From: Gammaproteobacteria bacterium
GTDB taxonomy: Bacteria > Pseudomonadota > Gammaproteobacteria > Steroidobacterales > Steroidobacteraceae
NCBI GenBank assembly: GCA_004297335.1
Contig: SCUD01000171.1
Location: 1-64,000, forward strand
Reading direction: 5' to 3'
DNA length: 64,000 nt
Within the stretch, counting starts at the first letter, position 1, and the number at the start of each line of letters is the position of its first letter. The notes below the pieces were generated by a model. That model saw nothing but the letters and a program-made list of their open reading frames with translations. It was not told the origin of the DNA and made no database searches. The translations under genes and the position numbers were made by a program. Of the stretch, positions 1 to 64,000 are shown in pieces.

Positions 1-1148
1 ACGGCGGCGACCAGCAGCCAGCCGAGCAGCGGCTGGCTGCGCGTGAGGCCCCGGATCGCGTCGATGCGCTGCGTGCCCTCGAGCTGCGACACGTAGCCGA
101 CGCCGAAGAAGATCGCGGACTTGGTCAGGCTGTGCATGACCATGTGCAGCAGTCCGGCGAAGTTCGCGATCGGTCCGCCGAGCCCGAAGGCGAAGGTGAT
201 GATGCCCATGTGCTCGATCGAGGAATAGGCAAACATGCGCTTGATGTCGCGCCGCCGGAAGATCATGAAGCCGGCGAACAGCAGCGACGCCAGGCCCATC
301 GCCACCATCAGCGGGCCCGCGGCGATGACCGCCGGGTTGCCGGCCATGATCAGCTTGAAGCGCAGCAGCGCGAACAGCGCCACGTTCAGCAGCAGGCCGG
401 ACAGCACCGCGGAAATCGGCGTCGGGCCCTCGGCATGCGCGTCCGGCAGCCAGGCATGCACTGGGGCCAGCCCGACCTTGGTGCCGTAGCCGAGGATCAG
501 GAACACGAAGGCGAGGTTCAGCAGCGCCGGATCGAAGCGGTCCGAAGCCGCAACCAGCCGGTCCCAGGCCATCGCCGGCGTGCCCTGCCCGAGGTGCTGC
601 TGGGCGGCCAGGTAGACCAGGATCGTGCCGAACAGCGCCAGCGCAATGCCGACCGAACCCAGGATGAAGTACTTCCAGGCCGCCTCCAGCGCGGCGCTGG
701 TCCGGTACATGCCGACCATCACCACGGTCGTCAGCGTCGCGACCTCGATCGCGACCCACATCAGGCCGATGTTGTTCGACACCAGCGCGACGTTCATCGC
801 CAGCATCAGCAGCTGGTACATCGCGTGATAGAAACGCAGATCCCGCCGCCGCAGCCGGCGCGCCTGCAGCTCGTGGGCGATGTAGCCCGCACTGAACACA
901 CTGGTCGTGAAGCCAACCAGCGCACCGACGATCAGGAACACGACGTTGACGTCATCGACCAGCAGGTACAGCGATGGTTCCGGCCGGTGGGCATAGAGCA
1001 GCCCGGCGCACAGCAGCGTCAGTGCGCAGAACACGACGTTGAGTGGCGCCGATACCCGGTAGGACGGGACCGCCGCTCCGGCCAGCAGACCGAGGGCTGG
1101 CACGCCCAGCAGTCCCGACAAGGCGACCGTGGCGAGCGACAGGCTCAT
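1..1148 (-). CDS. hyfF: Hydrogenase-4-like membrane subunit HyfF (NuoL/M family), partial
   Basis: Proton-translocating antiporter-like subunit of a hydrogenase-4/complex-I-type membrane complex in the inner membrane. The first 382 codons are visible and the C-terminus lies beyond the left edge. The protein is hydrophobic throughout. It has the family signature around the transport lysine (KVGLAPVHAWLPDAHAEGPT) and a later conserved stretch (RDIKRMFAYSSIEHMGI). The ATG overlaps the hyfE stop by 4 nt (ATGA), so translation is probably coupled. The gene is last of four visible hyf genes; any large and small catalytic subunits would lie outside the window. HyfF is favoured over NuoL or NuoM because of the HyfB-C-E neighbours. 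Confidence 0.85.
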   Translation of the reverse strand, partial: MSLSLATVALSGLLGVPALGLLAGAAVPSYRVSAPLNVVFCALTLLCAGLLYAHRPEPSLYLLVDDVNVVFLIVGALVGFTTSVFSAGYIAHELQARRLRRRDLRFYHAMYQLLMLAMNVALVSNNIGLMWVAIEVATLTTVVMVGMYRTSAALEAAWKYFILGSVGIALALFGTILVYLAAQQHLGQGTPAMAWDRLVAASDRFDPALLNLAFVFLILGYGTKVGLAPVHAWLPDAHAEGPTPISAVLSGLLLNVALFALLRFKLIMAGNPAVIAAGPLMVAMGLASLLFAGFMIFRRRDIKRMFAYSSIEHMGIITFAFGLGGPIANFAGLLHMVMHSLTKSAIFFGVGYVSQLEGTQRIDAIRGLTRSQPLLGWLLVAA

Positions 1149-1807
1149 GAGGACTCGCCCCGCGACATGTCGAGCACCTGCACATCGACGGTGTCGAAGC
1201 GCTCGCGGATGCGGAACAGGAAGATCCCGATCACGATGAAGGCGATCAGCACGGAGAACGCGACGCTGATCTCGACCACCAGCGGCATGCCCCGGGCGCC
1301 GGTCGCGGCCAGCACCAGCCCGTTCTCGAGCGACATGAAGCCGATCACCTGGCTGACGGCGTTGCGGCGCGTCACCATCATCAGCAGGCCCAGCAGCACG
1401 ACCGACAGCGCGAACGACAGGTCCTCGCGCACGAACGCACCGGCCGCCTCGGTGACCGGCAGCATCACGATCACCGACAGCGCGACCAGCCCCATGCCGA
1501 AGAGCATCGTCGGCCCGATGCTGACGGCGCTCTCGAGCGTACCGTGGATACCGAGGCGCACGACGATGCGGTGCAGCGCCACCGGGATGACCACGCCCTT
1601 GAACACCAGTGCGATCAGCGCGGTGATGAACAGGTGTGGCGCGCCCTGCACCCAGGCCTGCCAGCCGACCGAGAAGGCCAGCACGCAGGCGTGCAGCGCG
1701 AAGGTGTTGAGCAGCGCGAACATGCGGTCCTGGTACAGCAGCAGGAAGCTCACCAGCACCAGCGAGCCGGCCAGGAAATGAGCGACATCGGCCTCGATCG
1801 GACTCAT
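1145..1807 (-). CDS. hyfE: Hydrogenase-4 component E
   Basis: Small membrane subunit (220 aa) of the hydrogenase-4-like complex. Its C-terminal half resembles NuoK/MnhC-type subunits. About six hydrophobic segments are visible, with the typical stretch near QVIGFMSLENGLVLAA, where the glutamate corresponds to the conserved membrane carboxylate of the NuoK fold. The start overlaps the hyfC stop by 4 nt and the stop overlaps the hyfF start by 4 nt. The E. coli hyf operon has an extra NuoL-like gene, hyfD, between hyfC and hyfE; it is absent here. Confidence 0.85.
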   Translation of the reverse strand: MSPIEADVAHFLAGSLVLVSFLLLYQDRMFALLNTFALHACVLAFSVGWQAWVQGAPHLFITALIALVFKGVVIPVALHRIVVRLGIHGTLESAVSIGPTMLFGMGLVALSVIVMLPVTEAAGAFVREDLSFALSVVLLGLLMMVTRRNAVSQVIGFMSLENGLVLAATGARGMPLVVEISVAFSVLIAFIVIGIFLFRIRERFDTVDVQVLDMSRGESS

Positions 1808-2754
1808 CCGGACACCCGCGAGACGAACAGCAGGATCACGCCGAGCAACCCGAGCATCAGCGCCATGCCCAGGAACTCCGGCACGCGGAACACGCGCATC
1901 TTGGCGATCGCGGTCTCGAACAGCACCAGCAGGAACCCGCCTGCGGCCAGCTTGCCGAGCCAGGCGCCGAACCCGGCCAGGTACCCGGCCCAGCCGGTAC
2001 CGGCGGTGGCCATGCCCCAGGGCGTGAACACGCAGGCGATCAGCGACAGGTGCAGCAGCAGCTTCAGCGATGCGGCCGCCTCGAGCACCGCGAGGTGGCG
2101 GCCCGAGTACTCGAGGATCATGGCCTCGTGGACCATCGTCAACTCGAGGTGGGTCGCCGGGTTGTCGACCGGGATCCGGGCATTCTCGGCGATCGAGACG
2201 ATGAACAGCGCGATCAGCGCCAGCCCGAGCGAGAAGCTGAGCCCGGCGCCCGGGCCGAGCAGGAAGGCCGATACGTTGCTGAGCTGCGTCGAGCCGGCGA
2301 ACAGCGACAGCGTGAACACGACCATCAGCATCGCCGGTTCAGCCAGTGACGCGAACATCATCTCGCGGCTGGCGCCGATACCGCCGAAGCCGGTGCCGAC
2401 ATCGAGGCCGGCGAGCGCCAGGAAGAACCGCGCGGTGCCGAGCAGCGCGACGATGACGATGAGGTCGGCGGCGGCGCTGAACATCAGGCCACCAGCAAAA
2501 GTCGGCACCAGCGAAGCGGCGACCCAGGTCGCGGCGAAGATCAGGTAGGGCGCCGAGCGGAACAGCCAGGACGCGTTGTGCGCGACCACCGCCTCCTTGC
2601 GCATCAGCCGGGCGAGGTCGCGATAGGGCTGCAGCAGCGGCGGCCCTTGCCGGCGCAGCAGCCGGGCCCGGATCCGGCGGGTCAGGCCGGTCAGCAGTGG
2701 GGCAAATGCCAGCACCAGCACGAGCTGCACGAACTGCGTGACCCAGGCCCGCAT
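1804..2754 (-). CDS. hyfC: Hydrogenase-4 component C / formate hydrogenlyase subunit 4 (NuoH-like)
   Basis: NuoH/HycD-family subunit (316 aa) that joins the membrane arm to the hydrophilic module of hydrogenase-4 or formate-hydrogenlyase complexes. About eight hydrophobic helices are visible. The family signatures are the N-terminal GPPLLQPYRDLARLMRKE and the cytosolic-loop motif ENARIPVDNPATHLELTMVHE, with the acidic residues typical of NuoH. The ATG at 2754 was chosen because MRAWVTQFVQ matches a normal family N-terminus and gives a 1-nt overlap with the hyfB stop codon. A longer in-frame extension reads as an out-of-frame shadow of hyfB. Confidence 0.87.
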   Translation of the reverse strand: MRAWVTQFVQLVLVLAFAPLLTGLTRRIRARLLRRQGPPLLQPYRDLARLMRKEAVVAHNASWLFRSAPYLIFAATWVAASLVPTFAGGLMFSAAADLIVIVALLGTARFFLALAGLDVGTGFGGIGASREMMFASLAEPAMLMVVFTLSLFAGSTQLSNVSAFLLGPGAGLSFSLGLALIALFIVSIAENARIPVDNPATHLELTMVHEAMILEYSGRHLAVLEAAASLKLLLHLSLIACVFTPWGMATAGTGWAGYLAGFGAWLGKLAAGGFLLVLFETAIAKMRVFRVPEFLGMALMLGLLGVILLFVSRVSG

Positions 2755-4763
2755 CAGCGCGACGTCCCGATGATGACGAGCAGCACGATCAGGGCGATAA
2801 ACACCACGGCCAGGTACTTGCGGATCGTCAGGAACTGCAGCGCGTTGAGATATCCGGCGGTCGCGTCGACTGCCCGCACCACTGGCGCATACAGGGCGTC
2901 CCACACGGTGTCGTGCAACTCCACCCGCAGGCGGGCCGGACCGGTGTCACCGGGACCCGGCATGGACACCTGTTCCCGGGCACGGAAGACGACGCTGCCG
3001 AAGACGCGCCGGATCGGCTGCGCGAAGCCGCCCGGCGTGTACTGGGCCAGCGGACTGGGTTCCGGGAAACCGCAGTCCCAGGCCGCCGAGCGCCGCAGTG
3101 CATGCGAGGCAAAGCGCCGCGCGATCAGCGCGGTCACGGCCGCCGCGCTCGCGATCATCACGAACACGAGCAGGCCGTTGTAGGCGCCACGCTGCGCGTC
3201 GACCGGAGCGATACCGAGCCACGGCTGCCCCGACTGCGGCGCCAGGCGCCCCTGGACCACGAGTTCGCTCACGCTGCCCAGGCTGTCGATCACGAGTCCT
3301 GGCAGCACGCCGGCCAGCAGGCACAGCGCCGCGAGGACCAGCATCGCGCCGAGCGACCACGGGTCGGTCTCGCCGGCGCCCGCCGCTGGTTCGGACCGCG
3401 CTCGCCCGAGGAAGGTCGAACCGAAGGCGCGGACCGAACAGGCGGCCGCGAGCGCCGCTGAACAGGCCAGCGTCGCGCCGACCGCCGGGACCAGCAGCCG
3501 CGGAATCCACTGCGGCAGCTGCGGACTCAACAGGATGGCCTGGAAGGTCAGCCACTCCGAGGCGAAGCCGTTGAATGGCGGCAGCGCAGAGATCGCGACG
3601 CAGCCCGCAAGGAACGCCAGCGCCGTGAGCGGCATGCGGTGAATCAGCCCGCCGAGACGCTGCATGTCGCGCTCCCCGGTGGCATGCAGCACAGCGCCGG
3701 AGCCGAGGAACAGCAGGCTCTTGAACAGCGAGTGGTTGAATCCATGGAAGATCGCCGCAACGATCGCCAGTGCCGCCGCCACGGCCATGCCATTGGCCTT
3801 GAATGTGAGCGCGAGGCCGAGCCCGATGAAGATGATCCCGATGTTTTCGACCGTGGAATAGGCCAGCATCCGCTTCAGGTCCTGCTCCATCAGCGCGTGG
3901 AGGACACCGAGCAGGGCGGTGGCCGCCGCGGCCAGCAGTACCGGGATGCTCCACCACCAGGCCGGGGGACCGGAAAGGTCGAAGACAATCCGGATGAATC
4001 CGTAGACGGCGACCTTGGTCATCACGCCGCTCATCAGCGCGGAGACGTGGCTCGGCGCCGCAGGATGCGCGAGCGGCAGCCAGGCATGCAGCGGCACCAG
4101 GCCCGCCTTCGAGCCAGCGCCGATCAGCGCCAGCACCAGCACGATCGCCGCCGGCGCAAACGCCGTCGCCTGGCGCATCTGCCCGAAGGCGTAGCCACCA
4201 TCCGGGCCGGCAAGGACCCCGAAGGCGAGCAGCAGCGTCAGCGCCCCGCCGGTCGCCATGATCAGATACACGAGGCCGGCGCGCCGATTCGAATCGCTGC
4301 AATCATCACTGACCACGAGCGCCCAGGACGCCAGCGACATGAACTCCCAGCCGATCAGGAAGGAGAACGCATCCTGCGCGAGCAGTACGACGTTCATCCC
4401 GGCGATGAACGCAGGGTAGAACGGCAGCACCCGCTGCTGCTCGCGAACGTGCCGGCCGAGCCCGATGGCGCCGACACTGACGATGGCCGAGGCGAGGTTG
4501 ACGATCACCGCGAACGCGGCGCTCAGCGCGTCAAAGCCGAGCTGGGTCCGGGCCAGCGGCATTCCGACCCGGAGCTCGAGCGCCACACCCGGCGCTCCAC
4601 CGGCGCCGAGGGCCTGCAACGCGATGCCGGCGAGCGCCAGGCAGATGAGCGCGCTTGCACCGTAGGTCAGCGCGGCCGCATGGCGCGCGCGCGCCAGTAA
4701 CGCACTGCCGACCGCCAGTGCGAGCAACAGCCCGATGCCGACGCCGGCGAGTTGATTCAGCAA
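2754..4763 (-). CDS. hyfB: Hydrogenase-4 component B (NuoL/MrpA-like proton channel)
   Basis: Antiporter-like subunit (669 aa, close to the length of E. coli HyfB). Membrane signatures include the glutamate of GWEFMSLASW, the lysine of GSKAGLVPLHAWLP, and DLKRMLAYSTVENIG. It is the first gene of the hyfB-C-E-F operon. The start is a TTG directly after an in-frame TAG, so no longer start is possible. A weak AGGTG lies upstream. A CATAAT -10-like element (4788-4793) would give a leader of about 20 nt that overlaps the TGCA palindrome shared with the divergent RHH gene. Whether the complex evolves hydrogen cannot be told from the visible part. Confidence 0.87.
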   Translation of the reverse strand: MLNQLAGVGIGLLLALAVGSALLARARHAAALTYGASALICLALAGIALQALGAGGAPGVALELRVGMPLARTQLGFDALSAAFAVIVNLASAIVSVGAIGLGRHVREQQRVLPFYPAFIAGMNVVLLAQDAFSFLIGWEFMSLASWALVVSDDCSDSNRRAGLVYLIMATGGALTLLLAFGVLAGPDGGYAFGQMRQATAFAPAAIVLVLALIGAGSKAGLVPLHAWLPLAHPAAPSHVSALMSGVMTKVAVYGFIRIVFDLSGPPAWWWSIPVLLAAAATALLGVLHALMEQDLKRMLAYSTVENIGIIFIGLGLALTFKANGMAVAAALAIVAAIFHGFNHSLFKSLLFLGSGAVLHATGERDMQRLGGLIHRMPLTALAFLAGCVAISALPPFNGFASEWLTFQAILLSPQLPQWIPRLLVPAVGATLACSAALAAACSVRAFGSTFLGRARSEPAAGAGETDPWSLGAMLVLAALCLLAGVLPGLVIDSLGSVSELVVQGRLAPQSGQPWLGIAPVDAQRGAYNGLLVFVMIASAAAVTALIARRFASHALRRSAAWDCGFPEPSPLAQYTPGGFAQPIRRVFGSVVFRAREQVSMPGPGDTGPARLRVELHDTVWDALYAPVVRAVDATAGYLNALQFLTIRKYLAVVFIALIVLLVIIGTSR

Positions 4764-4765
4764 CT

Positions 4766-4789
4766 ATTGCACCTGCATGCACATGCAAT
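4766..4789. promoter_or_regulatory. TGCA-rich 24-bp palindrome, probable operator
   Basis: An inverted repeat with the layout ATTGCA-3 nt-GCATGC-3 nt-TGCAAT is centred between hyfB and the divergent RHH gene. Eighteen of 24 positions are symmetric and all mismatches fall in the two 3-nt spacers. It contains four TGCA tetrads. It covers the -35 and spacer of the rightward promoter and the transcribed side of the leftward -10. RHH repressors commonly bind tandem short palindromes of this kind as dimers of dimers. That the RHH protein next door binds here is inference. Confidence 0.6.
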
Positions 4790-4795
4790 TATGCT
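4767..4795 (+). promoter_or_regulatory. Predicted sigma-70 promoter of the RHH gene
   Basis: The elements are TTGCAC (-35, 4767-4772), a 17-nt spacer and TATGCT (-10, 4790-4795), giving a start near 4802 and a short leader before the ATG at 4827. The -35 and spacer coincide with the TGCA palindrome, which is the expected geometry for autorepression. Confidence 0.55.
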
Positions 4796-4826
4796 TGAAT
4801 CATCTCACGATGTGGTTGAGCTGTAA

Positions 4827-5018
4827 ATGAATGTCCAACCGGACCGGCCCGTCGAAGAGCGCACTGCCCGACTCACCGTGCTGATCGATCCGCGCAAGAA
4901 AGCCGTGTTCGAGCGGCTCTGCGCCCAGGAAGACCTGACGCCCTCGCAGGTCGTGCGGCGGCTGATCCGCAGCTACATCGAGGAGCGGCAGGGTCGCCCG
5001 TGGACCGCAGGGGATTGA
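4827..5018 (+). CDS. Ribbon-helix-helix DNA-binding protein
   Basis: A 63-aa protein with one CopG/Arc-type ribbon-helix-helix fold. A beta strand (ARLTVLID, about residues 13-20) is followed by two helices, RKKAVFERLCAQED and the TPSQVVRRLIRSYIEER segment whose T-P-S-Q turn is typical of the family. There is no ligand domain, so it probably acts as a simple dimeric repressor. It is transcribed divergently from the hyf-like operon and has a TGCA palindrome in its own promoter, so it is a candidate autorepressor and hyf regulator. No toxin partner is adjacent, and the next gene (panC) is convergent. An orphan antitoxin is the main alternative. Confidence 0.75.
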   Translation: MNVQPDRPVEERTARLTVLIDPRKKAVFERLCAQEDLTPSQVVRRLIRSYIEERQGRPWTAGD

Positions 5019-5039
5019 ATGCCGGATTGATGCCGCCGT

Positions 5040-5897
5040 TCAGGCGGAGACAGCCTCGACGCGCAGGTTATCGATGAGCCGCGTCGTGCCGAGTCGCGCG
5101 GCGACCAGGATCACGAGTTCGGCTTCGTCCGCTGCGGGCGCGCCGAGATCAGCGGCGCGGCGTATGGCCACGTAGTCGGGCACGAATCCAGCCTGGGTGA
5201 GCGCCTCCAGCGCCCCGCTCTCGAGTTGCTCCCAGCCGCGCTCTCCCGCCAGGACCCGCGCGCGCGTGGCCTGCAGCGTCCGCTGCAAGGTCGGCGCCAG
5301 CGCGCGCTCGGCCGGCGACAGATAGACATTGCGGGAAGACAGGGCCAGGCCGTCCACATCGCGGACGATCGGCGCACCGACGATCCGGACCGGCAGGCAC
5401 AAGTCACGCACCAGGCGGCGAATCACCACGAGCTGCTGGAAATCCTTCTCGCCGAATACCGCGACGTCGACCTGCGCGATATTCAGCAGCTTGGTCACGA
5501 CGGTGGCGACGCCGGCGAAATGGCCCGGCCGGAACCGGCCCTCGAGGATGTCCGCGAGGCCAGTCACCTCCACGGTGGTTCCACCCACCGTACCGCCCGG
5601 GTAGATCTCGGCGACCGCGGGTGCGAACAGCAGCGACGCCCCGGCTCCCGCCAGCAGCTCACGGTCGCGGCCGAGGTTGCGCGGGTAGCGCTCGAAGTCC
5701 TCATTCGGTCCGAATTGCGTCGGATTGACGAAGACCGTGGCAATGACCCGGTCGGCGGCGGCGCCGGCGCAGCGCACCAGACTCAGGTGCCCCGCGTGCA
5801 GGCTGCCCATCGTCGGCACCAGTCCAACGGTGAGGCCGGCGGCGCGCCAATCGGCCACCTGCCGGCGCAGCTCCGCGATCTGGCTCAGCACTTCCAT
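5040..5897 (-). CDS. panC: Pantothenate synthetase
   Basis: Cytosolic ligase that condenses pantoate and beta-alanine with ATP to make pantothenate, the precursor of coenzyme A. The 285-aa length is normal. The nucleotidyltransferase HIGH-type motif is in TMGSLHAGHLSLVR near residue 30, and the KMSKS-like loop is LSSRNVYL. The ATG at 5897 (MEVLSQIAEL) is chosen because upstream in-frame sequence lies inside panB and is low-complexity. Sixteen nucleotides separate it from panB, so the two are co-transcribed. It ends convergent with the RHH gene. Confidence 0.95.
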   Translation of the reverse strand: MEVLSQIAELRRQVADWRAAGLTVGLVPTMGSLHAGHLSLVRCAGAAADRVIATVFVNPTQFGPNEDFERYPRNLGRDRELLAGAGASLLFAPAVAEIYPGGTVGGTTVEVTGLADILEGRFRPGHFAGVATVVTKLLNIAQVDVAVFGEKDFQQLVVIRRLVRDLCLPVRIVGAPIVRDVDGLALSSRNVYLSPAERALAPTLQRTLQATRARVLAGERGWEQLESGALEALTQAGFVPDYVAIRRAADLGAPAADEAELVILVAARLGTTRLIDNLRVEAVSA

Positions 5898-5913
5898 GGC
5901 GTGCTCGCGGGCA

Positions 5914-6741
5914 TCAGAAACAATGTTCCGGGGCCGGGTAGCTGCGATCCTTGACCGCAGCGACGTAAGCCTCGATCGCGGCCAGCGGACTGCCGGCACC
6001 GGCCATGAAGTTGTGGGCGAACTTCGGCTTGCGCCCGGGTGTGATGTCGAGGATGTCGTAGAGCACGAGGATCTGGCCGTCGACGTCGCCACCGGCGCCG
6101 ATGCCGATCACCGGCACCGACAGGTCGGCGGCGATCGCCGCCCCGAGCGTGGCCGGGATGCACTCGAGCAGCACGATGTCGGCGCCGGCATCCTGCAGTT
6201 CGTGGGCCGTGGCGCGCATGCGTTCCGCGGCCTCGTGTTCGCGCCCCTGAACGCGGAAACCGCCGACCTTGTGCACCGACTGCGGCTTGAGGCCGACGTG
6301 TGCGCAGACCGGGATGTCGTGCCGCGCGAGGAATTCCACGATGTTGAGCTGCGATGCGCCGCTCTCGAGCTTGACCATCTTGGCGCCACCCTCCTGCATC
6401 AGCCGCACGGAGTTGGCGAGCGCGGCCTCGCAGGTCGCATAGCTCATGAAGGGCAGGTCCGCAACCAGGAACGGCCGCGCCAGTCCGCGCGCTACCGCGC
6501 GCGTGTGATACAGCACGTGTTCCATCGTCACCGGCACCGTGGTCTCGTGGCCCTGGATCACCATGCCGAGCGAATCCCCGACCAGCACCAGGTCCACGCC
6601 GGCCTGGTCGAGCAGCATGGCGAAGCTCGCGTCGTAGGCGGTCAGGCAGGCGACGCGCTCGCCGTCGATCTTCATCTTCTGCAGCGTCGCGATGCTGACC
6701 GGCGGCCGCGGCGAACCGCGTTGTTCGAGTTGCGTGTACAT
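5914..6741 (-). CDS. panB: 3-methyl-2-oxobutanoate hydroxymethyltransferase
   Basis: First committed enzyme of pantothenate synthesis: it transfers a hydroxymethyl group from 5,10-methylene-THF to 2-oxoisovalerate to form ketopantoate. The 275-aa TIM-barrel protein carries family motifs LTAYDASFA, LVGDSLGMV with the metal-binding Asp, GAKMVKLE, and GLKPQSVHKVGGF. It sits between a deoxynucleoside kinase gene (10 nt) and panC (16 nt). The order pcnB-folK-panB-panC is conserved in gammaproteobacteria. Confidence 0.95.
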   Translation of the reverse strand: MYTQLEQRGSPRPPVSIATLQKMKIDGERVACLTAYDASFAMLLDQAGVDLVLVGDSLGMVIQGHETTVPVTMEHVLYHTRAVARGLARPFLVADLPFMSYATCEAALANSVRLMQEGGAKMVKLESGASQLNIVEFLARHDIPVCAHVGLKPQSVHKVGGFRVQGREHEAAERMRATAHELQDAGADIVLLECIPATLGAAIAADLSVPVIGIGAGGDVDGQILVLYDILDITPGRKPKFAHNFMAGAGSPLAAIEAYVAAVKDRSYPAPEHCF

Positions 6742-6750
6742 GGTGGCTCC

Positions 6751-7410
6751 TCAGTGCCGGACCGGGTTGAGGTAATGACGCCCGCTGCGGGTAGCGCGGA
6801 TCGCTGCGAACAGCTCGTCGAAGTCCCGCGAATCGCCGACCGGGTCGATCTCCCCGGCGTTGACGATCAGCAGCGGCGAGGCCGTGTACTGGTGGAAGAA
6901 GCGCGTGTAGGCCTCGCTGAGCTTCTCGAGATAGCTGGCATCGATGTACTTCTCGAAGCGCACGCCGCGCCGCGCGATCCGCTCCAGCAGCACGTCGACC
7001 GGCGCCTGCAGGAACACCACCAGGTCCGGCCGTGGAGCCTCGAGCGCCAGGCGCGCATAGACCTGGTCGTACAGCGCGAACTCGTCGTCGTCGAGCGTCA
7101 CGCGCGCAAACAGCCGGTCCTTTTCCAGCAGGTAATCCGCGATCCGCACTGGTGCGAACAGGTCCTGCTGGCGCAGCGCCCCGAGCTGGCGCGCGCGCTG
7201 GAACAGGAAGAAGAGCTGGGCCGGGAACGCCGCCGCTTTCGGATCCCGGTAGAAGCGCTCGAGGAACGGGTTCTCGTGCGCCTGTTCGAACACGGTTTCG
7301 GCGCCCACGGCGGCAGCCAGCCGCTCCGCCAGGCTGGTCTTGCCGACCCCGATCAGTCCCTCGACCACCACCAGGCGGTGTGGCCAGTCACTGTGCTTTG
7401 CTGCGCTCAC
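6751..7410 (-). CDS. Deoxynucleoside kinase family protein
   Basis: Predicted deoxyribonucleoside kinase (219 aa) for nucleotide salvage. The P-loop is EGLIGVGKTSLAE. The LID/arginine-rich region is VLLERIARRGVRFEKYI and the DRS-like loop is YLLEKDRLFA, all typical of the dNK/dGK family that is often encoded between folK and panB. I chose the GTG at 7410 because it follows a GGGGA ribosome-binding sequence. An ATG at 7443 in the same frame would add 11 residues and overlap folK more. Substrate preference (dA, dG or dC) cannot be read. Confidence 0.85.
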   Translation of the reverse strand: MSAAKHSDWPHRLVVVEGLIGVGKTSLAERLAAAVGAETVFEQAHENPFLERFYRDPKAAAFPAQLFFLFQRARQLGALRQQDLFAPVRIADYLLEKDRLFARVTLDDDEFALYDQVYARLALEAPRPDLVVFLQAPVDVLLERIARRGVRFEKYIDASYLEKLSEAYTRFFHQYTASPLLIVNAGEIDPVGDSRDFDELFAAIRATRSGRHYLNPVRH

Positions 7411-7909
7411 CGGATCCCCATTTCCCGAGCGGCCGGACGCCATCACCACCGACCTGGCCCAGGAGCATACGCACCCGGCCGTGCCCGGGCACCCACAGCT
7501 CCGGGGCGATTTCCGCGAGAGGATACAGTACGAAGTTGCGCTGATGCAGTCCCGGATGCGGCAGTTGCAGACCGCCCGAATCGCAGCACAGCTCGCCGAG
7601 CAGCAACAGGTCGAGGTCGATCCGGCGCGGCCCCCAGCGTATTGAGGGCTCGACCTTGCCCTGGGCGCGCTCGATCGCCCGCAGTTCACCGAGCAGCGCC
7701 AGCGGTTCGAGCGCCGTCAGCAGCCCGGCCACGGCATTGACGAAATCCGGCTGGTCCGGCGGGCCGAGCGGGGCCGAGCTCCACAGTCCCGAGCGGAGCA
7801 CGAGGCGCGATCCAGGCAGGGCCACGAGCCGCGCGAACCCGTCCACGACCTGGCGCTCCGGATCATCGAGGTTGCTGCCGAGCCCGACATACGCCGGCCG
7901 CCACCGCAT
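7388..7909 (-). CDS. folK: 6-hydroxymethyl-7,8-dihydropterin pyrophosphokinase
   Basis: Folate pathway kinase (173 aa) that transfers pyrophosphate from ATP to hydroxymethyl-dihydropterin. The HPPK signatures are YVGLGSNLDDP at the N-terminus and the metal- and ATP-binding WGPRRIDLDLLLLG. PHPGLHQRNFVLYPL completes the family pattern. The start at 7909 lies 8 nt after the pcnB stop, and the end overlaps the kinase start by about 23 nt. Confidence 0.95.
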   Translation of the reverse strand: MRWRPAYVGLGSNLDDPERQVVDGFARLVALPGSRLVLRSGLWSSAPLGPPDQPDFVNAVAGLLTALEPLALLGELRAIERAQGKVEPSIRWGPRRIDLDLLLLGELCCDSGGLQLPHPGLHQRNFVLYPLAEIAPELWVPGHGRVRMLLGQVGGDGVRPLGKWGSGERSKAQ

Positions 7910-7917
7910 CGCGCCGC

Positions 7918-9300
7918 TCAGGCTTCTGGCGCGGGGGCGCGGCGACGCCGGTTGCGTGGACGCCGGCGACGCGGAGCGCCGGCGGTGCCCGGCTCCGCAG
8001 CCGGGGTTGCGGCAACCCGTCGTTCCTGCTCGTCGCGCGGGAGTTGCTGCAGTTCCGTCCACCAGTCCGCGATCGCCGGGTCCTCGGCGCCCGCAGCGGC
8101 GCGCAGCAACAGGAAATCGTAGGCCGCCCGGAAGCGCGGATGAGCCACGAAGCCGAGCGCCCGCCGCCCCTCGCGGCGGTGAAAGCGCGGCTGCAATGCC
8201 AGCATCTCGCGCATCGGCCCCCAGAAGCGCTTCGGAATGCCGATGCGGCGGTTCTGGGCACCGGCGACCTCGTCCACGGCCTCGGCGATCGCCTGGCCGG
8301 GATGCGCACCGGTCTCGAAGCGCCGCTGCGCCGCCTCCGACACCGGCCCGAAGAGCAGCACCGCGAACAGGAACATCGGCGTCACCGGCCGGTCCTCGGC
8401 GATGCGGCGATCCGTGTTCTCGAGCCCGGCCCGGATCAGCCGCGCGGCCATCCCGTCCGGCTCCCGCGCGAGGTGGGCCGCGGTCACCGGAAACAGGTGC
8501 TCGAGCATGCCGTACTCGAGCAGCAGCTGGAAGGCGCGCTCGCCGAATCCGGCCATGAACAGCTTCTGGAACTCGTCCAGCAGGCGCGCCGGCGGAATGC
8601 TGTCGAGCAGGTTGCCGAGCCGCCCGAACGGCTCGCGGGTCGCGGGGTCGAGCGTGAACCCGAGCTTGGCCTCGAATCGCACCGCGCGCAGCATGCGCAC
8701 CGGATCCTCGCGGTAACGGGTTTCCGGGTCGCCGATCAGCCGCAGCGTGCGCGCGTGGATGTCGGCGAAACCGCCGACGTAGTCCCAGATCGAGAAGTCG
8801 GCGATGTTGTAGTAGAGGGCATTGCAGGTGAAATCGCGCCGCCAGACATCCTGGTCGATCGTGCCGTAGACATTGTCGCGCAACAGTCGCCCGTGCACGT
8901 CGTGCACGCGTGCGCCGCTGGCGGCCGGCTCCTCGACCTCCTCGCCCTCCTCCTCGTCCGGCTCCGCTGGTGCATGCTCGGCGCGAAAGGTCGCGACCTC
9001 GATGATCTGCGGCCCGAAGCGCACGTGCGCGAGCCGGAAGCGCCGGCCGATCAGCCGGCTGTTGCGGAACAGGTGGCGCACATCCTCGGGCAGCGCATCG
9101 GTCGCGACGTCGAAATCCTTCGGCTCGATGCCGATCAGGATGTCGCGCACGCAACCACCGACCAGGAAGGCCTGGTAGCCGGCATCGCGCAGCCGGTACA
9201 GCGTCTTCAGGGCGCCGCCGGGGATCTGCGACCTGGAGATCGGATGCTCGGCGCGGGGAACGATTACCGGGGCGGCGCCCCGGTCATTGGCCTGGTTCAA
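7918..9300 (-). CDS. pcnB: Poly(A) polymerase I
   Basis: Adds poly(A) tails to RNA 3' ends and so promotes RNA decay. The nucleotidyltransferase head has LVGGCVRDIL and the catalytic pair in KDFDVAT, followed by the RNA-binding NRLIGRRFRLAH-like block. The C-terminus is very basic (RRRRPRNRRRRAPAP), typical of PcnB. The probable start is TTG at 9300, preceded by AGGA and giving about 460 aa. An upstream in-frame ATG at 9399 lies inside the opposite-strand tRNA-Glu gene and is unlikely. An acidic insert (EEEGEEVEEPAAS) sits within the palm region. Confidence 0.9.
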   Translation of the reverse strand: MNQANDRGAAPVIVPRAEHPISRSQIPGGALKTLYRLRDAGYQAFLVGGCVRDILIGIEPKDFDVATDALPEDVRHLFRNSRLIGRRFRLAHVRFGPQIIEVATFRAEHAPAEPDEEEGEEVEEPAASGARVHDVHGRLLRDNVYGTIDQDVWRRDFTCNALYYNIADFSIWDYVGGFADIHARTLRLIGDPETRYREDPVRMLRAVRFEAKLGFTLDPATREPFGRLGNLLDSIPPARLLDEFQKLFMAGFGERAFQLLLEYGMLEHLFPVTAAHLAREPDGMAARLIRAGLENTDRRIAEDRPVTPMFLFAVLLFGPVSEAAQRRFETGAHPGQAIAEAVDEVAGAQNRRIGIPKRFWGPMREMLALQPRFHRREGRRALGFVAHPRFRAAYDFLLLRAAAGAEDPAIADWWTELQQLPRDEQERRVAATPAAEPGTAGAPRRRRPRNRRRRAPAPEA

Positions 9301-9316
9301 GAAATTCCTGGTCCGC

Positions 9317-9344
9317 TTGAGGTCGGATGACAGCCCGATATAAT
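9317..9344 (+). promoter_or_regulatory. sigma-70 promoter of tRNA-Glu
   Basis: TTGAGG (-35, 9317-9322), a 16-nt spacer and a consensus TATAAT (-10, 9339-9344) lie 48 nt before the tRNA. It overlaps the 5' side of pcnB on the other strand. There the same bases read TATTAT (9345-9340), so this could be a two-way -10 element. Confidence 0.7.
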
Positions 9345-9391
9345 AGCAGCGTCCGGAATCCGGCCCAGCGCGGATTGCGCATGATCGCCTC

Positions 9392-9467
9392 GCTCCCATC
9401 GTCTAGAGGCCCAGGACACAGCCCTCTCAAGGCTGGTACGAGGGTTCGAATCCCTCTGGGAGCGCCA
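9392..9467 (+). tRNA. tRNA-Glu (anticodon CTC)
   Basis: A 76-nt tRNA with a complete cloverleaf. The 7-bp acceptor stem is GCTCCCA (9392-9398) paired with TGGGAGC (9457-9463), followed by G and an encoded CCA (9465-9467). The anticodon stem is CAGCC/GGCTG with loop CTCTCAA, giving CTC at 9426-9428, which reads GAG. The T-loop GGTTCGAATCC is canonical. The 3' half, from the middle anticodon base on, is repeated at 17969-18011, showing that this gene is an integration target. Confidence 0.97.
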
Positions 9468-9469
9468 TC
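9427..9469 (+). repeat. Left attachment-like direct repeat (3' half of tRNA-Glu)
   Basis: These 43 bp match 17969-18011 with a single mismatch in the T-loop: GGTTCGAA here, GGCTCGAA there. The identity begins at the middle anticodon base and ends two bases after CCA, the usual footprint of tyrosine-recombinase integration at tRNA genes. This copy is intact because it is part of the functional tRNA. Confidence 0.85.
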
Positions 9470-9529
9470 TTTTCAGCGACTTACACGCGACATCAGCCTG
9501 GCAACCGTGACCGGTCGCCTCGCTGCCCG

Positions 9530-10460
9530 CTACTCACGAACGCATTCCTCCGGGCTGCAACTCACACGGCAGGACTGCATGACTTCCGGCTGGACGGTCA
9601 CGTGGCCGATCTGGTGATTCTCCAGAATTGCGCGTCGAAGCGCCGCCAGCTGCGCATCCCAATTGTCCAGCGTTTCCAGCTCGACGTGCGCCGTGAGCAA
9701 TGGCACGCCAGTGGTGATGGACCAGAGGTGCAAGTCGTGCACGCGCCGAACGCCGCCGATCGACACGATTGTGCGCTTGACTGCCTCCGGATCGAGTCCT
9801 TCCGGCGTACCCTCGAGCAACACATGCATCGCAGCTCGCAGCAATGACCAGCCGCGTGGCAGAATCCAAAGCGCGATGAGCATGGCGGCCAACGGGTCGA
9901 CCCAGGTCACCCCCGTGAAGGCGATCAGCGTGGCAGCCGCAAGGACTGCGACGGAACCCAGGAAGTCGGCCCAGACCTCCAGGTAGGCGCTGCGCACATT
10001 GATGCTCGCCTTCTGGCCCGTGTAAAGCAGTCGCATGGCGATCGCATTGATGATCAGCCCCAGCGCGGCCACGAGCAGCATGCCCGTCGCATCGACCGCA
10101 GCTGGCGCGCGCAGACGGCCTACGGCCTCCAGCAGCACATAGACCACCACCACGAAGAGGCCCGCCGCGTTGATGGCGGCCGCCAGGATCTCCGAGCGCC
10201 GATACCCGAAGCTACGACGCTCATCCGCAGGCCGGCGACCGATGCGAATGGCCATCAGTGCGATCCCGAGGCCGGCGACGTCCGTCGCCATGTGACCGGC
10301 ATCCGACAGCAACGCGAGACTTCCTGTAAGGAAGCTCGCGATCACCTCGACCGCCAGAAACGTTCCGGTCAGAGCGAGCGCAATCCAGAGACGTCGCTCG
10401 CTGCTCGGCTCGGCCCCGGCCGGCGCGTGCGGATGTGCGTGCCCACCCGTCATCGCGCGC

Positions 10461-10474
<14 letters not shown>
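9530..10474 (-). CDS. czcD: Cation diffusion facilitator (CzcD-like metal efflux)
   Basis: Inner-membrane Zn/Co/Cd-proton antiporter of the CDF family (314 aa) with about six membrane helices and a C-terminal cytosolic metallochaperone-like domain (IVSIGGVRRVHDLHLWSIT). The N-terminus is His-rich. The first metal ligand pair is normal (H61-x3-D65 in helix II). In helix V the usual HxxxD reads E166-x3-D170 (LEVWAD). The C-terminus has a CRVSCSPEEC cysteine cluster. It is last in the czc operon, and its ATG overlaps the PII-like gene by 14 nt; an alternative ATG at 10453 would remove the overlap. Confidence 0.9.
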
Positions 10475-13936
<3,462 letters not shown>

Positions 13937-14917
13937 TCAGTGGCCATGCTCGGCCGCGCCTTTGCCGAGCTCCGCCTTGAGGATAAAGCTGTTGGCGGCC
14001 GCATAGGTCTCGCCAGGCTCGATGCCCGTTAGAACCTCGGCGATCTCGCCATCGCTGCGACCGACCTGCACGGTTCTGGCCTCGAATCCTTCCGCGTTTT
14101 GTACGAACACGACGGTCCGGTCCTCGATTGTCTGCAGTGCCTCGCTGCGCACCGCAAGCGGTACCGAGGTAGTCGCCAGTGTCAGTTCCGCGGTCACGTA
14201 GAGACCGGGCGGCCACCTGCGGTTCGCGTTGTCGAGCAACACCCGCGCAGTGAGCGTCTGGCTGGTGCTGCTGCCAAATGGCGCCACGTAGACCACGTTG
14301 CCGTCCGCATTCAGGGTGCTATCGGCGCCCCAGACGCGGACCGCCTGCCCGACCCGGACCTCGGCGATATCGCGCGGAAACAGCGCCAGTTCTACCCAGA
14401 CTGTCGACAGGTCGGCGACCGCAAGCAGCGCCTTGTCGCCGGTGTTCTCGCCCGGGTTGGCATTGCGCCCAGTGATCACTCCGCTGAGCGGCGAGGTCAC
14501 CACATAGGTCTGCAGGCTTTCGTTACTCTCGACCGTCGCGAGCGTCTCGCCCTGCCGCACGGTATCGCCAACACGCTTCGTGATGTTACGAATGACTCCC
14601 GGAAATCGTGCCGTCACATCGCGGACGCGCTCAGCGTTTGGGGCGATCACGCCGTAAAGCGTCTGTCGCTCGCGCACGCTGGCTGGCCCCGCGCTGGCGA
14701 TGCCGATCCGTGCGCTCGAGATCTGTTCCGGTGTCAGCTCGACCCGGTTGGCATTGTCTTCGCCCTCGCCTGCTGCGTGACTCTCGTCGGCGTACGCTTC
14801 CGGGGGCCCACCTCGCGGACCGGCGGATGGTTCGCCGCCGCATGCGGAGAGCATGATCACAATCAGTGTCACCAGGATGGGGGCCGTTCGTTTCATGGCA
14901 TCTCGCCTCGAGTTCAT
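13937..14917 (-). CDS. czcB: Periplasmic adaptor of the metal RND pump (lipoprotein)
   Basis: Membrane-fusion protein (326 aa) linking CzcA to CzcC. A lipoprotein signal with lipobox LSAC (about residue 26) anchors it to the inner membrane. A barrel-sandwich/biotinyl-like segment follows (GVIRNITKRVGDTVRQGETLATVES), then a beta-barrel and a C-terminal membrane-proximal domain. The C-terminus ends EHGH. The ATG at 14917 overlaps the czcC stop as ATGA, which supports it over an inner ATG at 14896. Confidence 0.92.
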   Translation of the reverse strand: MNSRRDAMKRTAPILVTLIVIMLSACGGEPSAGPRGGPPEAYADESHAAGEGEDNANRVELTPEQISSARIGIASAGPASVRERQTLYGVIAPNAERVRDVTARFPGVIRNITKRVGDTVRQGETLATVESNESLQTYVVTSPLSGVITGRNANPGENTGDKALLAVADLSTVWVELALFPRDIAEVRVGQAVRVWGADSTLNADGNVVYVAPFGSSTSQTLTARVLLDNANRRWPPGLYVTAELTLATTSVPLAVRSEALQTIEDRTVVFVQNAEGFEARTVQVGRSDGEIAEVLTGIEPGETYAAANSFILKAELGKGAAEHGH

Positions 14918-16227
14918 GGCAGTTCGAGTCCAAGTGTTTCGTTGGTCAGGCGCTCTATCTCGGCGAGCAGGCGGTGGTAGTCCGCCGCCGCGTCGATGAT
15001 CGCGGCGCGCAGGTCGAGCAGTTCCTGTTGCGCGGTCGCAAGTTCGAGATACGAGAAGCGGCCGCGGTCGTAGCCGTATTGAGTCTGCTCCAGGGCCTGC
15101 TGCGCCTCCGCCAGCGCGCCGCTGCGCAGGGTCTCGACGCGAGCGCCCGTCGCGATCAGCTCCTGATACAGGGCGAACACGGTCGCCCGGGCCCGTGTCA
15201 GGGCCGCCTGCCGCTGCGCGTCCGTCTGTGCTCGGAGCATCTCCGCCTCGCGGATTCCACCCTGATTGCGGTCCGACAGCGGCAGCGGCATCGAAAAACC
15301 CACGACGAGCGCCAAGTCCTTCCCCTCTTCAAGGCGCCGCATGCCGAGGCCGAATACGATATTCGGGCGCGCCTGCGCACGAGCCAAGCGCAGCTCGGCA
15401 TCCCGCAGCCGCGCCTCGGACGCAAAGCGCAGGTAGTCAGGGTTTCCTTCCAGCGCCGCAAGCAAGGCTTCCAGCGGTTTGACCGGCCGGAGGGTCAGGA
15501 GATCGCCGCTCGCCTCGGTGAAGCCCGGGTGCTGGCTGCCCCAGAGTGCCGCCAGCACCTGGCGCGCGGCGCGCATCGCGCTTTCAGCCTGCTGCACTTC
15601 TACGCGCGCACGGGTTAGCGCAATGCTGGCGCGGCTGAGCTCGGCTTCCGGCGATCGCGCTGCCTGCACCCGAATCGCGACGGCCTCGAGCGTGCGCTGC
15701 GCGATCGCGCTCGTCATCGCGGCGAGTGCCACACGGTCCTGAGCGGCGACGAGCGCGATGAACCGACGGGTCACTTCGACGAGCACATCCAGTTCCTGCG
15801 CCTGGCGTTCGACTCCCAGCAGATCGCGGTCCATCAAGGCAAGGTCTGAGCGCAGCCGGCGCTTGCCACCCAGTTCGACCACCTGGCTCAGGCTGAGTGT
15901 ACTTTCGAGGCCGTCGATTCCCTGCAGGACGCCGCTGCCAGCAAAGTTCTCGATCTCGACTGATAACTCCGGATTTGGCCGCAGCTGTGCCTGCATGATG
16001 CGCGCTGCAGCGGCCTTGAGCGTGAAGCTGCTGGCCGCGAGGTCCGGATTCCGGGCAAGCGTTGCTGCGACTGCCGCTTCGAGTGTCAGAACTCCCGCCG
16101 GATCGTCACCCTGTGCCGTATTGTGGCGTGGCTCCGCTGCTACGGCGAGGGTCAGGAATGACAACACGGCGATCAAGCCAAGGATGCCGGCACGCCCCGC
16201 GAAGGGGCGCACGGAAAAGACGCGCAT
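14914..16227 (-). CDS. czcC: Outer-membrane factor of the metal RND pump (TolC family)
   Basis: TolC-like outer-membrane channel (437 aa) with an N-terminal signal peptide (GILGLIAVLSFLTLAVAA) and two repeated coiled-coil/outer-membrane-efflux domains. LTLEAAVAATLARNPDL and the later LGMRRLEEGKDLALVVGFSMPLP-type segment are characteristic. Together with czcB and czcA it forms the full trans-envelope pump. A 71-nt gap separates it from the upstream small exported protein gene. Confidence 0.92.
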   Translation of the reverse strand: MRVFSVRPFAGRAGILGLIAVLSFLTLAVAAEPRHNTAQGDDPAGVLTLEAAVAATLARNPDLAASSFTLKAAAARIMQAQLRPNPELSVEIENFAGSGVLQGIDGLESTLSLSQVVELGGKRRLRSDLALMDRDLLGVERQAQELDVLVEVTRRFIALVAAQDRVALAAMTSAIAQRTLEAVAIRVQAARSPEAELSRASIALTRARVEVQQAESAMRAARQVLAALWGSQHPGFTEASGDLLTLRPVKPLEALLAALEGNPDYLRFASEARLRDAELRLARAQARPNIVFGLGMRRLEEGKDLALVVGFSMPLPLSDRNQGGIREAEMLRAQTDAQRQAALTRARATVFALYQELIATGARVETLRSGALAEAQQALEQTQYGYDRGRFSYLELATAQQELLDLRAAIIDAAADYHRLLAEIERLTNETLGLELP

Positions 16228-16298
16228 GAATGCCTCCCAAGGCAGCGGCCGACGCAGTCAGCGCCGGCCAAACGAATCGTCTAGAAACGCAGGGAGGT

Positions 16299-16685
16299 TT
16301 AGACCGGAGGTGCCCGCAGCGGCGGCAGAATCCGATGCTGAACGGCTCGAACGATTCGGGTCGAGGTTCGACGCTGCGGATCGCCGACAGTTGTTACCGG
16401 CCGAACCAACAGCACGCGCACCGACGGCAAAACATTCTGGCCATCCGGCTCAGCACCGAACTTCTTGAACAACGCCTCCGGACCGAGGCTCAGGTCTACA
16501 TCATCATGACCGGAGTCCGCGCTCTCCGGATGAAGGCCGCTGACGTCGGCGATGTGCACACTGGCCAGTGGCTCGGTCCCCGCGCCGTCGAGGCACAGAT
16601 GGAGATGCGCGCCAATGGCCGGTACCGCGAAACTCGCGAGCACCATTAGCGCGATCCACAATCGTAGGGTGCCGGAACGAATCAT
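16299..16685 (-). CDS. Small exported His/Asp-rich protein, CzcI-like
   Basis: A 128-aa protein with a signal peptide (residues 1 to about 25, ending VPAIGA) and a region rich in potential metal ligands (HLHLC, HIAD, SGHDDVDLSL). Comparable small periplasmic proteins, including CzcI types, often precede czcC operons and are thought to bind or sense metals. The basic, proline-ending tail (RILPPLRAPPV) is also seen in such proteins. It is probably the first gene of the czc transcript. The assignment rests on position and composition. Confidence 0.55.
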   Translation of the reverse strand: MIRSGTLRLWIALMVLASFAVPAIGAHLHLCLDGAGTEPLASVHIADVSGLHPESADSGHDDVDLSLGPEALFKKFGAEPDGQNVLPSVRVLLVRPVTTVGDPQRRTSTRIVRAVQHRILPPLRAPPV

Positions 16686-17094
16686 CGGCGAAGAATATCA
16701 CAGAACAGTTACCCGGACCTCAACACGATTGAACTCATCGAACCGTATGTTCACACTCGACCTTGACCGCAACTGACTTCGCCGGCAATGGCGTACCGGT
16801 TGCGAGCAGTGTGAGGATGAGTGGCAGCAACTCCTCGATGCCCCCCTCAATTCTTGGCATGGAGATCAGTCATTTACGTCCTCCGCGCGATCAAACCGGC
16901 GGAGCCTCCCCCGGCGCAGCTCCTTTGTCGCGTGAACGTTCGGGCTGCCGACCTGGTCGAACCGGCGCGCGAGATCGTGCATCGCGAACGTCATGAAACG
17001 AAAGGAAGCCCCTCTTCGATCATGGCTTGGCTGGTGCCGGTCTGCTGAGCCATCGTCCAGCCCGGCATGGGTCCGACCTCGCATTCCCCACGAC
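16686..17094. other. 409-bp gap between toxin and czc genes; no confident gene
   Basis: This is the only gene-free stretch above 300 bp. Its composition is visibly less GC-rich than the flanks. On the minus strand a 41-codon reading frame starts with ATG near 16861 and stops near 16737 (MPRIEGGIEELLPLILTLL at its start). After a one-base shift the sequence continues as FDEFNRVEVRVTVL and a stop, so it may be a decayed gene. A possible czc promoter on the minus strand reads TTGAGG-18 nt-GATATT just before 16685, but it leaves almost no leader and is weak. Confidence 0.4.
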
Positions 17095-17574
17095 TCACGG
17101 CCAGGCGACGTTCAGGAACAGGCGCCTGTCATCATCACGGAAGGCCTCGAAGCCGAAGTGACGATAGAACGACCGGGCCTCGTCATCGATCGCCTCAACG
17201 AACAGGCCGATGCCGCCCACTTCAGCGATCGCCAGGCGCGTGCGGTCGATCGCATCGGCCAACAGCAAGGCGCCGATCCCCTGCTGCATCGATTTCACTG
17301 CAACCGCGAGCTTGCCGAGCAGCAGGCAGGGAAGTCGCTGCGGCAGCTTCCTGGCTGCTGGGAAGTGCTGGGTATCGAGTTGGCAAGGCAACAAAGAGTA
17401 GTAGCCCAGGACGCCGCCGGGGTCTTTTTCGTCGACCACCACCCGCGTCCTGGCATAGTTCTTGTCCTGCTGCTGCAGGGCAAACCGATGCAGCCATTCG
17501 TTCAGCTGCGGCTTGCCGCAGTCGAAGTCCTCGGGCCGGTGCCCTTTACGCAGCAGTTCGATCCGAAGGTCCAC
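17095..17574 (-). CDS. GNAT-family toxin of a TacAT-type system
   Basis: A 159-aa acetyltransferase of the TacT/AtaT class, which inhibits translation by acetylating aminoacyl-tRNAs. The N-terminal signature (GHRPEDFDCGKPQLNEWLHR) is typical of these toxins. The acetyl-CoA loop is QQGIGALLL and the C-terminal catalytic tyrosine region is SFYRHFGFEAF. The start lies inside the upstream antitoxin gene (29-nt overlap). Location at the distal end of the island suggests a stabilisation module. The toxin activity is inferred from the family. Confidence 0.85.
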   Translation of the reverse strand: MDLRIELLRKGHRPEDFDCGKPQLNEWLHRFALQQQDKNYARTRVVVDEKDPGGVLGYYSLLPCQLDTQHFPAARKLPQRLPCLLLGKLAVAVKSMQQGIGALLLADAIDRTRLAIAEVGGIGLFVEAIDDEARSFYRHFGFEAFRDDDRRLFLNVAWP

Positions 17575-17884
17575 GCATCAGCTCCCGGTGCCGGACCAGA
17601 GCAGCCTGCAGCCTGTCATTGGGCGGCCGCGGGCATTCGAGCGCAGTCAGGAGCTGCTGCACGTCCCGCGTCGACAGCTTGATGACGCGCTCATGTTCGA
17701 TCACCTGCTCGGCCTTCTCCAGCGCGGCCTGGACCATGAACTGATTGACCGTGGCGCCGACCAGTTCCGCAGCCGCCGCGAGGCGGCTCTGCAGGGCTTT
17801 GGGCAGCCGCGCGCTCACGCGGCCCCGGGCGGAGTCGTTGGCGACGGCACGAGACCGACGCGCTGGCTTGGCAGTATTCGCCAT
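17546..17884 (-). CDS. DUF1778 / TacA-type antitoxin
   Basis: A 112-aa antitoxin with an N-terminal ribbon-helix-helix (GRVSARLPKALQSRLAAAAELVGATVNQFMVQAAL) and a C-terminal helix that would neutralise the GNAT toxin (REIDRUM-like position RVIKLSTRDVQQLLTAL). Such proteins repress their own operon with the toxin as co-repressor. The ATG at 17884 follows AGGA. A dyad-symmetric site overlapping the -10 lies just upstream. An extended N-terminus is possible but reads as noncoding. Confidence 0.82.
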   Translation of the reverse strand: MANTAKPARRSRAVANDSARGRVSARLPKALQSRLAAAAELVGATVNQFMVQAALEKAEQVIEHERVIKLSTRDVQQLLTALECPRPPNDRLQAALVRHRELMRGPSDRTAA

Positions 17885-17910
17885 GATCCTGTTCCTCATC
17901 CTCCGCAACG

Positions 17911-17946
17911 TGGCGCCATTTTGGCACCAGAATCTGACGAACGCAA
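17911..17946 (-). promoter_or_regulatory. Predicted promoter and operator of the toxin-antitoxin pair
   Basis: On the minus strand TTGCGT (-35, 17946-17941), 17 nt and CAAAAT (-10, 17923-17918) precede the antitoxin. The dyad TGGTGCCA-AAA-TGGCGCCA (17929-17911, one mismatch) covers the -10, as expected for RHH antitoxin autorepression. Confidence 0.5.
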
Positions 17947-17964
17947 AAAAGGCCCCCATGGCCT
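17945..17964 (-). terminator. Intrinsic terminator of asnB
   Basis: Reading leftward, AGGCC-ATGGG-GGCCT forms a 5-bp GC-rich hairpin followed by six T, ending a few bases past the asnB stop (17969-17971). The T-run overlaps the -35 of the toxin-antitoxin promoter. The stem is short, so efficiency is uncertain. Confidence 0.5.
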
Positions 17965-17968
17965 CCAA

Positions 17969-18011
17969 TCAAGGCTGGTACGAGGGCTCGAATCCCTCTG
18001 GGAGCGCCATC
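17969..18011 (+). repeat. Right attachment-like direct repeat (tRNA-Glu 3' fragment)
   Basis: This is the second copy of the 43-bp repeat, without any 5' tRNA half, so it is not a gene. The single T-to-C change falls in the T-loop and fits drift after loss of function. It marks the chromosomal side of the island and also encodes, antisense, the last 13 residues and stop of the asnB reading frame. Confidence 0.85.
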
Positions 18012-19840
18012 CATCGCATGCGCCGATGCAGCGCCTCAGGATCCGCCCGATGTCGCTTCTGCAGCGCCGCGATCCGGGCACTGGCGAGGCGCTGGCCGGT
18101 CTGCTGATTCCATTTGGTCACGAGGCGGTCGCCGAGATCCCGGACCTGCCCGTAGGTACCTGTGGCCAGCACCTCCGCGGCCGCAGCACCGAGGTCCGGG
18201 AAGGACTCGATCCAGGACCGGAGCGGCCCCCGCAGCAGCTCCCGGACCGGCCCCTGGAACTGCAGCTTGCGCTTGCGCCGCAGGATCTTCGGCGGCAGAT
18301 ACGGGGCCATCGCGTCACGCAGGATGCGCTTCGTGAAGCCATTGCCCAGGATGCTCTCCGCCGGCAGGGACAGCGTGTAGGAAACCAGTCGCCAGTCGAG
18401 GAACGGCATGCGGATCTCGAGACCACTGGACATGCTGAGCAAGTCGTAGCGCTGCAGCAGGTTCTGGATGCTGTCGTTGACGGCCATGAACAGGATCGAG
18501 TTGAGCGGCGGGAGCTGCCGGGTCATTTCCCGGCACTCGGCGTCATGTCCCTGGCCGAAGAGCAGCGGTTCCCGGGACTGCCGGCGGGAGATCCGCCCGG
18601 CGATCCGGCGCAGCGAGGTCGATGAATTGGTGAGCAGTTCCTTCGCGCCGATCCGGATGTAGGGACTGCCGCGCGTCATGGCCGAGATGGTCCGGACCAG
18701 ATCCAGCGTGCGCCGGGGTCGCCGGAGCCAGGAGCCTTCGAGACGCAGCGTACGCATCGCATCCCAGTAGTAACCGGCCAGGATCTCGTCGGCGCCCTGT
18801 CCATCCATCGACACCCGGATGCCCTGCTGCTGCATCGAGCGATAGAGATACCAGGCCGACAGGTTCGTCAGCGGCATGCCGTCGGTCAGGTACAGGTATT
18901 CGTCGATATCATCCGGGTTGCAGCGCCGGAACAGGTCTACGACGACCGGCTCCACGTCAGCGGCCTTGCAGGCGGCGGTCGCGTATTCCAGTTCGTCATG
19001 CTCGGTTCCCGGTGCCACAACGGTAAAGGCCCGCGACCAGTCGCAGGGACGGCGGGCCACCGACTCGACGCCGAGGGCATTCACCATCGCCAGCACCGCC
19101 GATGAGTCCATGCCGCCACTGATGGCCGTACCGACCGGCACGTCACTGCGCAGGCGCAGTCGACAGGCATCACGAAAGAGCTCGCGGAAGCGGGCGACCT
19201 GCTCCGGATACGAAGCGGACACCGCGTGTATGTGGTCGAGCGGCTGCCACCAGCGACTGACCTCGAGCGGCGCGGTCGGCCCGGTGATGGTCGCGCAGGT
19301 ACCGGCCCGGATTGCCGTGATCCCGGCCGCCCAGGACAGCGCGGCAAAGGCCTTGGCCTCGGACGCGAACGCGATCCCCCGCGAGGTAGCCATGACCAGC
19401 AACGGCTTGACCCCAAAGCGATCCCGCGAAAAGAACAGCTGCCGGGCCACGTTGTCCCAGATCACGAAGGCCCACATGCCATTGAACCGGTCCTGGCATG
19501 CGGCTCCCCATTCCGCATACGCGCGCAGGATCACTTCCGTATCGGATTCGGTGTGGAACGCGTGGCCCCGGGCCTGCAGCTCGGCGCGGATTTCCAGGAA
19601 ATTGTAGATCTCGCCGTTGAAGACGATCGCATGGCGGCCGTCGTTGCTCAGCATCGGCTGCCGCGAACGTTCGTCCGGATCCAGAATGGAAAGGCGGCGA
19701 TGCCCGAGCCCCAGGCGACCGCCATCAGCAGTCAGGTACCCGGAGCCGTCCGGTCCGCGATGTGCCAGCAGGTCGGTGAAGACCGCCAGTGTCTCCGGCT
19801 CAACGGGAGCAACGGACCAGTAACCGGCAATTCCACACAT
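17969..19840 (-). CDS. asnB: AsnB-type glutamine-hydrolysing amidotransferase
   Basis: A 623-aa asparagine synthase family protein. An N-terminal class II glutaminase domain begins MCGIAGYW, where Cys2 becomes the nucleophile, with FNGEIYNF. The C-terminal synthetase domain has the PP-loop AISGGMDSSAV and SMDGQGADEILAGYY. It may make asparagine or amidate a surface-polymer substrate; no glycan genes are adjacent, so this stays open. The final 13 residues (MALPEGFEPSYQP) come from the antisense of the tRNA-Glu fragment. It is followed by a short intrinsic terminator. Confidence 0.88.
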   Translation of the reverse strand: MCGIAGYWSVAPVEPETLAVFTDLLAHRGPDGSGYLTADGGRLGLGHRRLSILDPDERSRQPMLSNDGRHAIVFNGEIYNFLEIRAELQARGHAFHTESDTEVILRAYAEWGAACQDRFNGMWAFVIWDNVARQLFFSRDRFGVKPLLVMATSRGIAFASEAKAFAALSWAAGITAIRAGTCATITGPTAPLEVSRWWQPLDHIHAVSASYPEQVARFRELFRDACRLRLRSDVPVGTAISGGMDSSAVLAMVNALGVESVARRPCDWSRAFTVVAPGTEHDELEYATAACKAADVEPVVVDLFRRCNPDDIDEYLYLTDGMPLTNLSAWYLYRSMQQQGIRVSMDGQGADEILAGYYWDAMRTLRLEGSWLRRPRRTLDLVRTISAMTRGSPYIRIGAKELLTNSSTSLRRIAGRISRRQSREPLLFGQGHDAECREMTRQLPPLNSILFMAVNDSIQNLLQRYDLLSMSSGLEIRMPFLDWRLVSYTLSLPAESILGNGFTKRILRDAMAPYLPPKILRRKRKLQFQGPVRELLRGPLRSWIESFPDLGAAAAEVLATGTYGQVRDLGDRLVTKWNQQTGQRLASARIAALQKRHRADPEALHRRMRWMALPEGFEPSYQP

Positions 19841-20013
19841 CGGGCCGAGTCTGCGGCCGGCACACCGGTCGGTCAACCCACGAGGCCGGGCAGATCTCCC
19901 GCCCCGGGGACCGATGACTGTGACCGGCATCAAGGAGTCCGGCGAATGTGGCTGCGCGCGGCCGGCCTTTCCCTTATGTTCAACTGCCAAGCCAGCCACC
20001 GCGGTGTACCGCC

Positions 20014-20655
20014 ATGACCCCGGCCGACGAACGCGTGCTGCAGCTGCTGCAGAAATGGCAGAAGAGCCTGGAGCTGCACAGCCGCTACGCTGCCCTCCCC
20101 GACGACCAGTACTGGCTGGTCCAGCCCTGGCCCAAGCACCAGCGCCCGACCCGCTGGGTGATCGACCTCGCGCGCCAGCGCCTCGCGGACCTGCAGCAGA
20201 TCGTGCAGACACGACTTTCGGCTGGCGATCCGTCGCTGTCCGAGGCGCTGGAAATGATGACCTTCCTGACCAACCTGGTCGGTTCCCAGCACGTGGAACG
20301 ATTCGTACCGCTCGCCGAGCCCGAGCACGAGCGGCAGCTGGAGTCACCAGCGGTGACAAAGTCCACTTCATCGACCAGCACCTCGACCGTCCTGCGCCCG
20401 GGAGCCGCGCCGCCAAAGGCCGCGGCGCCCAGGGGCCGCGCCGCGTCAAAGCCAGCAAAGCCGACCAACGACACGACTGTCACGGCCGTCATCAAGGACG
20501 CCCAGCGACTGCTGAGCTGGGGTCGCGAGTGGCACGAGCTGCCGGAAGCCATCGCACGCATCGCCGGCCGACCGGACATCGCACAGATCCGGCAGATCCT
20601 GCGCACCCGCCGTTCCGCGATCGAGCCGCCGGACAGCAACACCAGCGCACACTGA
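20014..20655 (+). CDS. Hypothetical protein, two helical domains joined by a Ser/Thr/Ala/Pro linker
   Basis: I do not recognise this 213-aa protein. Residues 1 to about 105 are helical and Trp-rich (WLVQPWPKHQRPTRWVIDLA). Residues about 112-155 form a low-complexity linker (STSSTSTST, then Ala/Pro/Lys). Residues about 160-203 are again helical (LLSWGREWHELPEAIARIAG), and their spacing could suit a small DNA- or protein-binding bundle. There is no signal peptide or membrane segment. It starts 173 nt from the divergent asnB and precedes the RDD gene. Confidence 0.65.
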   Translation: MTPADERVLQLLQKWQKSLELHSRYAALPDDQYWLVQPWPKHQRPTRWVIDLARQRLADLQQIVQTRLSAGDPSLSEALEMMTFLTNLVGSQHVERFVPLAEPEHERQLESPAVTKSTSSTSTSTVLRPGAAPPKAAAPRGRAASKPAKPTNDTTVTAVIKDAQRLLSWGREWHELPEAIARIAGRPDIAQIRQILRTRRSAIEPPDSNTSAH

Positions 20656-20723
20656 TCGGGCGCCCGTCTGGCGGATCGCGCCGCCGGCGACTACGCTGTG
20701 CGCGACCCCGCCCGGATGTTCCC

Positions 20724-21236
20724 ATGCCCATCGCTGGTGTTTTCCGTCGCCTGGCTGCCCTCGCCTATGACCTGCTGCTGGTCCTCGCGATCCTGTTCGT
20801 CGGCACGGTGCTCGTGCTGCCGCTGTCCGGAGGCGAAGCGATCACGGCGGCGGCACAGGGCCCGGTCGCCTATATTTATCGCCTTTACCTGGCCGCGCTC
20901 GCCTTCGGCTATTTCGGCTGGTCCTGGACCCGCGGGGGCCAGACACTCGGCATGATGGCCTGGAAGATCCGCATCGAGGGGCGCACCGGGGGCGTGCCCG
21001 ACTGGCGCGCCGCACTCACGCGCTTCGGCACCGGCCTCGTGCTCGTGCTCGCCACGGTGGCCGGCCTGTGGCTGCTGCGCGGACCCGGCTGGTCGGCCGT
21101 GGACCTCGCCGGCCTGCTGCTGCTGGCGCCCGCGCCCGGCAATTACCTCTGGCTGTGGCTGGACCGCGCCGGCGGGACGCTGCAGGATCGCCTCTGTGGC
21201 AGCCGCATCGTGCCGAGCGCCGCAGGTACCCGATGA
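20724..21236 (+). CDS. RDD-family membrane protein
   Basis: A 170-aa inner-membrane protein with about four hydrophobic segments. RDD features are the N-terminal FRRLAALAYDLLLVLAI with conserved R and D, and the later GGQTLGMMAWKIRI followed by WLDRAGGTLQDRLCGSRIV, the usual C-terminal box. Function of the family is poorly defined (transport in some members). The ATG at 20724 was chosen because upstream sequence is intergenic. Its stop overlaps the next start as ATGA. Confidence 0.82.
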   Translation: MPIAGVFRRLAALAYDLLLVLAILFVGTVLVLPLSGGEAITAAAQGPVAYIYRLYLAALAFGYFGWSWTRGGQTLGMMAWKIRIEGRTGGVPDWRAALTRFGTGLVLVLATVAGLWLLRGPGWSAVDLAGLLLLAPAPGNYLWLWLDRAGGTLQDRLCGSRIVPSAAGTR

Positions 21237-22258
21237 AGGTCTTCACGACGGCACCGCTCGAGGATCCGCGCGATGCGCGCACGCTGTACCCGCGGCTCGA
21301 GGAGATCGGCTACGACGGCGCCTTTTCGTTCGAGGCGCGCCACGATCCCTTCCTGCCGCTGGTCCTCGCCGCCGACCGCACCCGGCGGCTCCGGCTGGGC
21401 ACGGCGGTCGCGATCGCGTTTGCGCGCAATCCGATGACGCTCGCGAACCTCGGCCATGACCTGCAGCTGATCACCGCGGGCCGCTTCATGCTGGGCCTGG
21501 GCTCGCAGGTGCGTCCGCACATCGAGAAGCGCTACAGCGCACCGTGGTCAAGACCGGCGGCGCGGATGCGCGAGATGGTGCTCGCGATCCGTGCGATCTG
21601 GGATGCCTGGGAGGGCCTGCGGCCGCTCGACTTCCGCGGTGAGTTCTACCAGCACACGCTGATGATCCCGGCCTTCAATCCCGGACCGAACCCCTTCGGG
21701 CGGCCGCCAATCCTGACCGGCGGCTTCGGGCCGCTCACCACCGCGGTCGCGGGCGAGGTTGCGGACGGCTTCATCGCCCACCCGTTCCACACCCGCAAGT
21801 CACTGCTGGAGAACATGCTGCCCGCGCTGCAGCACGGACTCCACAAGTCGGGACGGCGCCGCGAGGACTTCGAGGTCATCTGCGCCACTCTGGTCGTCGC
21901 CGCCGACAGCGAGGAGGAACTCGCGCCGATCCGGGCCGCGGCAAAGAAGCAGCTCGCCTTCTACGGCTCGACGCCGGCGTACCGCTCGACGCTCGACTGC
22001 CACGGACTGGGTGACCTGCACCTCGAGCTGAACGCGCTGTCGAAGCAGGGGCGCTGGGACGACATGGCGGCGCTGATCCCCGACACGCTCCTGGATGCCA
22101 TCGCAGTCGTCGGCCCGCGCGGTTCGATTGCGGCAGCGATCACGGAACGGCTGGCGGGCATCGCCGACGCGGTCAGTCTCACCAACAACCGTGCGCCCGA
22201 TCCCGATCACTGGGCGGAGGTGGTCGCGCAACTGCACGCGCTCGCTCCGCCCCGCTAG
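21233..22258 (+). CDS. Luciferase-like (LLM class) flavin- or F420-dependent oxidoreductase
   Basis: A 341-aa TIM-barrel oxidoreductase of the bacterial luciferase superfamily. Typical blocks are LEEIGYDGAFSFEARHDPFLPL, RLRLGTAVAIAFARNP, the cofactor-site stretch ITAGRFMLGLGSQVRPHIEKRY, and ILTGGFGPLTTAVAGEVADGF. It resembles the subfamily annotated F420-dependent, but the cofactor cannot be decided from sequence reading. It is translationally coupled to the RDD gene. It ends tail to tail with lptG, the two stop codons sharing a CTAG. Confidence 0.82.
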   Translation: MKVFTTAPLEDPRDARTLYPRLEEIGYDGAFSFEARHDPFLPLVLAADRTRRLRLGTAVAIAFARNPMTLANLGHDLQLITAGRFMLGLGSQVRPHIEKRYSAPWSRPAARMREMVLAIRAIWDAWEGLRPLDFRGEFYQHTLMIPAFNPGPNPFGRPPILTGGFGPLTTAVAGEVADGFIAHPFHTRKSLLENMLPALQHGLHKSGRRREDFEVICATLVVAADSEEELAPIRAAAKKQLAFYGSTPAYRSTLDCHGLGDLHLELNALSKQGRWDDMAALIPDTLLDAIAVVGPRGSIAAAITERLAGIADAVSLTNNRAPDPDHWAEVVAQLHALAPPR

Positions 22259-23322
22259 CGCGTGCGCCAGATCGCGCCCATCGCGATCACCGCGAGCAGC
22301 GCGGTTGGCCCCCAGGCCACCAGTTGCGGATCGAGCCGGTACACCTGACCACTGTTCTCGAGCGTCTGCGTGAGCAGCACGAACAGGATGCCGATCACGA
22401 TGCCGACCACGCTGCGGGCACCGGCCCCGGCGGAACGCAGCGGCCCGAAGGCAAAGGGCACGGCGAATATGCAGACCACGATGGCCGCGGCGAGCCGGGC
22501 CAGCCGCGACCAGTACTGGATCTCCGTAGCCCGCGTATCGAGGTCGTTGGCTCGCAGGTGCGCGAGATAGGAGCGCAGGCTGCGCAGGGGCTGCGCCCGC
22601 GGCTCGGTGACCGCGAGACCGAGGAATTCCGCATTGAAGTCGGCGTCGGTCTGTTCCCGCTCGCTGGCGCGGGTCTCGACCCGGTCCGCGGACAGGTGGG
22701 ACTCGGCGTAGCGGGTCAGGATCCAGTGCCCGTCGGGATCCTGCGCCGCCGTATCAGCCCGGCCGACGCGCTCGAGCCGGCGCTCCGCATCGAGCCGGAA
22801 CAGGAACACGCTGCCAAACAGCCGGTCGGCCGTCTGCTGCCGCACGTTGATGAACCACGGTCCCTGGCGCACCCAGGCGCTGCTGCGACCCGCGATCTCG
22901 AGCTCCGCATTCATCGCGAAGACCTTCTGGTAGCGCGCGTAGTCCCGCGCCGGCGGTGCCAGGTGCTCGCCGAGCAGCCACAGGACGCCCGCCAGCACCA
23001 CTCCGGCGAGTCCCGCGGCCGCGGCGATGCGCACGACCGACACGCCGGCCGCACGCAGCACGGTCAGCTCGCTGTCCCGGGCGAGCGAGCCGAGTCCGAG
23101 AATCGCGCCGATCAGCGCGGCGATCGGCAGCAGTTCATAGGCGTACTGCGGCAATGACAGCAGCGTGAACAGGAACGCGGCCCCGAGGTCGTAGCTGCCC
23201 TTGCCGATGTCGTCCTGCTGTTCGATGAAGATCATCAGCGTCGCCAGCGCCAGCAGCACGGCGAGCACCATGCCCGTGAACGAGAGCACCGTGCGCGCGA
23301 GATAACGGTCGAGCAGCTTCAT
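22255..23322 (-). CDS. lptG: LPS export system permease LptG
   Basis: Inner-membrane permease (355 aa) of the LptB2FG ABC transporter, which extracts lipopolysaccharide and sends it over the LptC-A-D bridge. Three N-terminal helices (MKLLDRYLARTVLSFTGMVL onward), a periplasmic beta-jellyroll region (about residues 130-265) and three C-terminal helices are visible. The coupling-loop motif LARDSELTVLRAAGVS is typical. It overlaps lptF by 4 nt. Confidence 0.94.
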   Translation of the reverse strand: MKLLDRYLARTVLSFTGMVLAVLLALATLMIFIEQQDDIGKGSYDLGAAFLFTLLSLPQYAYELLPIAALIGAILGLGSLARDSELTVLRAAGVSVVRIAAAAGLAGVVLAGVLWLLGEHLAPPARDYARYQKVFAMNAELEIAGRSSAWVRQGPWFINVRQQTADRLFGSVFLFRLDAERRLERVGRADTAAQDPDGHWILTRYAESHLSADRVETRASEREQTDADFNAEFLGLAVTEPRAQPLRSLRSYLAHLRANDLDTRATEIQYWSRLARLAAAIVVCIFAVPFAFGPLRSAGAGARSVVGIVIGILFVLLTQTLENSGQVYRLDPQLVAWGPTALLAVIAMGAIWRTR

Positions 23323-24413
23323 CGTGCGGCCCCGGCCGGCCGGAGCCGTTGCAGCAGCGGACTCTGGCGGTCCAGCAGCCACAGGCCGCCGGCCGCCGCC
23401 AGCGCATGCACCCACCAGACTCCGATGCCGGGCTCGAGCGTGCCGCGCTGGATCCACACCTGGGCCACGGACAGCAGGTTGGAATACACGAGGTAGATCA
23501 GGATCGCGAGCGCCACGCGCGCGTAACGGCCCTCGCGCGGCCGCAGCGCCGCCAGCGGCACTGCGAGCAGTGCGAGCATCAGCACCATCACCGGCAGCGA
23601 GGCGCGCCGCTGCAACTCGGCGACTTCGCTGCGATCATCCGAGGCCAGCAGCACCGCGGTGCTCAGCCGCTCGCGCCGGTCGCGTCCGGCACCGGGTTCC
23701 GGAATCACGATCGGAATGCCGTGTTCCGCAAAGCGGATGCGCCGGAAGTCGGCCTGGCCGGGGACGCCCTCGTAGCGCTCGCCGTCGCGCAGGATCAGCA
23801 GCTGGGTCCGACCACCCTCCAGCATGCGCTGCTCCGCACTCGCGGCCACCACGATCTCGACCCGATCGCCCACCTGGCGCTGCACGAACACGTCGCCGAG
23901 GGTGCCGTCGGGCCCGGTACGGGCGGCGTAGAACACGGCGTTGCCCCCGGCGAAGGTCCGGAAGGTGCCCGGCTCGAGACGGCCGAACTGTGCATCGCGC
24001 ATGGCCCGGCTGCGCAGCGACTCGGCGCTGGTGCGCGCCGCAGGGCCGATATCGAACGTGAGCCAGGCCAGCGCCACGGCCACCGGCACGGCCAGCGCGA
24101 AGACGGGGCGGTACAGTCGCGCCGGACCGACGCCGCAAGCCCGCATGGCGGTCATTTCACTCTCGTGGTAGAGGCGGCCGAGTGCGAGCATCACGGCGAG
24201 CAGCAGCCCGATCGGTACGAACAGCACGACATTCTGCAACGCCGTCAGTGCGATCAGCCGGAACACGACTTCGCGCGGAAAGCCGTGGCTGGCGGCCAGG
24301 CCGAGTACCTGGGCCAGCTGGTTGCTGATCAGGATCCCGAACAGCACGCCGGTCACGGCCAGCCAGGACACCGTGACTTCGCGCAGCACATAGCGGTCAA
24401 AACGGCTGAACAC
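23319..24413 (-). CDS. lptF: LPS export system permease LptF
   Basis: Partner permease of LptG (364 aa) with the same 3 + 3 helix layout around a periplasmic jellyroll domain. FSRFDRYVLREVTVSWLAVT begins the family N-terminus, and YHESEMTAMRACGVGPARL is the LptB-contacting loop. Presence of lptFG shows a Gram-negative LPS-bearing envelope. It is transcribed divergently from pepA, the usual arrangement in gammaproteobacteria. Confidence 0.94.
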   Translation of the reverse strand: MFSRFDRYVLREVTVSWLAVTGVLFGILISNQLAQVLGLAASHGFPREVVFRLIALTALQNVVLFVPIGLLLAVMLALGRLYHESEMTAMRACGVGPARLYRPVFALAVPVAVALAWLTFDIGPAARTSAESLRSRAMRDAQFGRLEPGTFRTFAGGNAVFYAARTGPDGTLGDVFVQRQVGDRVEIVVAASAEQRMLEGGRTQLLILRDGERYEGVPGQADFRRIRFAEHGIPIVIPEPGAGRDRRERLSTAVLLASDDRSEVAELQRRASLPVMVLMLALLAVPLAALRPREGRYARVALAILIYLVYSNLLSVAQVWIQRGTLEPGIGVWWVHALAAAGGLWLLDRQSPLLQRLRPAGAAR

Positions 24414-24551
24414 GGCTGTTATTGGCGTGCGCCCCGGGGCGCGCCGGCATCCTTTTCGATTACACTGGAGCTACACGGTAAACCACCGCCGCGGCCGGCT
24501 CAACGGGACCGGCGCGGCGGTCACGGCAGCAATCCCCGGAGACCATCGACC
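24414..24551. promoter_or_regulatory. Divergent lptF / pepA intergenic region
   Basis: The 138 bp must hold both promoters. A perfect 14-bp palindrome GCGCCCCGGGGCGC lies at 24429-24442. Candidate -10 elements overlap face to face near 24458-24466 (TACACT toward pepA, TGTAAT toward lptF), but neither has a convincing -35. A regulatory role for the palindrome is only possible. Confidence 0.35.
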
Positions 24552-26033
24552 ATGCAGTTTCACGCCACCGGCGCGCCCGCAGGCCGGCAACGCACGGCCT
24601 GCGCTGTTGTCGGCATCCACGAGCGCGGCCAGCTGACCGCCTCTGCGCGCGAACTCGACCGCCACGCCGGAGGCGCAATCAGCCGGGTACTGCGGCGCGG
24701 CGACTTCAGCGGCAAGGCTGGCGAGGTCATGCCGGTCCTGGGTGTCGCCGGCCCGGCGGAGCGCCTGCTGTTGATCGGCCTCGGGCCGGACGGCAAGTAC
24801 AGCCGCAAGACCTGGCGGAGCGGAGTGACCGCGGCCGTACAATGGCTGGCGCGCAGTGGCGCCCGCGATGCCGTCCTGTACCTCGGGCGTGAACCGGTGC
24901 CGGGACTCGATCCATATTACGCGGCGCGCCTCACCGTCGAGAGCGTGGCCGGAGCGCTGTACCGGATCCCGGACCTGAAGACCGGCCGCAAGCCGCCGCG
25001 GCCCCGTCTCGCGCGCGTCGGCGTGGCGGTCCCGACCGAGGCCCTCGCCGAAGCTCGCCGCGGCATCCGCGACGGTGAAGGCATCGCCGCGGGCAGCGCG
25101 CTGATGCGCGATCTCGCCAACCTCCCCGCCAACGTCTGCACCCCATCGCATCTGGCGACGGCGGCCCGCCGTCTCGCCCGGGAGCATCGCAGTATCCGCG
25201 CCCGCGTGCTCGACCGGGCCGCGATCCGCCGCCTTGGCATGGGCTCGTTCCTGTCGGTCACCCGCGGTTCCGAGGAACCCCCGCGGCTGATCGTGCTCGA
25301 GTATCGCGGCACGCGGCGGCGCACCGCGCCAGTCGTACTGGTCGGCAAGGGCGTCACCTTCGACACCGGCGGCATCTCGCTGAAGCAGTCGGGCGGCATG
25401 GACGAGATGAAGTTCGACATGAGCGGCGCCGCGAGCGTGTTCGGCACGATCAAGGCGCTGGCGACGATCGGCGCCGCCGAGCACGTGGTCGGCATCGTGC
25501 CCGCCTGCGAGAACATGCCGAGTGGCCGCGCGACCAAGCCCGGGGACATCGTCACCTCGATGGCCGGCAAGACCATCGAGGTGCTGAATACCGATGCGGA
25601 GGGCCGCCTGATCCTCTGCGACGCGCTGACCTACGCCCGCCGCTTCAAGCCACGCGCGGTGGTCGACATCGCGACGCTGACCGGTGCCTGCGTGATCGCG
25701 CTTGGCGCCCACTACTGCGGGCTGTTCTCGCCCGACGATGCGCTGGCCGCGGGCCTGACCGCCGCCGGCGAGCGCGCCGACGACCGCGCCTGGCGCATGC
25801 CGGTCGCCGAGGAATACGCCGACCTGCTGAAGAGCAACTTCGCCGACCTGGCCAACGTGGCCGGACGCGACGGCGGCGCCATCACCGCCGCCTGTTTCCT
25901 CTGGAAGTTCACCGATGGGCTGCGCTGGGCGCATCTCGACATCGCCGGCACCGCCTACCTGAGCGGCAAGCAGAAGGGCAGCACCGGCCGGCCGGTGCCG
26001 CTGCTGGTCGACTGGCTGCTGCGCGGGGAGTGA
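24552..26033 (+). CDS. pepA: Leucyl aminopeptidase
   Basis: Cytosolic M17 dinuclear-metal aminopeptidase (493 aa); E. coli PepA also binds DNA. The metal-binding and catalytic blocks are VGKGVTFDTGGISLK, DEMKFDMSGAASVFG and the diagnostic NTDAEGRL, with the C-terminal KGSTGRPVPLL. The start MQFHATGAP is the first in-frame ATG after the divergent promoter region. It heads a run of genes (holC, orphan, valS, moxR and on) with gaps or overlaps of a few nt. Confidence 0.95.
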   Translation: MQFHATGAPAGRQRTACAVVGIHERGQLTASARELDRHAGGAISRVLRRGDFSGKAGEVMPVLGVAGPAERLLLIGLGPDGKYSRKTWRSGVTAAVQWLARSGARDAVLYLGREPVPGLDPYYAARLTVESVAGALYRIPDLKTGRKPPRPRLARVGVAVPTEALAEARRGIRDGEGIAAGSALMRDLANLPANVCTPSHLATAARRLAREHRSIRARVLDRAAIRRLGMGSFLSVTRGSEEPPRLIVLEYRGTRRRTAPVVLVGKGVTFDTGGISLKQSGGMDEMKFDMSGAASVFGTIKALATIGAAEHVVGIVPACENMPSGRATKPGDIVTSMAGKTIEVLNTDAEGRLILCDALTYARRFKPRAVVDIATLTGACVIALGAHYCGLFSPDDALAAGLTAAGERADDRAWRMPVAEEYADLLKSNFADLANVAGRDGGAITAACFLWKFTDGLRWAHLDIAGTAYLSGKQKGSTGRPVPLLVDWLLRGE

Positions 26034-26036
26034 ACG

Positions 26037-26480
26037 ATGGAGCGGCCGCGCGTCGACTTCTACGTGCTGCCGACCGCCGACACCGGTGCGCGCCTGCGCT
26101 TTGCCTGCCGCCTGGTCGAGAAGGCCTTCCTGGACGAGCGTCGGGTCCGGGTGCGGCTTGACGGCGATGACGAACTCACGGCGTTTGACGATTTGTTGTG
26201 GACCTTCTCCGACCGCAGCTTCGTGCCGCACGAACGCTGCGCGGGCGAGGCCACCACTGCACCGGTCGTGCTCGCCGGGGTGACGACCCCGGATCCCGAG
26301 CAGGGTGATCTGCTGGTGAACCTCGGCACGGAGGTGCCCACCGGCTGGAGCCGCTACGCCCGGATTGCCGAGATCGTCGACGCGGACGGGGCGCGACGCC
26401 AGCTCGGACGCAGGCGTTTCCGCTATTACCGCGACCAGGGCCTGGAGCCCGCCACCCACGAATCCGGGAGCGAGCCATGA
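26037..26480 (+). CDS. holC: DNA polymerase III subunit chi
   Basis: A 147-aa clamp-loader accessory protein that links the polymerase III holoenzyme to SSB. The chi-family N-terminus reads [26 protein letters not shown], and the body includes [15 protein letters not shown] and [10 protein letters not shown]. It lies 3 nt after pepA and before valS, the standard pepA-holC-valS order. The C-terminal [18 protein letters not shown] tail is slightly longer than usual. Confidence 0.92.
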
Positions 26481-26797
26481 ACCGCGAAGCCGCACGCGAG
26501 CCGCCGATCCTGACCGATATCGTCGAACTGCATGCGACCGGCAGCTTCCCGCGGCCGCCGCAGCTCCAGGAGCCGGCCGGGCGCTACGCGGCGGGCCTGC
26601 TGTCGGACGAGGACATCGCGGCCCTGCAGGCCACGCTGGTCACGCGCACCATGAACCTGACGGACGGACTGCTGAACACCGCTGCGCGCGAGCTCGAGGC
26701 GGTGATTTTCGCGCAGGTGATGGACCGCCTGCGCGCCGCACTGCCGGAGCTCGTTGCCGGCGCGCTGCGCGAGCACCTCGTGACGGGCTCGGACTGA
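26477..26797 (+). CDS. Hypothetical protein between holC and valS
   Basis: A 106-aa protein I cannot assign. The N-terminus ([13 protein letters not shown]) and the C-terminal [14 protein letters not shown] resemble small proteins with a PVLTDVV-type start and an LPELV-REHL tail found in proteobacteria, but function is unknown. It is soluble, acidic and mostly helical. The ATGA overlap with holC and TGATG overlap with valS show it is read as part of the operon. Confidence 0.72.
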
Positions 26798-29583
26798 TGA
26801 CGGACCCCGCCACGGGCGACATGGCGAAGGCCTATGCGCCGCAGGACCTCGAGGAACGCATCTACCGGCGCTGGGAGCAGCAGGGCTGGTTCGCACCTGC
26901 CGGCAGCGGGCCCGCGTACTGCATCGTGATCCCGCCACCCAATGTCACCGGCACGCTGCACATGGGCCACGCGTTCCAGGACACGATCATGGACGCGCTC
27001 GCACGCTTCCATCGCATGACGGGCGACGCCACGCTGTGGCAGCCCGGCATGGACCACGCCGGCATCGCGACGCAGATGGTGGTCGAGCGCCAGCTCGATG
27101 CCGAGGGCCTGACTCGCCACGACCTCGGCCGCGAGGAATTCGTCCGCCGCGTCTGGCGCTGGAAGGAGGAATCCGGCGGCACGATCGCCCGCCAGCTGCG
27201 GCGCATGGGCGCCTCCGTGGACTGGAGCCGCGACCGCTTCACGATGGATCCCGGCTTGTCGGCGGCCGTGATCGAGGCCTTCGTGCGCCTGCACGAGCAG
27301 GGCCTGATCTACCGCGGGCAGCGGCTCGTGAACTGGGACCCGGTATTGAAGACGGCGCTGTCCGACCTCGAGGTGCTGTCCGTCGAGGAGGAAGGCAGCC
27401 TCTGGCACCTGCGCTATCCGCTGGCCGATGGCGACGGCCACCTGACCGTCGCGACGACGCGTCCCGAGACCATGCTCGGCGACGCCGCGGTGGCCGTGCA
27501 CCCGGACGACGAGCGCTACCGGCACCTGGTCGGGCGGATGCTGCGCCTGCCGCTCGCGGACCGCGAGATCCCGGTGATCGCCGATGACTACGTCGATCCG
27601 GCCTTCGGCTCCGGCTGCGTCAAGATCACGCCGGCCCACGACTTCAACGACTACGAAGTCGGCCAGCGCCACAACCTGCCGCTGATCAACGTACTGACGG
27701 CGGATGCCGCGATCGGCGCCGCCGCGCCGCCGGGCTACCACGGCCTCGACCGCTTCGAGGCGCGCCGCCGCATCGTCGCCGAGCTCGACGCCGCCGGGCT
27801 GCTCGCGGCCGTCCAGCCGCACCGGCTGATGGTGCCGCGCGGTGACCGCAGCAACGCCGTCATCGAACCCTGGCTCACGGACCAGTGGTACGTGCGCATC
27901 GCACCGCTCGCAGCACCGGCGATCCGCGCGGTCGAGAGCGGCCGGATCCGCTTCGTGCCGGCCAGCTGGGACCGCACCTGGTTCGAGTGGATGCGCAACA
28001 TCCGCGACTGGTGCATCAGTCGCCAGCTCTGGTGGGGCCACCGGATCCCGGCCTGGTACGACCCGCAGGGCGCCGTGTACGTGGGTCGCAGCGAGGCCGA
28101 GGTGCGCACCCGTCACGCGCTCGCCGCCGAGGTACCCCTGCGGCAGGACGAGGACGTGCTCGACACCTGGTTCTCGTCGGCGCTGTGGCCGTTCTCGACA
28201 CTTGGCTGGCCGGCGGACACGGCGGAGCTGCGCCGCTTCTACCCGACCTCGGTGCTGGTGACCGGCTTCGACATCATCTTCTTCTGGGTCGCCCGCATGA
28301 TCATGCTGGGCCTGCACTTCATGGACGAGGTCCCGTTCCGCGAGGTCTATGTGCATGGCCTGGTCCGCGACCACGACGGCCAGAAGATGTCGAAATCGAA
28401 GGGCAACGTGATCGACCCGCTCGACATCGTCGATGGCATCGACCTCGAGGCACTGGTCGCCAAGCGCACCAGCGGGCTGATGCAGCCGCAGCTTGCGCCG
28501 GCCATCGAGAAGGCCACGCGGCGGCAGTTCCCGCAGGGCATCGCGCCCCACGGCACGGATGCGCTGCGCTTCACCTTTGCCGCGCTCGCGACCCAGTCCC
28601 GCGACCTGCGCTTCGACCTCGGGCGGGTCGAGGGCTATCGAAACTTCTGCAACAAGCTGTGGAACGCCGCACGCTACGTGCTGCTCGCGACCGCCGTACC
28701 GGACGCCGACGGGCCGGTCAGCCTGTCGCTGGCCGATCGCTGGATCCGCTCGCGGCTCGATGCCGCGATCGCGGCGGTCCGCACCGGCTTCGCCGAATAC
28801 CGCTTCGATCTCGCCGCCCAGGCCGTCTACGAGTTCACCTGGTACGAGTTCTGTGACTGGTACCTGGAGTTCAGCAAGCCGGTGCTGCAGTCACCCGATC
28901 CGGCAGCGGTGGCGGAACAGCGCGGCACGCGGCGCACGCTGGTCGAGGTACTGGAAGTACTGCTGCGGCTGCTGCATCCGCTGATGCCGTTCATCACCGA
29001 GGAAATCTGGCAGCGCGTCGCCCCCCGGGCCGGCGCCGTCGGGCCGACGATCATGCTGCAGCCGTTCCCGGTGACGCGGCCGGACGCCACGGATGCAGCC
29101 GTCGAGGCCGAGATGCGCTGGGTCATGGACTTCATCCTCGGCATCCGCCAGATCCGCGGCGAGCTCGACATCGCGCCGTCGCGGCAGCTGCCGGTGCTGC
29201 TGCAGGGTGCCGGCGCGGCCGATCTCGAGCGCCAGGCGCGCAACGCCGCTGCGATCGGGCGCCTCGCGGGCATCAGCGACGTCCGGCCGCTCGGGCCCGG
29301 TGAGGTGGCGCCACAGGCTGCCACCGCGCTGCTCGGGGAGCTGCGGATCCTCGTGCCGATGGCCGGACTCGTGGACGTCGAGGCGGAGCTCGCTCGCCTC
29401 GGCCGGCGGCGCGCCAAGGTCGACCAGGATCTTGCGCGCTCGGAGGCCAAGCTCGCCCGCGAGTCCTTCGTGCAGAATGCCCCGCCCGAGGTCGTCCAGC
29501 AGGAACGGACCCGGGTCGAGGAGTTCAGGCGTGAACTGGCGCAACTTACCGAGCAGCTCGAGCGGGTAGCATCGCTGCGGTGA
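26797..29583 (+). CDS. valS: Valyl-tRNA synthetase
   Basis: Class Ia synthetase (928 aa) charging tRNA-Val. The HIGH motif is in [15 protein letters not shown] and the KMSKS loop is [16 protein letters not shown]. The editing (CP1) domain includes [12 protein letters not shown] and [18 protein letters not shown]. The anticodon-binding domain and the C-terminal coiled-coil arm ([19 protein letters not shown]) are complete. The ATG at 26797 overlaps the previous stop; a second ATG 24 nt later would give MAKAYAPQ, nearer to the usual N-terminus. Confidence 0.96.
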
Positions 29584-30527
29584 ACGCCGTCACTGAATCG
29601 CCGGATCGGGGCCGCGCGATGCTCGCCGCCGCGATCGCGAGCCTGAACCAGGTGGTGCTCGGCAAGGAGCGTGAGATCCGCCTCGCGCTCTGCTGCCTGC
29701 TCGCGCGCGGACACCTGCTGATCGAGGACATTCCAGGCGTTGGCAAGACCACGCTCGCGCACGCGCTCGCGCGGGTGCTCGGCCTTTCCTACCAGCGCAT
29801 CCAGTTCACCAGCGACCTGCTGCCGGCGGATGTCATCGGCGTTTCGGTCTACGACCGCGACAGCGGTCGCTTCCGCTTCCACCGCGGTCCGGTGTTCGCG
29901 CAGCTGCTGATGGCCGACGAGGTCAACCGCGCCACGCCGAAGGCGCAGAGCGCGCTGCTCGAGGCGATGGAGGAACGCCAGGTCACGGTCGATGGCGAGA
30001 CACACCCGCTGCCCGAGCCGTTCTTCGTGGTCGCGACCCAGAATCCTTCGTACCAGGTCGGCACCTTCCCCCTGCCGGAATCACAGATCGACCGCTTCCT
30101 GATGCGCATCGAACTCGGCTATCCGGCCCCCGGGCACGAGCGCCAGCTGCTGCGCGGCCGCGACCGGCGCGACCTGCTGGCGGACCTGCCGGCCGCCCTG
30201 GACCCGCCGGCGATCCTGGCGCTGCAGCAGCGCATCCCGGAGCTGCACGCGAGTGATGCACTGCTCGATTACGTGCAGGCGCTGGCCCGCAGCTCGCGCG
30301 ACAGCGGCCGCTACCAGGCCGGCCTGTCGCCACGCGCGGTCATCTCGCTGCTGCGCTCGGCACAGGCCTGGGCCTTCCTGCACGGACATGCGGGCGTGCT
30401 GCCGGAGGACCTGCAGGCCGTGCTGCCTGCAGTCGTCGGTCATCGCCTGCGACCGCGCGACGCCACCGACCTGCGCGCTCCGCTGTTGATCGCGGCCGAG
30501 CTGCTGAAGGCGGTTCCGATACCCTGA
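29580..30527 (+). CDS. MoxR-family AAA+ ATPase
   Basis: A 315-aa AAA+ chaperone-like ATPase of the MoxR proper/APE type. Walker A is [11 protein letters not shown], the Walker B region is [24 protein letters not shown], and sensor 1 is VVATQNP. MoxR genes are typically followed by DUF58 and transglutaminase genes, as here. The start is GTG overlapping the valS stop (GTGA). It probably assists assembly or activation of the DUF58/TgpA proteins; that role is inferred from gene order. Confidence 0.9.
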
Positions 30528-30556
30528 TTCGCCCGGTGCCGGGTACAGGGGACACG

Positions 30557-31531
30557 ATGCGACTGTCGAAGAACTGGGCCGGAGCATGGATGCGACGCTG
30601 GATCCGGCGTCGCCAGGGCCCGGACCGCGGGCCAGTGTGCTTGCACCGCAGCCGTATCTACATCCTGCCCACCGGCCTCGGCCTCGCCTTTGCGGCGATG
30701 CTGCTGGCCATGCTGCTGGGCGCGCTGAACTACGGCAACAACCTCGGGCTCGGCCTGGTATTCCTGCTCGCCGCGCTCGCCCTGGTGGCGATGCAGGCCT
30801 GCCACCGCAACCTCGAGTCCGTCACGGTCAGCGAAGCCGGCACCGAACCGCCGTTCGCCGGCGGCGAGGCCATCTTCCGGGTCACACTCACCAACCCCAG
30901 CAATGCCGCCCGCCACGACCTTGCGCTCGCGACCCCGGCCCTGGAGGAGGCCCCGGTCTCGCTGCCGGCCACCGGCGAGGCGATCGTCGCCCTGCGGCTG
31001 CCCGCGCGGCGACGCGGGCTGGTGAGGCTGGACCGCATCGAGATTGCCACCCGCCATCCGTTCGGGCTGTTTCGCGCCTGGGCCGTCGTACATCCGCAGC
31101 TGCACTGCCTCGTCTATCCGCGTCCCGTCGACCGGGCCCCGTTCCCGCCACCGACACCCGGCGGCGCCGCGGGTGGCCGGGCGAGCCGTGGCGTCGAGGA
31201 CTTCGCCGGCCTCAAGGACTATCACCCGGGCGATCCGCCGCGTCACATTGCCTGGAAGGCGCATGCGCGCGGCGGCGAACTCCTGGTCAAGGAATTCTCG
31301 GGAACCACCGCGCCGGAGCCGGTGTTCGATCTCGATGCGACCACCGGAGCCGATCTCGAGGAGCGCCTCGCGACCATCGCGCGTTGGATCCTGGACGCGG
31401 ATGCCGCCGGGCAGGTCTTTGGGCTGCGCCTGCCCGGGCTCGAGATCCCGCCGCAGCCCGGCCCGCGGCAACGGCAGCGCTGCCTCGCTGCGCTGGCCGG
31501 GTTCGAGGCACCGGTGACCGTCGATGCGTGA
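30557..31531 (+). CDS. DUF58 domain protein
   Basis: A 324-aa protein with two N-terminal membrane helices (about residues 34-75, rich in Leu/Ala) and a C-terminal DUF58 domain containing the diagnostic GVEDFAGLKDYHPGDPPRHIAW block. It pairs with MoxR ATPases. I chose the ATG at 30557 because AGGGGAC precedes it; a GTG 21 nt upstream is possible. The stop overlaps the tgpA start by 8 nt. Confidence 0.88.
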   Translation: MRLSKNWAGAWMRRWIRRRQGPDRGPVCLHRSRIYILPTGLGLAFAAMLLAMLLGALNYGNNLGLGLVFLLAALALVAMQACHRNLESVTVSEAGTEPPFAGGEAIFRVTLTNPSNAARHDLALATPALEEAPVSLPATGEAIVALRLPARRRGLVRLDRIEIATRHPFGLFRAWAVVHPQLHCLVYPRPVDRAPFPPPTPGGAAGGRASRGVEDFAGLKDYHPGDPPRHIAWKAHARGGELLVKEFSGTTAPEPVFDLDATTGADLEERLATIARWILDADAAGQVFGLRLPGLEIPPQPGPRQRQRCLAALAGFEAPVTVDA

Positions 31532-33476
31532 TCCCGGCGAAGGGCTGCGCCGCCTCGGCTGGACCCTCGCCGGACTGCTCGCGGCCCTCGGCCCGCATTT
31601 CCGCTACCTGCACCTGTGGGTCACCGCGCTGGCACTCGGCATCTGTGCCTGGCGGCTGCTCGCGGAGCGGCGCGGCTGGCGCCTGCCCGGCGCCTGGACC
31701 CGCGGCGTGATCGCCATCGCGGCGACGGCCGGCGTGGCCTTCGGTTACCGCACGATCGCCGGACTCGAGGCCGGCACGGCGCTGCTGACGCTGATGGCCG
31801 CGCTCAAGCTCCTCGAGACGCGCGGGCCGCGCGACCACGTCGTGCTGATCTTCATCGGCTGGTTCCTGTGCCTCGCGGCATTTTTCTACGACCAGGGGCT
31901 GCTGACGCTCGCCTGGGTGCTGCCGACGGTATGGCTGCTGGCTGCAGCACTGCTGGTCGTCGCCCGCGCCGGCAGCGCCGGACCGCCGCTCGCGCCGTTC
32001 CGCACGACCGGCGCAATGCTCGCCCGGGCCGTGCCGATCGCACTGGTACTGTTCCTGTTCTTCCCGCGCATCGCCGGGCAGTTCTGGGGCGCGCCGGCGG
32101 CCGAGCGCGCACGCACCGGACTGACCGAGGAAATGTCGCCAGGCGATATCTCCGACCTGACTTCCGACGACACCGTGGCGTTTCGGGTGCGCTTCGCGGG
32201 CGAGGCGCCACCACCGCTGCAGCGCTACTGGCGCGGCCCGGTGCTGACGGAATTCGATGGCCACACCTGGTCCCGGGCCCGCAACCAGGTCTACTTCCTG
32301 CCGCCGATCAGCTGGCGCGGTGCGCCGGTGGACTACACCGTGACGCTGGAGCCGACCGGGCAGCGCCTGTTGTTCGCGCTGGATCTGGTCCGGGACTGGC
32401 CGGCCGACATGGCCCGGCAGTCCTGGGACTACCAGCTGGTGAGCCGGGAACCGATTCACAACGTCCTCCAGTACCAGGCCCGCTCCTACCCGCGCTACGT
32501 CGCCGGTCCGGTGCTCTCGCCGGCACTGCGCAACCGGCACCTGCAGTTGCCGCCGGGACGCAATCCCCGCACCGTCGAGCTGGCGCGGCGCCTGCGCGCC
32601 ACGGCCACCAGCGATGTCGATTACGCGCGTCGAGTGCTCGCGTCGTTCCGCGAGCAGGAGTTCTACTACACGCTGACGCCACCCGGGCTCACACGCGACT
32701 CGGTGGACGACTTCCTGTTCAACACGCGCCGCGGTTTCTGCGGACACTTCGCCTCGGCGTTCACGCTGCTGATGCGCGCCGCCGGTGTTCCGGCCCGGGT
32801 CGTCACCGGCTACCAGGGCGGCGACTGGAATCCGATCGGTGGCTACCTGATCCTGCGCCAGTCGCACGCGCATGCCTGGTCCGAGATCTGGCTGCCCGGG
32901 CGCGGCTGGACCCGTTTCGACCCGACCGCCGCGGTCGCGCCCGAACGCGTGGAGCGCGACCTGCAATCCGCGCTGCCCGACGAGGCCAATGTGCCGGGCC
33001 GCCTGCTCCGGCAATCCGACCTGCTGTGGCAGGCGGGAATGCTGTGGGACAATGTGCAGGCGCTCTGGAACGATCAGGTCGTCAGGTTCGACCAGCCGTC
33101 GCAGGAGCGCCTGCTGCATTCGCTCGGCGTCGATGATCCGGACTGGCGCGATCTGGCGCTGCTGCTCACCACCGGGCTGGTCCTGGCCCTGCTGCTGGTG
33201 TCCGGGTGGCTCGCCTGGGAGTTCCGGCCGCGGCGCGCGGACCCGGTCGCCGCGAGCTACCGGCAGTTCCAGCGCCGGCTCGCGCGCCAGGGCATCGAAT
33301 GCGCCGTTGGCGAGGCCCCGCGCGACTTCGCGCAGCGCGTGCAGCGCCTGCGACCCGATCTCGCCGCTATCGCCCAGGCGATCACCGAGCTGTACCTGCG
33401 CCTGCGTTACCTGCCCGCTCCGGCGGCACGGGACCTGAGCCGCCTGCGCGGCCTGGTGCAGCGCTTCCGCCCGTGA
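31524..33476 (+). CDS. tgpA: TgpA-type membrane transglutaminase (DUF3488 + transglutaminase + DUF4129)
   Basis: A 650-aa inner-membrane protein. Several N-terminal helices (DUF3488) run to about residue 185. A periplasmic transglutaminase-like domain follows with triad C406 (RRGFCGHFASAF), H450 (SHAHAWSEIW) and D466 (TRFDPTAAV). A further helix (about residues 550-572) and a C-terminal cytosolic DUF4129 tail complete it. Pseudomonas TgpA is essential for viability. Its substrate here is unknown. Confidence 0.9.
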   Translation: MRDPGEGLRRLGWTLAGLLAALGPHFRYLHLWVTALALGICAWRLLAERRGWRLPGAWTRGVIAIAATAGVAFGYRTIAGLEAGTALLTLMAALKLLETRGPRDHVVLIFIGWFLCLAAFFYDQGLLTLAWVLPTVWLLAAALLVVARAGSAGPPLAPFRTTGAMLARAVPIALVLFLFFPRIAGQFWGAPAAERARTGLTEEMSPGDISDLTSDDTVAFRVRFAGEAPPPLQRYWRGPVLTEFDGHTWSRARNQVYFLPPISWRGAPVDYTVTLEPTGQRLLFALDLVRDWPADMARQSWDYQLVSREPIHNVLQYQARSYPRYVAGPVLSPALRNRHLQLPPGRNPRTVELARRLRATATSDVDYARRVLASFREQEFYYTLTPPGLTRDSVDDFLFNTRRGFCGHFASAFTLLMRAAGVPARVVTGYQGGDWNPIGGYLILRQSHAHAWSEIWLPGRGWTRFDPTAAVAPERVERDLQSALPDEANVPGRLLRQSDLLWQAGMLWDNVQALWNDQVVRFDQPSQERLLHSLGVDDPDWRDLALLLTTGLVLALLLVSGWLAWEFRPRRADPVAASYRQFQRRLARQGIECAVGEAPRDFAQRVQRLRPDLAAIAQAITELYLRLRYLPAPAARDLSRLRGLVQRFRP

Positions 33477-34294
33477 ATACAGCCTTCGCCATCGTCATCG
33501 CCACCGGCCTGCTGGTGATCGCCGTGATCGTCGGGCGACCACTCCTCGCGGCACACCGCCGCGCGCGCCTCGCGGCGCGGGCCCTCAGCCGCCGCGAGCG
33601 CGTGCTGCTGCGCCGGCGCCTGCCGCAATATCGCCGCCTGCCGGCAGCGCTGCGCCGGCGGCTCGATGGCCTGACCGCCGTGTTCGTGGGCGAGAAGGAA
33701 TTCGTCGGCTGCCGCGGCCTCGCGGTCACGCCGGAAATGCGGCTCGTGGTCGCGGCCCAGGCCTGCCTGCTGCTGCTCGGGCGCGACGGCACCTGCTATG
33801 ACCGCCTGCGCTCGGTACTCATCTACCCGTCGCAGTTCATCGCTCCGGAGACCTGGCAGGACGAGCACGGCGTCGTCACCGAGGAAGAGCGCGTGCTGGC
33901 GGGCCAGGCCTGGGATGTCAGCCGGATCCTGCTGTCCTGGGAGGACGTACAGGAGGCTGGCAATGACGGGGAACCGTCCAATGTCGTGATCCACGAGTTC
34001 GCGCACTACCTGGATCACGAGGCCGGCGGTACCGATGGCGCACCGGCGTTCGCGACCGCGGCTGAACGGCGGCAGTGGCGACAACTGGCGGAACGCGAGT
34101 TCGCGGCGCTGCGCGCGGCACTCGATCGCGGCGAGGAACCCTTCCTCGACGCCTACGCTGCCGAGGATCCGGTGGAATTCTTCGCGGTCGCCAGCGAAGC
34201 CTTCTTCGAGCAGCCACGGGAGCTGGCGCACCGGCTCCCGGAGCTCTACCGCGGGCTGGTCTCCTGCTACCGGCTCGACCCCGCCGCCTGGTGA
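33473..34294 (+). CDS. mtfA: MtfA-type zinc metallopeptidase
   Basis: A 273-aa protein with an N-terminal membrane helix (AFAIVIATGLLVIAVIVG) and an M90/MtfA peptidase domain. The zinc motif is HEFAHYLDHE, and the downstream metal-ligand glutamate is in EDPVEFFAVASEAFFEQP. In E. coli, MtfA binds Mlc and affects ptsG control. The membrane helix here is a notable feature. GTG start, 4-nt overlap with tgpA. It converges on the MFS gene with a 28-nt overlap at the 3' ends. Confidence 0.88.
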   Translation: MNTAFAIVIATGLLVIAVIVGRPLLAAHRRARLAARALSRRERVLLRRRLPQYRRLPAALRRRLDGLTAVFVGEKEFVGCRGLAVTPEMRLVVAAQACLLLLGRDGTCYDRLRSVLIYPSQFIAPETWQDEHGVVTEEERVLAGQAWDVSRILLSWEDVQEAGNDGEPSNVVIHEFAHYLDHEAGGTDGAPAFATAAERRQWRQLAEREFAALRAALDRGEEPFLDAYAAEDPVEFFAVASEAFFEQPRELAHRLPELYRGLVSCYRLDPAAW

Positions 34295-35541
34295 CGTTCA
34301 GGCCGCGAGTGCCACAGGAGCAGCGCACCAATTGCGAACAGCACGAGCACCGACAGGATGCCGGCGCGCGAACTGCCGGTGACCAGCGCGACGCTGCCGA
34401 CCAGCAACGGACCGAGCACCGCGGCGAACTTGCTCATCATGTTGTAGAAGCCGAAGAACTCGCCCTGCTTGCCGGCCGGGATCAGCGCGGCGAAACAGGA
34501 GCGCGACAGTGACTGGATGCCGCCCTGCACGAGGCCGATGACGACCGCGAGCAGGTAGAAGTCCAGCACGCTGTCGATGAACCAGGCCGCGATGGTCGCC
34601 AGCGCGTAGACGCCGATGGCGATGAAAATGCCGTTGCGCGCGCCGATGCGCATGCCGATCCAGCCGAAGGCGAGCGCCGCTGGAAAGGCGATGAACTGCG
34701 TGAGCAGCAGCGCGACGATCAGGCTCTGCTGCGGGAAGCCGAGTGACAGGCCGAAGTCCACGGCCATCTTGATGATCGTATTGACGCCGTCGATGTACAG
34801 CCAGTAGGCGAGCAGGAACCAGGCCAGCGGGCGGTAGCTGCGGATCGCGCGCAGCGTCCCCGCCAGCTCACGGATGCCAGCGCGCATCGCCGCGACTGGC
34901 GGCAGCGCCTTCGCCGGCCCGCGCTCGCGCACCCACAGCAGCGCCGGTACGGTGAACGCCAGCCACCAGACAGCGACCAGCACAAACGACAGCCGCACGG
35001 CCTCGGCAGGGCCGGCCAGCCCGAAGCGCCCGGGCTCGAGCGTCATGAACACGTTGAGCGCGAACAGCACGCCACCGCCGACATAGCCGAGAGCGTAGCC
35101 CCAGGCGGAAACGAGGTCGTACTCCGGCGGCTCCGCCACGTCCATCAGCAGTGCGTCGCAGAAGGTAACGCCGCCCGCGAAGCCGATACCGGCCAATCCG
35201 TACAGGACCATCGCCAGTACCCAGTCGCCCTGCGGCACCAGGTACAGCGCAGCGGTGGTCGCGGTGCCGAGCAGCGTGAACAGCGCCAGCAGCCGCAGCC
35301 GCAGGCTGCCATGGTCCGCCATCGCCCCCAGGAACGGGACGAACAGCGCGATCAGCAGCCCGCCAGCCGCGTGGGCGACGCCGAGACGGAAGGTGCTGAC
35401 GGTCGGCGGGACGCCAACGCTCCAGTACTGCTTGAAGAACACCGGCAGGAAGCCAGCCATCACCGTCGTCGCGAATGCCGAGTTGGCCCAGTCGTACAGC
35501 GCCCAGCCCAGTACCGGCCGCCGCAGCAGCACGGCCTTCAT
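34267..35541 (-). CDS. MFS transporter, UMF1/Atg22-like
   Basis: A 424-aa transporter with about twelve hydrophobic helices. The start [21 protein letters not shown] is diagnostic of the UMF1/Atg22-like family, and [29 protein letters not shown] is its conserved C-terminal half motif. Substrate unknown. The ATG overlaps the prfC stop by 4 nt, so it is in one transcript with prfC-rimI. There is no specific clue to its role. Confidence 0.85.
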
Positions 35542-37133
35542 GCGACGGCCGCAAGGTGATCGCGGGTCTCGCGGAACGTGACGCCGGGCCAGCGTTCGAC
35601 CGTGAGTGCGAGATTGACCCGCGAGGGCGCGAGGTACACCAGCCGGCCGGCGTGATCGAGCGCCAGGTTGGCCTGGCAGCGCTCGCGGAATTCGGCCAGT
35701 TTCGCCGGATCGGCGCAGTCCACCCAGCGCGCCGTCGCGACGCCAACCGGCTCGAAGCTGCAGCTCACGCGGTATTCATCGGCGAGCCGGAAGGCGACGA
35801 CATCGAACTGCAGCGGGCCGACCGCACCGAGGATCAGGGCGTTGCCGACGAGCGGCCGGAAAAACTGCGTGGCGCCCTCCTCGCACAGCTGGCTGAGCCC
35901 CTTCTGCAGGGCCTTCATCCGCAGCGGATCGCGCAGCACCGCGCGCCGGAACAGCTCCGGGGCGAAATCCGGAATACCGGTGAAAGTCAGCGGCTCGCCC
36001 TCGGTGAAGGTGTCGCCAATGTTGATCGTGCCGTGGTTGTGCAGGCCGATGATGTCGCCGGCCCAGGCCTCATCGGCCTGCTGGCGATCGGCAGCGAGGA
36101 AGGTCAGCGCGTCAGCGACCCGCACTTCCTTGCCGAGGCGCACGTGGAACAGGCGCATCCCGCGCCGGTAGCTGCCGGAGCAGATACGCAGGAATGCGAT
36201 CCGGTCGCGGTGCAGCGGATCCATGTTGGCCTGGATCTTGAACACGAAACCGGTGAGCGCCGGCTCGTCCGCCGCAACGACCCGCGTGGTCGTGGCGCGT
36301 CGGCGCGGCGCCGGCGCGTACTCGACGAAGGCCGCGAGCAGTTCGACGACGCCGAAGTTAGCAATGGCGGAGCCGAAGAACACCGGCGTCTGGCGCGCGG
36401 CGCGGTAGGCCTCCGGATCGAATCCGGGTGCCGCGCCACGCACCAGCTCGATCTCCTCGCGGAACGCCGTGGCCTCGGCGCCGAGCAGTTCCTCCGCAGC
36501 CGCACTGTCGAGGCCCTCGATGACCCGGTGGCGCCCGGCCTGTCCGGAGCGCGGTCCCTGGTAGACGTAGATCCGGTCCTCGAGCAGGTGGTAGATGCCG
36601 GCGAGCGCGCTGCCCATACCGATCGGCCAGGTGACCGGCGCGCAGGCAATGCCGAGCACGCGCTCGATCTCGTCGAGCAGTTCCACCGGCGGCCGGCCCT
36701 CGCGGTCGAGCTTGTTGACGAAGGTCATGATCGGCGTGTCCCGCAGGCGGCACACCTCCATCAGCCGGATCGTGCGTTCCTCGACGCCGCGCGCACAATC
36801 GATCACCATCAGCGCCGAATCGACCGCGGTCAGCGTCCGGTAGGTGTCCTCGGAAAAATCCTCGTGGCCCGGCGTATCGAGCAGGTTCACGATGCGGTCC
36901 GCAAACGGGAACTGCATCACCGACGAGGTCACGGAGATGCCGCGCTCCTGCTCGAGGCGCATCCAGTCCGAGGTCGCGTGGCGCGCAGCCTTGCGGCCCT
37001 TGACGGCGCCGGCCATCTGGATCGCACCGCCGAACAGCAGCAGCTTCTCGGTCAGCGTGGTCTTGCCGGCGTCCGGATGCGAGATGATCGCAAAGGTACG
37101 GCGGCGCGCGATTTCGTCGCTGGGGGTGCTCAT
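35538..37133 (-). CDS. prfC: Peptide chain release factor 3
   Basis: Translational GTPase (531 aa) that recycles release factors 1 and 2 after peptide release. The G motifs are [15 protein letters not shown] (G1), [14 protein letters not shown] (G3) and NKLDREGR (G4). The RF3-specific switch I region reads [18 protein letters not shown]. Length is normal. It is 29 nt downstream of rimI. Confidence 0.96.
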
Positions 37134-37162
37134 GGAGCGCGCGATTGTAGCGGAAGGACCGC

Positions 37163-37654
37163 TCAGCGGGGCGGCAGCGCGCCGAGCTCCAGCCGGTAGA
37201 CGATCGCGTCCTCGCGCCCGTCGTGGGCCTGGTAGTAGCCCCGCCGCACGCCGAGCCGCTCGAATCCCAGCGCTTCATACAGCGTCATCGCCGGCCGGTT
37301 CGAGCGGCGCACCTCCAGGAACACGTCGCGCACGCCGATGCCCTGCGCGCGATTCAGCACCGCATACAGCAGGTCGCGGCCGATGCCGCGGCGGCGCAGC
37401 GCCTGCTCGACGCAGAGATTCAGCAGGTGCGCCTCGCCGGCACCGGCCGACAGCACCGCGTAGCCGGCGATGCCGGTGTCCGTCTCGACGACCAGGCAGT
37501 GGTAGCCAACGCGCAGGCAATCGTCGAAGATCCGTTCGCTCCACGGGAAGGCATAGCTCGCACGCTCGAGTGCGGCGACCCGCGGCAGGTCCGCGGACCG
37601 CATCGGCCGGAAACGCCAGTCCGGCGCGCCGCCGGTATCAGGCGCGGTCGCCAT
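37163..37654 (-). CDS. rimI: Ribosomal protein S18-alanine N-acetyltransferase
   Basis: A 163-aa GNAT enzyme. The acetyl-CoA pyrophosphate loop is [12 protein letters not shown], with LLNLCVEQ before it and the C-terminal [23 protein letters not shown], which is the RimI pattern. The N-terminus carries about 15 extra residues ([13 protein letters not shown]) before the core. It overlaps the upstream uracil-DNA glycosylase gene by 17 nt. A generic GNAT is the alternative, but the neighbourhood (UDG-rimI) is typical. Confidence 0.88.
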
Positions 37655-38303
37655 CGCCCAGCAGCCTCATGGCGAGCTGCAGGTCGGCCCAGGCCTTGCG
37701 CTTCTCGGTCGGCGCCCGCAGCAGATAGGCCGGATGATAGGTCACGACGACCGGGAGTCCCTGGAGATCGTGAACCCGCCCGCGCAGGCGCCCGAGCGGC
37801 TCCTCGACCCCGAGCAGGCGCTGCGCGGCGATCCGCCCGACGCAGAGCAGCACCCGCGGGCTCACCAGTTCGAGCTGCCGGCGCAGGTACGGCAGGCAGT
37901 GCGCCACCTCCTCGCTGGTCGGATCGCGGTTGTCCGGTGGACGGCACTTCAGCACATTGGCGATGAAGACCTCGCTGCGGGCGAACCCGGCGGCGCGCAG
38001 CATCGCGTTCAGCAACTGGCCCGCGCGACCGACGAAGGGCTCGCCCTGGCGGTCCTCCTCGGCACCGGGCGCCTCGCCGACGACCATCAGCCGGGCCTGC
38101 CGGTCGCCGGTGCCGAAGACCGTCTGCGTTCGCGTGCGATGCAATGCGCAGAGTGTGCAGCCGGCAACCGCCGCCGCGAGTTCCGGCCAGCCCGCCGTCT
38201 CCGGCTGACCGCCAGCCACGGCCGCCGGTACCGGGCGCGCGCCCCGGCGGGTGTAGACCGTGACGCCCATGGCCTCCAGCAGCGCCAGGCGCCGCGCCGG
38301 CAT
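37638..38303 (-). CDS. Uracil-DNA glycosylase, family 4 (Fe-S)
   Basis: A 221-aa base-excision repair enzyme. Motif A is GEAPGAEEDRQGEPFVGRAG and motif B is VTYHPAYLLR. The cysteines for the 4Fe-4S cluster are CTLC near residue 49 and those around NVLKCRPP and CLPYL. This places it in the thermostable-UDG family 4 rather than Ung. The ATG at 38303 is 4 nt after the pssA stop. The N-terminal region before CTLC resembles the extended form often found next to rimI. Confidence 0.92.
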   Translation of the reverse strand: MPARRLALLEAMGVTVYTRRGARPVPAAVAGGQPETAGWPELAAAVAGCTLCALHRTRTQTVFGTGDRQARLMVVGEAPGAEEDRQGEPFVGRAGQLLNAMLRAAGFARSEVFIANVLKCRPPDNRDPTSEEVAHCLPYLRRQLELVSPRVLLCVGRIAAQRLLGVEEPLGRLRGRVHDLQGLPVVVTYHPAYLLRAPTEKRKAWADLQLAMRLLGDGDRA

Positions 38304-38307
38304 GAGC

Positions 38308-39090
38308 TCAGTCCTCCGGCACGGTCGCGCTGGCCGGGCGCGGCCGCCGCCGGACCCGGGCCCAGGACCAGGCGAGCGGCCCGGACAGTGCAAAGCCGCC
38401 GAACAGCAGGAACAGCACCACCGGCGGATCGATCGCGATCAGGGCGATGACCAGCGGCACCAGCAGCAGCCGCGAGTAACGCACGCGCTCGCCCGCCGCG
38501 CGGTCCTTGAAACTGCGGTACGGGAAGTGGCTGACCATCAGCAGGCCGGCGAGCGCCGTGATCGCGAAGGCGAGCACCAGCCCGGGCAGGCCGACCACGT
38601 CGTACTTGTGCGCCAGTCCGACAAAGGCGGCGACGACCGCCGCCGCCGACGGACTCGGCAGGCCCTCGAAGAAGCGCTTGTCCTGCAGCGCGACCCGGGT
38701 GTTGAACCGCGCGAGACGCAGCGCCGCCGCGGCCGCGAAGAAGAACGCCGCGATCCAGCCGAGCCGGCCCCAGGCCAGGCCATACTCGGCGATGCGGGCC
38801 ACGCCCCACTGGTAACAGACGACCGCCGGCGCGACCCCGAAAGCCACCATGTCCGCGAGGCTGTCGAACTCCTTGCCAAAGGCGGTCTCGGTCCCGGTCA
38901 GTCGCGCCACCCGCCCGTCGAGCCCGTCGAAGACCATTGCCGCGAAGATGGCGAGCACCGCGCGGTCGAAATTGCCGTCGATCGCCGCGATGATCGCGTA
39001 GAAGCCGCCGAACAGACACAGGGTCGTCAGCAGGTTCGGCAGCAGGTAGATGCCGCGGCCCGGAGGCCGTCCATTGCTTTCCAGTTTCAT
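38308..39090 (-). CDS. pssA: CDP-diacylglycerol-serine O-phosphatidyltransferase
   Basis: Integral membrane phosphatidylserine synthase (260 aa, type II). The CDP-alcohol phosphotransferase motif is DGLDGRVARLTGTETAFGKE followed by FDSLADMVAFGVAPA, holding the four metal-binding Asp residues. About seven hydrophobic segments follow LLPNLLTTLCLFGGFYAI. The ATG at 39090 was chosen because upstream in-frame codons are Arg/Pro/Gly noise. It is divergent from proS with an 85-bp spacer. Confidence 0.92.
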   Translation of the reverse strand: MKLESNGRPPGRGIYLLPNLLTTLCLFGGFYAIIAAIDGNFDRAVLAIFAAMVFDGLDGRVARLTGTETAFGKEFDSLADMVAFGVAPAVVCYQWGVARIAEYGLAWGRLGWIAAFFFAAAAALRLARFNTRVALQDKRFFEGLPSPSAAAVVAAFVGLAHKYDVVGLPGLVLAFAITALAGLLMVSHFPYRSFKDRAAGERVRYSRLLLVPLVIALIAIDPPVVLFLLFGGFALSGPLAWSWARVRRRPRPASATVPED

Positions 39091-39175
39091 GCGTCTACCG
39101 TGGCATGGCGGGTGGTCAGCGCCTAAGATACCCCGCTTTGCGGCCGGAGACACGGGCCGCGCCCCCAGGTGACCC

Positions 39176-40891
39176 ATGCGACTGTCCGCGTACCCGATCC
39201 AGAACCTCAAGGAAGTGCCGGCCGAGGCTGAACTCGTCAGTCACCAGCTGATGCTGCGGGCCGGCCTGATCCGCCGCCTCGCCGGCGGCCTCTACACCTG
39301 GCTGCCACTCGGCCTGCGGGTGCTGCGCAAGGTCGAAGGCATCATCCGCGACGAGATGGACCGCGCCGGGGCCCTGGAAGTGTCGATGCCGGTCGCGCAG
39401 CCCGCCGAGCTGTGGGTCGAATCCGGCCGCTGGGAGCAGTTCGGGCCAGAGCTGCTGCGCTTCCGCGATCGCCACGCGCGCGACCTGGTCCTCGGACCGA
39501 CGCACGAGGAAGTCATCACCGACCTCGCCCGGCGCGAGCTGCACAGCTACCGCCAGCTGCCGGTCAACTTCTACCAGATCCAGACCAAGTTCCGCGACGA
39601 GATCCGCCCGCGCTTCGGCGTGATGCGCGCGCGCGAGTTCGTGATGAAGGACGCCTACAGCTTCCACACCGACCTGCCCTCGCTGCAGGCAGGCTACCAG
39701 CGCATGTACCAGGCCTACACCGCGATCTTTACGCGGCTCGGGTTACGCTTCCGCGCGGTGCACGCCGACACCGGCGCCATCGGCGGCAGCGCCTCGCAGG
39801 AATTCCACGTGCTTGCCGACTCCGGCGAGGACGCGATCGTGTTCTCGGACGGCGACGATTACGCCGCCAACCTCGAGCTCGCCGCCGCGCTGCCGCCGGT
39901 CGGCGCGCGACCTCCGGCCGGTGCGGTGATGACAGCGGTCGCCACGCCCGGCGCGCGCACGATCGCCGCGGTCACCGCGCAGCTCGGCGTCACGCCGGCA
40001 CAAACCGTCAAGACGCTGATCGTCGATGGCGAGGACGGTGGTCTCGTCGCCCTCGCGCTGCGCGGCGACCACGAGTTGAATGCACTGAAGGCGGGGCGCC
40101 TGACCGGGGTGCTGGCACCGCTGCGTCTCGCGGATCCGGCGCGGGTCGCAGAGGCAGCCGGCTGCGAGCCCGGCTATGTCGGTCCGGTCGGGCTCCGCTG
40201 CCGGCTGTATGCCGACCACGCGGCCGCGCGGCTCGCGGATTTCGTCTGCGGAGCGAATCGCCTCGATGCCCACCTCACCGGCGTCAACTGGGGCCGCGAC
40301 CTCCCGGAACCGGAGACCGTGGATCTGCGCAATGTCGTGGCGGGCGACCCGAGTCCGGACGGCCGCGGGCAGCTGCAGCTCGCCCGCGGGATCGAAGTCG
40401 GTCACATTTTCCAGCTCGGCAGCAAGTACAGCGAGGCACTTGGCGCTACCGTACTCGACGAACAGGGCAGGAGCGTCCCCATGCAGATGGGCTGCTATGG
40501 CATCGGCGTCACCCGGATCGTCGCCGCCGCGATCGAGCAGAACCACGACGAGCGTGGCATCGTCTGGCCAGCGCCGCTCGCGCCGTTCCAGGTCGTGCTG
40601 GTACCACTCAACTGGGTCAAGTCGGAACGTGTGCGGGCGGCGGCCGAAGAGCTCTATGCGGCACTCCAGGCGGCCGGCGTCGAGACGCTGCTCGACGACC
40701 GCGACGCGCGGCCCGGGGTGAAGTTCGCGGATGCGGAGCTGATCGGCATCCCGCATCGCATCGTGATCGCCGAGCGCGGCCTCGACGCGGGCCAGCTCGA
40801 GTACCGCGGTCGCAGCGCGCCGGCGAGCGAGAACTTCCCCGCGGAAGGTGCCGTGTCCTTCCTCCGCGCCAGGCTGGCGCCGGGGCACTGA
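39176..40891 (+). CDS. proS: Prolyl-tRNA synthetase (bacterial type with editing domain)
   Basis: Class IIa synthetase (571 aa). Motif 1 is in [19 protein letters not shown], and motif 2 is [26 protein letters not shown]. The INS editing domain spans about residues 220-405 and includes [12 protein letters not shown]. Motif 3 includes [18 protein letters not shown]. The anticodon-binding domain follows. [19 protein letters not shown] is a standard N-terminus. Confidence 0.96.
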
Positions 40892-40908
40892 ACCGGAGCC
40901 AGCGCCAG

Positions 40909-41517
40909 ATGCCAGCGTTGCCGACGATATTGCTGCTCGCCGCCCTGCTCCTTGCCGCGCCGGCTGCCCACGCCGAGCGCCAGCGCGATCCGAGCCTGCG
41001 CGCGGTGATCGCCGCCGCGATCGCCAGCAAGCCGTGCTTCGCCAACAAGTACGACGATGTAGTCTGGTACACGCTGATGCAGCCGCGGGTCGAGCACCGC
41101 CTGCGGATGCAGCCGCGCGACCTGCGCCTCGGCGATGATCTCAGTGCGGCGGCACGGCGCATCGTGCACGCCGTACATTGCGAGGCGAACAAGCACACGA
41201 TGCTGCACGACCGGCCGCAGCTCGTGCTCGCAGTCATCGACGTCGAGAGCGCGTTCGATCCCTTTGCCGTCTCCTCGGCCGGCGCCGTCGGGCTGATGCA
41301 GGTGATGCCGTTCTGGCCGAACCAGCTCGGCCTTTCGACCCGCGACCTGCTCGACGTCGAACTCAACGTCCGCATGGGCACCAGCATCCTCGCGCACTAC
41401 CTCGAGCGCGAGCGCGGCGACTACCGCCGCGCGCTCGGCCGCTACAACGGCAGCCTCGGCCAGCGTGGCTATCCCGAACTCGTGCTCGGGCGGCTGCAAT
41501 CGCGGTGGCAGCGATAG
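40909..41517 (+). CDS. Lytic transglycosylase (SLT domain), small exported
   Basis: A 202-aa peptidoglycan-cleaving enzyme. A signal peptide (residues 1 to about 22, ending AAHA) is followed by a variable helical segment. The SLT domain has the catalytic Glu in IDVESAFDPFAVSSAGAVGLMQVMP and the later GRYNGSLG. It begins 17 nt after proS and is probably co-transcribed. It is short for a lytic transglycosylase and has no LysM or other cell-wall-binding domain. Confidence 0.87.
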   Translation: MPALPTILLLAALLLAAPAAHAERQRDPSLRAVIAAAIASKPCFANKYDDVVWYTLMQPRVEHRLRMQPRDLRLGDDLSAAARRIVHAVHCEANKHTMLHDRPQLVLAVIDVESAFDPFAVSSAGAVGLMQVMPFWPNQLGLSTRDLLDVELNVRMGTSILAHYLERERGDYRRALGRYNGSLGQRGYPELVLGRLQSRWQR

Positions 41518-41529
41518 CATGGATGACGG

Positions 41530-41871
41530 TCAGGCAGGACCATCGCCAGGCCGCGGGTCAGGCCCCGGGGCAACGCTCGGCAGACACTGGTGCAGTGCGG
41601 CCTTTGCCAGCAGATGAGCCGAGATCGGTGCCGTGATGAACAGGAACATGGAGATCAGCACTTCCTTCAGGCTGAGCCCATCCCCGCTGGCGCTGAAGGC
41701 GACCGACGACGCAACCAGCAGGCAGCCGACGCCAACCGTGGTCGCCTTGGTCGGGCCGTGCAGGCGCGTGTAGAAATCCGGCAGCCGCGCGAGCCCCAGC
41801 GAGCCGATGAAGGTGAATGCCGCGCCGGCCACGACCAGAAGGGACAACAGTACCTCGATGGCCGGGCTCAT
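41530..41871 (-). CDS. mrpG: Mrp antiporter subunit G
   Basis: Membrane subunit (113 aa) with three helices of the Mrp/Mnh Na+(K+)/H+ antiporter. The motif LGLARLPDFYTRLHGPTKATTVGVG is diagnostic. It is the last gene of the operon and overlaps mrpF by 4 nt. The C-terminal tail beyond LHQCLP is Pro/Gly-rich. Confidence 0.92.
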   Translation of the reverse strand: MSPAIEVLLSLLVVAGAAFTFIGSLGLARLPDFYTRLHGPTKATTVGVGCLLVASSVAFSASGDGLSLKEVLISMFLFITAPISAHLLAKAALHQCLPSVAPGPDPRPGDGPA

Positions 41872-42137
41872 TCGATGATGTCTCCACGCAGCAGGAATTT
41901 CGCCAGCGATACCGTACCGACGAAGCCCATCAGCGCGATCAGCACGGCGATCTCGAAATAGTGCGGGCTGGCCTGCAGGATGCCCACCAGCACCAGCAGG
42001 GCAATGGCATTGATGTAGAGCGTGTCGAGCGCCAGGATCCGGTCCGGCGCCGACGGGCCGCGCAGCAGGCGGAAGAAGCTCAGCGCGCAAGCACCGGTTA
42101 CCAGCGACAGCGCGATGGTCAGCGCCATGTTCAGCAT
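41868..42137 (-). CDS. mrpF: Mrp antiporter subunit F
   Basis: An 89-aa three-helix subunit. FRLLRGPSAPDRILALDTLYIN is the family signature. It overlaps mrpE by 7 nt and mrpG by 4 nt. All Mrp subunits are needed together for antiport in characterised systems. Confidence 0.92.
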   Translation of the reverse strand: MLNMALTIALSLVTGACALSFFRLLRGPSAPDRILALDTLYINAIALLVLVGILQASPHYFEIAVLIALMGFVGTVSLAKFLLRGDIIE

Positions 42138-42631
42138 GCCCCCTCTCCTTCGAAGATGGCCTGCAGCGGCGCCTCGTAGCGCAGCTTGATCGTGGCAATG
42201 AGCTGTAGCGGATCGTCGCAGTCGAGGGCGTGGACCAGCAACTGCCGGTGATCGGCGGACAGCTGCGCCGAAACCGTGCCCGGCACCAGGCAGATCGCAT
42301 TGGCGAGCAGGCTGATCGCGATGTCGTGACTCAGGTCCAGCGGAACGATGACAAACGCTGGTCGCAACCGGGCCGGTCCGGCGAGGATCAACCGGGCGAC
42401 CGCGAGGTTGGCTGCAACGACGTCGCAGAGGAAGACCCCGGCGAGGCGCAACAGGCGTCCCGGCGCAAGGATGCGCACGGGTTCAGGCCAGAAGGCCACG
42501 GTCAGGCGCGGGATCACCCAGCCGAGTACCAGCCCCAGGATGATCTGGCCCGGCGCCGCACTGTCGTTGAGCAGCAACCAGAGGATCGCCAGGACCGGAG
42601 TCACGACCGGATGGGGCAGCCAGGCATTCAT
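42131..42631 (-). CDS. mrpE: Mrp antiporter subunit E
   Basis: A 166-aa subunit with two or three N-terminal helices and a cytosolic tail. WLLLNDSAAPGQIILGLVLGWVIPR and LLANAICLVPGTVSAQLS match the MrpE family. It overlaps mrpD by 4 nt. Confidence 0.9.
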   Translation of the reverse strand: MNAWLPHPVVTPVLAILWLLLNDSAAPGQIILGLVLGWVIPRLTVAFWPEPVRILAPGRLLRLAGVFLCDVVAANLAVARLILAGPARLRPAFVIVPLDLSHDIAISLLANAICLVPGTVSAQLSADHRQLLVHALDCDDPLQLIATIKLRYEAPLQAIFEGEGAC

Positions 42632-44127
42632 CGTCCGGCTCCGATGACGGCGGCGATGTAAGCCGACGGATCTGCGAGCTGTGCTGCCGCCGCCCGGCTG
42701 AAGTCCACGACCGGGCCGGCCCCGACAGTGAGCGCCACGATCAGCCCGAGAAGGCCACCGATGGCCAGCAGTTCGCGGGATGCACTTTCCGGCTCTACCG
42801 TCGCATCCGGAGACGCGGTCCGCTTGTTGAGGAACATCTGGCTACCGGAGCGCGCAAGCGCGATCAGGCAGACCAGCGCCGCTGCCAGGACGACGACCCA
42901 CACCAGCGGCTGTCCGACCGCCGCCTGCAGGATCAGGAACTTGGCAAGAAACCCGGAAAGCGGTGGCAGCCCCACAGCCGCGATGGCCGTCGCGAAGTAG
43001 ATGCCGCCCCACAGGCCATGACGCGGCAGGTCGATGCCGGGCTCGAGGAAATCGCCATGGACGGGCCGGCGCCGCCGGATTGCGCCGGCGAGCAGGAACA
43101 GGAGCGCGACGGCGAACGTGCCGTGCGCCAGGTAGTAGAGACCGGCAGCCGTGCCGTCGATCCCGAAGCCGAACGCGGTCAACAGCGTCCCGGAGGAGAC
43201 GATGACCAGCCAGGCCGCCAGCCGGCGCAGGTCCGGCGCTGCCAGCACACCGATCGCGCCGATGCCGATCGTGGCGAGTCCCAGCGGCAGCAACCACGGC
43301 GCGAACAATCCGGCGATTTCCCCGGCCTCGACGCCAAACCAGAGCGTATGTCCGCGCAGAATGGCGTAGAGGCCGACCTTGGTCAGGATCGCGAACAGGG
43401 CGGCCACCGGAGCGGTGGTGGCCGCATACGCCGGCGGCAACCAGAGCAGCAGCGGCAGCAGGGCCGCCTTCAGGGCGAACACGGTCAGCAGCAGCAGGCC
43501 GCCGCTGCGTGCCAGGCCAAGGTCTTGCGCCGCGACCTGCGCCGCCCTGACGGCGATTTCAGCCATGTTCAGCGTGCCCAGGGAGGCGTAGATCAACCCC
43601 GCCGCGAACAGGAAGACCGCTGAACCCAGCAGGTTGAGCACCACGTAGTGCAGTCCGGCACGCGTGCGCGCGGCGCCGCCGCCGTGCAGCTGCAGGCAAT
43701 AGGAAGCGATCAGCAGCACTTCGAAGAAGACGAAGAGATTGAACAGGTCGCCGGTCAGGAAAGCACCGGCGAGCCCGAATAGCTGCATCTGGAAGAAGAC
43801 GTGGAAGTGCCGCCCCTGCTGGTCCGTGCCGCCGCTCGCCTGCACGACCGCGCACAGCGCGAGCAAGGTCGTGATCAGGATCATCCAGGCTGCAAGCCGG
43901 TCAGCGACCAGGACGATGCCCCAGGGCGGCGGCCAGTCGCCGAGCCGGTACACGAGTATCCCACCGTCGCTGACGGCGACCAGCAGAGTGACGGCCAGCG
44001 CACATTGCAGCAACACCGCGAGAGTGGACAGCACCCGGCGCAGCGACACCGACCGCCCGCACAGCAGCAGCACGGCCCCGGCGAGAAACGGTGCAAGCAC
44101 GGGAGCGATGACCAGATGCGCAGTCAT
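42628..44127 (-). CDS. mrpD: Mrp antiporter subunit D (NuoN/M-like)
   Basis: Antiporter-like channel subunit (499 aa), homologous to NuoM/NuoN, with about fourteen helices. The transport residues are the Glu of NLFVFFEVLLIASYCLQL and the Lys of FALKAALLPLLLWLPPAYA. The start at 44127 (MTAHLVIAPVLAPFLAG) overlaps mrpC as ATGA. It would carry one of the two ion paths of the complex, with MrpA. Confidence 0.93.
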   Translation of the reverse strand: MTAHLVIAPVLAPFLAGAVLLLCGRSVSLRRVLSTLAVLLQCALAVTLLVAVSDGGILVYRLGDWPPPWGIVLVADRLAAWMILITTLLALCAVVQASGGTDQQGRHFHVFFQMQLFGLAGAFLTGDLFNLFVFFEVLLIASYCLQLHGGGAARTRAGLHYVVLNLLGSAVFLFAAGLIYASLGTLNMAEIAVRAAQVAAQDLGLARSGGLLLLTVFALKAALLPLLLWLPPAYAATTAPVAALFAILTKVGLYAILRGHTLWFGVEAGEIAGLFAPWLLPLGLATIGIGAIGVLAAPDLRRLAAWLVIVSSGTLLTAFGFGIDGTAAGLYYLAHGTFAVALLFLLAGAIRRRRPVHGDFLEPGIDLPRHGLWGGIYFATAIAAVGLPPLSGFLAKFLILQAAVGQPLVWVVVLAAALVCLIALARSGSQMFLNKRTASPDATVEPESASRELLAIGGLLGLIVALTVGAGPVVDFSRAAAAQLADPSAYIAAVIGAGR

Positions 44128-44450
44128 GGGCTGCCGGCTCCGTCGACGTGATCGCTGTCCAGTTCGACCCTGGCCACCAGTGCCAGCACAATGACGAATG
44201 CGGTCATCGCGAAACTGATGACGATGGCGGTCAGCACCAGTGCCTGCGGCAGAGGATCGGCAGTGACGCTGCCCCCACCGACGAGCGGCGGCCGGCCCAT
44301 CACCAGGCGGCCGGTCGTGAACAGGAACAGGTTGGTCGCGTAGGACAGCAGCGTCAGCCCCAGCGCCACGGGGAAAGTCCGCGTGCGCAGCATCAGGTAG
44401 ATGCCACACCCGGTCAGCGTGCCAATGGCCAGGGCAACCAGGGCTTCCAT
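44124..44450 (-). CDS. mrpC: Mrp antiporter subunit C (NuoK-like)
   Basis: A 108-aa three-helix subunit of the NuoK/MnhC fold. GCGIYLMLRTRTFPVALGLTLLSYATNLFL and DPLPQALVLTAIVISFAMTAF are typical. Its ATG shares one base with the mrpA stop (TGATG). Confidence 0.93.
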   Translation of the reverse strand: MEALVALAIGTLTGCGIYLMLRTRTFPVALGLTLLSYATNLFLFTTGRLVMGRPPLVGGGSVTADPLPQALVLTAIVISFAMTAFVIVLALVARVELDSDHVDGAGSP

Positions 44451-47245
44451 CAGCGGTTCGCCTGCTGCTGGCCGGCCTGATGGGTCATGCCGAGGTTGAC
44501 GAGGATCAGCAGCGTCGCACTGACAACCACCACACAGACCGCCAGGTCGAAGAGCATTGCCGAGGCCAGCGCGACCTCCCCGAGCAGCGGGATCCCGACG
44601 TGGCTGGAAGCCGAGGTCAGGAAGGGACGGCCAAACAGCCAGCTCGCCAGCCCGGTCGCCAGGGCCAGGAGCAATCCGGCCGCGAGCCAGGGCTGGGTCC
44701 GCGACGGCAGGCGCGCGTGCGCCCAGCTCACGCCGTTGGCGAGGAATTGCACGATCAGCGCGACCGCGATGATCAGCCCGGCCACGAAACCACCGCCCGG
44801 CAGGTTGTGTCCGCGCAGGAAGACGAAGACCGCGACCAGCAGCGCCAGCGGCAACAGCAGGCGGGCGAAGGTCGCCAGAATCAGCGGATGCACATCGGCA
44901 TCCCAGCGGCGGCCGGCGGCATCCCCGGGGGGCAGTTGTGGCCGGAACCGCTCCAGCAGCGCGAAGATGCCGAGCGCAGCCACCGCCAGCACGGTGATCT
45001 CGCCGAAGGTGTCGAAGCCGCGGAAATCGACCAGGATGACGTTGACGACATTCCTGCCGCCGCCACCCGGCAAGCTGTGGTCGAGGTACCAGGAGCCGAT
45101 CGAGGCGGTCGGACGGGTCAGCACCGCCCACGCGAGTGCAGTTGCGCCACTGCCACCGAGCAGCGCCAGTCCAGCGTCCCGCCAGCGGCGGCCACACGTG
45201 GATTCACTCGGGCTCTCCGGTGGCAGGAAGTGCAGTGCCAGCAGCAGCAGCACGATCGTCACGACCTCGACGGCCAGCTGGGTGAGGGCGAGATCCGGTG
45301 CCGACAAGGTGACGAAGGCGAGCACGACGATCAGCCCGACTGCACCGACCAGGATCAGCGCCGTCAGTCGCTGCCGGTGCAGTACGGTCGCGCCCAGGGT
45401 CGCGCCGACCAGCACGGCTGCGGCTGCCAGGCTGGCCCCATCGACAGGCAGCAGCGCCCGCGTTCCGGTCAGCGGCGCGGCTGTGCCGAGCACGCCGCCC
45501 GCGCCCATCACAATCACGGCGACTACCAACATCGCGCCCTGGCGCTGGAGCGATCCCGTATCCAGCCTGGCGATCAGGCGCTGCGCCTGCCTCCGGGCGC
45601 CCGCCTCCAGAAGCTCGAAGAACACGCGCGCGTCGAACCGCCCCTCCCAACGCTGGTGCAGCGCGAACAGCGGCCGGCGCAGGGCGTACAGCAGCACTCC
45701 GCCAGCGAGCGCCACGATGCTCATGAACAGCGCCGGGCTGACGCCATGCCACAGCGCCAGGTCGTGCGCCGGCGGCGGCGCCTGTAGAACCGCCTGCGCG
45801 GCCACCGCCAGGATCGGTTCGACCGTCTGCGCCGGGAAGATCCCCACCAGCAGGCACAATACGACCAGCACCTCCACCGGCACCTTCATCCAGCGGGGCG
45901 GCTCATGTGGTGTCTTCGGCAGGTCCACTGGCTCGCCGTTGAAAAAGACGTCATGGATGAAGCGCACCGAATAGGCCACGGCAAAGAGACCTGCGATCGT
46001 CACGACCACCGGCAGCAGCCAGCCGAAGCGCAGCCCGCCACCCGCCGTAACGGCCTCGGCGAAGAACATCTCCTTGGACAGGAAGCCGTTGAACAGCGGC
46101 ACCCCGGCCATCGCCGCCGACGCGACCATCGCCAGCACGGCTGTATACGGCATGAATCGCCACAGCCCGTTCACGCGCCGCATGTCGCGCGTGCCGCACT
46201 CGTGGTCGACGATGCCCGCGGCCATGAACAGTCCGGCCTTGAAGATGGCGTGGTTGATGATGTGGAAGACGCCGGCGACCGCGGCCAGCGGCGTACCGAT
46301 GCCGAACAGGGCGGTGATGAGGCCGAGATGGCTGATGGTGGAGTACGCCAGCAGGCCCTTGAAATCATGCTTGAACAGAGCGATCACCGCGCCGGCGAGC
46401 AGCGTGACGAGGCCGGCTCCGGTGACCAGCCAGGTCCATTCCGGGGTCCCGGACAACACCGGAAACAGTCGCGCCAGCAGGAACACGCCGGCCTTTACCA
46501 TCGTCGCCGAGTGCAGGTAGGCGGAGACCGGCGTCGGTGCCGCCATCGCGTGTGGCAGCCAGAAGTGAAAAGGAAACTGCGCCGACTTCGTGAACGCGCC
46601 GAGCAGGATCAGCACCAGCGTCGGCAGGTACAGCGGATGCGCGCGCACCAGATCGCCCTGCTCCAGCACGACCGACAGTTCGTAGCTGCCGGCGATCTCG
46701 CCGAGCAGCAGGCAGCCAGCCAGCAACGCCAGTCCACCACCGCCGGTGACCGCCAGCGCCATGCGCGCGCCGCGCCGCGCCGACTCGCGCTGGCGCCAGT
46801 AAGCGATCAGCAGGAAGGACGCCAGGCTGGTCAGTTCCCAGAAGATCAACAGCTGGATCAGGTTCCCGGACAGCACGACGCCGAGCATCGAGCCCATGAA
46901 CAGCAGCAGGTACGCGTACAGCCGGCCGAGGCTGTCCCGCGGCGGCAGGTAGTAGAGCGCGTACAGGATGACCAGCAGCCCGATACCGAGAATCAGCGCT
47001 GCGAACAGCAGTCCGAGTCCATCCAGGCGGAACGACAGGCTGAGGCCCGCAGCGGGAATCCATGCGAGGCGCTGGATCGTGGTCGCGCCGGTGAAGCCGT
47101 CCGCGATCGCCGGCAGGAGCACAGCCAGCGTGAGCAACGCCGCAGCTGCCGCGCCCCAGGCCGCGAGTCTGCGGCTGCGCCGTGCCAGCCCGGCGACCAC
47201 TGGTGCGCCAAGGAAGGGCAACAGGACAGCGATCAGCAGGCTCAT
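44450..47245 (-). CDS. mrpA: Mrp antiporter subunit A, fused to MrpB domain
   Basis: Largest subunit (931 aa). The N-terminal NuoL-like part (about residues 1-500) has the Glu of [17 protein letters not shown] and the Lys of [17 protein letters not shown]. It continues through [17 protein letters not shown] and the C-terminal MbhD/E-like helices. It then runs into an MnhB domain (about residues 790-931; [21 protein letters not shown]), which in Bacillus is a separate mrpB gene. It starts one base after the acylphosphatase stop. Confidence 0.94.
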
Positions 47246-47246
47246 C

Positions 47247-48528
<1,282 letters not shown>

Positions 48529-48534
48529 CTCCGC

Positions 48535-49233
48535 TCACGACCCCTCGCGCCCGAGCACCTCGCGTACAAAGGGCACGGTCAGGCGGCGCTGGGCCGCGAG
48601 CGCTTGCGTGTCCAGTTCGTCGAGCAGGCGGCACAGGGACGCGAAGTCACGCGGAGCGCGGCGCAACAGGTATTGCAGCGTCTCGTCCGGCAGTTCGAGG
48701 CCGCGCAGTCGCGCCCGGCTGCACAGCGCTGCCGCCTGTTCAGCCTCCGCCAGCGGCTGCAGGCGCCAGACCACGGCTGCGGCCAGCCGCGAAGCGAGAT
48801 CGGGCAGGCGGATCGGCAGTGCAGCCGGCGGCACGTCCGCGGCACAGACCAGCACTCCGCCCCGTTCCACCAGTTCGTTGTAGAGCGTGAACAGCGCCCG
48901 CTCCCAGTCGCCGCGCCCGGCGATCAGCTGCAGGTCATCGAGGGCCACGAGATCCAGCCCCTCCAGGCCGCCCAGCAGCCCGGCGGGCTGGTCGGCCAGA
49001 TCCGCAAGCGGCAGGTAGCCGGCCCGGCGGCCCCGCTCACCGGCCTCCGCGCAGGCAGCCTGAAGCAGGTGCGTGCGCCCCACGCCGGCCGGCCCGTACA
49101 GCCACAGCGGCGGCCCGCCCGCCGCGCGCGCGGCCCGCGTGAGGCCGAGGACGGCCGCGGCATTGGCACCGGTGTGGTAGCTGGCAAAGCGCAGCGTGAC
49201 GCGCAGCTGCACGCCGAGCGCCAGTTGCCGCAT
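48535..49233 (-). CDS. hda: DnaA inactivator Hda
   Basis: AAA+ regulator (232 aa) that, with the loaded beta clamp, triggers DnaA-ATP hydrolysis to prevent over-initiation. The N-terminal clamp-binding motif is QLALGVQLR. Walker A reads GPAGVGRTHLLQ, with Arg in place of Lys as is normal for Hda. VALDDLQLIAG is the Walker B region and RLTVPFVREVLG the C-terminus. The start at 49233 lies 5 nt after the CDP-alcohol transferase gene. Confidence 0.92.
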   Translation of the reverse strand: MRQLALGVQLRVTLRFASYHTGANAAAVLGLTRAARAAGGPPLWLYGPAGVGRTHLLQAACAEAGERGRRAGYLPLADLADQPAGLLGGLEGLDLVALDDLQLIAGRGDWERALFTLYNELVERGGVLVCAADVPPAALPIRLPDLASRLAAAVVWRLQPLAEAEQAAALCSRARLRGLELPDETLQYLLRRAPRDFASLCRLLDELDTQALAAQRRLTVPFVREVLGREGS

Positions 49234-49238
49234 GCGCG

Positions 49239-49805
49239 CTACGCCGCCGCGCGGCGCGCGCGACTGACCGCGACCGCCTTGCGCACGTAGATCGCCGTAT
49301 AGTCCACGCCGCTGATCACGGTGGTCACGAAAACCGCGGCGCCGAGCGCCAGCACGAGCCACTGCGGCACGAGCGGATATCCAGCCTGGCCGATGACGGC
49401 CACGATGAACAGCAGCTGCACCAGCGTATTGAGCTTGCTGAGCCGGGTCGGGCGGCCGTCGAGCGGACCGAACAACCAGCGGTAGACGCCGGCACCCACG
49501 CCGATGACCAGATCGCGCGCCACGGCCACGGCGGCCAGCCAGGCGGGCACCAGGCCGACCAGAGCCAGCGTGATGAACACGCTGACCAGCAGCAGCTTGT
49601 CGGCAAGCGGATCCAGCACCTTGCCGGCCTCGCTGGTCCAGCCGAAGGTCTTCGCCAGCCAGCCATCCAGGCCATCGGAGGCAGCGGCGGCCAGGAACAG
49701 GAACAGCGCCAGCTCGTATTGCCCGCCGACCAGCAGCCAGACGATCGGCACCGTGATCACGATGCGCAGCACGCAGATCAGGTTGGGCAGCACCGCGAGA
49801 TTCAT
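49239..49805 (-). CDS. CDP-alcohol phosphatidyltransferase (PgsA-like)
   Basis: A 188-aa membrane enzyme. The CDP-alcohol motif reads SDGLDGWLAKTFGWTSEAGK then VLDPLADKLLL, with all four Asp present. Closest to phosphatidylglycerophosphate synthases, but proteins in the hda-DUF2066-purM neighbourhood may be a second paralogue, so I give no gene symbol. The ATG overlaps the DUF2066 stop by 4 nt. Confidence 0.85.
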   Translation of the reverse strand: MNLAVLPNLICVLRIVITVPIVWLLVGGQYELALFLFLAAAASDGLDGWLAKTFGWTSEAGKVLDPLADKLLLVSVFITLALVGLVPAWLAAVAVARDLVIGVGAGVYRWLFGPLDGRPTRLSKLNTLVQLLFIVAVIGQAGYPLVPQWLVLALGAAVFVTTVISGVDYTAIYVRKAVAVSRARRAAA

Positions 49806-50767
49806 GGCGAGTACGCAAACAACATGCGCGAGCTGTCAACCAGCCGCAGCCGGCCGTCACGCTGCAGCGCGGCCACGAGCGCCTGCGGCTCGCCACGGAT
49901 CTGCAGCCGGAAGGTGGCGGCCTCCGGGGCGACTTCGATCAGTGCGACGCCGCGCACCAGGGGCAGGCGTCCCATCGCCCGCTCCACGCCAACAAAGGCC
50001 TCGAGGGAATCGATGCCGGTGACGGTCACCAGTTCCTCACTGCGCCGCCCCGCGGTGCTCGAGGCCATCAGCGCGGCGTAGCGGTCCGCTGCGAGCTCCG
50101 GGCCCGTTTCCAGCACGCCCGTCGCCTCGGCCAGGGTTCCGGCACCCCGGAAGCTCCACTCGACGGGGCGGGCGGCGGAAGTGCCCGGCCCGGCGCGCCC
50201 GGTCAGTACGCCTTCCGCGCCAAGCCGGCGAGCCGCGGTCGAGGCGTCCTCACCGGGGTTCGGCCAGACCAGCGGCAGCCCGCGCCGCACCGCTGCCTGT
50301 GCCACGCGCTGTCGCTCCTCCCCGGGACTGGTCGCGGTGAGGACCGCGGCCTGCCCGCCCCCGCGGTCCACGGCCAGCCACACGAGAACCACTGGCCGCT
50401 CCGCTCCCCAGAACGGCAGGCCGGCGGCATCGATCGCGTTCTCGATCGCGCGGCCGTCGAAGCTCACGGCCAGCTGATTGCCGGCGGCGCGTCGATAGCT
50501 GACCACCAGGCGGGCCGCATCCGCGACGAGCGGTGCGAGGCCCCCAAGTTGAGGGGCATCCCGGCGCCCGGTGATCCGTACCAGCACATCCCCAAGGGCC
50601 TCGCGGAATGCCGCCTGTTGTGCCCGGTCGCCCGTGCCGGCCACGGGCACGGTCGCCGCATAGAGATCCGGCAGCGTGATCGTGTCCGCGCGCACCGGCC
50701 CGGCGACCAGCGCGCACAGGAGGAGCAGGACAATGGTGGGCTGCATGCGGGCACGGGCTGGCAACAT
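49802..50767 (-). CDS. DUF2066 exported protein
   Basis: A 321-aa protein with a signal peptide ([16 protein letters not shown]) and the DUF2066 start pattern [24 protein letters not shown], then VSYRRAAG and [19 protein letters not shown]. Function unknown; the family is confined mostly to gammaproteobacteria and is usually divergent from purM. The ATG at 50746 (MQPTIV) would remove six basic/Ala residues and is equally plausible. Confidence 0.83.
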
Positions 50768-50825
50768 GGTCGAGGTACAATACTACATCGCCCGGAACCG
50801 GGCCTTGCCGCAGCCCTTCCCGCCG

Positions 50826-51854
50826 ATGCAGCCACGCCAGCCCCTGACCTATCGCGACGCCGGTGTCGACATCGACGCCGGCGAGGCGCTCGTCGAACGC
50901 ATCCGCCCCCATGTCGCCCGCACGATGCGGCCCGAGGTGCTGGGCGGCCTCGGCGGCTTTGGTGCCCTGTTCGAGCTGCCGCCGGGCCGCTGGCGCGCGC
51001 CGGTGCTGGTCGCCGGCACTGACGGTGTTGGTACCAAGCTGCGGCTCGCCATCGACACCGGTCGCCACGACGGTGTCGGCCGCGACCTGGTGGCGATGTG
51101 CGCCAACGACGTCCTTGTCCAGGGGGCCGAGCCACTGTTCTTCCTGGACTACTACGCGACGGGCCATCTGTCAGTCGAGCTGGCCGAGCGCGTGATCCGC
51201 GGCATTGCCGCAGGCTGCGCCCAGGCCGGCTGCGCGCTGGTTGGCGGCGAGACCGCCGAAATGCCCGGCATGTACCACGGCGCGGACTACGATCTCGCCG
51301 GCTTCTGCGTCGGCATCGTCGAAAAGACCGAGATCCTCGACGGCTCGCGTTGCCGCGCCGGCGATGCGGTGATCGGAATCGCTTCATCGGGGCCGCATTC
51401 GAATGGCTATTCGCTGATCCGCCGCCTGGTCGAGCGCGAGGGCGCGAATGCCTCCACGCTGGTGGATGGCCGGCCGCTGTTCGAACTGCTGATGGAACCA
51501 ACGCGCATCTACGTGAAGCCAGTCCTCGCGCTGCTGGCCGCACTCGAGATCCATGCACTTGCGCACATCACGGGCGGAGGACTGAGCGACAACATCCCGC
51601 GCGTCCTCCCGGCCGGCCTTGGCGTACATCTCGACCCGCAGGCCTGGCGTCGGGGCGCAGTCTGGGACTGGATCCAGACCGCCGGCGTCATCCCGGACGA
51701 CGAAATGCACCGGACCTTCAACTGCGGCATCGGCATGGTCGTGATACTGCCAGCGGCGCAGGCCGACCGGGCCGCAGGCCTGCTGCAGGCGGCCGGAGAA
51801 CAGGCCTCGATCATCGGCGTGGTCGCCCCCGGTGAAGGCGTGCGGATCGGCTGA
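50826..51854 (+). CDS. purM: Phosphoribosylformylglycinamidine cyclo-ligase (AIR synthetase)
   Basis: Purine pathway enzyme (342 aa) that closes the imidazole ring. The signatures are [48 protein letters not shown] and [12 protein letters not shown]. It is divergent from DUF2066. A TACAAT -10-like element lies near 50777. It shares one base with purN (TGATG). Confidence 0.96.
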
Positions 51855-52504
51855 TGGCGGAGCCGCCCGGCTTTGCCGTGCTGATCTCGGGGCGCGGCTC
51901 CAACCTGCTGGCGCTGGCAACGGCGGTCGCCGATGGCCGTATCCCGGGTCGGATCGCCCTGGTCGTCAGCGACCAGCCGGAGGCCGGCGGCCTGGACCAC
52001 GCCCGGCGCCTGGGGCTGCCGTGGACCGTACTGCCGCTCGCACGGGGCGCCGACCGCGCCGCCTGGGGCCGGGAACTCGATGCCCTGCTGCAGGGACGGG
52101 CGGTCGAGTTCGTGACCCTGGCCGGGTTCATGCGCATCCTGGACGCCGATTTCGTGCGGCGCTGGCCAGGACGGCTGCTGAACATCCACCCGTCGCTGCT
52201 GCCGGCCCACCGCGGCCTGCACACCCACCGCCGGGTCCTCGAGGCCGGTGAGCCATGGCACGGCTGTACCGTGCACTTCGTCAGCGAGGAACTCGACGCC
52301 GGCCCCGCGGTCATCCAGGGCAGGCTGCCGGTCAGGCCGGGGGATAGCGAGGAATCGCTTGCAGCTCGCGTTCAGCTGCTGGAGCACATCATTTACCCGC
52401 GCGCCGTCTCCTGGCTGGCCGCCGGACGGCTCGCGCTGCTGGACGGAGTGGTGTGGCTGGACGGCCGGCCGCTGACGGCGCCGGTCATCGAGGAACTGCC
52501 ATGA
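51854..52504 (+). CDS. purN: Phosphoribosylglycinamide formyltransferase
   Basis: Transfers a formyl group from 10-formyl-THF to GAR (216 aa). ISGRGSNLLAL is the phosphate loop. The catalytic triad blocks are NIHPSLLPAHRGLHTH (Asn, His) and VHFVSEELDAGP (Asp). Coupled to purM and overlapping the DUF3108 start by 4 nt. Confidence 0.95.
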   Translation: MAEPPGFAVLISGRGSNLLALATAVADGRIPGRIALVVSDQPEAGGLDHARRLGLPWTVLPLARGADRAAWGRELDALLQGRAVEFVTLAGFMRILDADFVRRWPGRLLNIHPSLLPAHRGLHTHRRVLEAGEPWHGCTVHFVSEELDAGPAVIQGRLPVRPGDSEESLAARVQLLEHIIYPRAVSWLAAGRLALLDGVVWLDGRPLTAPVIEELP

Positions 52505-53217
52505 GGAAGGTCCTGCTCGCGATGCTGTGTCTGGCGGGTCCGGCGCTGGCGCAGGCCGCCGGGATTCCGCTGGCGCCGTTCGTGGCCGAGTACGACGTCC
52601 GCTACGGCAGCATGCCGGTCGGCAGCAGCCGCACCGAAGTGGGACACGGCACCGTGCCGGAGCACTGGTTCATCGAGACCCGCTCGAATGCCAGCGGCTT
52701 TGCGCGGCTGATCGCCAGCGGCACGCTCGTGCAGCGCTCGGATTTCGCGCTGGACGGCGCCACCATCCGGCCGCTGCGGTATCGCTTCGACGACGGTTCA
52801 GGCCGTTCCTCGAAGGACGTGGCGCTCGACTTCGACTGGATCGCCGGCCGGGTCCGGGGCAAGGCCGAGGGCGATCCCGTGGACCTGGCGGTGGACTCCG
52901 GCCTCCAGGATGCGGCGTCCATCCAGGCCCTCGTGCAGGCCCGGCTCGTGGCCGGCAGCGAACCCGGCGAGATCGCGATGATCGAAAGCGATTTCGTCAA
53001 GCATTACCAGTACACGCGGCTCGGCGAGGAGCGCCTGCGGACCGCGCTGGGCGAAATTGATACCGTGCTCTATCGCAGTGCGCGCGTCGGACGCGACCGT
53101 GAGACGCTGCTGTGGTTCGCCCCGGAGCTCGGCTGGGTCACGGTGCAGGCGGAACAGCGGCGCAACGGCAAGCGCACCTTCCAGACCCGGATCCGCAGCT
53201 ATACGCCGGGCGCCTGA
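52501..53217 (+). CDS. DUF3108 exported protein
   Basis: A 238-aa protein with a signal peptide (VLLAMLCLAGPALAQA) and a beta-rich DUF3108 domain beginning FVAEYDVRYGSMPVG and ending ELGWVTVQAEQRRNGK. Family function is unknown; it follows purN in many gamma- and betaproteobacteria. It probably lies in the periplasm or is attached to the outer membrane. Confidence 0.85.
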   Translation: MRKVLLAMLCLAGPALAQAAGIPLAPFVAEYDVRYGSMPVGSSRTEVGHGTVPEHWFIETRSNASGFARLIASGTLVQRSDFALDGATIRPLRYRFDDGSGRSSKDVALDFDWIAGRVRGKAEGDPVDLAVDSGLQDAASIQALVQARLVAGSEPGEIAMIESDFVKHYQYTRLGEERLRTALGEIDTVLYRSARVGRDRETLLWFAPELGWVTVQAEQRRNGKRTFQTRIRSYTPGA

Positions 53218-53232
53218 GGGGCGCGGTCCGCT

Positions 53233-53796
53233 TCAGGCGCGTGGCAGCGTCACGCCGCGCTGCCCCTGGTACTTGCCCGCGCGATCGCGGTACGAGGTGC
53301 CGCAGACCTCGTCGGACTCGAAGAACAGCATCTGCGCGACACCCTCATTGGCGTAGATGCGGGCCGGCAGCGGCGTCGTGTTCGAGAACTCGAGCGTGAC
53401 GTGCCCTTCCCACTCCGGTTCCAGCGGCGTCACGTTCACGATGATGCCGCAGCGTGCATACGTCGATTTGCCGAGGCACACGACCATCGCCCGGCGCGGG
53501 ATCCGGAAGTACTCGACGGTCCGCGCCAGGGCAAAGGAGTTCGGCGGGATGATGCAGACCTCGGCCTCCAGATCCACGAAATTGTTCACGTCGAAGCGCT
53601 TCGGGTCGACGATCGTCGAATTGATGTTGGTGAAGATCTTGAATTCGCCGGCACAGCGGACGTCGTAGCCGTAGCTCGAGGTACCGTAGGAGATGATCGG
53701 CCGGCCATCCACGTTGCGCACCTGTTCGGGCGCAAACGGCTCGATCATCCCCTGGGCCGCCATCCGGCGGATCCAGTGGTCCGACTTGATGCTCAT
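53233..53796 (-). CDS. dcd: dCTP deaminase
   Basis: Trimeric enzyme (187 aa) making dUTP for thymidylate synthesis. [12 protein letters not shown], the nucleotide-binding GKSTYARCG, the catalytic Glu in [17 protein letters not shown] and the C-terminal [13 protein letters not shown] are all present. It follows the Fe-S carrier gene mrp (TGATG overlap), a frequent pair. Confidence 0.95.
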
Positions 53797-54899
53797 CAGT
53801 CGTCCTCGACGCTGATCACCGGGCCCTGCGCAGCGCCACCGCGGGCACCGAGGGCGAGGCGCGCGGCCACGCGGCGCGCGATCGCGTGGAAGGTCGCTGC
53901 GACCGGCCCGTCCGGATCGGCGACCACGGTCGGCTGGCCCGCGTCCGCCCGCTCGCGGATCCGGCCGTCGAGCGGCAACTGGCCGAGCAGCGTCGTCTCA
54001 TAGCGGCGGGCCAGGTCCGCGCCGCCGCCAGCGTCGAACACATGCGACTGGTGCCCGCAGGCGGGGCACACATGTACGCCCATGTTCTCGACGATCCCGA
54101 GCACGGGCACATTGACCTTGCGGAACATCTGCAGGCCCTTGCGCGCGTCCAGCAGCGCAATCTCCTGCGGCGTCGTGACAATCACCGCGCCGCTGACCGG
54201 CACGCGCTGCGTCAGCGTCAGCTGCACGTCGCCGGTGCCCGGGGGCATATCCACGACCAGGTAGTCCAGCGGTCCCCAGTGGGTACCGCTGAGCATCTGG
54301 GTGAGGGCCTGGGTCACCATCGGACCGCGCCAGACCATCGGCTGGTCCGGATCCACGAGGAAACCGATCGACATCACCGGCAGGCCATGGCCGCGCGGCG
54401 GCTCCAGGTGAGTGCCGTCGGCCATCTTCGGCTGTGCACCGGCAACCCCCAGCATGCGCGGCAGGCTCGGCCCGAAGATGTCGGCGTCGAGCATGCCGAC
54501 CCGCGCCCCCTGGGCGGCCAGCGCCAGCGCGAGATTGACCGCGACCGTCGACTTGCCGACGCCGCCCTTGCCGGAGGCGACCGCGATCACATTGGCAACG
54601 CCTGGCAGCGGCTGGAGTCGGGGATCGGCAACAAACGCCGGGATATTGGCCCGCAGCTCGACACCGAACGGCTGTTCGATGCCGGCATGCCGGGCATGAG
54701 CCCCGAGGGCCGCGGCCAATTCCTCGCGGTAGCCGCCGACCGGAAAGCCAAGCACGATCCGCACGATCGTTCCGCCCGGAGCGGCCACCACGGACTCGAT
54801 GGCTCCAGCCTCCGCCAGGGTCAATCCGAGGTGAGGTTCGACCCAGGTCCCGAGTACCGTGCGCAGGTGTTCTTCCGTGTTCACCGTCTTCCGTGCCAT
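53796..54899 (-). CDS. apbC: Iron-sulfur cluster carrier protein Mrp/ApbC
   Basis: P-loop ATPase (367 aa) that delivers Fe-S clusters. An N-terminal DUF59/MIP18-like domain (about residues 1-95) precedes the deviant Walker [20 protein letters not shown]. The cluster-binding CxxC is in [29 protein letters not shown] is the family Walker B block. It is unrelated to the Mrp antiporter. It is divergent from the HEAT-kinase gene. Confidence 0.94.
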
Positions 54900-55005
54900 T
54901 CCTCGAGGGGGGCGGCATTGTAGCCGATGCCGCGGTCACCGATCGCCCCCACAGGGGTGTGGCATACTCGTCACGAATCGGAGGGGTTCCGGCAGCTGGG
55001 GTCGG

Positions 55006-57396
55006 ATGGCATTTTTTGGTGCATATCGTGCAGATCGCCTGATCGCTGAAGTGCGCGAGCATGGCGAGGCCGACAGCCCGCGAGCGCGACAGGCGCTCGC
55101 CCGGCTGCAAAAGCTCGGCGCGGCAGCGATCGGGCCGATCGTCGACGCCCTCGCGACGGCGGACAAGCGGGAGACGCTGGCCTTCGTCGATGTCCTTTCG
55201 GGCCTGGTCGACAACCGGACTTTCCCGGCGCTGGCCCGCGCCCTCACTGGCGAAAACCCGCGCGCAGTCGCCGGGGTTGCCTGGGCACTGTCGTCTTCGC
55301 GCAACTTCCAGCCGACCCTGCTGTTCGACCTGCTCAGCGAACCGGGCATGTCGCGCCCCGCCGTTCTCGAGATCATCGCCGCGCACAAGTCCCGCCTGCC
55401 GCTGCGGGACCTGCTGAACGCTGCCTACCTGCAGGAGCCGACCGAAAAGGCCGCGCTGTTCCGCATCGCCGGGGAACTGGTGGACCAGAGTTCCGTCGAT
55501 GAGCTGATTGCCCGCGTCGAGGGCAAGGACCCGGTCGCGCGCATGCACATCATCGCCCTGCTCGCGCGCTTCAATTCGCCGCGCGTGCGGGCAGCGCTGC
55601 AGGCAACGCTGCGGGACCCGAACAAGCTGGTGCGGGCCTCGGCGTTGCGGGCGATCGCCGCGATGGATGGCCCGGTCAATCCTGCGGAGGTCACCCCGCT
55701 GCTGCGCGATCAGGACCTCGAGATCCAGGGACTCGCCGTCGACGTCCTGTGCAAGAGCCGCCACCCGGACACGGTGCACCACCTGGTAGCCGTGCTGAAG
55801 GACGAGTCCGAGTTCGTCCGGCGCGCCGCCGTCGAGGTACTGAACGAGGTCGGTGACGAAAGCTCCGTGAAGCACCTGCTGCAGTCCATCCGTGATGATG
55901 ACTGGTGGGTGCGCAGCCGGGCCGCAGATGCACTCGGCAAGATCGGCGGGCCCAAGGTGATCAACGCCGCCCTCGCGCTGGTATCCGACCGCGACGATGA
56001 GGTCCGACGCACCGCAATCGAAATCCTGAACCAGACCCGCGACGAGCGCGCGGTCAGTCACCTGCTCGAGGCGACCCGGGACCCGGACTGGTGGGTCAGC
56101 GAACGCGCCGTCGACGCGCTCGGGGCCATCGGCAGCCGGAAAGCGGTCCCGCGGCTGACCGAGATGCTGCAGACCAATCCGCGCTCGGTCGCGAGCGTCG
56201 TCCGGGCCCTGGGGCGCATCGGCGACAGCACGGCGCTGGACGGCGTGCTCGGTGCCCTCGACCGCCCGGAGTCCGACGTGCGCATCGAGGCGCTCGGAGC
56301 GCTGTCGCGCCTTGCCGACGACCGCTCGGTGGACCCGATCCGGGCCAAGATCCTGGCGCTGGCCGGTGCCGCCGACCAGTCCGTCGCCAGCGCCGCACAG
56401 CGCTCGCTGACCGAGCTGGAAAACCGCTTCGGCCCGACGACACTGACCATGGCGCCGGTCATCCCCGGCGCCAGCGCCGGGACGGACGCCAGCCGGACGA
56501 TGCTGATCGAGTCGGCCGACGTCTCGGCGATCATGAAATCCTCCGAGTCCCAGGGCCGCCTGGACATCGCCACGCTGAAGAGCGGCGACATACTCGACGG
56601 GCGCTACCGGTACATCGAGCGCATCGGCAAGGGCGCCTTCGGTACCGTGCTGCTGATGGAGGACACGGTCGTCGGCGAGCGCCTGGTGCTCAAGTTCCTG
56701 AATCCGACCATCGCGCAGGATGAGGAGATGATGCAGCGCTTCGTCCACGAGCTGCGCTACAGCCGCAAGATCACCCACCCGAACGTGATCCGGATCTACG
56801 ATTTCCTGCACATCCGCGGCAACTACGCGATCTCGATGGAGTATTTCGCGTCGCATACGCTTGGGGCCGAAGTGGCCGACGGCAAACCGATGGCGCTGCG
56901 CCGGGCGATCCGCTTCGGCATGGACATCGCCCGTGGCATGGCCGTCGCCCATGTGGCCGGCATCGTGCACCGGGACCTCAAGCCGGCCAACGTCCTGATC
57001 GACAATGAGGGGCTGCTCAAGATCGTCGATTTCGGCGTCGCCGCGGCCCAGCACCAGGGTGACACGCAGCTGACCAAGACCGGTTACGTGATCGGTTCCC
57101 CCAAGTACATGGCGCCCGAGCAGATCCTCGGCAAGAAGGTCGACGAGCGCGCCGACATCTATTCGCTCGGCATCATGCTCTACGAGATGCTGACCGGCAC
57201 GCCGCCCTATCACCGCGGCGACCACATGTCGGTCATGTACCAGCACGTCCAGGGCCGGGCCCGCCCGCCGATCGAGCTGAACCCGGCGCTGCCGCAGGCC
57301 CTGTCCGACCTGGTGATGAAGGCGATTGCCGTCGACAAGGAAAAACGTTTTGCGTCCATGGATGAGCTGCATATGGCGCTCGAGCGCTTCTTGTGA
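55006..57396 (+). CDS. HEAT-repeat / Ser-Thr protein kinase fusion
   Basis: A 796-aa cytosolic protein. Residues about 20-475 are HEAT/PBS-lyase repeats (for example DDDWWVRSRAADALGKIGGP at 297-316 and DPDWWVSERAVDALGAIGS at 359-377). A Ser/Thr-rich linker (about 476-530) leads to a Hanks-type kinase at 535-796: GKGAFGTV (541-548), Lys563, HRDLKPAN (655-662), DFG (675-677) and APE (703-705). The kinase looks catalytically complete. It has no membrane segment. It lies 15 nt before two PilT-type genes, so control of pilus retraction is a reasonable inference. Confidence 0.9.
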   Translation: MAFFGAYRADRLIAEVREHGEADSPRARQALARLQKLGAAAIGPIVDALATADKRETLAFVDVLSGLVDNRTFPALARALTGENPRAVAGVAWALSSSRNFQPTLLFDLLSEPGMSRPAVLEIIAAHKSRLPLRDLLNAAYLQEPTEKAALFRIAGELVDQSSVDELIARVEGKDPVARMHIIALLARFNSPRVRAALQATLRDPNKLVRASALRAIAAMDGPVNPAEVTPLLRDQDLEIQGLAVDVLCKSRHPDTVHHLVAVLKDESEFVRRAAVEVLNEVGDESSVKHLLQSIRDDDWWVRSRAADALGKIGGPKVINAALALVSDRDDEVRRTAIEILNQTRDERAVSHLLEATRDPDWWVSERAVDALGAIGSRKAVPRLTEMLQTNPRSVASVVRALGRIGDSTALDGVLGALDRPESDVRIEALGALSRLADDRSVDPIRAKILALAGAADQSVASAAQRSLTELENRFGPTTLTMAPVIPGASAGTDASRTMLIESADVSAIMKSSESQGRLDIATLKSGDILDGRYRYIERIGKGAFGTVLLMEDTVVGERLVLKFLNPTIAQDEEMMQRFVHELRYSRKITHPNVIRIYDFLHIRGNYAISMEYFASHTLGAEVADGKPMALRRAIRFGMDIARGMAVAHVAGIVHRDLKPANVLIDNEGLLKIVDFGVAAAQHQGDTQLTKTGYVIGSPKYMAPEQILGKKVDERADIYSLGIMLYEMLTGTPPYHRGDHMSVMYQHVQGRARPPIELNPALPQALSDLVMKAIAVDKEKRFASMDELHMALERFL

Positions 57397-57411
57397 TTCA
57401 CTCCCGCGCCG

Positions 57412-58503
57412 ATGCCACGCATTGATGCCTTCCTGAAGCTCGGAACCAGCCAGTCTTGTTCTGACCTGCATCTGGCGGTCGGGGTACCCCCGATGCTGCG
57501 CATGAACGGCGACCTGGTGCCGATCCGTTTCCGCGATCTCGCCGGGGCGGAGCTCGAGAGCTACGTCAACGAGATCCTGACCCGGAACCTGGCCGACCGC
57601 TTCCGGGCCGGCCATGACGTCGACTTTTCCTACGTCTCCGAGGACGGCGGCCGCTTCCGGGTCAACGTCTTCCGCAAGGACTCCGGCGTCGGCGCGGTGT
57701 TCCGCGCGATCCCGGCCGAGGTGCCGTCGCTCGACTCGCTGCAGCTGCCCGCGGTGGTGAAATCGCTGTGTGACCACCACCAGGGCATGATCCTGGTCAC
57801 CGGCTCGACCGGCACCGGCAAGTCGACGACGCTCGCGGCGATGATCGACCTGCTGAACCGGACCCGCAGCCTCAACATCATCAGCCTCGAGGACCCGATC
57901 GAGTTCGTGCACCGCAGCAAGAAGAGCCAGGTCATCCAGCGCGAACTCGGCACCCACCTGCCCACCTTTGCCGAGGGCGTGCGGGCGGCAATGCGCGAGG
58001 ATCCGGACGTCATCCTGGTCGGCGAGCTGCGCGACGCCGAGACCATCTCGATGGCGATGACTGCGGCCGAGACTGGCCACCTCGTACTTGGCACGCTGCA
58101 CACGACCAGTGCGGTCAAGACCATGGACCGGATGATCGACGCCCTGCCGGCCGATGAACGCGAGCAGACCAAGGGCTTTCTCGCCCAGAGCCTGATCGCC
58201 GTGATCACCCAGGTCCTGGTACGCCGGCCCGAGAATCGCGGTCGCCGGGCCGTCTGCGAAATCATGGTGATGAACCGGGCGATCGCCAAGCTGATCCAGA
58301 CCGACCAGACGCACCAGATTCCGGCCCAGCTGCAGACCGGTCGCGACACCGGCATGCAGCTTCTCGACCAGGCGCTGCTGGCCGCCATCCGGGCGCGCGA
58401 GATCGATCCCGACGATGCCTATGCCTACGCGACGGACAAGCGGCTGTTCGTGCGTCACGTCATCGATCGCAGCCTGTTGCCGCGCTTCGACGCGCAGGGT
58501 TGA
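57412..58503 (+). CDS. PilT-type retraction ATPase (first copy)
   Basis: A 363-aa type IV pilus twitching ATPase. The N-terminal PAS-like domain has SDLHLAVGVPPMLRMNGDL. Walker A is [15 protein letters not shown] (from about residue 130), the Asp box is [10 protein letters not shown] and Walker B is [34 protein letters not shown] is the His box region. It resembles PilT more than PilU. The usual C-terminal AIRNLI-type membrane-contact motif is replaced here by AIAKLIQT. Probable operon with the kinase and the second copy. Confidence 0.9.
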   Translation: MPRIDAFLKLGTSQSCSDLHLAVGVPPMLRMNGDLVPIRFRDLAGAELESYVNEILTRNLADRFRAGHDVDFSYVSEDGGRFRVNVFRKDSGVGAVFRAIPAEVPSLDSLQLPAVVKSLCDHHQGMILVTGSTGTGKSTTLAAMIDLLNRTRSLNIISLEDPIEFVHRSKKSQVIQRELGTHLPTFAEGVRAAMREDPDVILVGELRDAETISMAMTAAETGHLVLGTLHTTSAVKTMDRMIDALPADEREQTKGFLAQSLIAVITQVLVRRPENRGRRAVCEIMVMNRAIAKLIQTDQTHQIPAQLQTGRDTGMQLLDQALLAAIRAREIDPDDAYAYATDKRLFVRHVIDRSLLPRFDAQG

Positions 58504-58512
58504 GCCGCAGCG

Positions 58513-59574
58513 ATGGCGCGCATCGACGAATATCTCGAGGAAGTCCTCCGGCGCGAGGGTTCGGACCTGCATTTCATGGCCGGCGACCCGCCGCGCATCC
58601 GCCAATGGGGCCTGCTGTCGGCGCTGCGCGCCGAACCGCTGGCCGCCGATTTCGTCCACGATGCGCTGTATGAGATCCTGCCGCGCAAGGCGCTCGACCG
58701 CTTCGAATCCCGTGACGGCACCGACTTCGCGTACGCCCTCGGCGACCAGGCCCGCTTCCGCGTCAACGTGCTGCGCCAGCTGAACGGCATGGGCGCCGTG
58801 TTCCGCGCGATCCCGTCGCGGGCCATGACCCTCGAGCAGCTGAAGATGCCGGACGCGGTGCGCAACCTGTGCAAGGTCTCGAACGGACTGATCCTGGTGA
58901 CCGGCAAGACCGGCTCCGGCAAGTCGACCACGCTCGCCGCGATGATCGATGACCTCAACGCGCGGCTGCGCGGCCACATCCTGACGATCGAGGATCCGAT
59001 CGAATTCGTGCATCCGCGCAAGAACTGCCTGGTCAGCCAGCGCGAGGTCGGCGTGCACGCCGAGTCCTTCTCGAGCGCACTGCTGTCGGCGCTGCGCGAG
59101 GATCCGGACGTCATCCTGGTCGGCGAGCTGCGCGACCTCGAGACCATCAGCACCGCGATCACCGCGGCCGAGATGGGCATCCTGGTCATGGCGACGCTGC
59201 ACACCAACGGCTCGGCGGCCACCGTGGACCGCATCGTCAACGCCTTCCCGGCCGACAAGCAGAGCCATGTGCGCACGATGCTGTCGACCTCGCTGCGCGG
59301 GGTGATCTCGCAGCAGCTGGTTCCGCGCAAGGGGGCTGCCGGTCGGGTCGCCGCACTCGAGGTGCTGCTGAATACGCCGGCAGTGGCCAACCTGATCCGC
59401 CAGGGCAAGATCGACCAGCTCGAGAACGCGATGCAGTCCGGTGGGACCCTCGGCATGCGCACGATGGACAGCGCGATCGCACAGCTGCTCGAGCAGGGCG
59501 TCATCAGCGGCCGCTCGGCGTTCGAGAAGGCGATCAACAAGGCCCGTTTCGAGGAGGGCCGCAATCTCGACTGA
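58513..59574 (+). CDS. PilT-type retraction ATPase (second copy)
   Basis: A 353-aa paralogue, 9 nt after the first. The N-terminus is [18 protein letters not shown]. Walker A is [15 protein letters not shown], the Asp box [13 protein letters not shown], Walker [16 protein letters not shown] and the His box [15 protein letters not shown]. The segment [20 protein letters not shown] matches the PilT-like C-terminus well. The two copies differ enough to suggest separate or hetero-oligomeric roles. No pilin or assembly genes are in the window. Confidence 0.9.
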
Positions 59575-59629
59575 ACCGGGGCCGGCGGGCGCGTGGCATA
59601 CTGCGCAGCCGATTTGCCGGATCCGGACC

Positions 59630-61630
59630 ATGCCCCGCCGCATTCTCGTCACCAGCGCGCTGCCCTACGCCAACGGCCCCACCCACCTCGGCCACATGAC
59701 CGAGGTCGTCCAGACCGACATCTGGGTGCGGTTCCAGAAACTCGCCGGCCACGAGTGCCTGTATGTCAGCGCGGACGACGCCCACGGCACGCCGATCATG
59801 CTCAAGGCCCAGGCCGACGGCATCACGCCGGAGCAGCTGATCACGGCGGTCGGGCGCGAGCGCCGCCGCGATTTCGCTGATTTCGGCATCGGCTTCGACA
59901 ACTACTACACGACGCATTCGGATGAGAACCGCACGTTCACCGAGCGGATCTACCGGGCGCTGCAGGCCGGGGGCCATATCGTCCGGCGCAGTGTCCGGCA
60001 GGCCTACGACGAGCAGGCCGGGATGTTCCTGCCGGACCGCTACGTCCGCGGCGGCTGCCCGCGCTGCGGCGCACCGGACCAGTACGGTGACAGCTGCGAG
60101 AGCTGCGGCGCGACCTATGCGCCCGCCGACCTCATCAACCCGGTCTCGGTAATCTCCGGCACGCCGCCGGTCGAGCGGGAGTCCGAGCATCTGTTCCTCC
60201 GCCTCGGCGACTTCGAGGCGATGCTGCGCGAGTGGACGCACTCCGGTGCGCTGCACCAGGCGGCTGCGAACAAGCTCGACGAGTGGTTCACCGCGGGGCT
60301 CAGGGACTGGGATGTGTCGCGCGATGCACCCTATTTCGGCTTCGAGATCCCGGATGCGCCGGGCAAGTACTTCTACGTGTGGCTGGACGCCCCGATCGGC
60401 TACATGGCCAGCTTCGCCAATTTCTGCGCGCGCACCGGCATCGACTTCGACCAGTGGTGGGCCGCCGGCAGCAGCACTGAACTGCATCACTTCATCGGCA
60501 AGGACATCCTGTATTTTCACGCGCTGTTCTGGCCAGCGACGCTGCAGGGCGCCGGATTCCGGACGCCGACCGCGGTCCACGCGCACGGTTTCCTGACGGT
60601 CAACGGCCAGAAGATGTCGAAGTCGCGCGGCACCTTCGTCACCGCGCGCCGGTTCCTGGACCTGCTGCCCGCCGAGTATTTCCGCTATTACCTCGCGGCC
60701 AGGCTCGGTGGCGGCCTGGACGACATCGATCTCAACCTCGAGGAGTTCGCGACCCGGATCAACGCCGAGCTGGTGGGAAAACTGGTCAACATCGCCAGCC
60801 GCTGTGCGGGCTTCATCCACCGCGGGCACGGCGGCAGGCTGGCCGGGGCGCTGCCGGACCCGGCGTTGTATGCCGAATTCGTGACCGCCGGCGAGCGCAT
60901 CGGCGCCGCCTATGAGTCCTGCGAATACGCCACCGCCATCCGCGAGATCATGGCGCTGGCCGACCGGGCCAACCTCTATCTCGACCAGCACAAGCCCTGG
61001 CTGGCAGCGAAGGATCCGGCGCGGGCCGCCGAGGTGCAGGCGGTCTGCACCCAGGGGCTCAACCTGTTCCGCGTGCTGATGGCCTGGCTGAAGCCGGTGA
61101 TGCCCGTGACCGCCGGGCGCGCCGAGGCCTTCCTCTGCGCGCCGCTCGCGCTGTGGCGCGAACTCGAGGCCCCGCTGCTCGGCACCGTCATCGATGCCTA
61201 CCAGCCGCTCGCAACCCGCATCGACGCCGCGCAGGTTGCCGGGCTCGTCGCTGCGCCGGAACCAGCAGCCGCAACCGCGACCCCGCTCGCGCCGGCGCCG
61301 GCTCCGGTCAGCCTGGAGGAGTTCCAGCGACTCGACCTGCGTGTGGCCCGAATCGAGGCCGCTGCTGCGGTACCCGGCGCCGACCGGCTCCTGCAGCTGA
61401 CCGTCGAAATCGCTGGTGGCGAGAGGCGCAACGTGTTCGCCGGTATCCGCGCGGCCTATGCGCCCGAGGCGCTGGTCGGCCGGCACGTGGTCGTCGTCAC
61501 CAACCTGCCGCCGCGCCGGCTGCGCTTCGGTGTCTCCGAGGCGATGGTCCTGGCCGCGAGCGGTGATGGTGAAGGCCTGTTCCTGATCGCGCCGGACGCC
61601 GGGGCCGCGCCGGGCATGCAGGTCCGCTGA
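59630..61630 (+). CDS. metG: Methionyl-tRNA synthetase
   Basis: Class Ia synthetase (666 aa), MetG1 type. HIGH is in [13 protein letters not shown] and KMSKS is [12 protein letters not shown]. The zinc knuckle has [17 protein letters not shown], with four Cys. After an Ala/Pro-rich linker ([14 protein letters not shown], near residue 545-560) comes the C-terminal EMAP-like tRNA-binding dimerisation domain ([10 protein letters not shown] to the end). Confidence 0.96.
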
Positions 61631-61641
61631 CCAGGATCGGC

Positions 61642-62157
61642 GTGGATCAGGCGAACGACATCGACGCGCTGCTGCCGCAGACGCAATGTCGCCGCTGCGG
61701 GTTCGACGGCTGCCGGCCCTACGCCGTGGCGCTGGCCGCCGGCAGTACGGCCCTGAACCGCTGTCCGCCCGGCGGCGAGGCCCTGATCAGTCGGCTGGCC
61801 GCCTTGCTGGGACGCAGCGTGCTGCCGCTCGACCCGGACCGCGGCAGCGCCGGTCCGCCGCTGGTCGCGCTGATCGACGAGACGGCCTGCATCGGCTGCG
61901 CCCGGTGTCTCGACGACTGCCCCACCGATGCCATCCTCGGCGCGCGCCGGTACCTGCACGTGGTCCTCACGGCGGACTGCAGCGGCTGTGAACTGTGCCT
62001 GCCGCCCTGCCCGGTGGACTGCATCCGGATGGTGCCGGCGCCAGACGCCGGCGACCAGACGCTGCCATGGGAGGCAATCCAGACCCGCGCCAGGCGCTTC
62101 CGCAGCCGTCACGAACGGCGGCAGGCGCTGGGCGCCAGGCGCGCACTGCCCGCATGA
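61642..62157 (+). CDS. rnfB: RnfB-like ferredoxin without membrane anchor
   Basis: A 171-aa iron-sulfur protein. The N-terminal Fe-S (4Fe-4S) domain reads CRRCGFDGCRPYAVALAAGS with a fourth Cys in NRCPPGG. Two ferredoxin motifs follow: CIGCARCLDDCPTDAI and CSGCELCLPPCPVDCI. The N-terminal membrane helix of canonical RnfB/RsxB is missing and no other rnf gene is present. It is GTG-initiated, 11 nt after metG, and overlaps nth by 4 nt. It may supply electrons to, or mature, the Fe-S endonuclease III; that is inference. Confidence 0.85.
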   Translation: MDQANDIDALLPQTQCRRCGFDGCRPYAVALAAGSTALNRCPPGGEALISRLAALLGRSVLPLDPDRGSAGPPLVALIDETACIGCARCLDDCPTDAILGARRYLHVVLTADCSGCELCLPPCPVDCIRMVPAPDAGDQTLPWEAIQTRARRFRSRHERRQALGARRALPA

Positions 62158-62819
62158 AGCGCCCGAAGGTCGCAAGGCTCGGGCCGGCACAGCGGCGACG
62201 GTTGTTCGAACGGCTGCGCGCCGCCAACCCGACGCCGCGCGGTGAATTGCAGTACCGCACGCCCTACCAGCTGCTGGTCGCGGTCATCCTGTCGGCGCAG
62301 GCCACCGACCGCAGCGTCAATCTCGCGACGCGCAAGCTGTTCCCCATTGCCGGCACGCCGGCGCGCATGGTCGAACTGGGCGAGGCCGGGCTCGCGGAGT
62401 ACATCCGCACGATCGGCCTGTGGCGCGCCAAGGCGCGGCACGTCGTCGCCATGAGCCGGTTGCTGCTCGAGCGCCACGGGGGCGAGGTGCCGCGCGAACG
62501 CGCCGCACTCGAGGCCCTGCCCGGAGTCGGGCGCAAGTCCGCCAACATCCTGCTGAATGTCGCCTTCGGCGAGTCGACGATCGCGGTCGACACCCACGTG
62601 TTCCGGGTCGCCAACCGGACCGGCCTGGCGCCCGGGCGCAACGTGCGCGAAGTCGAGGATGGCCTGCTGGCCGGCATCCCGGCCGAATTCCGCCGCGACG
62701 CTCACCACTGGCTGATCCTGCACGGGCGCCATGTCTGCACCGCGCGGCGGCCCGCCTGCGCGACCTGCCTGATCGCGGATCTCTGCCTTTATCCGGACAA
62801 GACCGGTCCGGCGCGCTGA
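62154..62819 (+). CDS. nth: Endonuclease III
   Basis: DNA glycosylase/AP lyase (221 aa) for oxidised pyrimidines. The helix-hairpin-helix with catalytic Lys is LPGVGRKSANILLNVAFGE, and the catalytic Asp is in VDTHVFRVANRTG. The C-terminal 4Fe-4S ligands follow C-x6-C-x2-C-x5-C (CTARRPACATCLIADLC). It converges with the dihydrolipoyl dehydrogenase gene, 9 nt apart. Confidence 0.95.
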   Translation: MKRPKVARLGPAQRRRLFERLRAANPTPRGELQYRTPYQLLVAVILSAQATDRSVNLATRKLFPIAGTPARMVELGEAGLAEYIRTIGLWRAKARHVVAMSRLLLERHGGEVPRERAALEALPGVGRKSANILLNVAFGESTIAVDTHVFRVANRTGLAPGRNVREVEDGLLAGIPAEFRRDAHHWLILHGRHVCTARRPACATCLIADLCLYPDKTGPAR

Positions 62820-62828
62820 CCGGAGCGC

Positions 62829-64000
62829 TCACCGCCGCGGCAGGTAGAGATCGGTCAAGGTGCCATCGAAGGCCTCGGCGGCGAAGGCGATGGTCTCGGA
62901 CAGCGTCGGGTGCGGATGAATCGTCAGGCCAATGTCGGCGGCTTCCGCTCCCATCTCGATCGCGAGCGCCACTTCGGCGATCAGCTCGCCAGCGTTGCTG
63001 CCGACGATGCCGCCACCGACGATGCGCCGGGTATCGGGATCGAACAGCAGCCGGGTGAACCCGTCGTCGCGCCCGAGCGCGAGTGAGCGGCCGCTGGCGG
63101 CCCACGGGAAAACACCCTTGCCGAGCTTGCGGCCTGCCGCCTGCGCCTCGGTCTCGGTCACACCCACCCAGGCGATCTCCGGATCGGTGTAGGCAACCGA
63201 CGGAATCACCCGTGCATCGAAGGCACGCTTGTGCCCGGCGATCACCTCGGCCGCGACCTTGCCCTCGTGGGCGGCCTTGTGAGCGAGCATCGGGCCGCCG
63301 GTGACATCGCCGATCGCCAGGATGTGCGCGAGGTTGGTGCGCTGCTGGCGGTCCACCGGGATGAAGCCGCGCGCATCCACGCGCAAGCCGGCCGCTTCCG
63401 CGCCGACCGCGCGGCCGTTCGGCACGCGTCCGACGGCGCACAGCACGCGGTCGAAGTCCTGCGGCGCGGGCGCGCCATCGCCGTCGAAAACGACCCGGAG
63501 ACCGGCATCCAGCGCCTCGATGCCGGCTACCTTCGTGCCGGTCAGGATCGAGGCGTAGCGCGCGCGCAGGCGCTTCTCCAGCGGGCGGACCAGGTCGCGG
63601 TCGCAGCCGGGGAGCAGTACTGGCGTCATCTCGACGACGCTGACCCGCGAACCCAGCGCGTCGTAGACACAGGCCATCTCCAGCCCGATGATGCCGCCGC
63701 CGATCACCAGCAGCCGCGGCGGAATGTCGGCGAGTTCCAGCGCGCCGGTCGAATCGATTACCCGCGGATCCGCGGGCAGGCCCGGCAGCCGGACCGGCTC
63801 CGAACCGGCGGCAATGATGCAGTGCTCGAAACCGATGATGCGCGTCCCGCCGTTCGCATCCCGCAGTTCGAGGCGATGCGGGGCTACCAGCCGCCCCTCC
63901 CCGGCCAGGACCCGGACCCGGCGCTGTTTCGCCAGCGCCGCGAGGCCGGTCGTCAGGCGACCGACGACCGAATTCTTCCAGCTGCGCAGCGCATCGATGT
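62829..64000 (-). CDS. lpdA: Dihydrolipoyl dehydrogenase, partial (C-terminal part)
   Basis: E3 flavoprotein of 2-oxoacid dehydrogenase complexes. Only the last ~389 codons are visible; the N-terminal FAD loop and redox-active disulfide lie beyond the right edge. Seen here are the NAD-binding GGGIIGLEMACVYDALGS, the FAD-contact NLAHILAIGDVTGGPMLAHKA and the C-terminal catalytic His-Glu block IHPHPTLSET. The sequence resembles the pyruvate dehydrogenase-linked Lpd of gammaproteobacteria; partner genes are not visible. Confidence 0.92.
   Translation of the reverse strand, partial: IDALRSWKNSVVGRLTTGLAALAKQRRVRVLAGEGRLVAPHRLELRDANGGTRIIGFEHCIIAAGSEPVRLPGLPADPRVIDSTGALELADIPPRLLVIGGGIIGLEMACVYDALGSRVSVVEMTPVLLPGCDRDLVRPLEKRLRARYASILTGTKVAGIEALDAGLRVVFDGDGAPAPQDFDRVLCAVGRVPNGRAVGAEAAGLRVDARGFIPVDRQQRTNLAHILAIGDVTGGPMLAHKAAHEGKVAAEVIAGHKRAFDARVIPSVAYTDPEIAWVGVTETEAQAAGRKLGKGVFPWAASGRSLALGRDDGFTRLLFDPDTRRIVGGGIVGSNAGELIAEVALAIEMGAEAADIGLTIHPHPTLSETIAFAAEAFDGTLTDLYLPRR

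Follow-up and report, generated by a model that had tools for sequence, protein, structure and literature searches.

A HEAT-repeat Ser/Thr kinase encoded with two unusual PilT-family ATPases points to a phosphorylation system linked to pilus motors

Results

We observed that a 64,000-nucleotide stretch of DNA from a gammaproteobacterium of the Steroidobacteraceae (contig SCUD01000171.1; hereafter the window) encodes a Ser/Thr kinase (HK) followed by two unusual relatives of PilT (T1 and T2), and that across numerous related bacteria the kinase and the two ATPases tend to be retained or lost as a set. This points to a phosphorylation system that either controls pilus motors or listens to them. 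We hold with about even confidence that HK, T1 and T2 make up a module dedicated to signalling and motor function, of which the window retains just the core; this reading draws on gene order, intact catalytic motifs, co-occurrence, the separate clades of the ATPases, and the X, FHA and PP2C genes found around the unit in other lineages. No description of the HK-T1-T2 unit was found in the openly licensed literature. The features are collected in Table 1.

Table 1. Positions of the kinase, the two ATPases and their parts in the window
Feature	Position	Strand	Basis or remark
Gap of 106 nt that separates the divergent apbC (- strand) from HK	54900-55005	.	presumed site of operon promoter
HK, soluble HEAT-repeat Hanks-type Ser/Thr kinase, 796 aa	55006-57396	+	ATG at 55006, stop ends at 57396; Pfam, AlphaFold, hydropathy
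HEAT solenoid, HK residues 1-475	55006-56430	+	Pfam HEAT_2; helices 2-475 in AlphaFold model
DDDWWV, first tryptophan-pair motif, HK residues 297-302 (HEAT part)	55894-55911	+	117-row alignment; putative role
DPDWWV, second tryptophan-pair motif, HK residues 359-364, 62 residues after the first	56080-56097	+	putative role
HK kinase domain, residues 527-793: Gly loop, K563, HRDLKPAN, DFG, APE	56584-57384	+	
T690, activation segment, candidate autophosphorylation site	57073-57075	+	Thr in 117/117 rows; putative role
T1, PilT-family ATPase, separate clade, 363 aa	57412-58503	+	
AIAKLIQT of T1, at the place of PilT AIRNLIRE	58279-58302	+	
T2, second PilT-family ATPase, separate clade, not PilU, 353 aa	58513-59574	+	
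AVANLIRQ of T2, at the place of PilT AIRNLIRE	59380-59403	+	

Conservation of the kinase-ATPase pairing

The sequence-only reading had proposed the three genes as an uncharacterised regulatory system, a proposal that an unconserved pairing would speak against. We found that the pairing of HK with pilT-type genes is real, old and conserved far beyond the window's order, and a dedicated regulatory unit is therefore the best reading. The earlier interpretation was thus supported in part: the regulatory unit held, and the reading of the two ATPases as retraction motors is an assumption. In a class-wide set of 369 genomes, HK was present in 51 (E up to 1e-60) and T1 in 46, from 24 families (E up to 1e-102); T1 was never found without HK at the cut-offs used, and in 42 of the 46 T1-bearing genomes it was the gene immediately 3' of HK. 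The Fisher value for this co-occurrence, 2e-53, ignores relatedness. The class-wide queries were HK and T1, and the presence of T2 is known from the loci retrieved around the module. In the loci from outside the order (L110-L135), HK and T1 were contiguous and on the same strand in 26/26, with T2 as the next start in 25 (in L126, T2 would fall past the end of the sequence stretch examined).

The genes flanking the unit vary by lineage, and its recurrent neighbours form several sets. As an example, apbC stands divergently beside HK in 80/80 loci of the nearest relatives, and in 0/26 of the loci L110-L135 within 1.5-kb flanks. HK and T1-T2 are unlinked in G220 and G421, and both are kept. The seven relatives in the order without a full HK (G004, G017, G035, G040, G046, G047 and G054, where it is missing or a remnant) gave no T1-clade match; such co-loss need not always be two events, since one deletion can account for both genes being missing (G004, L147).

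Several observations count against the module. HK was present without T1 in 5 of the 51 class genomes: G211, G321 and G416 carry HK-like kinases (24-32% identity, intact where whole), the kinase half of HK does not align in G340, and the HK locus of G367 ends at a contig end. In the window's own family, L095 has HK with 3.1 kb downstream that holds neither T1 nor T2. A single transcript is not certain everywhere, because the HK-T1 gap reaches 341 nt inside the order. When evolutionary distances were compared over 36 loci, those of HK tracked apbC (0.83) far more than T1 (0.31) or T2 (0.34), and the residual correlations were weak (HK-T1 0.19, HK-T2 0.23); this mirror-tree analysis gave no clear signal of coupling between HK and T1/T2. 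A phylum-wide sample gave 1/398 matches, the window's own genome; the rows listed for this sample were all class members, so that occurrence beyond the class is poorly covered. No T1 match was found on plasmids at 1e-100.

Domain composition of HK

HEAT repeats and an intact Hanks kinase had been proposed for the 796-aa product, with T1 and T2 following on the same strand after gaps of 15 and 9 nt, and both proposals were borne out. The Pfam matches of HK are HEAT_2 (4.3e-51) and Pkinase (residues 534-786, 4.5e-52), and its AlphaFold model consists of helices at 2-475, a linker at 478-516 with pLDDT <50, and a kinase domain that runs to residue ~793. The Hanks motifs (Lys, HRDxKPxN, DFG/DYG and APE/SPE) were found in 81/81 near HK rows and in 36/37 far rows, the exception being L169; DYG occurs in one of the 36, and the last Gly of the Gly loop is Ser in five. 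A strict HRD pattern matched 28/37 far rows, and the others except L169 differ only in the residue preceding Asn. As judged from its complete kinase domain with all motifs, HK is a predicted Hanks-type Ser/Thr kinase. In the HEAT part, D297, D299, W300 and W301, as well as D359, D361, W362 and W363, are identical in 117/117 aligned rows (3 rows repeat a genome; among the far rows, G156, G124 and G102 are present twice).

We also evaluated other assignments. A longer open reading frame from 54859 (845 aa) was rejected, since it overlaps apbC and the orthologues align from the 55006 ATG, where M1 is invariant in 44 orthologue rows. A PASTA kinase of the PknB/Stk1 type was rejected at 281.6 bits vs a cut-off of 450, the match being limited to residues 527-795; PASTA families are absent among the Pfam matches of HK, and it has no transmembrane stretch (maximum 19-residue hydropathy 1.18). 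PD-T4-6 and other PADLOC defence kinases were likewise set aside, as the best 25 of 36 families cover only residues 513-796, that is, the kinase domain. With the whole HK model as Foldseek query, the best 50 rows were all kinases, with PknB first, and none lay on the HEAT arm.

Relationship of T1 and T2 to PilT and PilU

The two ATPases had been read as PilT-like retraction motors. Membership of the PilT family stood: both are T2SSE in Pfam, the NCBIfam model TIGR01420 (PilT/PilU family; cut-off 319) gave 414 bits for T1 and 436 bits for T2, and the best matches of both were solved PilT chains. The Walker A and GE-L/M/I-R boxes were present in 98/98 T1 and 93/93 T2 rows, and Walker A, the Asp box, Walker B and the His box in 97-98 of 98 T1 and 91-93 of 93 T2. 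By score and motifs, T1 and T2 are members of the PilT/PilU ATPase family. What did not stand was a PilT-PilU pair. T1 (support 1.0) and T2 (0.999) formed clades of their own outside the canonical PilT clade; they branched with canonical PilT, not PilU, and as sister clades had a support of only 0.519. The 48 PilU-type rows had a clade to themselves (support 1.0), separate from T1, T2 and PilT, in a tree whose groups were self-labelled and which held no named reference. AIRNLIRE was present in 35/35 canonical PilT, in 0/98 T1 and in 0/93 T2. T1 and T2 were thus rejected as PilT proper by their separate clades and the absent motif, and T2 was ruled out as PilU by tree and motifs. For the same reasons, the term retraction motor is an assumption for either. 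The T2 genes of L161 and L163, canonical by score threshold, fall inside the T2 clade and were counted as T2 in the motif counts.

Clade-specific Ser/Thr residues were also weighed as possible phosphosites. In T2, positions S175 and T259 hold Ser/Thr in all 93 rows, against Asn and Glu in canonical PilT, and T1 has only sites at 91-92%; these are too weak for naming a site.

The earlier suggestion to look for a further canonical pilT-pilU locus was followed up, and the window's genome has another pilT-type locus: on contig C95, three tandem PilT-family genes lie next to a member of the yggS family. This genome also has PilB (contig C112), GspE (C90) and a GspD-GspE-GspF set, and no pilin or pil gene was found among the window proteins scanned. 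Outside the order, canonical-type PilT was found elsewhere in 19/19 module-bearing genomes queried, with the canonical clade confirmed by tree for 14.

Genes neighbouring the unit in other lineages

A little-known gene, X, was present in 36/46 HK genomes outside the window's order, and in 34 of these it is the immediate 5' neighbour of HK. PP2C, FHA, FHA-HD-GYP or cyclase-FHA genes often flank HK there; in part of the loci FHA lies 3' of T2, with PP2C and FHA-GAF-HD-GYP upstream. Six loci have an FHA-GAF-HD-GYP gene adjacent to HK, and three have cyclase-FHA downstream. The FHA proteins of the module carry a conserved EPTMF segment (the FHA model and the EPTMF count leave out 2 of 17 FHA cluster members, namely L180 and the distal gene in L153). 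This context is not visible from the window alone: models built from the relatives' PP2C and FHA proteins found no PP2C, FHA or output gene in the window, and a genome-wide search placed the FHA and PP2C copies of its genome on other contigs, with a cyclase-FHA homologue elsewhere in the same genome (L192). X was absent from 59/59 order genomes searched, so the fuller module cannot be applied to the window itself.

Discussion

We propose that HK would be a Hanks kinase of the cytosol, with HEAT repeats that serve as a docking arm, and would be co-produced with T1 and T2, which would be specialised paralogues beside the canonical PilT set and presumably form hexamers. The arm would dock via the invariant DWWV pairs onto T1/T2 or a shared pilus-base partner, and the kinase domain may phosphorylate the motors or that partner. 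Phosphorylation would then engage, disengage or retune this second motor pair, with pilus retraction as the putative output. PP2C would strip the phosphate and FHA proteins would read it. Genomes of the window's order keep just the core together and encode their FHA and PP2C proteins elsewhere. More tentatively, the unit may belong to a phospho-signalling engine of type IV pili that is widespread and so far undescribed, in which HK would be bound to its two dedicated PilT-like motors and would work with a PP2C eraser, EPTMF-bearing FHA readers, X, and HD-GYP/cyclase outputs, so that Ser/Thr phosphorylation would link pilus motor state to second messengers, either in place of Pil-Chp or alongside it.

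The flow could also run in reverse, a somewhat unlikely arrangement in our estimate. Here T1/T2 would be the sensor side of a surface-sensing phospho-relay, with the HEAT arm feeling motor load or nucleotide state and switching the kinase, and with FHA proteins, FHA-HD-GYP and cyclase-FHA passing the output to c-di-GMP and cAMP. The HD-GYP and cyclase fusions described above would suit this, as would the cyclase-FHA homologue in the window's genome; moreover, as HK has no transmembrane stretch and only HEAT-type and kinase domains in Pfam, its input would have to enter via the HEAT arm. However, only some of the loci have output genes next to them, and the models used detected none in the window.

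That T1/T2 serve a job other than retraction under regulation by HK, for example in type II secretion, a competence filament or a non-filament role, appears unlikely to us. The absence of AIRNLIRE from every T1 and T2, the lack of pilin or pil genes among the window proteins scanned, the canonical-type PilT present in addition in the 19 genomes queried, and the GspD-GspE-GspF set are consistent with it. Yet both ATPases score far above the PilT/PilU cut-off, match solved PilT chains best and branch with canonical PilT, and PilU, which likewise has no AIRNLIRE, still powers retraction together with PilT, according to passages of PMC6762196. It is quite improbable that HK acts on unrelated substrates and is merely co-transcribed with T1-T2. 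The HK-like kinases without T1 in G211, G321 and G416, the lone HK of L095 and the distance analysis argue for this, but T1 never occurs without HK in the 369 genomes at the cut-offs used, the order is kept amid changing neighbours, and HK and T1-T2 are co-retained when unlinked.

T1 and T2 resemble PilT/PilU of type IVa pili in exceeding the family cut-off, in their ATP-binding and hydrolysis motifs and in being two tandem genes; they differ in their separate clades, in the replacement of AIRNLIRE, in being extra to the canonical set, and in the kinase gene that precedes them. The PpkA-PppA-Fha phospho-switch acts in type VI secretion. It likewise comprises a Hanks kinase, a PP2C and an FHA protein, and the same three kinds of protein are encoded beside HK in several other lineages, whereas HK is soluble with HEAT repeats and the machine parts are PilT-family ATPases. 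As PP2C and FHA genes are not beside HK in the window, this locus was rejected as a switch of that type. We know of no PilT-type motors in the archaellum regulatory network. ArnC and ArnD, which belong to this network in Sulfolobus, are eukaryotic-type kinases that influence motility by a type IV pilus-like filament, but they are archaeal and are described in terms of archaellum expression (PMC5300886).

Among bacterial kinases, Stk1 of P. aeruginosa is similar to HK in being a Ser/Thr kinase: its deletion weakens or abolishes twitching, and its authors raise the possibility that pilus proteins are phosphorylated (PMC8560001, in the passages cited). The deletion lowers the amounts of fimU, pilV, pilW, pilY1, pilF, pilD and amrZ; the effect there is thus on amounts of pilus-related proteins, and PilT is not mentioned in the text of PMC8560001. 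SpkA of Synechocystis is a eukaryotic-type kinase required for normal motility and thick pili; it differs in being listed as acting on pilA expression, with the substrate listed as not determined, in the part of PMC6213207 cited here, where a table row also names PppA, PpkA and FHA-1 of P. aeruginosa.

The unit bears on two questions, namely what governs the retraction of pili and for what reason PilT paralogues are present in surplus in many bacteria. A kinase acting on the motors would amount to a direct phospho-switch on a pilus motor; motors acting on the kinase would provide a route for surface sensing. Since the genes for the kinase and both motors travel as a group, joined in other lineages by those for an eraser and readers, both questions are testable in cultured environmental carriers. 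The unit was found in Steroidobacter gossypii (L068), Peristeroidobacter soli (L067), P. agariperforans (L076) and Povalibacter uvarum (L042), none of which is known to be a pathogen.

HK, T1 and T2 in the window

The position and intergenic gaps assigned to the three genes by the sequence-only reading were borne out, as was its description of HK, the 796-aa kinase, as a HEAT-repeat part joined to a complete kinase (a Pfam scan found both domains). T1 (363 aa) and T2 (353 aa) scored above the PilT/PilU family cut-off in a family-model scan. A divergent apbC lies upstream of HK, and a metG-like gene, identified by reading of the sequence with no family scan behind it, follows 55 nt after T2.

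Location of the HK-T1-T2 genes
Gene	Coordinates	Strand	Basis or spacing
HK	55006-57396	+	ORF calling, sequence
T1	57412-58503	+	15 nt after HK
T2	58513-59574	+	9 nt after T1

No transmembrane stretch was seen in HK by a hydropathy check. An AlphaFold model (44-sequence alignment as input; mean pLDDT 77, pTM 0.49) showed helices at residues 2-475, a disordered linker at 478-516 and then the kinase domain; we used only this domain plan, since parts of the kinase domain had pLDDT <50 and the alignment was shallow. HK is a soluble, apparently active kinase, and T1 and T2 are apparently active PilT-like ATPases.

Conservation of the unit

Among the best 80 of 263 relatives' loci in the genome collection, T1 followed HK in 74, and T2 then followed in 70, the HK-T1 gap (from match ends) being 2 to 341 nt. 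Five of the six loci without T1 reach a contig end within 105 nt; the sixth, L095, continues 3.1 kb past HK with neither T1 nor T2, which is either a genuine exception or the result of misassembly. In the other four loci without T2 the contig ends 449-1124 nt past HK. As the divergent apbC was also upstream of HK in 80/80, the entire neighbourhood is conserved inside the order, and linkage there alone proves little.

Searches of the relatives gave a T1-clade match in 50/59 genomes of the order. Seven of the remaining nine had no HK or only a remnant of it (G004, G017, G035, G040, G046, G047, G054). Of the other two, G001 (75% complete) has a piece of HK. G013 has HK on a contig that corresponds, by length and coordinates, to the one in L106, where T1 is truncated away. 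In G004, HK residues 1-182 abut T2 residues 182-350 (L147, contig C18, 7861-8903), and it looks as if this close relative lost the module through one deletion.

Across 369 genomes of the class, HK was found in 51 at E <=1e-60 and T1 in 46 at E <=1e-102; the window's order contributes five genomes to each count. The genomes with T1 come from 24 families; T1 was directly 3' of HK in 42 of them, and at these cut-offs none of the 369 carried T1 without HK. Otherwise, the two genes were split by contig ends in G242 (L175, L176), fragmented in G355, and in G220 and G421 HK was on one contig and T1-T2 on another. In this last pair at least 2.3 kb lies beyond HK and at least 3 kb ahead of T1, and therefore HK and T1-T2 have been retained there without close linkage. 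apbC was not found within 1.5 kb in any of the 26 out-of-order loci L110-L135. The recurring neighbours outside the order form several sets, one read as rib-nusB-thiL-pgpA (L149, L154, L178) and another as ilvE (L156, L157, L159, L171).

HK occurred without T1 in five class genomes. Three of these (G211, G321, G416) encode kinases that resemble HK at 24-32% identity, with two copies in G321 and G416. These HEAT-kinases (L164-L168) were without T1 or X, the little-known gene usually preceding HK outside the order; one copy per genome (L164, L165, L168) adjoins a gene read as clpB, and the four whole copies retain the kinase motifs. G340 has X and a kinase half of HK that could not be aligned (L169), while G367 stops at a contig end. 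A sample of the phylum gave 1 of 398 genomes, the window's own. The HK-T1-T2 unit is real and conserved: its genes are encoded, inherited and mostly absent together, beside a canonical PilT set.

T1 and T2 are distinct from canonical PilT and PilU

We built a tree of 156 PilT-family proteins; it contains no named reference, and the group labels are our own, canonical PilT resting on the C-terminal motif AIRNLIRE plus the yggS neighbour in the window's genome. T1 (37 rows, support 1.0), T2 (36 rows, two of them relabelled into it, 0.999), canonical PilT-type (35 rows, 0.83) and PilU-type (48 rows, 1.0) formed separate groups. The node that sets PilU-type apart from T1, T2 and PilT had a support of 0.998; the branching order among these three had a support of just 0.519. 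The Walker A and GE-L/M/I-R boxes were present in 98/98 T1 and 93/93 T2. Exact AIRNLIRE was found in 35/35 canonical PilT and in 0/98 T1, 0/93 T2 and 0/48 PilU-type rows. This motif has been described as highly conserved in PilT and missing from PilU, with a coupling role suggested for it (PMC6762196).

Five PilT-family genes exceed the cut-off in the window's genome (4.0 Mb, 187 contigs, with the window spanning 1-64000 of C30), whose closest named HK matches are Steroidobacteraceae of the order Steroidobacterales. Besides T1 and T2 there are three in tandem on C95, adjoining a yggS-family gene (L144, 6506-9885) and placed by the tree as one canonical PilT-type and two PilU-type members; T1 and T2 are therefore extra. 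PilB is on C112 (839 bits vs cut-off 676) and type II GspE on C90 (678 vs 630). A canonical-type PilT was present elsewhere in 19/19 module-bearing out-of-order genomes queried (14 placed by the tree), and 13 other genomes queried gave no T1-clade match.

A fuller module outside the order

X (~155 aa) lies 5' of HK in L148-L153, L155-L160, L162, L163, L169, L170, L175 and L177-L183, with the conserved pattern LWVHPEG ... MDGS ... DYLN ... VNKSYI (alignment A1). Of two members scanned, one marginally matched Pfam DUF6812 over 33 residues (29.8 vs cut-off 27.1 bits) and the second had no Pfam match. X was found in 36/369 class genomes, directly 5' of HK in 34, although 18 of the loci counted had themselves supplied the X model. 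All 36 were HK-positive, so that X without HK was not found in this sample. Outside the order, 36 of the 46 genomes with HK also have X; inside it, 0/59 do, the class-wide search serving as positive control.

Comparison of 25 out-of-order loci with wide flanks gave FHA proteins 3' of T2 in 15 by model search (L150, L151, L153, L155, L160-L163, L176, L177, L179-L183), PP2C upstream (L150, L160, L163, L175, L177, L179, L180, L183), FHA-GAF-HD-GYP upstream (L150, L151, L155, L177, L181, L182) and cyclase-FHA downstream (L148, L149, L154); these counts are a description and no independent test, because the models came from the same loci. For representative proteins the FHA, GAF, HD, PP2C and cyclase domains were confirmed with Pfam, and an EPTMF segment follows the FHA domain in 15/17 cluster proteins (two copies in L150 and L177). 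Elsewhere, HK-T1-T2 is accompanied by eraser and reader proteins.

The window's genome encodes its FHA (6 matches) and PP2C (2) away from the module. C45 carries a separate second Hanks kinase, a PP2C and an FHA gene in a row (L190, 8073-10669), and C51 a cyclase-FHA protein (L192, 6747-8339) related to those near the module in L148, L149 and L154.

Conserved residues and a possible mechanism

HK residues were counted over 117 rows (the window, 80 near and 36 far, three of the far rows repeating a genome). D297, D299, W300, W301, D359, D361, W362 and W363 of the HEAT part and T690 of the activation segment were invariant (117/117), and the kinase motifs were intact in 81/81 near and 36/37 far rows. 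The HEAT residues probably lie on the surface, and such a surface, no more variable than the catalytic site, suggests that HK has a constant partner. As to which, we infer that the HEAT arm may tether the kinase to the motors or to the pilus base, where phosphorylation would toggle T1/T2 as a second motor pair. The main rival has the opposite flow, with a signal passing from the motor to second messengers.

HK-T1-T2 can be placed with a known kind of module, in which a Hanks kinase accompanies a surface machine. In P. aeruginosa, deletion of stk1 reduced twitching and the amounts of several pilus proteins, which led its authors to propose that pilus proteins are phosphorylated; PilT is not mentioned in that article's text (PMC8560001). 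One review lists Synechocystis SpkA as having an effect on motility and on the expression of pilA; it also mentions the P. aeruginosa proteins PpkA, PppA and FHA-1 (PMC6213207). No paper on HK-T1-T2 was listed when PilT, PilU or twitching was searched for together with HEAT, Hanks, FHA, PP2C or kinase terms, and the unit is apparently undescribed so far.

Other observations

The - strand of the window at 10778-16227 encodes a CusA/CzcA-type metal efflux RND transporter (1532 bits, over the cut-off) and two more genes, whose matches to the metal-exporter subunits IhpB and IhpA do not reach the respective cut-offs. Upstream of HK, the window's own dcd shows no insert in the alignment. In 16/69 loci with a dcd match (L033, L035, L049, L050, L060, L074, L075, L077, L080, L083, L086, L087, L088, L090, L094, L101), an insert of ~0.6-1.8 kb, in frame and free of stop codons, interrupts dcd at one of two sites. 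The inserts start with Cys, end with Asn, often as His-Asn, and are followed by Cys or Ser; they look like inteins in dCTP deaminase.
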